IMG/VR virus record: IMGVR_UViG_3300007734_000631
Location: 1 to 35,908 of that record
DNA length: 35,908 nucleotides
Direction: 5' to 3' (one strand)
From: a virus
Numbering within the stretch: the stretch's first letter is position 1; each line of letters starts with the position of its first letter. The position numbers and the translations under genes are program-made. Under the pieces are notes generated by a model. It was not told where the DNA came from. It was given only the letters and a program-made list of their open reading frames with translations, and ran no database searches. Below are positions 1 through 35,908 of the stretch, piece by piece.

Positions 1-62
1 TCTTTTGCCACCATTTCCAGCGGGGTTGGGGTTGATAACAGTTTCTTTGTCAGTTGAATCAT
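1..62 (-). CDS. Partial small protein (N-terminal 20 residues only)
   Basis: Only the first 20 codons lie in the window; the gene continues past the left edge. The ATG overlaps the stop of the upstream gene in an ATGA junction and is preceded by GAGGAG, so start and frame are well supported. The visible residues begin MIQLTKKLLSTPTPLEMVAK. The TPTP stretch echoes the Thr-Pro repeats of the upstream gene. Function cannot be told from this fragment. Confidence 0.6.
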   Translation of the reverse strand, partial: MIQLTKKLLSTPTPLEMVAK

Positions 63-238
63 GTGTTCTCCTCAATTGGTACATCACGCCATTCGCCATC
101 ATCCACAACCCAATCGTCATGCGCCCATATTTTCTTTTCCCACCATTGTTGAAGGACAAGGATTGGGGTTGGGGTTGGGGTTGGCTCATAACGAACTACA
201 AAGCGCAGCTTGGGTGTCGGTGTCGGTGTCAGTGTCAT
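59..238 (-). CDS. Small protein with two Thr-Pro repeat tracts
   Basis: A 59-residue protein whose ATG overlaps the upstream stop (ATGA), as in the rest of this leftward cluster. Near the N terminus is TLTPTPTP and about ten residues later EPTPTPTP, encoded by short tandem hexanucleotides (GGTGTC and GGGGTT units on the plus strand). The C-terminal half is acidic and Trp-rich (QQWWEKK, DDWVVDDGEW). No known domain is recognised. The hexanucleotide tracts could vary in length by slippage without breaking frame. A function is not assigned. Confidence 0.6.
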   Translation of the reverse strand: MTLTPTPTPKLRFVVRYEPTPTPTPILVLQQWWEKKIWAHDDWVVDDGEWRDVPIEENT

Positions 239-384
239 TTGCATTCCTTGGTGAACACGGATGCCACGGTGTAGCACTTGGGTTGGTAAGTGGCGTAGCC
301 CATGTAGAACCCCACCACAATGACGGTAGAGACAAGCCCCACCAGCGCAAAGAAGTCAGCGAAGAAATCTAGTATGTACTTCAT
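235..384 (-). CDS. Small single-pass membrane protein
   Basis: A 49-residue protein starting MKYILDFFADFFALVG with one hydrophobic segment at about residues 10-30, so probably inserted in the inner membrane. The start is chosen because CGGAG lies six bases upstream and the upstream gene ends just before it. The stop overlaps the next ATG. It has two cysteines in the short C-terminal tail. Whether it acts in lysis, superinfection exclusion or something else cannot be judged. Confidence 0.6.
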   Translation of the reverse strand: MKYILDFFADFFALVGLVSTVIVVGFYMGYATYQPKCYTVASVFTKECK

Positions 385-398
385 GTTGCGCTCCGTGT

Positions 399-653
399 TC
401 ACAGTCGTTGCGGGCTCTGCATTACGTACTTGGCAAACTGCTTCTTGTTCTTTGAAGATGTATGCCACACGTTGACAATGTTCCACCCGCCCTCCTTCTT
501 TAGTATGTGAATGACTGCCGCCAAACGAAAGCACCCGCATCCTTTGAGCGCATCCATAGGGGTAAGCTGCCTACCCTTCAGCAACTCATCCAGCACCCAT
601 GCAATCTGTGTTGACTTCGTGGCAATAAAGTCTTTGTTTGTTAACGTAGCCAT
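399..653 (-). CDS. HTH_39-like helix-turn-helix protein
   Basis: An 84-residue protein with the pattern of the small phage helix-turn-helix family HTH_39 (PF14090). It has an N-terminal helix (STQIAWVLDELLKG), the LTPMDALKGCGCFRLAAVIHILKKEG core at about residues 28-56 with the characteristic 'TP-x-x-AL-x-GC-x-RLAA-I-x-x-L-x-x-EG' layout, then a strand and a final KQFAKYVM. Members are thought to bind DNA, although few have been studied. The start overlaps the upstream stop (TAATG). It is the clearest DNA-binding candidate in the leftward cluster and so one possible reader of the repeated palindrome, but nothing in the sequence proves that. Confidence 0.72.
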   Translation of the reverse strand: MATLTNKDFIATKSTQIAWVLDELLKGRQLTPMDALKGCGCFRLAAVIHILKKEGGWNIVNVWHTSSKNKKQFAKYVMQSPQRL

Positions 654-793
654 TAGTTGTCTCCTTCTGTTTCTGCATCAATAAGTTCTTGGTCTTCGGG
701 GTACAAATCTTCATACGGTATGAAGTGGTTCTCCTGACAGCAGTGGTACTTGTCCCCTCTAGGTGTCAGGCAATACACGCAGTAGTCGCTCAT
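653..793 (-). CDS. Small cysteine-rich protein with embedded palindrome
   Basis: A 46-residue protein, MSDYCVYCLTP... with C5-x2-C8 and a later HCC at 17-19, a possible small zinc knuckle, followed by an acidic tail. The ATG overlaps the upstream stop (ATGA) and the stop overlaps the ATG of the HTH gene (TAATG), so it is held in a translationally coupled chain. The repeated palindrome (core 710-724) falls inside the gene and is read as Phe-Ile-Pro-Tyr-Glu. No family is recognised. Confidence 0.6.
   Translation of the reverse strand: MSDYCVYCLTPRGDKYHCCQENHFIPYEDLYPEDQELIDAETEGDN
710..724. repeat. Dispersed palindrome copy 1
   Basis: Core TTCATAC-G-GTATGAA, located inside the small cysteine-rich gene at 653-793. 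Confidence 0.9.
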
Positions 794-1011
794 CCTAAAT
801 CTCCTGTTTCATGTTTTAATCTTTTGAGCCGCATACGGACGTTGCTTACGATGTCGGTATCGTCCCAAGGTTTAGATACGAATTGGGTTGGATACGGCTG
901 TGTCACTATCACTTGTATATCCATCAAGCATTCATACAACTCATCTGCTCGTGCTGCCCGCATAAATGCTTTCTCTTCGACGGGTATGTCGAACATCAGG
1001 TTTGCCATCAT
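790..1011 (-). CDS. Unidentified 73-residue protein
   Basis: Starts MMANLMFDIPVEEKAFMRAARADELYECL with AAAGGAGAG upstream; the second ATG at 1008 is an equally good start. The first half looks helical and charged, and the C-terminal part is basic (RMRLKRLKH). The stop overlaps the next ATG. It is not recognised as a member of a known family. Confidence 0.6.
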   Translation of the reverse strand: MMANLMFDIPVEEKAFMRAARADELYECLMDIQVIVTQPYPTQFVSKPWDDTDIVSNVRMRLKRLKHETGDLG

Positions 1012-1014
1012 CAG

Positions 1015-1569
1015 TCACTCTCCTTTCTCTTGTTCCAAACCATCACTCTCTTCCTCACCCTCTTGTGGTTCTAGGTAGTACAAGGCATCGTGTACCTTGA
1101 GACCTAGCCCATCTACGTAGTTGCCTTCTTGTGCAATACGCAACGTACAAATAGCACGTATCACCCAAGCAGGGGCATCCTTCTGCGCTATGTTTTTTCT
1201 TAGCTTACCTTTGAAACTTGGCAATGTAAAGTCTATAATATCTATCAGACCATCGTCTTTGATAGTCACCCTCAATGCCGCTTTTGTCTCCGCTTTTGTT
1301 ATCAGTGCATGAATGATTTGCGGGTCGTTCACTGATGGGATTGGCACGGTATAAATGCTTGGGATGTGGTCAATCCTAGGTTGGGGTAGGGTGCGTACAA
1401 GGGTTGAAGGGTATCGCGGGTCGTTATGCCCAAAGCTGTACCTAGAATTACCCAATGCACGTGCATACGTTCTAAACCACCATTCAGATGACAGCACATC
1501 GTTTGCCACCACTTCTTTGAGTGGCTTGTTCCTGTAGTAGTTGTCTTCGTAGGCTTCGTTGTTATTCAT
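1015..1569 (-). CDS. Unidentified 184-residue phage protein
   Basis: A soluble-looking protein with GAGGAG upstream of its ATG, which overlaps the upstream stop. There is an aromatic N-terminal part (YEDNYYRNKP, SSEWWFRTYARAL), a proline-rich middle and an acidic C-terminal tail. The phrase WVIRAICTLRIAQEGNYVDGLG suggests a helical core. There are no transmembrane segments and no catalytic motif that I can name. It sits in the middle of the coupled small-gene cluster. Confidence 0.65.
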   Translation of the reverse strand: MNNNEAYEDNYYRNKPLKEVVANDVLSSEWWFRTYARALGNSRYSFGHNDPRYPSTLVRTLPQPRIDHIPSIYTVPIPSVNDPQIIHALITKAETKAALRVTIKDDGLIDIIDFTLPSFKGKLRKNIAQKDAPAWVIRAICTLRIAQEGNYVDGLGLKVHDALYYLEPQEGEEESDGLEQEKGE

Positions 1570-1736
1570 TCGTATATCTCCTCAATAGATTCAACACTCC
1601 AGTTTGAGTCGTTGATATTCACCCCGTCAGCTTCGATGCGTTTCCACGCTACTCCCTCAGCTTCGTCTTCGTTCTCAGCTTCCACAGTCACAATCACGTA
1701 GCTTGTGCGCTGCAACTCCACTTCATAGGTTTTCAT
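1566..1736 (-). CDS. DpnD/PcfM-like small protein
   Basis: A 56-residue protein with the layout of the DpnD/PcfM family (PF14207 type): an N-terminal strand (KTYEVELQRTSYVIVTVEA) followed by an acidic helix (NEDEAEGVAWKRIEAD) and a short C-terminal strand (WSVESIEEI). Such proteins are common on phages and plasmids and have no agreed function. The ATG at 1736 overlaps the previous stop and the stop overlaps the next ATG. The family match rests on overall pattern. Confidence 0.55.
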   Translation of the reverse strand: MKTYEVELQRTSYVIVTVEAENEDEAEGVAWKRIEADGVNINDSNWSVESIEEIYE

Positions 1737-1885
1737 GTTTCATCCTTCTTTTCTTTTTCCTGCGCCATCTCGCACAGGGTGTCGTACTGCTTCCATGCCG
1801 CGCAGCATATGCAAGTCCACTCGTAGTCAGGGCAACGCTCACCATAGAATTCGGTGAGGGCTTCTTCAATCAGGTTAGTCATCAT
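1733..1885 (-). CDS. Small cysteine-rich protein
   Basis: A 50-residue protein starting MMTNLIEEAL, placed by GAGGAG seven bases upstream of the first of two adjacent ATGs. It contains CPDYEWTCICC at about residues 18-28 and another Cys at 38, a candidate small metal-binding site, followed by a Lys/Glu tail. It overlaps the gene upstream by a few codons and couples to the gene downstream by ATGA. No family is recognised. Confidence 0.55.
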   Translation of the reverse strand: MMTNLIEEALTEFYGERCPDYEWTCICCAAWKQYDTLCEMAQEKEKKDET

Positions 1886-2114
1886 GGTTGTTCTCCTCAA
1901 GGTTTTTTAGTTGGTACTCAGCAAGGCGGGCATCCCATGTTTCTTGCGTATCGGGCGGGTATATCCCGTGGTATGAGATGGTGCATCCTTCTTCGATGGT
2001 TGGGTCAGCAAGCATCGCGGCCTCGGCTTCTTGTTCGGAATCAAACGGCCCAACAAAGAAAAACCCACTCTCGATGTCGCCTATTACGGCAATACATTTG
2101 CATTTTCTAATCAT
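1875..2114 (-). CDS. Unidentified 79-residue protein
   Basis: Start chosen at MIRKCKCIAV because GAGAGGAGAACG precedes it, just after the stop of the 292-residue gene upstream. The fold looks alpha/beta: a strand (KCIAVIGD), a hairpin (GFFFVGPFDS), an acidic helix (EQEAEAAMLAD), then GCTISYHGIY. The 'FDSEQEAEAAM' pattern resembles small SPOR-like or YCII-like phage proteins in general outline only. The C terminus is acidic. Function unknown. Confidence 0.58.
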   Translation of the reverse strand: MIRKCKCIAVIGDIESGFFFVGPFDSEQEAEAAMLADPTIEEGCTISYHGIYPPDTQETWDARLAEYQLKNLEENNHDD

Positions 2115-2128
2115 GCTTCGTTCTCCTC

Positions 2129-3007
2129 TCAAATAAACACACAGAAAAATGTATCTGTGAAACGCACACCCACATCAACGATGGGCTTGCGTACTTCAGC
2201 AATCTGCAAGACAGCTACCTTGTTGCGAATGTGTTCAGGCACATCCTCCAGCTTGAATAGCACTTGCTCCATCTCGTCTTCAACTTGCATCACCACACGG
2301 TCAGGCTTAGACCATACGAAACATGTTTTAGGTTTGTATTGCGACATACGTTTCAGTTCCTCACCTTTCTCTGTTATTAGTGCCATTGCTTTCTTAAACG
2401 CTTCGGTTGCGGGTTGATAGCCTGAGCGAACCATGTTCTCCACTTCCGCAATCATTGGCTCGTCGATGTTTTTGATTCGGTACAACTCGTCCCTAGCAGG
2501 GGAGCCCAGTTTGGATATCGCTTGCGTCAAAGATACTCTGTGGTCATTGATTAGCGCATTCAACAGCTTGGGTTTCAAGTACGTCTTAGCATTCTTGACA
2601 GCGTTGGCAAAGTTAGATGTCCGCTTTACGTGATACCCATCATTGCCGGGGTTGTACTTCTCGTTTGTGATTGCATCTGACTTCACACAGAAATTTATCT
2701 TGCCCTCCTTGTCGCAATACAAAAACAACATACCTACACTTAGTTCAGGGGCTTCCTTGTAGGCCACACCCACGATGCTGTAGATGTCATATTTATCGGG
2801 GTTAAAAGTCGGTCTGCTTAGTTTAGGTAGCGTGAACACCACATCGCGGCGAGCATGCTTAAAGTCCAACATGAACCGATGCAAGTCACGGGGCACGGGG
2901 ATTTCATCTACCCACCACAGATGTCCCACAGACTTAGCGTAGTCATACGTATTCACGTAGTCGGTGTAATCGCTACCTACAAAATCTTCCTTGGTAATCG
3001 CTGGCAT
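2129..3007 (-). CDS. Unidentified 292-residue protein downstream of the VWA gene
   Basis: Start chosen at MPAITKEDFVGSD because AAAGGAAC stands upstream; an in-frame ATG 42 bases earlier lacks a good site. The product appears soluble, with beta-rich and helical stretches and a lysine-rich region around KTYLKPKLLNALINDHRVSL. No catalytic motif is recognised. It is the fourth gene of the leftward series that begins with the DUF3150-like gene, and it too has a palindrome just upstream (core 3058-3072, about 50 bases before the start codon). It is therefore probably controlled together with that module and may be a partner or substrate; that link is inference. Confidence 0.7.
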   Translation of the reverse strand: MPAITKEDFVGSDYTDYVNTYDYAKSVGHLWWVDEIPVPRDLHRFMLDFKHARRDVVFTLPKLSRPTFNPDKYDIYSIVGVAYKEAPELSVGMLFLYCDKEGKINFCVKSDAITNEKYNPGNDGYHVKRTSNFANAVKNAKTYLKPKLLNALINDHRVSLTQAISKLGSPARDELYRIKNIDEPMIAEVENMVRSGYQPATEAFKKAMALITEKGEELKRMSQYKPKTCFVWSKPDRVVMQVEDEMEQVLFKLEDVPEHIRNKVAVLQIAEVRKPIVDVGVRFTDTFFCVFI

Positions 3008-3057
3008 AAAAGTTCCTTTCACTGGTTGATAAAAAATAGGGAAACTCAACGGGCAAC

Positions 3058-3072
3058 TTCATACGGTATGAA
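3058..3072. repeat. Dispersed palindrome copy 2
   Basis: Core TTCATAC-G-GTATGAA in the gap between the VWA gene and the 292-residue gene. Three direct 12-base repeats carrying the half-site ATGAAGT follow at 3076-3111. Confidence 0.9.
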
Positions 3073-3075
3073 TTT

Positions 3076-3111
3076 GATGAAGTCCCCGATGAAGTCCCCG
3101 ATGAAGTCCCC
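3076..3111 (+). repeat. Three tandem 12-base half-site repeats
   Basis: GATGAAGTCCCC occurs three times in succession (3076-3087, 3088-3099, 3100-3111). Each unit contains ATGAAGT, which is the right half-site of the adjacent palindrome without its first bases. This makes it look like a cluster of extra or degraded binding half-sites spaced slightly more than one helical turn apart. Confidence 0.85.
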
Positions 3112-3140
3112 CGCGCCCTGATAACTGTTTCCTTGCTCCA

Positions 3141-4373
3141 TTAGTCGATGTGGATGACCACACCCGATGGCGGCTTTGCGTTCTTGTTACCCACCACACA
3201 CCACAGCACAGGGCATGACCACTCGCCCCATGAACCCATCTCCCCGTCAGTGAACATGACTACGCACTCGGGCACAATCTGTTCCTTCTTCATGTACTTA
3301 GGCACACATGCCGCATCAGTACCACCGCCCCCTGCTGGGCTGGTTGACTTAGACAACTTATCCAAGTCATCACGCCCATAAACTTCGTGTCGTGCAACTT
3401 GGGTATCCCAATACAACACATCCACTTTCTCGGGCTGGAGCGTGGTGCACACCGCTTGCATCTCAGCCAAGAACGGCTCCAGTGCATGAAAGCATGAACC
3501 CGATGTATCTGCGCCGAGAACCACACGCCCCATCGTCTCGCTCACCGTGCTAGGCATATACACATCGTGCTGGAGCCAACGGCGGTTGACCTTCTGCCAT
3601 GTGGAAATATCTTTACCAGCAGCAAGCGAGGACAGATACTCACGCAACTGAACACGCCAGTCAACCTTCGGTTCGGTCAACGCACCCAGCACAGCAGACT
3701 GATTGCCGTTCATCTTCCCTGCCAACATCTGACCCTGACGTATCGCTTGGTCAATCTCACGTTGCACTTCCTGTATGTCCTCGGGAGTCATGTCGCTCGT
3801 ATCCCAGTCATGCTCATCAAGGCCAGCGTCCTCGTCACCGCTCGGGTCACCACCATCGCCATTGCCCTCACCGTCACCCTTACCCTCGCCCTTCTCTTTC
3901 TCGTTGTCATCGTCCTCAGCATCTTGGGTCAACGCATCGAACACTTGCTGTGAGTCCATGTCACGGTACTTCTCATCCAGCAGTCCACCCTCGGGCAACT
4001 TCACGAACCCATTCGATGCCCTGTCGATGTCATAGATGATTAGGTTAATCACGTAGTCGCATGCCATGTTCGCCCGCTTCGGGTGTATCGCATAGAGATG
4101 TTTCCACAAGAACGTATGCTGAAACACCTTGTGCAAGTTCTCGTGCAGAACAAGGCCGCGCCGTTCGGGGTCGGTGAGTTTGGCAATGAATGCTTCGCCA
4201 TAACGCACATCCACACCATTGGTGCATGCAGTACGAACATCTTTGGACACCATGTACTTGCCGACAAGGATGACACCCGAGTACTCCATAGTTTGTGGAT
4301 GGGACATAAGTTCCACATGGCAGCGTTCGATAAGCTGTAGTGGGGTTAGTGATTGAGTCTGAGTTAAGAACAT
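3141..4373 (-). CDS. HExxH metallopeptidase-like / VWA domain protein (DUF2201 type)
   Basis: A 410-residue two-domain protein. The N-terminal part carries HENLH at residues 77-81 and CDYVIN at 105-110, the signature of the putative metallopeptidase domain of DUF2201/VWA-like proteins. A very acidic Gly/Asp/Glu linker spans about 150-190. The C-terminal part is a VWA domain with MIDAS motif DTSGS at 289-293, a GGGTD turn at 349-353 and FTDGE at 374-378. Such proteins typically pair with MoxR-type ATPases, and one lies immediately upstream here. VWA/MoxR pairs act as metal chelatases or protein-remodelling machines; the cobaltochelatase CobT resemblance is only by architecture. Start at 4373 has AAAAAGGA upstream. 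Its leader holds the four-unit half-site array. Confidence 0.85.
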   Translation of the reverse strand: MFLTQTQSLTPLQLIERCHVELMSHPQTMEYSGVILVGKYMVSKDVRTACTNGVDVRYGEAFIAKLTDPERRGLVLHENLHKVFQHTFLWKHLYAIHPKRANMACDYVINLIIYDIDRASNGFVKLPEGGLLDEKYRDMDSQQVFDALTQDAEDDDNEKEKGEGKGDGEGNGDGGDPSGDEDAGLDEHDWDTSDMTPEDIQEVQREIDQAIRQGQMLAGKMNGNQSAVLGALTEPKVDWRVQLREYLSSLAAGKDISTWQKVNRRWLQHDVYMPSTVSETMGRVVLGADTSGSCFHALEPFLAEMQAVCTTLQPEKVDVLYWDTQVARHEVYGRDDLDKLSKSTSPAGGGGTDAACVPKYMKKEQIVPECVVMFTDGEMGSWGEWSCPVLWCVVGNKNAKPPSGVVIHID

Positions 4374-4410
4374 AGTGATTCCTTTTTAGTTAAGGGTACA
4401 AAACACGGGG

Positions 4411-4450
4411 CAACTTCATACAACTTCATACAACTTCATACAACTTCATA
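4411..4450 (+). repeat. Four tandem 10-base half-sites leading into a palindrome
   Basis: CAACTTCATA occurs four times with an exact 10-base period; the last copy is the left arm of a complete palindrome. A 10-base period puts every half-site on nearly the same face of the helix, as expected for cooperative protein binding. It lies about 40 bases upstream of the VWA gene start. Confidence 0.92.
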
Positions 4451-4459
4451 CGGTATGAA
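4445..4459. repeat. Dispersed palindrome copy 3
   Basis: Core TTCATAC-G-GTATGAA upstream of the VWA gene and downstream of the MoxR gene, fused to the 10-base half-site array. Confidence 0.9.
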
Positions 4460-4490
4460 TTTGATATGCAGTCCCCCACCTACTCTCCAT

Positions 4491-5582
4491 TTACTTCTTC
4501 GCGGTCTTGCCGAACATGTAGTTGTTAGCCGCCGCCCACATCTGAAACTTCGTATTGGTTGCCGCAACATTCTGCTTAGGGCAAGCCTCGCTCAACACGC
4601 TACGGGCAAACAAGCCTTGCGCCTCCTTGCTGAGTCGTGGCAGGAAGTCCATGAACGCATCCATCGTGGCCTTCTCAATGCGCTGGATTGCCTTAGACAC
4701 CAACATACACGCCGCTGCACCATTGCTAGGTACGGTGACAGTCGTGGGATTCTTGACCAACTCTTCCCAAGACACAAGTTGAGAGTCCAGCTTGTAGATG
4801 GTCAGTATCTTGTGCATCGCGGCTTCGCCTACCGTACCCGTCATGGCATGCCACAGGATTGCATCACCCAAGATAGCGGTGCGGGTAATCAAGTCGCTTG
4901 CCGCATGTAACGAACGTGGAGTAACACATGCCAACCGTACAGTACGTGGGTCGTTAATCAGCACGTTCATCTCGGGCTTCTCGTAGTCTTCGAACGATGC
5001 CAGCATCTCAGGGAACTCGCGCATCGAACCGATGATGACCGGATGCCATGCGTTGTTGATTGCATACTCCATCATGGTCATGTAGTCGGGCTTCGATACC
5101 CGAACTTGGATGACACGATTGCGAACGTGTGCTGGTACGTTATCGCCTAAGCCTTCTACCGAAAGATTGGTAGTCGCAAAGATGATGCCGTTCAACGTGT
5201 ACATACCCAGTTGACGTTCCAGCATCAGACGCAAGCAAGCATTGAGTACGCCACCCTTGGCCTTGCCCAACTCGTCCATCATCATCACAACCTTCTTGCC
5301 CTTGAAGTGCAAGCCAAACTCTTCGTTGGGAATGAATGAGCAAACCTCCACACCATCTAGTGTGCGAATTTTGGGCACGGTGAAGTCGCCCACATCCTTC
5401 GTGGTCAGGTCAACGTAGCAAAAGATGTAGTCTTTGAACTGCGGCAACTTGGCTAGGGATTTGAGGATGGATGACTTACCGATACCCATCTCGCCCGACA
5501 CAAGCACGGTGCGTAGGTCACCAATGGAGGCAATTAGGTCAACGCATTGCTGGAGGGATAGGGATTTATACATAACAGACAT
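4491..5582 (-). CDS. MoxR-type AAA+ ATPase
   Basis: A 363-residue AAA+ ATPase. Walker A GEMGIGKS is at residues 30-37, Walker B VVMMMDE at 98-104, sensor-1 Asn in FATTN at 135-139, and candidate arginine fingers lie in HVRNR at 152-156. The C-terminal half has the helical lid. This is the MoxR/CobS/NorQ arrangement; these ATPases work with VWA proteins to remodel or metallate a target. The VWA gene is next downstream and a DUF3150-like gene next upstream. Start at 5582 has AAAGGAATC upstream. A palindrome (core 5703-5717) lies about 120 bases before the start. The physiological target in the phage cycle is not known. Confidence 0.88.
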   Translation of the reverse strand: MSVMYKSLSLQQCVDLIASIGDLRTVLVSGEMGIGKSSILKSLAKLPQFKDYIFCYVDLTTKDVGDFTVPKIRTLDGVEVCSFIPNEEFGLHFKGKKVVMMMDELGKAKGGVLNACLRLMLERQLGMYTLNGIIFATTNLSVEGLGDNVPAHVRNRVIQVRVSKPDYMTMMEYAINNAWHPVIIGSMREFPEMLASFEDYEKPEMNVLINDPRTVRLACVTPRSLHAASDLITRTAILGDAILWHAMTGTVGEAAMHKILTIYKLDSQLVSWEELVKNPTTVTVPSNGAAACMLVSKAIQRIEKATMDAFMDFLPRLSKEAQGLFARSVLSEACPKQNVAATNTKFQMWAAANNYMFGKTAKK

Positions 5583-5694
5583 GATGATTCCTTTCAGGGG
5601 TTAATAAAAAATACACAACGAATACATAAACACACAGAGCTAGAACTAACGGGGAACATTGAACACAGGGAAATAAGTTAGGGGGAAATTTCAA

Positions 5695-5722
5695 AAGGGA
5701 ACTTCATACCGTATGAATTCCC
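5695..5722 (-). terminator. Palindrome-based hairpin with T run after the DUF3150-like gene
   Basis: On the minus strand the palindrome core is extended by GGG(AA) on one side and (GTT)CCC on the other, with one internal mismatch, and is followed at once by TTTT. It could work as an intrinsic terminator or attenuator between the DUF3150-like gene and the MoxR gene. The T run is short, so the call is tentative. Confidence 0.4.
5703..5717. repeat. Dispersed palindrome copy 4
   Basis: Core TTCATAC-C-GTATGAA in the gap between the DUF3150-like gene and the MoxR ATPase gene. It is the opposite orientation to copies 2 and 3, judged by the central base. Confidence 0.9.
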
Positions 5723-5731
5723 CCCCGTTTT

Positions 5732-6628
5732 TTAGAATGAGAACTTGTCCAGCATGGCGTCCACCTTGCGCTTGGTTTGCTCACGCAGGGAATCACTCTC
5801 ACGCAGGGAAGTCGCATCGACACCGCGCATTGCATCCTCCAGTTGCTTGCGCATCTCCTCCATCCGAACATCGCCACCGATGTTGAAGTGCTTGAGCAGC
5901 CCAGCCACTTCGATGGCGTTCTCTACCAATGAGTCACGGAATATCTTGCGCTTGGGGTCACCGTCCGCCCCTACCGTATCTTCAAGACGCTCTGACATCT
6001 TGGTGAGTACATCGTGCAGCCTATCCCATGCATCCTGCATTGCGCCCTTGATGCGGGCATCCATCACGGTCTCGTAGTGGGTACGCAATTCCTCCAGCCC
6101 CTCGCTCCCGATGTCCACGCGAAAGTCCCCCGATGTAGGCAGGGGTGCAAGCGAGTACCGGAACCCGAACTTGTTGACGATGTGTTCCCGTGTCGGGTAG
6201 TCCTCGCGGTTGAACAAGTCGCCCAGTTGGAATGCCGCCGCCGCGACCATCGTGTCGTACTCATTTAGAAAATTGTTCACAGCTTGGGCGAACTGCTGCT
6301 CGTAATCCGCCAGTCGTGATTTGAAGTCCAGCAAAGATGTTGTAGGGAGAAGCCTGTCGCCGTTGTCGCCCCACGGCTGGGTCACCGTGTACAGCCATGT
6401 ACGGATTGCGCCGCTCAGTTTGGTTAACTCCTCCAGCTTGCCGCTACCAGCAAACAGATTCTTGGTGTAGTTGCCAGCACGGGTACGGGTTGACTTTTGT
6501 TGGTCAACTTCCTCGCTCACCCGCTTGTCCAGCTTGCGCCCTGTCCATACGGACAGAGATAGGTTGACGATGAGGGCACTGCTTGAGAGAGTGCTGACGT
6601 TGGCGTTGGTTGTGGTTTGCAGTTGCAT
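5732..6628 (-). CDS. DUF3150-like protein, first gene of the ATPase/VWA module
   Basis: A 298-residue mostly helical protein. The N-terminal region (LIVNLSLSVWTGRKLDKRVSEEV), the central PWGDNGDRLLPT, and the following acidic helices match my picture of DUF3150-type proteins found beside MoxR and VWA genes on phages and plasmids. That assignment is by pattern and neighbours, not a search. The C-terminal third is a charged coiled-coil-like segment (residues about 210-295). Start is set at MQLQTTTNANV because AAAGGAACC precedes it. It is the first gene after the consensus promoter at 6709-6736 and has a palindrome in its 5' leader. Confidence 0.65.
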   Translation of the reverse strand: MQLQTTTNANVSTLSSSALIVNLSLSVWTGRKLDKRVSEEVDQQKSTRTRAGNYTKNLFAGSGKLEELTKLSGAIRTWLYTVTQPWGDNGDRLLPTTSLLDFKSRLADYEQQFAQAVNNFLNEYDTMVAAAAFQLGDLFNREDYPTREHIVNKFGFRYSLAPLPTSGDFRVDIGSEGLEELRTHYETVMDARIKGAMQDAWDRLHDVLTKMSERLEDTVGADGDPKRKIFRDSLVENAIEVAGLLKHFNIGGDVRMEEMRKQLEDAMRGVDATSLRESDSLREQTKRKVDAMLDKFSF

Positions 6629-6653
6629 GATGGTTCCTTTCAGTTGTGGTGTC

Positions 6654-6668
6654 TTCATACCGTATGAA
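6654..6668. repeat. Dispersed palindrome copy 5 in the leader of the ATPase module
   Basis: Core TTCATAC-C-GTATGAA. It lies roughly 35-50 bases downstream of the expected transcription start of the promoter at 6709-6736 and 26 bases before the first start codon. That fits a roadblock operator or an RNA hairpin in the leader. Confidence 0.9.
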
Positions 6669-6708
6669 GTTGCACCGAGTTACTACACATGATTACACAT
6701 GAGCCTAC

Positions 6709-6736
6709 ATTATAACACATTGACAGATGCTGTCAA
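6709..6736 (-). promoter_or_regulatory. Consensus sigma-70 promoter for the DUF3150-MoxR-VWA genes
   Basis: On the minus strand: TTGACA (6731-6736), a 16-base spacer, then TATAAT (6709-6714), both perfect consensus hexamers. The predicted start is near 6702, about 75 bases before the ATG at 6628. The -35 box is half of a perfect inverted repeat, TTGACA-GATGC-TGTCAA (6720-6736), which could be a repressor site. It points to strong transcription by host RNA polymerase of the leftward module. Confidence 0.82.
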
Positions 6737-6739
6737 CAT

Positions 6740-6761
6740 AGGGGGAGCAGGCAATCCCCCT
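6740..6761. other. Hairpin-forming inverted repeat AGGGGG...CCCCCT
   Basis: Six-base perfect arms around a ten-base loop, just upstream of the promoter and downstream of the gene ending at 6814. It could act as a factor-dependent or weak terminator for the upstream small-gene operon. There is no T run. Confidence 0.4.
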
Positions 6762-6820
6762 GTATGTCCCTATGTTTCCCTGTATGTCCCTATGTTTCCC
6801 TATATGTCCCTGCTTATCCC
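6761..6820 (+). repeat. Helically phased decamer array upstream of the promoter
   Basis: Two exact 20-base copies (6761-6780, 6781-6800) and a degraded third (6801-6820). Each copy is itself two related decamers ending in CCC (TGTATGTCCC and TATGTTTCCC), so six roughly similar units run with a 10-base period. On the minus strand they read AGGGA-xACAT. The array starts about 25 bases upstream of the -35 box, a usual place for an activator or DNA-bending protein. Confidence 0.8.
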
Positions 6821-7017
6821 TCCCTTGATGATTGGTTGTTGTTCAACTCCCACTCGTGGTACTGCTTGGATACCCTTGCGTAGACGCGCTCGTCATCCAG
6901 CATATGCATGAGTACTTTGCGGTGGTTGTTGGCATCGAACCGGTACTCCATTGCCTTTGCCGTGGCAATCATTGCCCAGCACAGTAGGCAGAATTCCGTG
7001 GTTGTGATTTCAATCAT
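6814..7017 (-). CDS. Unidentified 67-residue protein
   Basis: Last gene of the six-gene coupled set. The ATG overlaps the upstream stop (ATGA) and AAAGGAGATACG gives a good ribosome site. The first 25 residues are helical and rather hydrophobic (FCLLCWAMIATAKAM) with a C-x2-C pair; the rest is charged and ends in an Asn-rich tail. It could be a small membrane-associated protein or a compact soluble one. No family is recognised. Confidence 0.58.
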   Translation of the reverse strand: MIEITTTEFCLLCWAMIATAKAMEYRFDANNHRKVLMHMLDDERVYARVSKQYHEWELNNNQSSREG

Positions 7018-7229
7018 GTTCGTATCTCCTTTTGGTTAGTTTGTTTGAGGGTTGTGGGTGCGGCGGTGCTGGTAACGTATTGGTAGTTACCCTTCCCATA
7101 CTCTTGCACTATGCACCAGCCCTTGCGCTCTGCTTGGGCTTGCTCCTCCCCACACCACAGGCACAGGGGTACAAGGCGAGCCCTTGCGGGCGGGTCAATC
7201 TCATCACCACAGATGCGGCAGTCAGTCAT
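7014..7229 (-). CDS. DksA/TraR-like C4 zinc-finger protein
   Basis: A 71-residue protein with CRICG at residues 4-8 and CLWCG about 17 residues later, around IDPPARARLVP. This is the C-x2-C...C-x2-C layout of the C-terminal zinc finger of DksA/TraR proteins. Family members bind in the RNA polymerase secondary channel and change promoter choice, but the long coiled-coil of DksA is absent here, so only a short TraR-like or unrelated zinc protein is possible. Start at 7229 overlaps the upstream stop (ATGA). Confidence 0.6.
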   Translation of the reverse strand: MTDCRICGDEIDPPARARLVPLCLWCGEEQAQAERKGWCIVQEYGKGNYQYVTSTAAPTTLKQTNQKEIRT

Positions 7230-7414
7230 TTCATTTTCTCCTCTAGTAATATGTCGATGCACTTGTTCATATGCTTTCGCCCGTACTTGTTTTCGATATG
7301 CATGATTGACCTGAAAACTTCAGCACTTGCTCGTGCCCTTACTGGGTCGTAGTGGATAGCTACGATTGCCAGCCGCAAAATAATCCAATCTTCTTTACTC
7401 ATCAGCCATTTCAT
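7226..7414 (-). CDS. Unidentified 62-residue helical protein
   Basis: Start is set at MKWLMSKEDW because GGAGG lies six bases upstream and the ATG overlaps the previous stop; an ATG two codons earlier sits directly on the ribosome site. The protein is helical and basic (RLAIVAIHYDPVRARASAEVFRS, NKYGRKHMNKCIDILLEEKMK). Nothing specific is recognised. Confidence 0.58.
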   Translation of the reverse strand: MKWLMSKEDWIILRLAIVAIHYDPVRARASAEVFRSIMHIENKYGRKHMNKCIDILLEEKMK

Positions 7415-7608
7415 TTCCATCCTCCTTTGCTTTCAAGTTTCAATTTTTCCTCTTGCTTCTTCATACGGTATGAAGAATCGGTGTAGTTGGTTGGCGTGTC
7501 GTTGCGTGTGGTGCGCTTGGTTTGCACGAACTCAGTCCAGCCGTTGCACGAACTGCACGAATGCTTGTGTGCAAGTTGCTTGCGTTGTAACTTGTTAATA
7601 GTTGTCAT
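7411..7608 (-). CDS. Small basic protein with CSSC motif and embedded palindrome
   Basis: A 65-residue lysine-rich protein with CSSCNGW near residue 17 and a basic C terminus. Start overlaps the upstream stop (ATGA) with AAGGAG upstream. The dispersed palindrome (core 7460-7474) lies inside the gene and is read as Ser-Tyr-Arg-Met-Lys, a different frame from its reading in the gene at 653-793. This indicates that the DNA element and not the peptide is conserved. Confidence 0.58.
   Translation of the reverse strand: MTTINKLQRKQLAHKHSCSSCNGWTEFVQTKRTTRNDTPTNYTDSSYRMKKQEEKLKLESKGGWK
7460..7474. repeat. Dispersed palindrome copy 6
   Basis: Core TTCATAC-G-GTATGAA, located inside the small basic gene at 7411-7608. 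Confidence 0.9.
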
Positions 7609-7820
7609 GCTTGTTCTCCTTCAATTGCCGGTGAATCAGTGCAAACGCATACGATGCGCTCGAAACGTACGGGCGGGGTTTTATTTGTCACCCAATCAAG
7701 TGTGGTCGCAACTACGTTCTTGCCGGTGTGGGTGTAACTTTCCACACGCATGGGTTTGCCATGCACTTGGATGACTTGCCCGATGTGGTATTGGGCTTTG
7801 GGTATGAATGCGAATTTCAT
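7605..7820 (-). CDS. Unidentified 71-residue beta-rich protein
   Basis: Start chosen at MKFAFIPKAQYHIGQVIQV with AAGGAGAG upstream; longer in-frame starts lack a site. The repeated short strands (YHIGQVIQVHGKPMRVESYTHTG, NVVATTLDWV, RFERIVCVC) suggest a small SH3-like barrel. The last codons overlap the next gene. Function unknown. Confidence 0.58.
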   Translation of the reverse strand: MKFAFIPKAQYHIGQVIQVHGKPMRVESYTHTGKNVVATTLDWVTNKTPPVRFERIVCVCTDSPAIEGEQA

Positions 7821-7836
7821 GCTTGCTCTCCTTGTC

Positions 7837-8010
7837 TTATGAATGTGTGTAACCGTCAGTCTCAATACCTAACCACATACCGCACCACTGCACCATGATG
7901 CAGTCCCATCCCTGCTGTACCGTGCGGCGAAAGGCAAGATAGGTCATGCCTTGGTTGTCTTGCGTCCACTTGCGCTTGAGGGAAGCGCGTTGTTGCTTCG
8001 TTAGTTTCAT
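7837..8010 (-). CDS. Small basic protein, first gene of the six-gene operon
   Basis: A 57-residue protein starting MKLTKQQRASLKRKW, with GGAACCGAG upstream of the chosen ATG. The N-terminal half is basic and helical, the C-terminal half aromatic (GWDCIMVQWCGMWLGIE). Proteins of this look recur as hypothetical genes in tailed phages, to my recollection. It follows a structured leader (8032-8093). Function unknown. Confidence 0.6.
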   Translation of the reverse strand: MKLTKQQRASLKRKWTQDNQGMTYLAFRRTVQQGWDCIMVQWCGMWLGIETDGYTHS

Positions 8011-8031
8011 CTCGGTTCCTAGGTTGGTTGA

Positions 8032-8093
8032 CGATGGCGAGACTGCCATCGGGTAGAGAGACTGGGGTTGTTAGTTGCCCCCAATCCTCTACC
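8032..8093 (-). promoter_or_regulatory. Structured 5' leader of the six-gene operon
   Basis: Two hairpins can form in the presumed leader RNA. One has perfect 7-base arms CGATGGC/GCCATCG (8032-8038, 8045-8051) around a six-base loop. The other has arms GGTAGAG/CTCTACC (8052-8058, 8087-8093) enclosing an inner TGGGG/CCCCA pair. They adjoin with no gap, ending about 22 bases before the start codon. A role in mRNA stability or translation control is possible. Confidence 0.45.
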
Positions 8094-8105
8094 AGCTATA
8101 GTCTC

Positions 8106-8149
8106 TTTCGTTTAATTTGGTTTGGGTTATTTGGTTTCGTTTAATTTGG
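8106..8149. repeat. 15-base direct repeat pair upstream of the leader
   Basis: TTTCGTTTAATTTGG occurs at 8106-8120 and 8135-8149, a 29-base period. The pair lies where a promoter for the leftward six-gene operon would be expected. No consensus -35/-10 pair was found there. Confidence 0.7.
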
Positions 8150-8184
8150 CTGCGATAGTGTTTGTCGTTGACGCATCTCTCAAC

Positions 8185-8199
8185 TTCATACGGTATGAA
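8185..8199. repeat. Dispersed palindrome copy 7
   Basis: Core TTCATAC-G-GTATGAA, about 36 bases upstream (leftward sense) of the 15-base direct repeat pair. Confidence 0.9.
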
Positions 8200-8623
8200 C
8201 TCTCACGAATCCAACCATACAAAATCAACTCGTCTTCCTAGCAGGGGTTGGTGTGTGTCCGGCGGTGGCTCTAAGGTCTGCTTTGGGTTTCCCCAAGACT
8301 GATGTCCCCATATATAAATGAGCGGCACTTTCCACACACATACTCTGCATTAGGGTTGTTGCGCGTTTCCGCGCATTGCACCCCACACATTTAGGCAGAT
8401 GGGTAGAGAAAATAAAAAGTAAAAACAAAAATCTCTACCCTTTGCATTGACTTGCGCTTTGCTATCACTCTTCGGAACCGCACGGGTTCACTACTCGCTA
8501 CACCACAAAGTGCGCCGACTGACTACGGCACGCCTATTCACTCAGGGAGATATCACACAGCATCATGTATCGTGGGCTTCGCAATCCATCCTATACATAA
8601 CACCGATTCCTTCTATGTAGCTT

Positions 8624-8640
8624 CTAGTCACGATGACTAG
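8624..8640. repeat. Inverted repeat CTAGTCA-CGA-TGACTAG
   Basis: A perfect 7-base inverted repeat with a three-base centre, different in sequence from the dispersed palindrome, seen once. Confidence 0.7.
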
Positions 8641-8706
8641 CGGCGGTTTGGTTCATGCGCTTGTGAGGCGCATCGGTCTACGGATTGTTAAAGAGCGGCG
8701 GTTTAG

Positions 8707-8733
8707 GCAATCTTCATACGGTATGAAGTTGCC
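8707..8733. repeat. Dispersed palindrome copy 8 with extended arms
   Basis: Core TTCATAC-G-GTATGAA at 8713-8727. Outside it GGCAA and TTGCC continue the pairing with a single bulged T, giving the longest possible hairpin of the set. Confidence 0.88.
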
Positions 8734-9256
8734 GATGTTGTGTGGACTACGATGCTTCCGACACGCCCCAATTATATGCGGTTTCGGGGTTCTTGTCAAG
8801 TTAGTTATGGGTGGTTTGGTGTGATGTTTTTGGGGTATTTGCAGGGGTAAATGTAGGGGTGTGTAGTATGTGGAGAGTAAGCAAGGGTGAAGGAATGCAA
8901 TGTCTCAAATATTTCGTAATATTCTTGAGGGTGGAATAAAAGAAAAGTCAATGGTGGCGCGGGGTTAGCGCGATTTTTTTGATACTATTCTAATATTCTT
9001 GGTTTTTGGGATTTTGAGCGAGACAAAACGAGAACGCGAAAATAACCAAAAACAACAACCTATAACAACGCGTTTGTATGTTTAGTAAAAAACAGGAAAA
9101 ATTTTAGGTTGGCTTATATATATATTTTAGAGAATAATAGAATAATAGGGGTATTTCCCTGCCTAAGTCCTTGATTTATAAGGTTTTTGTTTTATTCTCG
9201 GATGCAGAATAATACGGAATATTTGAGAGGTAATACGTGCTTATTACAGCTTGAAC

Positions 9257-9271
9257 TTCATACCGTATGAA
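9257..9271. repeat. Dispersed palindrome copy 9
   Basis: Core TTCATAC-C-GTATGAA with arms extended to ten bases (AAC and GTT on the outside). Confidence 0.9.
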
Positions 9272-9298
9272 GTTGCTCTATCTTTACACGGCCTCATC

Positions 9299-9314
9299 TT
9301 CATACTGGTATGAA
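9299..9314. repeat. Dispersed palindrome copy 10, two-base centre
   Basis: TTCATAC-TG-GTATGAA: the only copy with a two-base spacer, 28 bases from copy 9. It may be a weak or altered site. Confidence 0.85.
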
Positions 9315-9390
9315 GTTTGTCAAGCTGATGCAAGCTGCGGGGGTATGCACTATGTGTGGCATAAGTCAATGCTACTAAGTGCGGCCCGCT

Positions 9391-9410
9391 TTTAGGAAAC
9401 AGTTATCAGG
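9391..9410 (+). repeat. Second dispersed motif, copy next to palindrome 11
   Basis: TTTAGGAAACAGTTATCAGG, preceded by GCGGCCCGC (9381-9389). Related copies are at 9500-9519 and, on the minus strand, 3117-3132 (GGAAACAGTTATCAGG). Confidence 0.8.
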
Positions 9411-9421
9411 AGCAAATTAAC

Positions 9422-9436
9422 TTCATACTGTATGAA
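9422..9436. repeat. Dispersed palindrome copy 11
   Basis: Core TTCATAC-T-GTATGAA; arms extend to eleven bases (TAAC and GTTA outside the core), the longest uninterrupted arms. Confidence 0.9.
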
Positions 9437-9499
9437 GTTATAACAACTACCGCCACACATACTACACACCCCACCAGATATAGCTATGTGCAGCCAGCG

Positions 9500-9519
9500 T
9501 TTAGGATACAGTTATCAGG
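9500..9519 (+). repeat. Second dispersed motif, copy 2
   Basis: TTTAGGATACAGTTATCAGG, one base different from the copy at 9391-9410, preceded by AGCCAGCG. Confidence 0.8.
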
Positions 9520-9568
9520 GGTTTTTGGTAGATTACGAGGGCTTTATGTGTTGGGTAATGAAGCGGAA

Positions 9569-9584
9569 CACCATGTTCATGGTG
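9569..9584. repeat. Inverted repeat CACCATG-TT-CATGGTG
   Basis: Perfect 7-base arms around TT, in the control region, followed by a GGGC-AA-GCCC element. Confidence 0.7.
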
Positions 9585-9609
9585 CCGCCGGGCAAGCCCG
9601 TGTAGCAAC

Positions 9610-9624
9610 TTCATACAGTATGAA
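9610..9624. repeat. Dispersed palindrome copy 12
   Basis: Core TTCATAC-A-GTATGAA, the only copy with A at the centre on this strand; arms extend to ten bases. Confidence 0.9.
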
Positions 9625-9716
9625 GTTAGCAGGTGTTGGCACTACACGCCGCACGCCGCGTAGCGTGAGATGGCCCGCTGACAAACGAGCGGCCCGCATT
9701 AGATACAGGTCTCAAA

Positions 9717-9769
9717 GGCCCAAGAATTTTGGGCCAAAAAAAACCCCCTCCGATTTCTCAGAGGGGGTT
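9717..9769 (-). terminator. Double hairpin terminator of the 177-residue gene
   Basis: On the minus strand a perfect 9-base stem (AACCCCCTC/GAGGGGGTT, 9742-9750 and 9761-9769, ten-base loop) is followed by eight T residues (9736-9743 on the complement). A second 7-base hairpin GGCCCAA/TTGGGCC (9717-9735) follows. It lies 22 bases past the stop of the gene at 9791 and is a strong intrinsic terminator. Confidence 0.88.
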
Positions 9770-9774
9770 CGAAC

Positions 9775-9789
9775 TTCATACGGTATGAA
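9775..9789. repeat. Dispersed palindrome copy 13
   Basis: Core TTCATAC-G-GTATGAA, wedged between the stop codon of the 177-residue gene and its terminator. Confidence 0.9.
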
Positions 9790-9790
9790 G

Positions 9791-10324
9791 TTATTTGATT
9801 TCCGCGCCCATCGCGGTCAACCATGAGGCAATGCACGTATGCAAACTACCTTTGTCGTCGTCATACTCGGCTTGCACTACTTCAATCATGCCCTTGAATT
9901 CAGCATGGTTAAATGCTTTCAACATGAGGCTTTCCAGAGTCGCCTTGCCCTTGCCCGCGCCACCTTTGCCCTTTTTGGCATCGGTGCGCGACTTGTTCCA
10001 GTCAGTGATAGGTTTGCCAGTCGCTACCGCCTCACGAAACGTGGTCAGGTAGTTGTTAGCAGTCCCGCTCGCCAGTCCCGCGCCCGTCAGCGTGGCGTGG
10101 AAGTCGATAGCGGTAGCGTCCTTGCGGCGGTCGCCAACCTTAACCACGCCAGCCTCACGCATGGTGGTGACCAATGCGTTAACACCAGCCATCGCCGTTT
10201 CCTGCGCCTTGCTAGCCTCAAGAGACGCAAGGCAGAACTGCGCGGCCTGCACACCATAGTTACCCATAGTGACCACAGCGCGAGTTGCAGAAGAAACGGC
10301 AGAGAGTTTTGCTTTCGTTGTCAT
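9791..10324 (-). CDS. Unidentified 177-residue protein flanked by palindromes
   Basis: Start chosen at MTTKAKLSAVSSATRAVV because AAAGGAACT lies upstream. The N-terminal 80 residues are Ala-rich helices. The middle part (ATAIDFHATLTGAGLASGTANNYLTTFREAVATGK) has the look of a helical DNA-binding or SAM-like domain as found at the N terminus of tyrosine recombinases, but no recombinase catalytic domain follows. A Lys/Gly linker (KKGKGGAGKGK) and a C-terminal helical segment complete it. It is transcribed alone, ends in a strong terminator, and has a palindrome on each side. It is therefore a candidate regulator; that is inference. Confidence 0.68.
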   Translation of the reverse strand: MTTKAKLSAVSSATRAVVTMGNYGVQAAQFCLASLEASKAQETAMAGVNALVTTMREAGVVKVGDRRKDATAIDFHATLTGAGLASGTANNYLTTFREAVATGKPITDWNKSRTDAKKGKGGAGKGKATLESLMLKAFNHAEFKGMIEVVQAEYDDDKGSLHTCIASWLTAMGAEIK

Positions 10325-10448
10325 GATAGTTCCTTTAGGAAAACATCGCACATGGACAATGCGCCATGTGAACGATGCATCGGGTATATCAACTCCCGAT
10401 AACTGAAATGTACGCCACCTATAACATCTTTGCACGACATAGCGCATT

Positions 10449-10463
10449 TTCATACGGTATGAA
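10449..10463. repeat. Dispersed palindrome copy 14
   Basis: Core TTCATAC-G-GTATGAA, about 125 bases upstream of the start of the 177-residue gene, near its likely promoter. It is the last copy before the virion genes. Confidence 0.9.
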
Positions 10464-10516
10464 GTTAAATATAGATAACGCTACAGGGCGACCCCATACC
10501 CCCTTTTTGGCTTTAG

Positions 10517-10590
10517 GGGTGGTGAGGGGGGTCGGGGGGTGGAATTTGCACAGTCAATCCTTCATTTTTAGAAATGACCCCCCTCCCCCC
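10517..10590. other. G-rich / C-rich inverted block in the divergent intergenic region
   Basis: Runs of 4, 6 and 6 G (10516-10539) on the plus strand are followed 40 bases later by two runs of 6 C (10578-10590). GAGGGGGGTC (10524-10533) and GACCCCCCTC (10576-10585) are a perfect 10-base inverted repeat. Both strands could form G-quadruplex-like structures. It lies between the divergent transcription units; no gene is seen from 10325 to 10825. Confidence 0.7.
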
Positions 10591-10712
10591 TATATTTTTT
10601 CCAACAAAATTTGTTTTATTCATCCATATAAAACACCCCCCGGTGTCTTTCAAAACTCCAAACCCCCCACCCCTATATTTCTAAAAATCCCACACCCTAT
10701 ATAACTTTGTGC

Positions 10713-10741
10713 TATATTGATTGTGTTGGTTCTCCCAACAC
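10713..10741 (+). promoter_or_regulatory. Possible -10 box and 5'-end hairpin before the terminase genes
   Basis: TATATT at 10713-10718, preceded by TGTGC, could be a -10 element; no good -35 is present. About five bases downstream begins GTGTTGGTTCTCCCAACAC (10723-10741), a perfect 7-base hairpin that would sit at the very 5' end of the transcript, a position known to stabilise mRNAs. A later CCGG-rich hairpin with a T run (10771-10794) may be an attenuator. Confidence 0.35.
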
Positions 10742-10825
10742 CCCCTTCTTAACCGGAATGCAAAACATCCCCGGTAAGAAATCCCGGTGTTTTTATGCGC
10801 CGTGCCTTGCCTGCTTTGTCGTTGT

Positions 10826-11563
10826 ATGACCATACTGATTACGCCGGAACTGAACGTACCACCACCCTTCCGCATGACGGGGGATGAAATCATGGACTTG
10901 CATGAGCGCACTGCCCGTGCATTTGGAACCGTACAGTTCCTGCAAGCTAATGGTTTAGACGACGAAGACGCAGCACCCACCGAAGTTGACCGCAAAGAAG
11001 CACGGGCGTTGTTCATGGACAGCCCCACTGCTGAACCTGAGATTCGCACTCCGGGTAAAGCCCTGATGTTGCGGGCTATGCTGACCGAGTACGACATCGA
11101 CGTTGTGCGCAACGCAGGTCAGGTACGTAGGTACATCCAGTTGAAGCTCTTGGAGATGACGGACTCCAAGAAAGAGAACATCCAGCTAAAGGCGTTGGAG
11201 ATGCTGGGCAAGATGACCGACGTTGGCGCGTTCACTGAGCGTGTGGAAATCAACGTCACGCACCGCAGCACTGAAGAACTTGAGAACGAGTTGGCCTCCA
11301 AGCTGGCGGTCTACATGGGCGACATCATTGATGTGGAGAGCAAGGACTTCGATGAATACACCGACACCAACTCTAACTACGACCCACTCCCGCAAGCCCC
11401 TGCTGTACAGATGATTGACCTTGACGAAGAGTTGGGGTTCAGTGGTGGTGAGATGGAAGAGGGGGAAGTCGGAAAGTTTGGGGAAGTCAGGGGGTTTGAA
11501 GGGGAGTTTGAAGAAGTTAAGGGGTTTGATAAGGTAGTCAGGGGATTCAATGAACCTGCGTGA
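10826..11563 (+). CDS. terS: Terminase small subunit (probable)
   Basis: Directly precedes and overlaps the large terminase gene, the normal place for the DNA-recognising small subunit. The protein is about 245 residues, helical, with RYIQLKLLEMTDSKKENIQLKALEMLGKMTDVGAFTE-type repeats in the centre, which resemble small subunits of marine and freshwater short-tailed phages. The C-terminal 80 residues are acidic and end in imperfect repeats of GxFGEVxGFEGEFEEVKGF type. The start is uncertain: ATG at 10826 has no clear ribosome site, and a GTG at 10787 or ATG at 10874 are alternatives. Confidence 0.65.
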   Translation: MTILITPELNVPPPFRMTGDEIMDLHERTARAFGTVQFLQANGLDDEDAAPTEVDRKEARALFMDSPTAEPEIRTPGKALMLRAMLTEYDIDVVRNAGQVRRYIQLKLLEMTDSKKENIQLKALEMLGKMTDVGAFTERVEINVTHRSTEELENELASKLAVYMGDIIDVESKDFDEYTDTNSNYDPLPQAPAVQMIDLDEELGFSGGEMEEGEVGKFGEVRGFEGEFEEVKGFDKVVRGFNEPA

Positions 11564-13112
11564 CCACTTGAAGAACCCGGCGGTGATTGAGCGCATACAG
11601 CAGCTTACGCCGGAGCAACTCAAAGCCTTGGTCAAGAGGTTCCCGCATGACGAGCAGTCGGCGGTCATGGACATTCTGGGGGAACTGCGTACCCGACAAG
11701 TGCGGGCGGTGGCCTCCGAGGACTTTATGACGTTTGTCAGAGAGATGTGGCCTACGTTTATTGGGGGTCGGCATCACATTCGGATGGCCCAAGCCTTTGA
11801 AGAAGTGGCCCGAGGGGAATGTAAACGCCTCATCATCAACATGCCACCCCGGCATACCAAGTCAGAGTTTGCTTCCTTCCTCCTCCCAGCATGGTTTTTG
11901 GGGAAATACCCCCACAAAAAGGTCATTCAGACCTCCCACACGGCTGAACTAGCCACTGGATTTGGTCGAAAAGTACGTAACTTGGTGGATTCCACCCCCT
12001 ACAAACGCATTTTTCCCGCTATCGAACTGCAAACTGACTCCAAAGCGGCGGGCCGGTGGAACACAAACTTCGGCGGGGACTATTTCGCTATCGGTGTGGG
12101 CGGTGCGGTGACCGGAAAAGGCGCTGACATCCTCATTATTGACGACCCACACTCCGAACAAGAGGCTGCGATAGGCGCGTACAACCCCGAGGTGTACGAC
12201 AAAGTGTACGAGTGGTACACATCCGGCCCTCGGCAGCGTCTGCAACCGGGTGGAGCCATCATTATTGTGATGACGCGCTGGTCATTGAGGGATTTGACCG
12301 CCCAAGTGCTGAAATCAGCGGCCCAAAGGAGCGGCGAAGAGTGGAAAGTCATTGAATTTCCAGCCATTTTGCCCAATGAGACCGCACTTTGGCCTGAATT
12401 TTGGAACCTTGATGAGTTATTGGCCCTGCGCAATGAGCTTCCAAGCGGCAAATGGATGGCTCAGTACCAGCAGCAGCCCACTTCGGACACAAACGCCATC
12501 ATCAAGCGCGAATGGTGGAAGTGGTGGGAGGGAGACAACCCTCCGGTGTGCGAATTTACGATTCAAGCGTGGGATACGGCGCATGAGGTCAAGAAAGTCA
12601 ACGACTACTCGGCCTGTTCTACGTGGGGGGTCTTCTACAACGACGAGGACAAGCACCTGCCCAACATCATCTTGCTGAATGCGTTCAAGAAGCGGCTGGA
12701 GTTCCCCGATTTGAAGAAACGGGCGTATGAGGAATGGGAAGAATGGAACCCGGACTCCTTCCTTGTGGAGAAGAAAGCCTCTGGCGCTCCGCTCATCCAA
12801 GAATTCCGTGCAATGGGCATCCCCGTGCAGGAATACAGCCCCGGCAAGGGCCAAGACAAGATAAGCAGGCTGAACTCCGTCTCGGATTTGTTCGCCTCGG
12901 GTAAAGTATGGGCTCCTCGTACCCGTTGGGCTGAGGAGTTAGTGGATGAAGTGGCAGCGTTCCCATCAGGGGAGCATGATGACTTGGTGGACTCCATGAC
13001 GCTGGCACTGATGCGGTTTAGACAAGGTGGCTACTTACGCTTGCCGTCAGACGAGCAAGACCCGATTCAGTACTTCAAAAGCCATCGCGGCGCAAAGTAC
13101 TACACAGTTTAA
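11550..13112 (+). CDS. terL: Terminase large subunit
   Basis: A 520-residue packaging motor. The ATPase domain has the Walker A-like MPPRHTKSE at residues 98-106, Walker B ILIIDDP at 194-200 and a coupling motif MTRW at 241-244. The RNase H-like nuclease domain begins at IQAWDTAHE (Asp 342, Asp 352) and ends with HDDLVDS at 476-482 carrying the last metal-binding acids. Full family length. It pumps DNA into the prohead through the portal and cuts genome ends. The start overlaps the small-subunit stop by 14 bases, with AGGGG upstream. Confidence 0.95.
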   Translation: MNLRDHLKNPAVIERIQQLTPEQLKALVKRFPHDEQSAVMDILGELRTRQVRAVASEDFMTFVREMWPTFIGGRHHIRMAQAFEEVARGECKRLIINMPPRHTKSEFASFLLPAWFLGKYPHKKVIQTSHTAELATGFGRKVRNLVDSTPYKRIFPAIELQTDSKAAGRWNTNFGGDYFAIGVGGAVTGKGADILIIDDPHSEQEAAIGAYNPEVYDKVYEWYTSGPRQRLQPGGAIIIVMTRWSLRDLTAQVLKSAAQRSGEEWKVIEFPAILPNETALWPEFWNLDELLALRNELPSGKWMAQYQQQPTSDTNAIIKREWWKWWEGDNPPVCEFTIQAWDTAHEVKKVNDYSACSTWGVFYNDEDKHLPNIILLNAFKKRLEFPDLKKRAYEEWEEWNPDSFLVEKKASGAPLIQEFRAMGIPVQEYSPGKGQDKISRLNSVSDLFASGKVWAPRTRWAEELVDEVAAFPSGEHDDLVDSMTLALMRFRQGGYLRLPSDEQDPIQYFKSHRGAKYYTV

Positions 13113-13121
13113 GGACACGAT

Positions 13122-13910
13122 ATGGCAGAAAAACCCGTGTTGGATGAAACCACAATAAAAAATTTACGGCAGGCAGGGTCGAATCCTAATTCGATAACCC
13201 GTACGTTTCCTAAAAACATGCCTTCTACTGCCGCAGGTTTACCGGGGTTGGAAGCCTACGAAGACCCTAGAATTTTAAACACGGACACCGCTGGGTACAT
13301 GTTTGGGGGTAATGATGATTCTTCAGAAGGAATGAAGAACAGGCAGATGACTCAAGCTATGTTTGTCAGCCCAGATAAATCTAACTTAGACGATACCACT
13401 GCCCATGAAACTGAGCATTTGTTGGCAAGGCAAAACCTTGGGCACCCATCGAAAATCAACACAAAATTTGATGAGCTTATAGGGAATAAAAGTAAGGGCG
13501 ATAGGATTGATTTTGTACGCAATGCAGTTATGGCAGGCCCCTACTTACAAAAAAAGTATGGGTTAGATTCAGCGTATTTCACTGACGACATGTATACGTT
13601 CCAAGGCAGTAGGGCTCGTAATTTGTTGTATGAACAATTAGCCGCTCTGTCTGCGCTTGAACAAAAACACAAGGTAGATTTGACTAAAGACCCTGAGTTA
13701 CGTAAAACGCTGTTCAAAGACCCAGCAGTGCGTGAAACATACAATGCGTTGACTGGGCTACGTCAAACACGGTTAGACCCTCGTGATTTACCTCCGTACA
13801 CACGGCAACCCGAACCAACCGAACCCGGTATGGTGGACAAGCTAAAAAAGATGCTGGGTTTTGCCAATGGTGGGGCAGTGCCTCATGCGGGCAACAACAA
13901 ACTTATCTAA
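13122..13910 (+). CDS. HETEH metallopeptidase-like protein between terminase and portal
   Basis: A 262-residue protein with TTAHETEHLLAR: an HExxH zinc-binding motif at residues 95-99 in a predicted helix. A possible third ligand downstream is not obvious. The C terminus carries KKMLGFANGGAVPHAG, a version of the short aromatic-Ala-x-Gly-Gly signature seen in several later virion-cluster genes. By eye the gene is more AT-rich than its neighbours, hinting at separate acquisition. A role as a head-associated or injected protease is plausible, but an inactive structural role is possible. The start has AAGGACACGAT upstream, identical to that of the portal gene that follows. Confidence 0.6.
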   Translation: MAEKPVLDETTIKNLRQAGSNPNSITRTFPKNMPSTAAGLPGLEAYEDPRILNTDTAGYMFGGNDDSSEGMKNRQMTQAMFVSPDKSNLDDTTAHETEHLLARQNLGHPSKINTKFDELIGNKSKGDRIDFVRNAVMAGPYLQKKYGLDSAYFTDDMYTFQGSRARNLLYEQLAALSALEQKHKVDLTKDPELRKTLFKDPAVRETYNALTGLRQTRLDPRDLPPYTRQPEPTEPGMVDKLKKMLGFANGGAVPHAGNNKLI

Positions 13911-13919
13911 GGACACGAT

Positions 13920-16466
13920 ATGGCAACAGGGTACATGGGCAGTGGTGATATGGGCAAGGGGCTGTACCAAGCCCCGATGGGATTGGCAGACATGGAGGAG
14001 CCGGACATTGAGATTGAGGTTGAAGACCCCGAGTCAGTGCACATGAACATGGGGGACATTGAGATTGACCTAATGCCCCAAAAAGAAACTTCCGATGACT
14101 TCGATGCCAACCTAGCCGAGTACATGGATGACGGTGAACTTGCTGAGATTGCAGGGGAACTGGTTGAAGCCTTTACCAAAGACCTAGGTGACCGCAAAGA
14201 GTGGATTAAGACCTATGTTGATGGCTTGAAACTGCTAGGTCTCCAGTACGAAGAGCGGACTGAGCCGTGGCAGGGCGCGTGTGGCGTGTTCCACCCGATG
14301 CTGACCGAGGCAGTTGTACGGTTCCAATCTGAAGGTATCACTGAGACTTTCCCTGCTAGTGGGCCAGTTAAGACCAAAATCCTTGGTAAAGACACCAAGA
14401 AGAAAGAAGAAGCCGCAGAACGTGTTCAAGTGGATATGAACTACCAGCTTACCGAGGTGATGCAGGAGTATCGCCCCGAACATGAAAAGCTGCTGTGGTC
14501 ACTGCCCTTGGCAGGTTCTGCGTTCAAGAAGGTGTACTACGACCCGAGTAAAGGGCGGCAGGTCTCCGTATTTATCCCCGCTGAAGACATTGTTGTGCCC
14601 TACGGCGCGTCTAGTATTGAAGATGCCCCCCGTGTCGCACATGTGATGCGCAAGACCGAGAACGAGGTACTGAAGCTGATTGAAGCTGGGTTCTATCGTG
14701 ATGTGGAGTTGGGGGAGCCAAGTTTTGAGTTGGACGACATTGAGAAGCAGAAAGCCGAAGAGCAAGGCATGTCTGCAATTCAAGATGACCGGTTCCGTGT
14801 TCTTGAGTTCCACGTTGACTTGGACTTGCCCGGTTTTGAGCATAAGAACAAGAAGAAACAGAAGACAGGGATTGCCCTGCCGTATGTGGTGACCATTGAG
14901 AAAGGCACACGTACTGTTCTGGCTATCCGCCGCAATTGGTACGAGGATGACCCGCTGCATATTAAGCGCCAGCATTTCGTGCACTACCAGTACATTCCCG
15001 GCTTTGGCTTCTATGGCTATGGCCTCATCCACTTGATTGGTGGGTATGTAAAGAGTGCCACCATGCTGCAACGGCAGTTGATTGACGCAGGCACTTTATC
15101 TAACCTGCCCGGTGGTCTGAAGTCCCGTGGGCTGCGTATCAAGGGCGATGACACCCCTATCCAGCCGGGTGAGTTCCGTGATGTGGATGTGCCGAGTGGC
15201 TCAATCCGCGACAACATACTCCCCCTGCCTTACAAGGAGCCAAGCCAGACCCTGTTTGCGCTGTTCCAGACTATTGTCGAGGAAGGCCGCGCATTTGCCT
15301 CTGCTGGTGATATGAACGTCAGCGACATGTCGGCGCAGGCTCCGGTGGGCACAACGCTGGCCCTGTTGGAGCGGCAGTTGAAGGTGATGGGCGCTGTTCA
15401 GGCCCGCATGCACTACACGATGAAGCAGGAGTTCAAGCTGCTGAAGACCATCATTGCCGACTACACACCGGAGGAGTACGACTACGCTCCCGAGGATGAC
15501 TCGGACGATGACATGGAGGATGACCGTCGGGCTAAAAAAGCCGACTACGACATGGTTGAGGTTATCCCTGTCAGCGACCCCAACGCAGCGACGATGGCGC
15601 AGAAGATTGTGCAGTACCAAGCGGTGATGCAGCTTGCACAGAGCGCACCCCAGTTGTACGACATGGCGTTCTTGCACCGGCAGATGATTGAGGTGCTGGG
15701 GGTCAAGAACGCAGATAAGCTGGTCAAGATGGAGGAGGATGCCATCCCCGTAGACCCGGTGACTGAGAACCAGAACATACTGACTGGCAAGCCGGTCAAG
15801 GCGTTCATCGAACAGAACCACCAAGCGCACATTGCTGTGCATGCGTCTGCCATTCAGAATCCGAAGATTCAGCAGTTGATGCAGCAGAACCCGGCAGCGC
15901 AAGCCATCATGGCAGCGGCTATGGCCCACATCAATGAGCATGTAGCGTTGGAGTACCGCAAGCAGGTTGAGACTGCGATTGGCATGTCGATACCGGGCGA
16001 GGATATGAACAAGAAGGTTACGCCTGAACAAGCTGACCAGATTGCCGTTATGTCGGCACAAGCCTCGCAACAGATTCTTCAGCGTGACCAGCAAGAAGCC
16101 AAACAGCAAGCAGCGCAGCAGCAGATGCAAGACCCTGTGGTGCAGATGCAGATGCAGCAGCTTCAGATTCAACAGCAAGACCTTCAACTCAAGGCACAGA
16201 AACAGCAGCTTGATGCAGCAGCCAAGGCTGACCAGCTTCGGATTGAAGAGTCACGGATTGAAGCGCAGAAAGAAATTGCAGCCATGCAAGTGGCAGCGCA
16301 GTCGGCTCAGGCTAAAGACAAGCTAGATAGGCAGATGGAGATGGAAGGCGTTCGTATAGGTGCTGAGGTTGCCAAAAACAAGGCGCAGCAACAGCAGCAG
16401 CAACGCCAAGCCAATGCCCAGATGCAGTACCAAAATCAAAACCGCACACCCCGTAAGGAGCAGTAA
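13920..16466 (+). CDS. Portal protein
   Basis: An 848-residue protein in the portal position. The N terminus is acidic, then comes a long alpha/beta body containing EPWQGACGVFHPMLTEAVVRFQSEG and PLAGSAFKKVYYDPSKG, typical of large P22-like portals of short-tailed phages. The region IEEGRAFASAGDMNVSDMSAQAPVGTTLALLERQLK resembles the portal stem/crown. The last ~200 residues are extraordinarily Gln-rich coiled coil, like the barrel helix of P22 gp1. Twelve copies would form the DNA channel. Start has AAGGACACGAT upstream; the stop overlaps the next ATG (TAATG). Confidence 0.88.
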   Translation: MATGYMGSGDMGKGLYQAPMGLADMEEPDIEIEVEDPESVHMNMGDIEIDLMPQKETSDDFDANLAEYMDDGELAEIAGELVEAFTKDLGDRKEWIKTYVDGLKLLGLQYEERTEPWQGACGVFHPMLTEAVVRFQSEGITETFPASGPVKTKILGKDTKKKEEAAERVQVDMNYQLTEVMQEYRPEHEKLLWSLPLAGSAFKKVYYDPSKGRQVSVFIPAEDIVVPYGASSIEDAPRVAHVMRKTENEVLKLIEAGFYRDVELGEPSFELDDIEKQKAEEQGMSAIQDDRFRVLEFHVDLDLPGFEHKNKKKQKTGIALPYVVTIEKGTRTVLAIRRNWYEDDPLHIKRQHFVHYQYIPGFGFYGYGLIHLIGGYVKSATMLQRQLIDAGTLSNLPGGLKSRGLRIKGDDTPIQPGEFRDVDVPSGSIRDNILPLPYKEPSQTLFALFQTIVEEGRAFASAGDMNVSDMSAQAPVGTTLALLERQLKVMGAVQARMHYTMKQEFKLLKTIIADYTPEEYDYAPEDDSDDDMEDDRRAKKADYDMVEVIPVSDPNAATMAQKIVQYQAVMQLAQSAPQLYDMAFLHRQMIEVLGVKNADKLVKMEEDAIPVDPVTENQNILTGKPVKAFIEQNHQAHIAVHASAIQNPKIQQLMQQNPAAQAIMAAAMAHINEHVALEYRKQVETAIGMSIPGEDMNKKVTPEQADQIAVMSAQASQQILQRDQQEAKQQAAQQQMQDPVVQMQMQQLQIQQQDLQLKAQKQQLDAAAKADQLRIEESRIEAQKEIAAMQVAAQSAQAKDKLDRQMEMEGVRIGAEVAKNKAQQQQQQRQANAQMQYQNQNRTPRKEQ

Positions 16467-16663
16467 TGGACACTAACCGGGTACTTAGTTACCTTGCGAA
16501 AGAGATTGAACAATTACGTACCGACCAAGCTGTTTTTATAGCAAGTGGTCGAGCAAACGATTTTGCCGAGTATCGGCATGTCTGCGGTGTCATCCGGGGT
16601 CTGACACATGCAGAAACTATCGTTAAAGACCTCGTGCAAAAACTGGAGAAAGATGATGAGTGA
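16466..16663 (+). CDS. Small helical protein after the portal
   Basis: A 65-residue protein starting MDTNRVLSYLAKEIEQL, wholly helical, with its ATG overlapping the portal stop (TAATG) and its 3' end overlapping the GroES-like gene. The pattern YLAKEIEQLRTDQAVFIASGRANDFAEYRHVCGVIRGL recurs after phage portals in my experience, without assigned function. It may be a small head-assembly helper. Confidence 0.65.
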   Translation: MDTNRVLSYLAKEIEQLRTDQAVFIASGRANDFAEYRHVCGVIRGLTHAETIVKDLVQKLEKDDE

Positions 16664-17066
16664 ATTTGATGTCGCTGCGGTGGACTTGTCGGGGATTCTG
16701 AATAAGACCCCCGAAGAGAAAGCTAAGCAGTTGCCCGACCCTAAAACCTTCCACATGCTGTGCGTCGTACCAGAGGCAATGGAGGAGTTTGCGGACAGTG
16801 ATATTGGGATTGTCAAATCTGGGCAAACCATGCACTACGAAGAAGTACTGACCCCAGTGCTGTTTGTAGTCAAACTTGGCCCTGATTGCTACAAGGATGC
16901 AACCCGCTTCCCTAGTGGCCCGTCTTGCGTAGAAGGTGACTTCATTATTGTTCGCCCCAATTCAGGCACACGTTTGAAGATTCATGGACGCGAATTCCGC
17001 ATCATCAATGACGACTCGGTGGAAGCCGTTGTCGAAGACCCGCGTGGTATCCAACGCGCTGCTTAA
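16656..17066 (+). CDS. GroES-like (Cpn10) co-chaperonin-fold protein
   Basis: A 136-residue protein. After an N-terminal extension of about 50 residues comes a beta-rich region (VLFVVKLGPDCYKD...GPSCVEGDFIIVRPNSGTRLKI) followed by FRIINDDSVEAVVEDP. That 'V-x-G-P...G-D-x-V-x-x-R...G-x-x-x-x-I-x-G-x-E-x-x-x-x-x-D-D' sequence is the GroES fold pattern. Phage co-chaperonins (for example T4 gp31) replace host GroES during capsid folding. The gene lies between portal and scaffold, a fitting place. A purely structural derivative of the fold cannot be excluded. Start at 16656 chosen for GGAG spacing; ATG 16653 is adjacent. Confidence 0.7.
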   Translation: MSEFDVAAVDLSGILNKTPEEKAKQLPDPKTFHMLCVVPEAMEEFADSDIGIVKSGQTMHYEEVLTPVLFVVKLGPDCYKDATRFPSGPSCVEGDFIIVRPNSGTRLKIHGREFRIINDDSVEAVVEDPRGIQRAA

Positions 17067-17077
17067 AGGAGTAATGT

Positions 17078-18070
17078 ATGCCTGCATTTGAAGACGACAA
17101 TTTTGAGTTTCCTGATGAGAAGGAAGCTAAGGCTGCGGCAAAAGCAGCAGTGAAAGAAGACGAGAAGTTTGAGGTTGAGATTGAAGATGACACGCCGCCC
17201 GCAGACCGTGGGCGCAAGGCTGCACCTCCCCCCGATGACCCCACAGACGATGAACTGTCCTCCTACGATGAGAAAGTTCAAGCACGTATTAAGAAGTTCA
17301 CCCGTGGCTACCATGATGAGCGCCGTGCCAAGGAAGAGGCTTTTCGTGAGCGCGAAGCTGCTGAAAACTTTGCCAAGCAGGTGTTTGAAGAAAACAAGCG
17401 CCTCCAGCATCAGCTTTCCTCGGGCAGCAAGGTACTGATTGAAACTTCCAAGAGCGCGGCTGAAATTGAGTTGGAATCAGCTAAGAAGTTTTATAAGGAA
17501 GCATACGACGCTGGTGATGGTGATAAGCTGGTAGACGCACAGGAGAAAATGACCAGTGCCCGTCTCAAGCTGGAACGTGCCAACGGAATGCGTCCTATTG
17601 AAGTTGAAGACCGTGAGTTTCCTGTACAGCAACCCGCAAAACCCAGTTCACCCCGCGCTGAAAGATGGGCGGAAAAGAACAAGGACTGGTGGGGTCAAGA
17701 TGAAGAGATGTCTATGGCTGCCGTGGGGATTGACAAGAAACTGCAAAGACTGTATGGTGCGGACTACGTGGGTACTGATGAGTACTTCCGCACCATCGAC
17801 AAAACGATGCGCAAACGATTTCCTGAGTATTTTGAAGATGCTCAGAGCTATGAGGATGATGACCCGCCTCCACAAAAAAGGACATCAGAACCGGACGAGG
17901 ATGAATCTCCCCGCCGTGCAAAACCTGCTACCGTTGTTGCTCCGGCTTCACGTAGCACCCCGCCTAACCGCATTAAGTTAAAGGCATCCGAAGCCGCCAT
18001 TGCGCGTCGTCTTGGGGTTCCTATCGAACTTTACGCTAAACAGGTTGCTCAACTTAAAAGAGGTTATTGA
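17078..18070 (+). CDS. Head scaffolding protein (probable)
   Basis: A 330-residue highly charged protein in the usual scaffold position, just before the head proteins. It has an acidic N terminus (residues 1-65), a long predicted coiled coil (about 70-180) rich in Glu/Lys/Ala, a Trp-bearing middle (RWAEKNKDWWGQDEE) and a proline-rich C-terminal region. It ends in a basic helix (IKLKASEAAIARRLGVPIELYAKQVAQLKRGY), a usual way for scaffolds to grip the capsid protein. No protease motif is seen. AAAGGAG precedes the ATG. Confidence 0.75.
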   Translation: MPAFEDDNFEFPDEKEAKAAAKAAVKEDEKFEVEIEDDTPPADRGRKAAPPPDDPTDDELSSYDEKVQARIKKFTRGYHDERRAKEEAFREREAAENFAKQVFEENKRLQHQLSSGSKVLIETSKSAAEIELESAKKFYKEAYDAGDGDKLVDAQEKMTSARLKLERANGMRPIEVEDREFPVQQPAKPSSPRAERWAEKNKDWWGQDEEMSMAAVGIDKKLQRLYGADYVGTDEYFRTIDKTMRKRFPEYFEDAQSYEDDDPPPQKRTSEPDEDESPRRAKPATVVAPASRSTPPNRIKLKASEAAIARRLGVPIELYAKQVAQLKRGY

Positions 18071-18072
18071 AC

Positions 18073-18543
18073 ATGGAAACTCAGAACGCAACTCCAAAAC
18101 AAAACCGCTTAGGTCGTGAATTGGAAACCCGTGAAACTACCTATCGTCCAACTGCTTGGCGTCCGCCTGAGTCTTTGCCTTCTCCCGACCCTCGGGATGG
18201 GTGGACACATCGGTGGATTCGCATTAGTACTTTAGGAACTTCTGACCCATCAAATATCTCTGGCAAGTTACGTGAGGGCTATGAACCCGTGAAAGCGGAT
18301 GACTATCCCGAACTAATGATGCACGCTACTACCGAAGGCCGCTTCAAAGGCTGTGTCGAGGTAGGTGGATTGATTTTGTGTCGTATTCCCGCCGAGTTTA
18401 TGGTTCAACGTGCCGCCTTCTATGCTAATAAAAATAAGCAGCAGTTGGATTCCGTTGACAATACTTACATGCAGGATAACGACCATCGTATGCAAAAGTT
18501 CGCAGAGAGAAAATCTCAAGTGACTTTTGGTTCTGGTCTTTAA
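18073..18543 (+). CDS. Head-associated protein, unidentified
   Basis: A 156-residue protein starting METQNATPKQNRLGREL between scaffold and the next head gene. It contains WRPPESLPSPDPRDGWTHRWIRISTLG, then a helical C-terminal half (FMVQRAAFYANKNKQQLDSVDNTYM). The name is from position only. The start has AGAGG nine bases upstream. Confidence 0.65.
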   Translation: METQNATPKQNRLGRELETRETTYRPTAWRPPESLPSPDPRDGWTHRWIRISTLGTSDPSNISGKLREGYEPVKADDYPELMMHATTEGRFKGCVEVGGLILCRIPAEFMVQRAAFYANKNKQQLDSVDNTYMQDNDHRMQKFAERKSQVTFGSGL

Positions 18544-18558
18544 ACATTAGGAGTTTTT

Positions 18559-19392
18559 ATGGCATATCCTGTCGTATCAGCACCGTATGGTTTGCTACCG
18601 CAGAACCTTATTGGAGGTCAAGTATTTGCTGGTTCTACCCGCATGTACAACATCCAGTACGGCTACGCGACTAGCATCTTCTATGGTGACTTTGTTGTTC
18701 TGTCTCGTGGCTTTGCCACACGCGCCTCGGTCTCTACCGGCACCAGTCTGAATCAGACCGTCGGTATTTTCTTGGGTTGCACCTACACCAACCCCACGAC
18801 TAAGCAAAAGTTGTTCTCCCAATATTGGCCCGCAAGCACCGCTGCCGGTGACTGCCAAGCCTATGTTTTGGATGACCCCGATGCTGTGTTCAAGGCGGTT
18901 GTTTGCAGTTCCGGCACTACCGTGGCTTCCGGCGCAATGGCGATGATTGGCACTAACCTGTCAGCTATCAACAATACCGGCAGCACCAACACCGGCAACT
19001 CGGCTAACGCTGTTCTGGCTCCTTCGGCTACTCCTGTTACCACCACTCTGCCTCTGCGCATGGTTGGTCTGGTTCCAGAGACCGCAGTGAATCTGGGTAC
19101 TGCTACTTTCAGTTCGGGTACTACTACCCTGACCGTCAGTGCCCTGCCTTACGCTCTGCCCGTTGGTACGGACGTTTCTGTGTTGACCACTAGTGGTCAA
19201 GTTGCACAGACTGGTTCTTTTGTGGCTACCGCAGCTGCTGCTGGCGACACATCCGTTGTGTTGAACCAAGCCGCTACGTTCACATTGAACTCAGGCGTGT
19301 ACGGAACAACCGTTGTCTTCACTCAGTATCCTGAAATCTTGGTTAAATTGAACCAAGGTCTGCATGGCTACTACTCTGCCACTGGCGCATAA
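18559..19392 (+). CDS. Head decoration-like beta protein
   Basis: A 277-residue protein, Thr/Ser/Ala-rich and beta-rich, starting MAYPVVSAPYGLLPQNLIGGQVFAG. The 'PYG-L-P-x-N-L-I-G-G-Q-x-F-A-G' N terminus and the tandem SSGTTTLTVSALPYALPVGTDVS beta-domain are typical of proteins encoded immediately before the capsid gene in many short-tailed phages. A role as capsid decoration or cement protein is likely but not shown. GGAG lies upstream of the ATG. Confidence 0.68.
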   Translation: MAYPVVSAPYGLLPQNLIGGQVFAGSTRMYNIQYGYATSIFYGDFVVLSRGFATRASVSTGTSLNQTVGIFLGCTYTNPTTKQKLFSQYWPASTAAGDCQAYVLDDPDAVFKAVVCSSGTTVASGAMAMIGTNLSAINNTGSTNTGNSANAVLAPSATPVTTTLPLRMVGLVPETAVNLGTATFSSGTTTLTVSALPYALPVGTDVSVLTTSGQVAQTGSFVATAAAAGDTSVVLNQAATFTLNSGVYGTTVVFTQYPEILVKLNQGLHGYYSATGA

Positions 19393-19402
19393 GGAGTAAA
19401 TC

Positions 19403-20314
19403 ATGGCTATTTCACGCGCACAGCTACTTAAAGAGTTGCTCCCCGGACTGAACGCTTTGTTTGGAATGGAATACGCTCGTTACGGTGAAGAACACAAGGA
19501 ACTCTACGAAACTGAGACTTCCGAGCGTTCCTTCGAAGAGGAAACCAAGTTGTCTGGATTCTCCGCCGCTCCGGTGAAGAACGAGGGCTCTGCAATTGCG
19601 TATGACAATGCGCAAGAGGCTTGGACTACTCGCTACAACCACGAGACCATTGCTTTGGGCTTCTCCATCACTGAAGAGGCAATCGAAGACAATCTGTATG
19701 ACAGCTTGTCCGCTCGCTACACCAAAGGTCTGGCTCGCGCTATGGCGTACACCAAGCAGGTTAAAGCAGCTTCTGTCATCAACAACGGTTTCTCTGCCCA
19801 GTACGCTGGCGGTGATGGTGTTGCTCTGTTCAGCACTGCTCACCCGCTGGTCAATGGTGGTACTAACAGCAATCGTCCTTCTACTGCTGCTGATTTGAAC
19901 GAGACTTCCTTGGAAGCCGCCGTTATCCAAATCGCCGCTTGGACTGATGAGCGTGGTCTGCTGATTGCAGCTAAGCCCCGCAAGCTGATTGTTCCTCCTG
20001 CTCTGCAATTCGTTGCTACCCGTCTGTTGGAAACCAGCCTCCGTGTTGGCACTACCGACAACGATATCAATGCGTTGAAGAACAACGGTTCGATTCCTGA
20101 AGGTTACACAATCAACCACTTCTTTACCGATAGCAACGGCTGGTATCTGACCACCGATGTGCCTAACGGTCTGAAGCATTTCGTGCGTTCGCCTCTGGCT
20201 AACAGCATGGACGGTGATTTTGATACCGGCAACGTCCGTTACAAGGCCCGCGAGCGTTATTCGTTCGGCTGGTCTGACCCACTGGGAGTCTTTGGCTCTC
20301 CGGGTTCGTCCTAA
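19403..20314 (+). CDS. Major capsid protein (HK97-fold, Mu gpT-like)
   Basis: A 303-residue protein starting MAISRAQLLKELLPGLNALFGMEYARY. It has the order expected of Mu gpT-like capsid proteins: N-terminal arm, an acidic E-loop-like stretch (SERSFEEETKLSGFSAAP), the spine helix region, FSTAHPLVNGG, ADLNETSLEAAVIQIAAWTDERGLLI, PRKLIVPPALQFVATRLLE, and YKARERYSFGWSDPLGVFGS at the C terminus. Full family length. AAGGAG precedes the ATG and a strong terminator follows. It is expected to form the icosahedral shell on the scaffold. Confidence 0.88.
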   Translation: MAISRAQLLKELLPGLNALFGMEYARYGEEHKELYETETSERSFEEETKLSGFSAAPVKNEGSAIAYDNAQEAWTTRYNHETIALGFSITEEAIEDNLYDSLSARYTKGLARAMAYTKQVKAASVINNGFSAQYAGGDGVALFSTAHPLVNGGTNSNRPSTAADLNETSLEAAVIQIAAWTDERGLLIAAKPRKLIVPPALQFVATRLLETSLRVGTTDNDINALKNNGSIPEGYTINHFFTDSNGWYLTTDVPNGLKHFVRSPLANSMDGDFDTGNVRYKARERYSFGWSDPLGVFGSPGSS

Positions 20315-20322
20315 AAAGACTG

Positions 20323-20353
20323 AGAGAAGGGGCCTTGTGCCCCTTTTCTTTTT
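20323..20353 (+). terminator. Intrinsic terminator after the capsid gene
   Basis: AAGGGGC (20327-20333), loop CTTGT, GCCCCTT (20339-20345), extended by further pairs outward and followed by TTCTTTTT. This is a strong stem with a T run nine bases past the capsid stop codon. It would limit read-through and adjust the excess of capsid message. Confidence 0.88.
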
Positions 20354-20363
20354 GGTGTATATT
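20335..20363 (+). promoter_or_regulatory. Weak candidate promoter after the capsid terminator
   Basis: TTGTGC (20335-20340), a 17-base spacer and TATATT (20358-20363). The -35 box overlaps the terminator stem, so this is a tentative call. A promoter here would explain how genes beyond the terminator are expressed. Confidence 0.3.
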
Positions 20364-20453
20364 GCTCTCACTCCGGGGTTACCGGCGTATCAAACCAGTC
20401 CCGGCTGGACGACATACCGATTGATGCGCTCCACTTGTATGTGAGGATTTATC

Positions 20454-20942
20454 ATGGGATTCGCAACTCATCTCGGCCCGTGGCTGCTTGGCACGGTCAA
20501 AAACACCACCGGTACTACCGCTGGAACCATCCGCAACATGGGCGCTACTGTTGTTTCGCAAACCGGAACCACCACAGTTAACGATACCACTGCAACTACC
20601 CTGTTTGTGTTGCCCGCTGGCGCGATGATTAACAACTTCCTTGTTAACATTACTACTGCTTATGCAGGTACGACCGGCAACACCATCACCATAAAAATCG
20701 GTTCTACGACTTTGGGTACTGTTGGTGGCGCTACCACTACGCCCCTGTCCGTGGGCCGAGCCACGTTCACCATTACTGATGCAAGCATTGCCACTTACGA
20801 AAACGTAGGTTCTACTGATGCAATCGTTACAGTGACTTACGCTTGTGCTGGTACTGCTAGTGGTGGCGCGGCTAATGTGACATGTGTGTACACAGTTCGT
20901 GGCTCTGACGGCGCTGCCAACCCCACCGGCACCCAGCAGTAA
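20454..20942 (+). CDS. Small structural beta protein after the capsid gene
   Basis: A 162-residue Thr/Gly/Ala-rich protein (MGFATHLGPWLLGTVKNTTGTTAGTIRNMGATV) of short strands throughout, with GAGG upstream. It sits between two terminators and is probably an abundant virion component such as a head decoration or fibre base protein. Low sequence complexity prevents a finer call. Confidence 0.62.
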   Translation: MGFATHLGPWLLGTVKNTTGTTAGTIRNMGATVVSQTGTTTVNDTTATTLFVLPAGAMINNFLVNITTAYAGTTGNTITIKIGSTTLGTVGGATTTPLSVGRATFTITDASIATYENVGSTDAIVTVTYACAGTASGGAANVTCVYTVRGSDGAANPTGTQQ

Positions 20943-20949
20943 TTAGTCT

Positions 20950-20971
20950 CGGGGGCTTCGGCCCCCGTTTT
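20950..20971 (+). terminator. Intrinsic terminator with UUCG tetraloop
   Basis: CGGGGGCTTCGGCCCCCG is a perfect 7-base stem with a UUCG loop, then TTTT. It lies 8 bases past the stop of the gene at 20454-20942, and the following ribosome site overlaps its tail. Confidence 0.85.
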
Positions 20972-20985
20972 ACAGGAGATTAGTT

Positions 20986-21279
20986 ATGCAACAGTCAGAC
21001 GTTAAAAGCGCACACCTTAGTGCTGCCGGTTCCTATTATGTTGGGCGAACACGCCTTAAAGGTTTTGTTGTAGCCCAAAAAGCGTCTACAGCAGTTACGT
21101 TTGAAATCAGAAACGGCAGTGCTACCGGGGATATTTTGTACACAATGGATTTAACAAGCCTTGCACAGGCTACTACTTTCAGTGTAACAATTCCCGGTGA
21201 AGGCATCTTGGCTTCTACAGGGCTGTATCTCACGTTAAGTGTTGGCACTGTTACAGGTATCACGGTGTTCTATGGCTAA
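20986..21279 (+). CDS. Small structural beta protein
   Basis: A 97-residue protein (MQQSDVKSAHLSAAGSYYVGRTRLKGFVV...) with alternating strands, CAGGAG upstream. Similar small proteins appear beside the neck genes of short-tailed phages. It overlaps the next gene by eight bases. Function not assigned beyond likely virion component. Confidence 0.6.
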   Translation: MQQSDVKSAHLSAAGSYYVGRTRLKGFVVAQKASTAVTFEIRNGSATGDILYTMDLTSLAQATTFSVTIPGEGILASTGLYLTLSVGTVTGITVFYG

Positions 21280-21517
21280 GTCACCCGCATGGACTCGCAA
21301 AGAAGGCAAGAATCCCAACGGCGGCTTGAACGCCAAGGGGCGGGCCTCCGCCAAAAAGCAAGGGATGAATTTGAAACCTCCCCAGCCGGAAGGCGGCAGC
21401 AGGCGCGACTCCTTCTGTGCAAGGATGACTGGCATGAAGAAGAAGCTCACCAGCGAGAAGACCGCGAACGACCCAAATTCCCGTATCAATAAAAGCCTGA
21501 AGGCATGGAACTGCTAG
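21272..21517 (+). CDS. DUF6321-like small basic protein
   Basis: An 81-residue lysine-rich protein with MAKSPAWTRKEGKNPNGGLN then AKGRASAKK, which I recognise as the N-terminal pattern of DUF6321-type phage proteins. The rest (SRRDSFCARMTGMKKKLTSEK, NKSLKAWNC) keeps the family's Ser-Phe-x-Ala-Arg-Met and final Ala-Trp-x-Cys. The strong positive charge suggests contact with DNA in the head. The start is fixed by ATG overlapping the upstream stop. Confidence 0.65.
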   Translation: MAKSPAWTRKEGKNPNGGLNAKGRASAKKQGMNLKPPQPEGGSRRDSFCARMTGMKKKLTSEKTANDPNSRINKSLKAWNC

Positions 21518-21526
21518 GAGTACGAC

Positions 21527-21892
21527 ATGGGTAGATTTGATTACAAACGTCCCGGTGATGAGCAAACGCTTGAGGGCGGCGGAAGTGGCGGCGGATACCG
21601 CTCTGCCCCGTATAAAATTCCGTCTTACAAAACTAAAACCCCAAATGAAGAGGCCCTTAGTGATGTAACTAAGGGGTTTGTTGTTGGGGGCGCGGGAGCA
21701 ACTGCGGCGCTTGTTTCGTCAGACAGAGACACCAGTGCAAGCGATGAGAAAAGCGCTAAAGAGCGCCGTGAAGCCGCTGCTGAGTACAAGCGCGAGACAC
21801 GCAGGGGCAACAAGTTTGCCAAAGGTGGTTCAGTATCCGCCCGTGCAGACGGCATTGCCCAGCGCGGCAAAACAAAAGGACGGATGTGCTAA
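21527..21892 (+). CDS. Small protein with RADGIA C-terminal signature (copy 1)
   Basis: A 121-residue protein with Gly/Ser-rich N terminus, a hydrophobic Gly/Ala stretch (GFVVGGAGATAALVSS, about residues 50-65, possibly membrane-active), a charged helix and a C terminus of FAKGGSV plus SARADGIAQRGKTKGRM. The same C-terminal signature ends at least three other proteins nearby. AGGAG is upstream. Confidence 0.65.
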   Translation: MGRFDYKRPGDEQTLEGGGSGGGYRSAPYKIPSYKTKTPNEEALSDVTKGFVVGGAGATAALVSSDRDTSASDEKSAKERREAAAEYKRETRRGNKFAKGGSVSARADGIAQRGKTKGRMC

Positions 21893-22105
21893 ATGACTGA
21901 TACACACAACACCATCAAAGACATTCTTGATGTCGCTGCAATCTTTTCAACCATCGGCGCATTTTTGGAATGGGTTTCACCTGTGTTTGGTCTTATCGGA
22001 GCTATCGTAGGTGTGATGCGCATCGTTGAAATGGCTACGGGCAAGTCTTTTGCTGAAGTCATCAAGTGGAAGAAGAAAGACGACGATGCCAGCAACAAGC
22101 CTTAA
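21893..22105 (+). CDS. Small membrane protein, holin-like
   Basis: A 70-residue protein with one or two hydrophobic helices (about residues 13-48: VAAIFSTIGAFLEWVSPVFGLIGAIVGVMRIVE) and a basic then acidic tail (KWKKKDDDASNKP). Size and charge pattern fit a small class II-like holin, but the lysis genes lie 12 kb further on, so a membrane role in DNA delivery is equally possible. The ATG follows directly on the previous stop. Confidence 0.58.
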   Translation: MTDTHNTIKDILDVAAIFSTIGAFLEWVSPVFGLIGAIVGVMRIVEMATGKSFAEVIKWKKKDDDASNKP

Positions 22106-22556
22106 ACAGAAGAAATTCATGGATGCTGCGGCGCACAATCCGTCGTTCGCTCAGCAGGCAGGAATACCTCAATCCGTTGCAAAGGACTTTAGCGGTGCAA
22201 GCAAGGGAATGAAGTTTGGTAAAGGCTCTACGTCGCGGCCTGATTTGCAACGTATCAACAAACCTGACACTAAGCAGGGCAAGAACGAATTGTTCAAGAA
22301 AGGTGGAAACACTATGGCTACTAAAGGCGTAAACCCATTTGCTAAGTTTGAGAAGTCCGGTAAAGACGTTGAGAAAAAAGGCGTCAAAGAAGGCTCCAAA
22401 AAAGACATGATGATGGACAGATTCCAGATGATGAAGAAGAATGCTGCCCCCGCTAAGAAGATGGCTGGTGGCGGTTCCGCTTCTGCCCGTGCTGACGGTG
22501 TTGCCACCAAAGGTAAGACCAAAGGCAAGATGCTCAAAAAAGGCGGCATGGCCTGA
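22086..22556 (+). CDS. Small basic protein with RADGVA signature (copy 2)
   Basis: A 156-residue protein starting MPATSLKQKKFMDAAAHNP. The first half contains a motif common in phages (KQKKFMDAAAHNPSFAQQAG, then IPQSVAKDFSGASKGMKFG). The second half begins at an internal ATG at 22314 with AAAGGTGG before it, and ends MAGGGSASARADGVATKGKTKG. It may therefore be a fusion of two small genes, or give two products. It overlaps the upstream gene by 20 bases. Confidence 0.65.
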   Translation: MPATSLKQKKFMDAAAHNPSFAQQAGIPQSVAKDFSGASKGMKFGKGSTSRPDLQRINKPDTKQGKNELFKKGGNTMATKGVNPFAKFEKSGKDVEKKGVKEGSKKDMMMDRFQMMKKNAAPAKKMAGGGSASARADGVATKGKTKGKMLKKGGMA

Positions 22557-22569
22557 TAGGGAGTAATCC

Positions 22570-24066
22570 ATGAACAACAATGATTTAGCAGCCCTCGCCG
22601 CGCTAGGCGCGATGGGAGCTTGGTACAAGAGCCACCTTGATAGCCTAGGTACTGGGCAAGGTGCCCCTGCTGACGCTGCTGGAAGATATCCCCCTGCCGC
22701 TGATTTTGTAAACAGAGATAGCTCTGGTGGTGTTGGTGGTATTCGCGCCCGTGATGTGGTTTATGGTGGGGACAATACCGCCCGTGATGCTGGCGCTGCC
22801 ATTGCCGGAGAGAACCGGGATTTAGCGGGTGCACAACGTGCGAATAGTGGTGTAGGTTTGAGCTTACGTGGTGGTAACGAGCAACGGTATCGGGATAGAA
22901 GTGGCGGTAAAGGTGGCGGCGGGGCCCCTATAGTTTCTTTTACCGGGAATGGTTCTGGGTATGACAGACCATTTCTTTCTGGCGCTGTTGCCCCCGATGT
23001 TGCCCCCGATGCTGCCCCCGAAGAATCAGATGGCATGGGCGGGGCTCTAAGGGCGGGCATTACCGCTGCGGGCCTTGGTACGGCTGGCCTTGCTGGTTCT
23101 TACTACGCAAAGGTAAAAAGAGAAGCCCGACTAGCGGATGAACGTGCAAAACGAGTAGCCGAAGCGCGAGCGGGTATCCTCAAAGACCAGACACAAGAAA
23201 GAATTGCGGAAGACCGCGCTGGTAGCAAGGCACGACCCCAAACCGAAGAATTATCAGACACTAAAAAGATGTTTGCAGAAGGCCCTGACCGCGCCGCTGT
23301 AGCGGAAGCAAAGAGCCGGGCAACCCAAGCGGAAATTGACGCTGAACTCAAGCGGTACAAAAATAAAACCAAAGGGGCTAATGACCGCGCTGCGGTGTTG
23401 AACAAAGATATGTGGGCAGCGGGGCCAACTGTTGTAAACGAAACTTCAGCGCAAACTAGAGCACGTAATACTCCTGCACCGGAAAACGCTGCGCGTATGA
23501 CTGCCGCCCAGAAAGCTGCTGCTAAGCAAGCCGCTGATATGGAAGCGTTCAACAGCATGTTACGGGAACAAAAAGTTGGCCCGGCGGTGGAAGAAGGAAA
23601 AAGAATTAAGGCCCGTGGTATGGCAGGAAAAGCTGGTCTTGCGCTAACGGCTCTTGGTCTTGGAAGTGCTGCCAACGCAGCTACTAATATGACCGCTGGG
23701 GAACGTGAACGGCTTGGTGCAGATGTGGTGGAAGGGTTAATAACACCACTTGGGTTAACACCTTCAATGGCTGGAGAAGGTTCTGATTTGTATCCCAGTA
23801 AACCTCTTTCGTCTGCGGAGCGCAAAAAGATGATAGAGGCTATGTCCCCAGCGGACAGGAAAAAAATGGAAGAAGCCCTTGCCCGCCAGAACCCCGGACT
23901 GCTTGACAGAATCAAAAGACCTAGTGCTGCCAATCAAAGGGCTGCTGGTGGGCAAATTAAAGCCAAGAAGATGGCTTCTGGTGGTATGACTTCAACTGTG
24001 TCTTCTGCTTCTAAACGTGGTGACGGTATTGCCTCCAAAGGTAAGACCCGTTGCAAAATGTACTAA
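22570..24066 (+). CDS. Probable internal virion / ejection protein with C-terminal signature (copy 3)
   Basis: A 498-residue protein, Ala/Gly-rich with long charged helices. There are two weakly hydrophobic segments (about residues 158-176 and 352-372), a short repeat VAPDVAPDAAPE near 137-150, and a long coiled region 180-330. The C terminus reads KKMASGGM..., GDGIASKGKTRCKM, a looser copy of the signature shared with neighbouring small proteins. Size and composition suit an internal head protein that is ejected with DNA; no lysozyme motif is seen. GGGAG is upstream. Confidence 0.58.
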   Translation: MNNNDLAALAALGAMGAWYKSHLDSLGTGQGAPADAAGRYPPAADFVNRDSSGGVGGIRARDVVYGGDNTARDAGAAIAGENRDLAGAQRANSGVGLSLRGGNEQRYRDRSGGKGGGGAPIVSFTGNGSGYDRPFLSGAVAPDVAPDAAPEESDGMGGALRAGITAAGLGTAGLAGSYYAKVKREARLADERAKRVAEARAGILKDQTQERIAEDRAGSKARPQTEELSDTKKMFAEGPDRAAVAEAKSRATQAEIDAELKRYKNKTKGANDRAAVLNKDMWAAGPTVVNETSAQTRARNTPAPENAARMTAAQKAAAKQAADMEAFNSMLREQKVGPAVEEGKRIKARGMAGKAGLALTALGLGSAANAATNMTAGERERLGADVVEGLITPLGLTPSMAGEGSDLYPSKPLSSAERKKMIEAMSPADRKKMEEALARQNPGLLDRIKRPSAANQRAAGGQIKAKKMASGGMTSTVSSASKRGDGIASKGKTRCKMY

Positions 24067-24075
24067 GGACTAAAA

Positions 24076-24333
24076 ATGGCTGATGATAAAAAACCTTCTA
24101 ACTATGATGAAGTAATGGATGCCAAGATGCAAGCGAAGAAAGACGTTGCATACGACGCTGCGGATAGTACGCCCCCTAATCCAGCCCCTTTGTATATGAC
24201 CAAAACGCCCGGTGGTAAAGCTAAGCGTATGGCTTCTGGTGGCTCTGCTTCCAGCCGTGCGGATGGTATTGCTCAGCGTGGCAAAACCCGTGGCACAGTG
24301 GTCATGTGCGGCGGTGGGATGTACAAAAAATGA
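24076..24333 (+). CDS. Small protein with RADGIA signature (copy 4)
   Basis: An 85-residue protein: acidic N-terminal helix (DDKKPSNYDEVMDAKMQAKKDV), a proline-rich middle (STPPNPAPLYMTKTPGG), then RMASGGSASSRADGIAQRG followed by KTRG, nearly the same as copy 1. It overlaps the following gene by four bases. Confidence 0.65.
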   Translation: MADDKKPSNYDEVMDAKMQAKKDVAYDAADSTPPNPAPLYMTKTPGGKAKRMASGGSASSRADGIAQRGKTRGTVVMCGGGMYKK

Positions 24334-24605
24334 TGGCTTCTCGCGGCATGGGCGCTATTAGCCCATCCAAAATGCCCAAGGGTACTAAGACTGCCCGTAG
24401 GGATGACACTGACTTCACAAAGTATGCTGAAGGCGGTAAGGTAAATGCTGCGGGTAACTACACCAAGCCGGGTCTCCGTAAACGCATTGTGTCCCAAGTC
24501 AAGGCTGCGTCTACACAAGGGACGGGTGCAGGACAGTGGTCAGCCCGCAAAGCACAGCTTGTAGCTAAACGGTACAAGGCTTCTGGTGGGGGGTACAGAG
24601 ATTGA
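24330..24605 (+). CDS. DUF5872-like protein, first part
   Basis: A 91-residue basic protein with SKMPKGTKTARRDDTDF, YAEGGKV, and a C-terminal block GQWSARKAQLVAKRYKASGGG that I recognise as the N-terminal half of DUF5872-type proteins, in which it is followed by the block now encoded by the next gene. The end overlaps the next start by four bases. Start at 24330 overlaps the upstream stop (ATGA); the second ATG at 24333 is possible. Confidence 0.62.
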   Translation: MMASRGMGAISPSKMPKGTKTARRDDTDFTKYAEGGKVNAAGNYTKPGLRKRIVSQVKAASTQGTGAGQWSARKAQLVAKRYKASGGGYRD

Positions 24606-24835
24606 AAGCGCCGCAGCAATCCCTGAAAAACTGGGGTGACCAGAAATGGCGCACCAAGTCGGGAAAGCCGTCGTCAAAAACAGGTGAGCGTTACCTCCCT
24701 GAAGCTGCTATAAAATCCTTATCACCGGCTGAATACGCTGCAACCACCAAAGCAAAACGCGCTGGTAAAGCAGCAGGAAAACAGTTTGTTGCCCAACCCA
24801 AAAGCATTGCAAAGAAAACAGCAGGGTTTAGATAA
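24602..24835 (+). CDS. DUF5872-like protein, second part (TTG start or frameshift product)
   Basis: A 77-residue basic protein with NWGDQKWRTKSGKPSSKTG, ERYLPEAAIKSLSPAEY, then KRAGKAAGKQFVAQPKSIAKK, the rest of a DUF5872-like pattern. The first possible start is a TTG that overlaps the stop of the preceding gene (ATTGA). The frame is -1 relative to it and a run of six G (24588-24593) lies just upstream, so a frameshifted fusion is also possible. The stop overlaps the next ATG. Confidence 0.62.
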   Translation: MKAPQQSLKNWGDQKWRTKSGKPSSKTGERYLPEAAIKSLSPAEYAATTKAKRAGKAAGKQFVAQPKSIAKKTAGFR

Positions 24836-25761
24836 TGGCGAATACTTCTGGCTCCACAGCTTTCAACCTTGACCTTACTGAGTTGGTCGAGGAGGCATTT
24901 GAGCGGGCTGGGAGTGAACTACGCACGGGCTATGACATGCGCACGGCGCGGCGCAGCCTCAACATCATGTTTGCCGACTGGGCAAACCGTGGCATCAACC
25001 TGTGGACGATTGAGCCGGGTACGATTGAGTTGGTGCAGGGGCAGAACACCTACCCTCTACCGGAAGACACAATCGACCTACTGGAACATTTGATTCGCAC
25101 AAACGCCAACAGCACTGCCAATCAAGCTGACCTGACCATTACCCGTATCAGTGTTTCTACCTACGCGACTATCCCCAACAAGCTGACCCAAGCGCGGCCT
25201 ATCCAGCTTTGGATTCAACGATACAACGGGCAGACATCAGTTGTAGGATTAACCCTAAGTGCATCAATTTCAAGCACAGCCACAGAAGTTACCCTGAGTT
25301 CCACTGTGGGACTGCCCGCTTCTGGGTTCATCAAGATAGACTCAGAAACCATCAACTACGGCTACATAGAGGGAAATACCCTCTATAGCTGCTTCCGTGG
25401 GCAGAACAACACGACTGCCGCCTCCCATACTGCTGGGGCTACTGTCTACTGGCAGCAGCTTCCCGCCGTGACCGTCTGGCCTACACCTGACAACGTGCAG
25501 ACATACACACTGGCCTACTGGCGGCTGCGCCGCACCCAAGATGCGGGTGGCGGTGTGAACATCATGGATGTGCCGTTCCGGTTTATCCCCTGCATGGCAG
25601 CGGGCTTGGCGTACTACATTGCGGGCAAGATTCCAACTGGTATGGAGCGCCTACCCATGCTCAAGCAGCAATACGATGAGACTTGGGAACTTGCGGCGTA
25701 CGAAGACCATGAGAAAGCGGCCCTCCGTTTGGTGCCGCGCCAGACCTATATTGGGCGGTAG
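24835..25761 (+). CDS. Head-tail connector with inserted beta domain
   Basis: A 308-residue protein. The N-terminal helices LVEEAFERAGSELRTGYDMRTARRSLNIMFADWANRG match P22 gp4-like tail accessory/adaptor proteins. PLPEDTIDLLEHLI and the C-terminal PFRFIPCMAAGLAYYIAGKI, then ALRLVPR, continue that fold. Between WIQRYNGQ and LPAVTVWPTPDN (about residues 138-210) lies a separate Ser/Thr-rich beta domain (TEVTLSSTVGLPASGFIKID, SCFRGQNNTTAASHTAG) that looks inserted. It would bind under the portal. Confidence 0.72.
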   Translation: MANTSGSTAFNLDLTELVEEAFERAGSELRTGYDMRTARRSLNIMFADWANRGINLWTIEPGTIELVQGQNTYPLPEDTIDLLEHLIRTNANSTANQADLTITRISVSTYATIPNKLTQARPIQLWIQRYNGQTSVVGLTLSASISSTATEVTLSSTVGLPASGFIKIDSETINYGYIEGNTLYSCFRGQNNTTAASHTAGATVYWQQLPAVTVWPTPDNVQTYTLAYWRLRRTQDAGGGVNIMDVPFRFIPCMAAGLAYYIAGKIPTGMERLPMLKQQYDETWELAAYEDHEKAALRLVPRQTYIGR

Positions 25762-25763
25762 TC

Positions 25764-26153
25764 ATGGGTAATAGATTCGCTTCCGGTAAGAATGCGATTT
25801 CAGAGTGTGACCGTTGTGGTCAGCGGTTCAAATTGAGTGTCTTGAAGACGGAAATTATCAAGACAAAGAACTACAATCTGTTGGTGTGTCCAGAGTGCTG
25901 GGACCCCGACCAGCCGCAGCTACAGCTAGGTATGTTTCCAGTGGATGACCCACAGGCTTTGCGTAACCCGCGCCCTGACCGTAGCTACGTGGCTTCTGGA
26001 TTGGATACCTTGGGTTACCCCAGCGGCGGGTCTAGAGATATCCAATGGGGCTGGAACCCTATTGGCGGTGCAAGTGGAGTTGATGTAGGTCTAACGCCCA
26101 ATTACTTGGTCGGAACCACGAGTGTTGGTACAGTAACAGTAACGGTTTCATAG
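25764..26153 (+). CDS. Zinc-ribbon virion-cluster protein
   Basis: A 129-residue protein starting MGNRFASGKNAISECDRCGQRF. CDRC at 15-18 and CPEC at about 42-45 form a zinc ribbon. It is followed by DPDQPQL and a Pro/Gly-rich second half ending in short strands (VGTTSVGTVTVTV). This combination recurs beside connector genes in short-tailed phages, to my recollection. Its role is unknown, perhaps a neck component. Confidence 0.65.
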   Translation: MGNRFASGKNAISECDRCGQRFKLSVLKTEIIKTKNYNLLVCPECWDPDQPQLQLGMFPVDDPQALRNPRPDRSYVASGLDTLGYPSGGSRDIQWGWNPIGGASGVDVGLTPNYLVGTTSVGTVTVTVS

Positions 26154-26162
26154 GAGTCCATG

Positions 26163-26333
26163 ATGGATACAAAGACAGTTAAACGCATCGCCGACACCGA
26201 GGCCAAGAAAATGGTTAAGGGACACGAGTCGCGTATGCACGCTAAGAAAATGGCAAAGGGTGGTGTGACTACCGACCAAGCCATGAAATATGGTCGCAAC
26301 TTGGCCCGCGCCAACAACCAGAAAACGGGGTAA
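26163..26333 (+). CDS. Small basic protein between connector genes
   Basis: A 56-residue protein, MDTKTVKRIADTEAKKMVKGH..., with HAKKMAKGGVTTDQAMKYGRN: a basic helix plus the short K-M-A-x-G-G signature. Start chosen at the second of two ATGs because AGGAG is then six bases away. Likely a DNA- or portal-associated accessory protein; unproven. Confidence 0.58.
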   Translation: MDTKTVKRIADTEAKKMVKGHESRMHAKKMAKGGVTTDQAMKYGRNLARANNQKTG

Positions 26334-26336
26334 ATC

Positions 26337-26600
26337 ATGGCATACACAATGAAAAAAGGTGGTAAGGAAGTTGGTCAAGCCAACGTCTACGCACCGCCCC
26401 ACACGATGGATGGTAAAGCTATGAAGGGTTCTTCAAACCCCGGCAAAGAACCTAACCGCAGCCAATTGGACACTGCGGATATCAGCCTAGGCGCGTACAG
26501 CAAATCTGCTGGCAATGAACCTATCAAGACAACAGGTATCAAAGTTCGGGGAACTGGCGCAGCTACCAAAGGACTGATGGCACGAGGCCCAATGGCATGA
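26337..26600 (+). CDS. Small glycine-rich protein
   Basis: An 87-residue protein (MAYTMKKGGKEVGQANVYAPP...) ending KVRGTGAATKGLMARGPMA, related in feel to the other small Gly/Ala/Lys-tailed proteins in this stretch. It is coupled by ATGA to the adaptor gene downstream. Function unknown. Confidence 0.62.
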   Translation: MAYTMKKGGKEVGQANVYAPPHTMDGKAMKGSSNPGKEPNRSQLDTADISLGAYSKSAGNEPIKTTGIKVRGTGAATKGLMARGPMA

Positions 26601-27292
26601 ACTACTCTGAGCTTTCGTCGGCAGTACAGACCTATACGGAGAATAACTTTCCGGCGATTACACTCGCGGATGGGTCTACATTTACGACTACGGCTCAGAT
26701 TAACCGCTTCATCGAACAGGCGGAACAGCGCATCTACAACACGGTGCAATTCCCCTCTTTACGTAGGAATGTGACAGGGGTTACCACTTCAGGCAACAAG
26801 TACTTGTCTTGCCCTGATGACTTCCTTGCTCCGTATTCCTTGGCTATCTACACTACATCCGGCCCGTTCATATACCTACTAAACAAGGATGTGAACTTCA
26901 TCCGTGAAGCGTACCCAACGCCAACTGATACGGGAACTCCCAAGTACTACGCTTTGTTTGGCCCAGCCGTTGCAAGTTCGGTCATCAGTAACGAGTTGTC
27001 GTTCATCCTTGGCCCTACACCCGATGCGGTCTACAACGCTGAACTGCACTACTACTATTACCCCGAGTCCATCACCTCCGCAGGTACTACATGGCTTGGG
27101 GACAACTTCGACACTGTGCTGCTGTACGGTTCGCTAGTTGAGGCGTACACCTTTATGAAGGGTGAGGCCGACCTGATTGCGTTGTACGATACTAAGTACA
27201 AAGAAGCCCTTGCACTGGCTAAACGTCTGGGTGATGGTATGGAACGTCAAGATGCCTATCGCAGCGGCCAATTTAGGCAGGCGGTGACATGA
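26597..27292 (+). CDS. Head-tail adaptor protein (tail tubular A / SU10 adaptor type)
   Basis: A 231-residue protein. The N-terminal helix MNYSELSSAVQTYTENNFP, INRFIEQAEQRIYNTVQFPSLRRNV, then the strand-rich centre and ELHYYYYPESI, LLYGSLVEAYTFMKGEADLIALYDTKYKEALA match adaptor proteins of phage SU10 and T7 gp11-like type that link portal and nozzle. Full length. The ATG overlaps the upstream stop (ATGA). Confidence 0.78.
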   Translation: MNYSELSSAVQTYTENNFPAITLADGSTFTTTAQINRFIEQAEQRIYNTVQFPSLRRNVTGVTTSGNKYLSCPDDFLAPYSLAIYTTSGPFIYLLNKDVNFIREAYPTPTDTGTPKYYALFGPAVASSVISNELSFILGPTPDAVYNAELHYYYYPESITSAGTTWLGDNFDTVLLYGSLVEAYTFMKGEADLIALYDTKYKEALALAKRLGDGMERQDAYRSGQFRQAVT

Positions 27293-27702
27293 GCATTATC
27301 CAGACGCAGACCACCAGCTTCAAAACGGAGCTGTATCAGGCGGTGCACAACCTGTCCACGGACACCATCTACATTGCCCTGTACAACGGCAATGCAAACT
27401 TGAACGCTGACACTACGGTCTACACTACCCTTAATGAAGTAGTGGCTACAGGCTACACGGCAGGCGGGCAGGCATTGACCGGGGTCTCCATCAGCTCCTC
27501 GGGGTACACCGCCTATGTGAATTGGTCGAATGTGTCTTGGACAGGGGCGATTACAGCCCGATGCGCTCTGATTTACAACGTGACCCAAGGCAACAAGTCC
27601 ATCGCAGTGATTGACTTTGGCGCGGATAAAACCTCGACCACCACATTCACTATCACGATGCCCGCTAACACGGCTACTACGGCGCTTATTAGAAGTTCGT
27701 AG
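27289..27702 (+). CDS. Structural beta protein of the tail cluster
   Basis: A 137-residue protein with FKTELYQAVHNLSTDTIYIALYNGNANLN, VVATGYTAGGQALTGVSISSSGYTAYVNW and SIAVIDFGADKTS, a beta-sandwich pattern that I associate with phage tail or fibre accessory proteins. It is coupled to the adaptor gene by ATGA. Substrate or partner unknown. Confidence 0.65.
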   Translation: MSIIQTQTTSFKTELYQAVHNLSTDTIYIALYNGNANLNADTTVYTTLNEVVATGYTAGGQALTGVSISSSGYTAYVNWSNVSWTGAITARCALIYNVTQGNKSIAVIDFGADKTSTTTFTITMPANTATTALIRSS

Positions 27703-27710
27703 GGGGCGGC

Positions 27711-27992
27711 ATGACCACTTGGACGCCCATAGACACCGGCAACTCCATCGCAGTGTCGTATGACTTTAACCCGTACGCTACTTTGGCGTTTGCTGAAGGT
27801 GCTTTTGCTGATGGTTTGGTCTACGACCCATGGGGCAATATTGGTACTGCACAGACACCAAATTGGGGTGTAATACCCACCGGGACTTCACTGTCATACG
27901 ACTTCAACCCTTATGCCACTTTGGCCTTTGCTGAAGGTGCTTTTGCTGATGGTTCGGTCTATGACCCGTGGACGTTAATTTCTACGTCCTAA
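27711..27992 (+). CDS. Small protein made of two tandem 46-residue repeats
   Basis: A 93-residue protein in which SYDFNPYATLAFAEGAFADG (residues 16-35) and the following xVYDPW recur at 62-87, differing by one residue in the 26-residue unit. The two DNA copies are 138 bases apart and differ mainly at third codon positions, so the repeat is old and held by selection. GGGGGCGGC precedes the ATG. A fibre- or tail-linked role is suggested only by position. Confidence 0.62.
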   Translation: MTTWTPIDTGNSIAVSYDFNPYATLAFAEGAFADGLVYDPWGNIGTAQTPNWGVIPTGTSLSYDFNPYATLAFAEGAFADGSVYDPWTLISTS

Positions 27993-28007
27993 GTAAAAAG
28001 GAAAGAT

Positions 28008-30086
28008 ATGGCGCTCGTAATTGCAGATAGGGTCAGAGAGACCTCCACTACAACCGGTACAGGTGACATCGTTTTAGGTGGCGCAGTAGCTGGTTTTGTG
28101 TCGTTTTCTAGTGTTATGGCCAACGCAGACACTACCTACTATTGCATGGTGGGTGGCAACTCTTGGGAAGTAGGTGTGGGTACATACTCCACTACTACCA
28201 ATTCGCTATCCCGTACGGTAGTCCTTGCATCGTCCAATAGTGGGTCTCTTGTTAGCTTTGGTTCCGGTACGAAAGCCGTGTTCCTTACCCAGCCTTCAGA
28301 ACGTGCTGTTTACGTGAACGGCAACACTGTGGTTGCTGCAAACGGGGCCACTGTACCCAACTCATTGCTTGCTAACAGCAGCATCACTATCAACGGCGTG
28401 ACCATTCCTCTGGGTGGCTCTTCTACTACTGTTCCTCCGGCCTATCCGCTAGTAGGCGCTACGCTCATTGATAGCACAACTCAAGGCACAGTGGTTACGG
28501 GGAATTCGGCGTTCAAAGCTTTGAGTGTTACTCAGTCTGGGTCGGGTGATGCGCTTTTTGTTACCCAAGCTGGGTCAGGTAATGCTCTAGTAGTCGAAGA
28601 CACTTCAAGCCCTGATGGTTCTCCTTTTGTAATCACTGCAAACGGTAGTGTGGTAGCTGGGTACACCAGCACTGTTAACGCAGGTGGAGCAGTCAATCCC
28701 AAGCTTGAAGTACTGGGCACGACGGCATCCCTAAGCACGATTGCAGCAGGGCGTTGGAGCGCAGATACGAGCCCATCTAGCCTGTATGCAATCAAGTCTC
28801 GGGCGGCTGTAATTGGTGAAGCCTCCACCATTGTGCAATCCGGTGACCAGATTGGTCAGGTAGTCTTTACCGCTGACGATGGGGTTACTTTCACGCAAGC
28901 GGCGACTATCGTTGCAGAGGTTGATGGCACTCCCGGCGCATCCGATATGCCCGGACGTTTGGTGTTCAAGACTACCCCTGACGGCTCTGCTACCCCCACT
29001 ACGGCGCTCACCATCAACAATGCACAGCAGATTGGTGTAGGCCCGGCTCCTGTAGCTAGCAAGGGCACGCTTCAAATTGGCACGATAGGTTACACCGACA
29101 CCGGCATTGTGGTTGCTGCGGCTTCCAGTGTGGCGGGCTACAACCAGATAGTGTTCCAGAACACAAGCAATAACGCCGCTGCGTCTACAAACCTGAACGT
29201 CTCTAATGATGCGGCTACTGCGACTACCAACTTTGGCGAGTTTGGTATCAACTCCTCTACCTTCACTGGTACGGGTTCGTTCAGCCAAGCGGGTTACACA
29301 TACCTTGCTTCAGCGTCTACAGACTTAGTAATTGGTACGTACGCATCAAACAACATCCGTTTTGTTATCAACAGCGGAGCTACCGATGCGGTCATCATCA
29401 ACACCGCTGGTAACGTGGGGGTTGGTATCGCCCCCACTGCATACCTAACCCTCAAGGCTGGTACAGCAGCAGCTAGCACTGCACCATTGAAGTTCACAGC
29501 AGGCACTAACCAAACTACTCCAGAGGCGGGTACGTTTGAGTTTGATGGCAATGCGTTCTACTCTACCGATGACGTAACAGGTGGGCGTGGGTTTATCCCC
29601 TCTGTCCACTACTTTCGCTTGACTGCTGATGGTTCGGCAGCGGGGCCCACCATTGCTAACTACTTTGGTACAACTTCCGGTGTTAACCTTGACCCCAACA
29701 TCTTCTACGAGTTGGAAGCTAACTTGTTCTTCACCAAGACCACGGCGGGTACGGTTACGTTCACAATGACGTTTACGCAGGCCCCCGTGAACAACGAGGC
29801 TTGGTATACAGGTAGCCCTGTAGGTGGTGTTGGTACAGTAGGCGCTCCACAGACCGCAGCGATTGTGAAGTCCACAGCAACTGCGGGCGCGTTACCTGTC
29901 ACCGGCTCTTTGACCACGGCGGTGAACCACCAATACCAGCTTTGCGCTATGTTCCAGACCAACGCGACTACGGGTGGTACGCTCAACATTCAGATTACCA
30001 GCAGTGCTGGTACTGTCACCCCATTGGCGGGCAGCTACTACAAAATCACTCGCTTGCCTTCGGCTAACTCAGGTGCATTCGTCTAA
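28008..30086 (+). CDS. Tail fibre / tailspike-like protein
   Basis: A 692-residue Ser/Thr/Gly/Ala-rich beta protein. The first ~105 residues (ADRVRETSTTTGTGDIVLGG ... FLTQPSERAVYVNG) are a common virion-attachment domain of short-tailed phage fibres. The long centre holds repeats around VTQSGSGDALFVTQAGSGNAL and 'TINNAQQIGVGxAP' type shaft motifs. The C-terminal 160 residues (HYFRLTADGSAAGPTIANYFG...) form a compact receptor-side domain. AAAGGAAAG lies upstream. It would bind the cell surface; the receptor is unknown. Confidence 0.75.
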   Translation: MALVIADRVRETSTTTGTGDIVLGGAVAGFVSFSSVMANADTTYYCMVGGNSWEVGVGTYSTTTNSLSRTVVLASSNSGSLVSFGSGTKAVFLTQPSERAVYVNGNTVVAANGATVPNSLLANSSITINGVTIPLGGSSTTVPPAYPLVGATLIDSTTQGTVVTGNSAFKALSVTQSGSGDALFVTQAGSGNALVVEDTSSPDGSPFVITANGSVVAGYTSTVNAGGAVNPKLEVLGTTASLSTIAAGRWSADTSPSSLYAIKSRAAVIGEASTIVQSGDQIGQVVFTADDGVTFTQAATIVAEVDGTPGASDMPGRLVFKTTPDGSATPTTALTINNAQQIGVGPAPVASKGTLQIGTIGYTDTGIVVAAASSVAGYNQIVFQNTSNNAAASTNLNVSNDAATATTNFGEFGINSSTFTGTGSFSQAGYTYLASASTDLVIGTYASNNIRFVINSGATDAVIINTAGNVGVGIAPTAYLTLKAGTAAASTAPLKFTAGTNQTTPEAGTFEFDGNAFYSTDDVTGGRGFIPSVHYFRLTADGSAAGPTIANYFGTTSGVNLDPNIFYELEANLFFTKTTAGTVTFTMTFTQAPVNNEAWYTGSPVGGVGTVGAPQTAAIVKSTATAGALPVTGSLTTAVNHQYQLCAMFQTNATTGGTLNIQITSSAGTVTPLAGSYYKITRLPSANSGAFV

Positions 30087-30097
30087 AGGACTAGAGC

Positions 30098-30667
30098 ATG
30101 GCTACTACATCTCTCTTAGGGCTAGCCCTCCCAATAACGGGGCAGGAATCAGGCACTTGGGGCGTTACGGTAAACGACTCCATTACTGCGCTATTGGACT
30201 CCGCTATCGCAGGGTCAACTGTGCTGAACACCGACGCAGACGTAACACTGACCAGTACGGATTTAGTAGCCAACCAAGCCCGGCAAGCCATCCTTCTATG
30301 GACAGCGGGAGGTACAGTAACACGTACCATCATCGCGCCTGCCAAGTCAAAGGTCTATGTCGTTGTCAATAAGACATCCGCTACACAGTCCATCAAGTTG
30401 TGTGGACCGGGGCCAACCACGGGCATTACTGTGGGCGCGGGCAGTTCAGCCATCTGTGCTTGGAACGGTTCGGACTTTGTAAAAATCTCGGGTAGCGGCG
30501 GCGCTACAGGTGGTGGGGCCGACCAGATTTTCTATGAGAACGGGCAGACGGTGAACACCAACTACACCATCACAACCAACAACAACGCCGGTACATTCGG
30601 CCCAGTTTCAATCGCAACTGGGGTTACCGTGACCATCCCGTCTGGTTCTGTCTGGTCTATCGTCTAA
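30098..30667 (+). CDS. Fibre-associated protein
   Basis: A 189-residue protein starting MATTSLLGLALPITGQESGTW, then GVTVNDSITALLDSAIAGST, a phage fibre N-terminal pattern. The last 55 residues (IFYENGQTVNTNYTITTNNN ... IPSGSVWSIV) are a short beta-helix capping motif found at the ends of many fibre modules. The middle is beta. It may be a short fibre or the base of the fibre that follows. Confidence 0.7.
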   Translation: MATTSLLGLALPITGQESGTWGVTVNDSITALLDSAIAGSTVLNTDADVTLTSTDLVANQARQAILLWTAGGTVTRTIIAPAKSKVYVVVNKTSATQSIKLCGPGPTTGITVGAGSSAICAWNGSDFVKISGSGGATGGGADQIFYENGQTVNTNYTITTNNNAGTFGPVSIATGVTVTIPSGSVWSIV

Positions 30668-30676
30668 GGAGAACCC

Positions 30677-31714
30677 ATGAGTTCAATCGCAATCCAAGGT
30701 GATTCAAGCGGGAATGGTGTCTTCACCATCGCCTCGCCCAACAGTGCCAACAACTACACCATTACGTTGCCCACCGTTACCGGGGGGAGTTTTATCGTCA
30801 GCGATGCAAGCGGCAACGTGGGGATTGGTACTACTACGCCTGCAACAAAACTAAATGTTTATGACGCAACATCTGCAATCATTTCGGTAGATGGGGATAG
30901 CAGCGCGTCTTCTAGAGTTACAAGATATTCAGCAGACAATAACCCATCTCAGGCCATTTTGCGAAAAGCAAGAGGAACACTAGCATCGCCAGCCGCTGTG
31001 GTTGCTGCGGATACCGTTGGCGGCGTATTCATGCAAGCGTATGGGGGAACGAATTTTAGGAATATCGCCCGAGTTGATGGTCTTGTTGAAACATACACAT
31101 CTGACACTAACATTGCGGGCGCAATGCGGTTTTACACAAACGCAGGCTCTACTGACGTTACCGAACGTATGCGTATTGACTCCAGCGGTAACTTGCTGGT
31201 GGGGAAAACGGCAACCAGTATAGGCACAGCAGGGTTTGAAGCTAACGCAACTGGAATGTCTGCAACAAGCGCAGGCACAGAAGCAGCCAACTTCAACAGA
31301 AACTCGTCGGATGGAACCATTATAATTTTTAGACGGCAGTCTACTGCGGTGGGCACAATTTCAGTAACAGCATCCGCTACTGCCTACAACACATCGTCCG
31401 ACTACCGCCTCAAGGAAGACATTGTCCCCATGACAGGGGCATTGGAAAAGGTAGCTGCACTCAAGCCAGTCACCTACAAATGGAAAGTAGACGGCTCCAG
31501 CGGTGAAGGTTTCATTGCGCATGAACTGGCGGAAGTTTGCCCACAGGCAGTTACAGGTGAAAAAGACGCAATAGATGCTGACGGCAATCCGCAGTACCAA
31601 GGTATTGACGTGTCTTTCTTGGTAGCAACCCTGACCGCTGCCATTCAAGAGCAGCAAGCCCTCATCACTTCCCTGACCGCCCGTGTTGCGGCACTTGAAG
31701 GAGCAACAGCATGA
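30677..31714 (+). CDS. Tail fibre with C-terminal S74 intramolecular chaperone
   Basis: A 345-residue protein. The head region (FTIASPNSANNYTITLPTVTGG, GNVGIGTTTPATKLNV) is typical shaft sequence. The C-terminal domain starts at SSDYRLKEDI (Ser 241, Asp 242, Lys 246), the cleavage/catalytic motif of the peptidase S74 (endosialidase-type) chaperone. It continues with ALKPVTYKWK, GFIAHELAEV and a final coiled coil (AAIQEQQALITSLTARVAALEG). It trimerises the fibre and then cuts itself off. GGAG is upstream of the ATG. Confidence 0.85.
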   Translation: MSSIAIQGDSSGNGVFTIASPNSANNYTITLPTVTGGSFIVSDASGNVGIGTTTPATKLNVYDATSAIISVDGDSSASSRVTRYSADNNPSQAILRKARGTLASPAAVVAADTVGGVFMQAYGGTNFRNIARVDGLVETYTSDTNIAGAMRFYTNAGSTDVTERMRIDSSGNLLVGKTATSIGTAGFEANATGMSATSAGTEAANFNRNSSDGTIIIFRRQSTAVGTISVTASATAYNTSSDYRLKEDIVPMTGALEKVAALKPVTYKWKVDGSSGEGFIAHELAEVCPQAVTGEKDAIDADGNPQYQGIDVSFLVATLTAAIQEQQALITSLTARVAALEGATA

Positions 31715-32871
31715 CACTTGCACTATCAGGCACCAACGGGCTGCTGCAAAACTACGACTATCAGACCCCGACCACGGGGTTTAGCTACACATTCACTACG
31801 TTCAATACTTTGGTGATGAACCCTGCGGGTACTCTGGCTACCGGCACCATCACGATGCCCGCCTCGCCTGTGGATGGCATGACCATCACGTTCAGCAGCA
31901 CCAAAATCATTACTGCACTGACGGTTAACGCCAACACAGGCCAGACTATCAACAACGCAGTGACCACATTGGCTGCGGGTCAAACGGCTTCGTACATCTA
32001 TCGTGCGGCTTCTACAGCATGGTTTCCCTTTTCTGATGTGTCCGTAGCGGTTACGCCTTATGGTGGCCCACGCGCTCGGTATTACCCCACAGTGGCTACA
32101 GGGCAACGGTTCACAATCCCAACGGGGGTTACAAGCGCAAAAATTACTATTGTTGGCGGTGGTGGCGGCGGTGGTGGGGGCAGCTCATCCTGCCCTACTG
32201 CTAGTGGTGGCAATGGAGGTACTGGAGCTAGTCTTGTTCAGTGGGTAACAGGGTTAACACCGGGCAACACATTGACCGTTGCTGTTGGCGGTGGTGGCTC
32301 TAGGGGTACTTCTAGCGGTGGTGGCGGTAGTGGAGGCACAAGTAGTGTCTCGTCTGGTACGCAAACAATCACTACATTACAGTGTACAGGCGGCAGCGGT
32401 GGAAATGGTGGTGGTAGCGGTGGCGGTAACGGTAGTAATGGCACTGCAACAGGTGTATCGGTTGGTATTGCTATTACTGGCGTTGTTATTACCGGCCCGG
32501 TAGGCACGTTCTCTTGCACTGCTAGCAGCTTCCCGTTGGTGGTAGGGCAGCAGCTTTTAATTAGCGGAACATCTGGTGGTACTGGAAGTATTACTGGGTA
32601 CTCAAACCCAACTCTGTACTACATCATCGCAACTGATGGCTCCACTACGTTCACTTTATCTACTACTTACGGTGGTGGAGCTGTTGGCACTGCTGCTGGT
32701 ACACCTACTGGTTTGACGTACACCATTAACGACACCGACGGTAGAACAGGGTATTCATTTGCTGGATATGGCGCAAATATTCTCAACGGGGGTTTTGGTG
32801 GTTCAGGCGGGGCCCCTGCCAGTAGTAACGGAAATGTGGGTACACAAGGCTACGTGTTGATTGAGTATTAA
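31711..32871 (+). CDS. Glycine-rich adhesin-like fibre tip protein
   Basis: A 386-residue protein. After an N-terminal beta region (residues 1-130) come poly-glycine blocks (IVGGGGGGGGG at about 148-158, VAVGGGGSRG, SSGGGGSGGTSS, GGSGGNGGGSGGGNG at about 228-243), the style of T-even gp38-like and other polyglycine-sandwich adhesins. A 95-residue non-glycine insert (about 249-345) interrupts the array before a last glycine block at the end. It probably contacts the receptor at the fibre tip. It overlaps the S74 fibre gene by ATGA. Confidence 0.75.
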   Translation: MTLALSGTNGLLQNYDYQTPTTGFSYTFTTFNTLVMNPAGTLATGTITMPASPVDGMTITFSSTKIITALTVNANTGQTINNAVTTLAAGQTASYIYRAASTAWFPFSDVSVAVTPYGGPRARYYPTVATGQRFTIPTGVTSAKITIVGGGGGGGGGSSSCPTASGGNGGTGASLVQWVTGLTPGNTLTVAVGGGGSRGTSSGGGGSGGTSSVSSGTQTITTLQCTGGSGGNGGGSGGGNGSNGTATGVSVGIAITGVVITGPVGTFSCTASSFPLVVGQQLLISGTSGGTGSITGYSNPTLYYIIATDGSTTFTLSTTYGGGAVGTAAGTPTGLTYTINDTDGRTGYSFAGYGANILNGGFGGSGGAPASSNGNVGTQGYVLIEY

Positions 32872-32880
32872 GGAGTAGTA

Positions 32881-33105
32881 ATGAAATACGCATTGGTATG
32901 CCCAAACGAACCTGTGACTAGTGGGTATCGTATTGCTGAAGTTTTACCTACAGAAGCATGGTCTCCCGCACCGCCTACATATTGGATGGAATGCGCGGAT
33001 GATGTGAACGCAGACGACTGGTACTTTGACACAACTACAAATACCATCATGCAGACCCCTTCTAGTTTCACTTTAGCTAACCCAATCGGCCTCCAAACGC
33101 TATGA
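32881..33105 (+). CDS. Small fibre-cluster protein
   Basis: A 74-residue protein, MKYALVCPNEPVTSGYRIAEVLP, then AWSPAPPTYWMECADDVNAD, Trp-rich. Such small genes often follow fibre genes as assembly helpers. AGGAG upstream; the stop overlaps the next ATG. Confidence 0.6.
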   Translation: MKYALVCPNEPVTSGYRIAEVLPTEAWSPAPPTYWMECADDVNADDWYFDTTTNTIMQTPSSFTLANPIGLQTL

Positions 33106-33386
33106 CTGCCGTTATTGAGCCAGCGCATTCGTTTGAATACGGTGGGGCTTCGTTCCTTGTCTACCATGCTAATACGGGCGAAGGGTTGCCACGCCATGAA
33201 CACACGTTCAAACACGCTACTATGTGTAATGCTGGAAGCTGTGTCATCCGTAAAGAGGGGCTTGAAAAGGTGATTGACAAGCATACCCAGCCCATCGACC
33301 TTACAGCCAACGAGTGGCATGAAATTGAAGCACTAGAAGACGGTACTGTCTTTGTAAATATTTTTGCGAATGGGGAACAAGTATGA
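33102..33386 (+). CDS. Cupin-like protein in the fibre cluster
   Basis: A 94-residue single-domain protein with GEGLPRHEHTFKHATMCNAGS, CVIRKEG, and EWHEIEALEDGTVFVNIF. That is a cupin-type small beta-barrel: the H-x-H...H of motif 1 and a later WHEIEA strand with His. A metal site is possible. In a fibre cluster it might modify or bind sugars, or be a fibre tip accessory. It overlaps both neighbours by ATGA, so it is part of the fibre unit. Confidence 0.6.
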   Translation: MTAVIEPAHSFEYGGASFLVYHANTGEGLPRHEHTFKHATMCNAGSCVIRKEGLEKVIDKHTQPIDLTANEWHEIEALEDGTVFVNIFANGEQV

Positions 33387-33877
33387 CGACGATTATCTCT
33401 GGAACATCTGGGGTCACATTCCCCGCCGGTGGCGTTGGCAACCCTGCCGGTGCTGTTGTCGGTACGACTGACACCCAAACGCTGACAAATAAGACGTTGA
33501 CTAGCGCAACTCTGACAACTCCGAGTATTAACTCGGCGCAATTTGCTACGGTGTCTGGTACAGCGCCTCTTTACGGATGCAGAGCATGGTGTCTTTTTAA
33601 CGGGACGCTTACAGGGACTAACGCGCCTACTGCTGGCGGCAATGTTACAAGCATAACTCGCAACTCCACTGGTAATTACACAATAAACTTTACGACGGCG
33701 ATGCCCGATACAAACTACGCAACCGTTTGGACGGGTAATGGGTCAGGTACTTCAGGTTCTGCTTATGCTGTAACTGCCGGTGGTCAAACTGTTTCGTCTG
33801 TAAGTATTTCGTCAAGGGCAGTTAGCACTGGCAATGCTGTTGATGAAACCCAATGTAACCTTGCAATCTTCCGGTAG
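33383..33877 (+). CDS. Short tail-fibre protein
   Basis: A 164-residue protein whose first part (TTIISGTSGVTFPAGGVGNP, TDTQTLTNKTLTSATLTTPSI) is fibre-shaft sequence. The end RAWCLFNGTLTGTNAPTAGG ... NYTINFTTAMPDTNYATVW is a compact C-terminal domain found on many phage fibres. A receptor-binding or decoration role fits. Confidence 0.72.
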   Translation: MTTIISGTSGVTFPAGGVGNPAGAVVGTTDTQTLTNKTLTSATLTTPSINSAQFATVSGTAPLYGCRAWCLFNGTLTGTNAPTAGGNVTSITRNSTGNYTINFTTAMPDTNYATVWTGNGSGTSGSAYAVTAGGQTVSSVSISSRAVSTGNAVDETQCNLAIFR

Positions 33878-33896
33878 TTTGCGCAAGTAACTCAAA

Positions 33897-34367
33897 ATGA
33901 TAGACCCTTTCACCGCATTTGCAGCCGCTCAGGCAGCGGTAAAGGGTATCCAAGCCGCCATTAAGCTCGGCAAGGATGTACAGGGCATTGCGTCTGACTT
34001 GGGCAAGTTCTTTGAAGCCAAGGACGTTGTCCAACAGGCCGCAAACAACCCCAAGAAGTTCAAGTCAGATACCGCGCAGGCGCTAGAGACGGTGATGCAG
34101 GCCAAGCAGCTTGCCGAGGCCGAGACTGAGTTGAAGAACATGCTCATCTGGTCGGGCAATGCAGATGTGTGGGAAGGCGTATTGCTGGAGCGCAACAACA
34201 TCATCCAGAAGCGCAAGAAGGCAGAGATGGAAGCGGCGCTAGCCAAAGCCAAGAAACGCCAACAGATAATGGAAGCGCTCAGTATGGCTTTCTGGATTTC
34301 AGTATTTTTATCGGCCATCGGACTGAGTTACTTTTTCACAACCTTGTTTCTGGAGAGACGCGCATGA
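33897..34367 (+). CDS. Lysis-cassette membrane protein (possible spanin or pre-holin)
   Basis: A 156-residue protein: an Ala-rich N-terminal helix, a long charged coiled coil (about 85-125), and one C-terminal transmembrane helix (MAFWISVFLSAIGLSYFFTTLF, about 128-150). It directly precedes the holin and the endolysin, with which it overlaps, so it is probably part of the lysis cassette. The orientation (C-terminal anchor) is not that of a classical inner-membrane spanin. Confidence 0.65.
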   Translation: MIDPFTAFAAAQAAVKGIQAAIKLGKDVQGIASDLGKFFEAKDVVQQAANNPKKFKSDTAQALETVMQAKQLAEAETELKNMLIWSGNADVWEGVLLERNNIIQKRKKAEMEAALAKAKKRQQIMEALSMAFWISVFLSAIGLSYFFTTLFLERRA

Positions 34368-34876
34368 TTCCAATCCTAGGTGCATTGCTAGGCACGCTGG
34401 CAGAAAACGGCTTGGGGCTGCTGTCTAGCGCCATCCAAGCCAAGGGCAAAGAAGTAGTCGAGAACACGTTGGGCGTGAAGATTCCCGATGCTCCCACCCC
34501 TGAAGATGTTGCCAAGCTGCGGCAACTCCAATACGACCATGAAGAGCGCCTGATTGAGTTGGGCATTGAGAAGGCCAAGATGGAGTTGGCTGAGATGGAA
34601 CTGTACGCCAAGGCCGCTCAGAGCGATGCTGACAACGTCACAGACCGGTGGAAGTCAGACATGTCATCGGACTCTTGGTTATCCAAGAATATCCGCCCCA
34701 TGAGCTTGATTGCCATTTTTGTGGGCTACTTCTTGTTCACCATGATGTCGGCTTTTGGGTACAGCCCTCAAGAGAGTTTCGTAAGCCTCTTGGGTACATG
34801 GGGCCAGATTGTGTTCTTGGCTTACTTTGGCGGCAGGACGGTAGAGAAGCTGGCTGAAATTAGGAGTTCAAAATGA
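34364..34876 (+). CDS. Holin (3-TM GTA-type superfamily)
   Basis: A 170-residue protein starting MIPILGALLGTLAENGLG with a hydrophobic N terminus, an amphipathic charged middle (EDVAKLRQLQYDHEERLIELGIEKAKMELAEMELY) and two transmembrane helices near 118-140 and 146-162 (PMSLIAIFVGYFLFTMMSAFG, LLGTWGQIVFLAYFGGRT). That is the layout of the three-TM phage holin family (PF11351 type). GGAG is upstream; ATGA overlaps on both sides join it to the endolysin. Confidence 0.8.
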   Translation: MIPILGALLGTLAENGLGLLSSAIQAKGKEVVENTLGVKIPDAPTPEDVAKLRQLQYDHEERLIELGIEKAKMELAEMELYAKAAQSDADNVTDRWKSDMSSDSWLSKNIRPMSLIAIFVGYFLFTMMSAFGYSPQESFVSLLGTWGQIVFLAYFGGRTVEKLAEIRSSK

Positions 34877-35244
34877 GTCTCAACGTCGAACAAGCAGCGT
34901 TTCTGCTGGACTTCTGCAAGCTGGTGCAGTACGCCACCGACCAAGGTTTCATGGTCACAGGCGGGGAACTCGCCCGCACACCCGAGCAGCAGGCCATCTA
35001 CTTCAAGACGGGCCGCAGCAAGACCATGAACTCCATCCACCTGAAGCGATGCGCCATTGACCTGAACTTCTTCCGTGATGGCAAAATCATCTGGGACAAG
35101 ACTCCACTAGTGCCAATTGGGGCATACTGGGAGAGCCTGAACAAAGCTAACTCATGGGGCGGCAATGGAGTAAAGATAGTGGATGCGCCACACTTCTCCA
35201 GAGGCCCAGATGGAAAACCAGAATTCAGACGAGTCACTGATTGA
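34873..35244 (+). CDS. Endolysin, M15 D-Ala-D-Ala/L-Ala-D-Glu peptidase
   Basis: A 123-residue peptidase of the M15 (VanY-like) group. The zinc ligands are visible in SIHLKRCAIDLNFF (His 56, Asp 63) and DAPHFS (His 107). The substrate-strap motif GGELARTPEQQ precedes them. Family length is normal and no signal peptide is present, so release depends on the adjacent holin. It cuts peptide links in peptidoglycan. Confidence 0.88.
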   Translation: MSLNVEQAAFLLDFCKLVQYATDQGFMVTGGELARTPEQQAIYFKTGRSKTMNSIHLKRCAIDLNFFRDGKIIWDKTPLVPIGAYWESLNKANSWGGNGVKIVDAPHFSRGPDGKPEFRRVTD

Positions 35245-35259
35245 GCGGAACGTGTAAAC

Positions 35260-35908
35260 ATGCCACTACAGAAAGTCATTCTCAAGCCCGGTGTAAACAG
35301 GGAGAACACCCGCTACACCAACGAGGGCGGTTGGTACGAGTCCGAGAAGATTCGGTTCCGCCAAGGTACGCCTGAAAAACTAGGCGGGTGGGCGCGTATC
35401 TCAGCAGCTACGTTTCTTGGAGTGTGCCGGTCATTGTGGAATTGGGTGACGCTGGGGGCGCAAAACCTACTTGGTGTGGGTACTAACCTAAAGTTCTACA
35501 TTGAAAATGGTGGCATCTATTACGACATTACCCCTATTCGTGAAGAAGTCACGTTGACCAACCCGTTTACAACAAACGGCACTAGGACTGTCACGGTCAC
35601 CCATACAAGCGGTGGTTTTGCCAACAACGCGTTTGTGACGTTCTACGGCGGCACGGCTGTTGGCGGGCAAACTATCACTGGCGAGTACCAACTAACCTAC
35701 GTAGACCAAGACACGTACACAATCACTATCGCTACTGCGGCTACTACAGCTACCGGTGGTGGGACAGTCTATGCTGTCTATCAAATAAATCCCGGCCCTG
35801 AGTACGCAGTTCCGTTGACTGGGTGGGGCGCTGGCGGTTGGGGACTTGGTACTTGGGGTAACGGCGTTACCTCTAACGATGCGCTGCGTATCTGGAACCA
35901 AACTAATT
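35260..35908 (+). CDS. Tail nozzle / DNA stabilisation protein, partial
   Basis: The first 216 residues; runs off the right edge. MPLQKVILKPGVNRENTRYT, then GGWYESEKIRFRQGTPEKLGGW, is a frequent opening of large short-tailed phage nozzle or P22 gp10-like stabilisation proteins. The later part is beta-rich with a Ser/Thr tail module. It would seal the packaged DNA below the adaptor. Confidence 0.7.
   Translation, partial: MPLQKVILKPGVNRENTRYTNEGGWYESEKIRFRQGTPEKLGGWARISAATFLGVCRSLWNWVTLGAQNLLGVGTNLKFYIENGGIYYDITPIREEVTLTNPFTTNGTRTVTVTHTSGGFANNAFVTFYGGTAVGGQTITGEYQLTYVDQDTYTITIATAATTATGGGTVYAVYQINPGPEYAVPLTGWGAGGWGLGTWGNGVTSNDALRIWNQTN

Follow-up and report, generated by a model that had tools for sequence, protein, structure and literature searches.

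Temperate mycobacteriophage L5 and its relatives in cluster A combine an immunity repressor with stoperators (PMC9283540, PMC6550527). The L5 repressor is a monomeric two-domain protein and the stoperators are asymmetric 13-bp sites, oriented with transcription and bound by the monomer. Prophage SPbeta has another kind of master regulator, MrpR, a protein of about 320 residues with a tyrosine-recombinase fold (PMC10516654). The viral DNA analysed here, a stretch of 35,908 bases hereafter called the window, shares with L5 a single phage protein of about 180 residues and more than ten short sites dispersed over promoters and short intergenic gaps; in both cases a block of initiation and elongation is proposed, and the specificity of the sites diversifies among relatives. 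By analogy, the L5 stoperator system is its closest functional counterpart. However, the sites in the window are perfect 15-bp palindromes, the 177-residue protein that we associate with them shows no detectable relation to the L5 repressor, and no lysogeny gene was found. With SPbeta the locus shares a motif of 15 bp that recurs in intergenic positions across the phage genome, as described for MrpR and its SPBRE element (PMC10516654), but the protein has 177 residues and no match to the integrase family PF00589 was detected in the window or in 29 family records. As defining features of both L5 and MrpR are missing, we filed the system as a variant of the dispersed-operator phage repressors. 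It does show one general trait of repressors that read palindromes through a helix-turn-helix, here a predicted one: residues of the recognition helix covary with the operator arms.

Relatives of this phage measure about 60-67 kb, and the window, at 35.9 kb, is a fragment. It contains 13 exact copies of TTCATACNGTATGAA and one copy with a two-base centre (9299-9314), all within 710-10463 and all 14 with perfect arms. Every position listed by the sequence-only reading was thus reproduced, and so was the absence of copies from the virion half, since our scan found none past 10463. Versions of TTCATACNGTATGAA with one or two mismatches were absent from the window, the chance expectation for up to two mismatches being 0.10 matches in dinucleotide shuffles. 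Repeated 7-1-7 palindromes (7-bp arms around one base) were absent from 100 order-2 Markov simulations, and within the window none but TTCATACNGTATGAA is repeated. A set of 75 unrelated viral contigs (771 kb) likewise held no further 7-1-7 palindrome in more than one copy, so that a comparable density was not found there either. Many sites lengthen to AACTTCATACNGTATGAAGTT. Those at 710 and 7460 fall within short ORFs, and others lie between the genes of a small-gene cluster and of the DUF3150-AAA-VWA module. As had been claimed, a site precedes each of the three module genes (6654 for DUF3150, 5703 for AAA, 4445 for VWA) and their next neighbour (3058). The early strand is the minus strand. 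The features are, in window coordinates:

10449-10463: palindrome at the divergent boundary, upstream of the regulator gene
9791-10324, minus strand: gene of the 177-aa regulator, assigned from homologs in palindrome-bearing phages, the AF2 model and covariation with site class
9775-9789: palindrome 1 nt past the regulator stop codon, ahead of the terminator
9741-9770, minus strand: intrinsic terminator downstream of the regulator gene
9610-9624: palindrome in the control region
9422-9436: palindrome in the control region
9299-9314: palindrome with two-base centre
9257-9271: palindrome in the control region
8771-8799, minus strand: perfect sigma-70 promoter of the early leftward unit, TTGACA-17-TATAAT
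8713-8727: palindrome, 43 bp downstream of the -10 of the 8771-8799 promoter
8686-8696, minus strand: boxA-like GCTCTTTAACA in the leader, 16 nt past palindrome 8713
8185-8199: palindrome in the leader of the small-gene operon
7460-7474: palindrome in ORF 7411-7608, next start codon 46 nt on
6709-6736, minus strand: perfect sigma-70 promoter of the ATPase module, TTGACA-16-TATAAT
6654-6668: palindrome, 40 bp downstream of the -10 of the 6709-6736 promoter, ahead of the DUF3150 gene
5732-6628, minus strand: gene of a DUF3150 protein
5703-5717: palindrome ahead of the AAA ATPase gene
4491-5582, minus strand: gene of an AAA (MoxR-like) ATPase
4445-4459: palindrome ahead of the VWA gene, preceded by three half sites
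4415-4444: three additional TTCATAC half sites with a 10-bp period (4415, 4425, 4435)
3141-4373, minus strand: VWA / DUF2201 metallopeptidase-like gene
3058-3072: palindrome ahead of gene 2129-3007
2129-3007, minus strand: conserved gene after the ATPase module, with no assigned function
710-724: palindrome in ORF 653-793, next start codon 57 nt on

A motif scan of IMG/VR returned other contigs with up to 11 copies, which are syntenic relatives, and most motif-bearing relatives whose contig spans the place of the 177-aa gene carry a homolog of it. All members of the 177-aa family found in relatives come from uncultured contigs, many of them fragments. Fetching 30 loci by the 177-aa family alone avoided ascertainment by the motif, and TTCATAC or TTCGTAC arms (TTCATACNGTATGAA / TTCGTACNGTACGAA) were present in essentially all. 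Eighty loci fetched by the ATPase displayed the classes TTCATAC, TTCGTAC, TTCCCAC, TTCATAT and TCCCTAT, the last three also with one base between the arms, and most of those spanning the regulator's place encode a 177-aa homolog. The AAA ATPase / VWA-metallopeptidase / DUF3150 module (3141-6628 in the window) is conserved throughout the family. A second clade within the eighty loci has palindromes very unlike these, namely GTAGGAC-N3, GTAGTAT-N3, GGGTAC-N2, TAGGATATAC-N and AAGTTAG-N6; several of these phages (L276, L280, L271, L264) have at the regulator's place a gene bracketed by sites, and such genes form families whose homology is shared across different palindromes. Syntenic sites often keep their flanks and swap their arms, as in the sister phages L257 (GATTTTCATACGGTATGAAATTG) and L260 (GATTTTCCCACCGTGGGAAAAGC). 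Close relatives retain the sites or carry another palindrome at syntenic places, and the simple loss that would have weakened the sequence-only reading was not seen. In a 64-kb relative (G003) the leftward block, from about 15.4 to 36.5 kb, encodes a DUF927 protein, a nuclease, a SNF2 helicase and DNA polymerase A, and all 10 sites are confined to the promoter-proximal 6 kb of this block. Comparison of L247 with L262 showed a half-converted-looking site, TTCTTACAGTGGGAA, where relatives have full palindromes, a possible class-switch intermediate; a phage with mixed TTCATAC/TTAATAC arms (L163-L166, record G025) possibly represents another intermediate specificity.

Annotated phages gave no near DNA match to the virion region, and the isolates DSL-LC04, 023Pt_psg01 and HTVC027P, relatives by their terminase, are without such an array. 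Planktothrix phage Pag-Yong1 (OL906435), a distant relative with VWA and ATPase genes, contains 17 exact GGTTCAG-N-CTGAACC sites, mostly in gaps ahead of leftward genes. Its arms differ from those in the window, and unlike in the window some sites lie in the virion half too; a 187-aa gene occupies the place of the regulator, and no homolog of the 177-aa protein was detectable in this phage. In the literature collection that was searched, nothing turned up on the palindrome sequence, on Pag-Yong1 or on roadblock repressors of this sort in virulent phages.

The 177-aa gene is itself bracketed by sites, one upstream (10449) and one directly after its stop codon (9775), the latter followed by the intrinsic terminator; at nearly all of 37 loci a palindrome lies 108-135 nt ahead of the regulator ATG. 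The AF2 model of the protein has a long N-terminal helix (20-57) followed by helices 70-81 and 86-102, which are predicted to form a helix-turn-helix-like unit with helix 86-102 (pLDDT about 90) as recognition helix. Sequence searches against Pfam, PHROGs, NCBIfam and the PDB gave no convincing match to the family, and tblastn in annotated phages gave none at all. Fold searches with the full model and with residues 51-125 returned no convincing structural relative by which the L5-type HTH plus Stoperator-domain fold could be assigned or denied. The best fold match, the helical chorismate mutase (VIA Z 5.5), was rejected as kinship.

Covariation links this protein to the sites. Its predicted recognition helix carries NYL or KVYL in phages with TTCATAC arms, [KQ]TYL with TTCGTAC and KKTAQNYLSL with TTCCCAC. 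At residue 113, arms ending in C go with R, or with K in the TTCCCAC class, and arms ending in T go with Q or T. Signature and class agreed without mismatch in 35 phages, the covariation with site class pointing to 91 and 113 as the specificity positions. The minimum number of changes in site class was 9 on both the ATPase and the DUF3150 tree, 10 on the VWA tree and 8 on the TerL tree; the regulator tree, built with residues 82-115 removed, again gave 9. Among 2288 alignment columns from 7 proteins, the best class-associated one was regulator position 113, and 7 of the 178 regulator columns reached 0.6, compared to 8 of 2110 in the other proteins. Independent contrasts on the ATPase tree (2, 3 and 2 pairs) were all concordant, although they are so few that single residues did not reach formal significance. 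By eye, the flanking base (C or T) showed no clean link to single residues. As far as sequence comparison can tell, related phages thus appear to have exchanged the palindrome repeatedly together with the part of the protein that reads it, so that sequences alone point to the partner and to its recognition code, and the identification of the palindromes as operators of the phage's own 177-aa regulator is strongly supported.

We then related the sites to promoters. Across 36 loci, the palindrome lies 33-45 bp past the -10 at 55 of 60 strong early-strand promoters; the opposite strand has only two such promoters, neither near a palindrome. Of 343 sites, about 20% have a promoter that scores at least 10, as against 0% in two controls, and the remaining sites lie inside early transcription units. 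The regulator's own predicted promoter is weak (TGCAA-N16-YATAAT-like), and in relatives the site lies upstream of it, at about -55 to -79 in steps of loosely 11 bp. Together with the conserved placement and the arm/recognition-helix covariation, this geometry backs the earlier suggestion of a two-fold symmetric protein site in a phage-wide regulon. We propose that the 177-aa protein would act as a dimer, placing one recognition helix on each 7-bp arm, and would repress the leftward early genes. A dimer bound at about +27 to +53 of the two strong early promoters may keep polymerase from escaping the promoter or halt it early in elongation; the spacings vary over a full helical turn, which is compatible with a roadblock. 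Elsewhere the dimer would halt polymerase during elongation, between one early gene and the next, in the manner of a stoperator. As the regulator accumulates, the early genes would be turned off and the virion genes would stay on, because these have no sites and should be spared. The regulator's own promoter would escape the roadblock or even be helped, given that its palindrome lies upstream, where it could activate rather than repress. While dimer, repression, roadblock and timing are what we infer, we consider it likely that the palindromes are operators of a dimeric 177-aa repressor that roadblocks early genes at their start and along their units.

That same upstream position argues for a different use of the protein, mainly as an activator or dual regulator that might, for example, turn on its own promoter and those of the virion genes at the divergent boundary, the early sites being of secondary importance: in nearly all relatives the site lies at about -55, -66 or -78 of the regulator's predicted promoter, about one helical turn apart. 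However, most sites are found downstream of strong early promoters or within transcription units, where activators do not act, and promoters as close to perfect as the strong early ones require no activator; we regard this reading as unlikely. A host transcription factor exploited by the phage is much less probable still. Host operators such as Fur-type boxes share the 7-1-7 layout, but the arm classes track the phage protein, and phages whose neighbouring genes are almost identical can differ in class.

The sequence-only reading had left a choice between a regulon or early/late switch, a DNA-organising (centromere-like) site and an anti-restriction site. The first is favoured by our data and the last found no support. 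Many identical sites limited to one genome block would suit a partition array, but no ParA-type ATPase (PF13614) was found in 19 family records and the sites follow early promoters and gene starts without centromere-like clustering, which leaves that option very improbable. We give equally little credence to a motif that works in RNA, as early-leader hairpins bound or cut by a protein. Although many sites lie in 5' leaders and one is followed by a boxA-like signal, the arms are complementary right up to the single central base, and an RNA hairpin could not form the two innermost of these pairs; arms as weak as TTCATAT are unlikely to fold, and within a genome the identity of the arms is invariant, beyond what mere pairing would require.

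Other repeated elements accompany the palindromes. Of 45 relatives, about ten have an exact boxA on the early strand, close to palindromes, and none has one on the other strand; the rrn-like boxA GCTCTTTAACA suggests a possible Nus-type antitermination of the early operon. A second element, CTGATAACTGTWTCC, is present in the window at 9395 and 9504 on the minus strand, in the control region, and at 3118 on the plus strand, and in relatives similar copies adjoin palindromes. The half-site units TTCATACAAC form three tandem copies with a 10-bp period at 4415-4444, beside the full site 4445. In second-clade loci (L278-L302), TGTTTAAACA occurs in 6-12 copies, often exactly between the Shine-Dalgarno sequence and the start codon (ggagTGTTTAAACATG); because of this position it was set aside as a different element and not as a counterpart of the palindrome. 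An Rfam search of the first 11 kb gave sub-threshold matches only.

Returning to the repressor reading, the system is probably used for temporal control in lytic growth, because no integrase, large serine recombinase (PF07508, 19 family records) or ParA was found; many contigs are fragmentary, so that missing lysogeny genes do not prove a virulent life style. We speculate that it might have an extra, immunity-like role against co-infecting phages, which would explain the diversification of the classes. More tentatively, and with some doubt on our side, this large family may consist of virulent phages with a fast-diversifying immunity-like repressor but no lysogeny. Each lineage would hold on to a palindrome of its own, the repressor of a resident phage would silence co-infectors of the same class while sparing those of other classes, and selection for rare classes would drive the concerted replacement of all operators and the recognition helix.

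Judged from its genomes, this family of uncultured phages, which seem not to integrate, appears to use one small DNA-binding protein, reading many copies of one palindrome, as the switch of its early genes. The protein is a member of a predicted DNA-binding regulator family that none of the libraries searched recognises. Its phages offer a natural series of specificity switches, at arm position 4 (A/G/C) and position 7 (C/T), together with the accompanying residues. How a dozen operators and their protein change together, a puzzle of regulatory evolution, thereby becomes testable, and it can now be asked whether phages without signs of lysogeny aim immunity-like repressors at each other.
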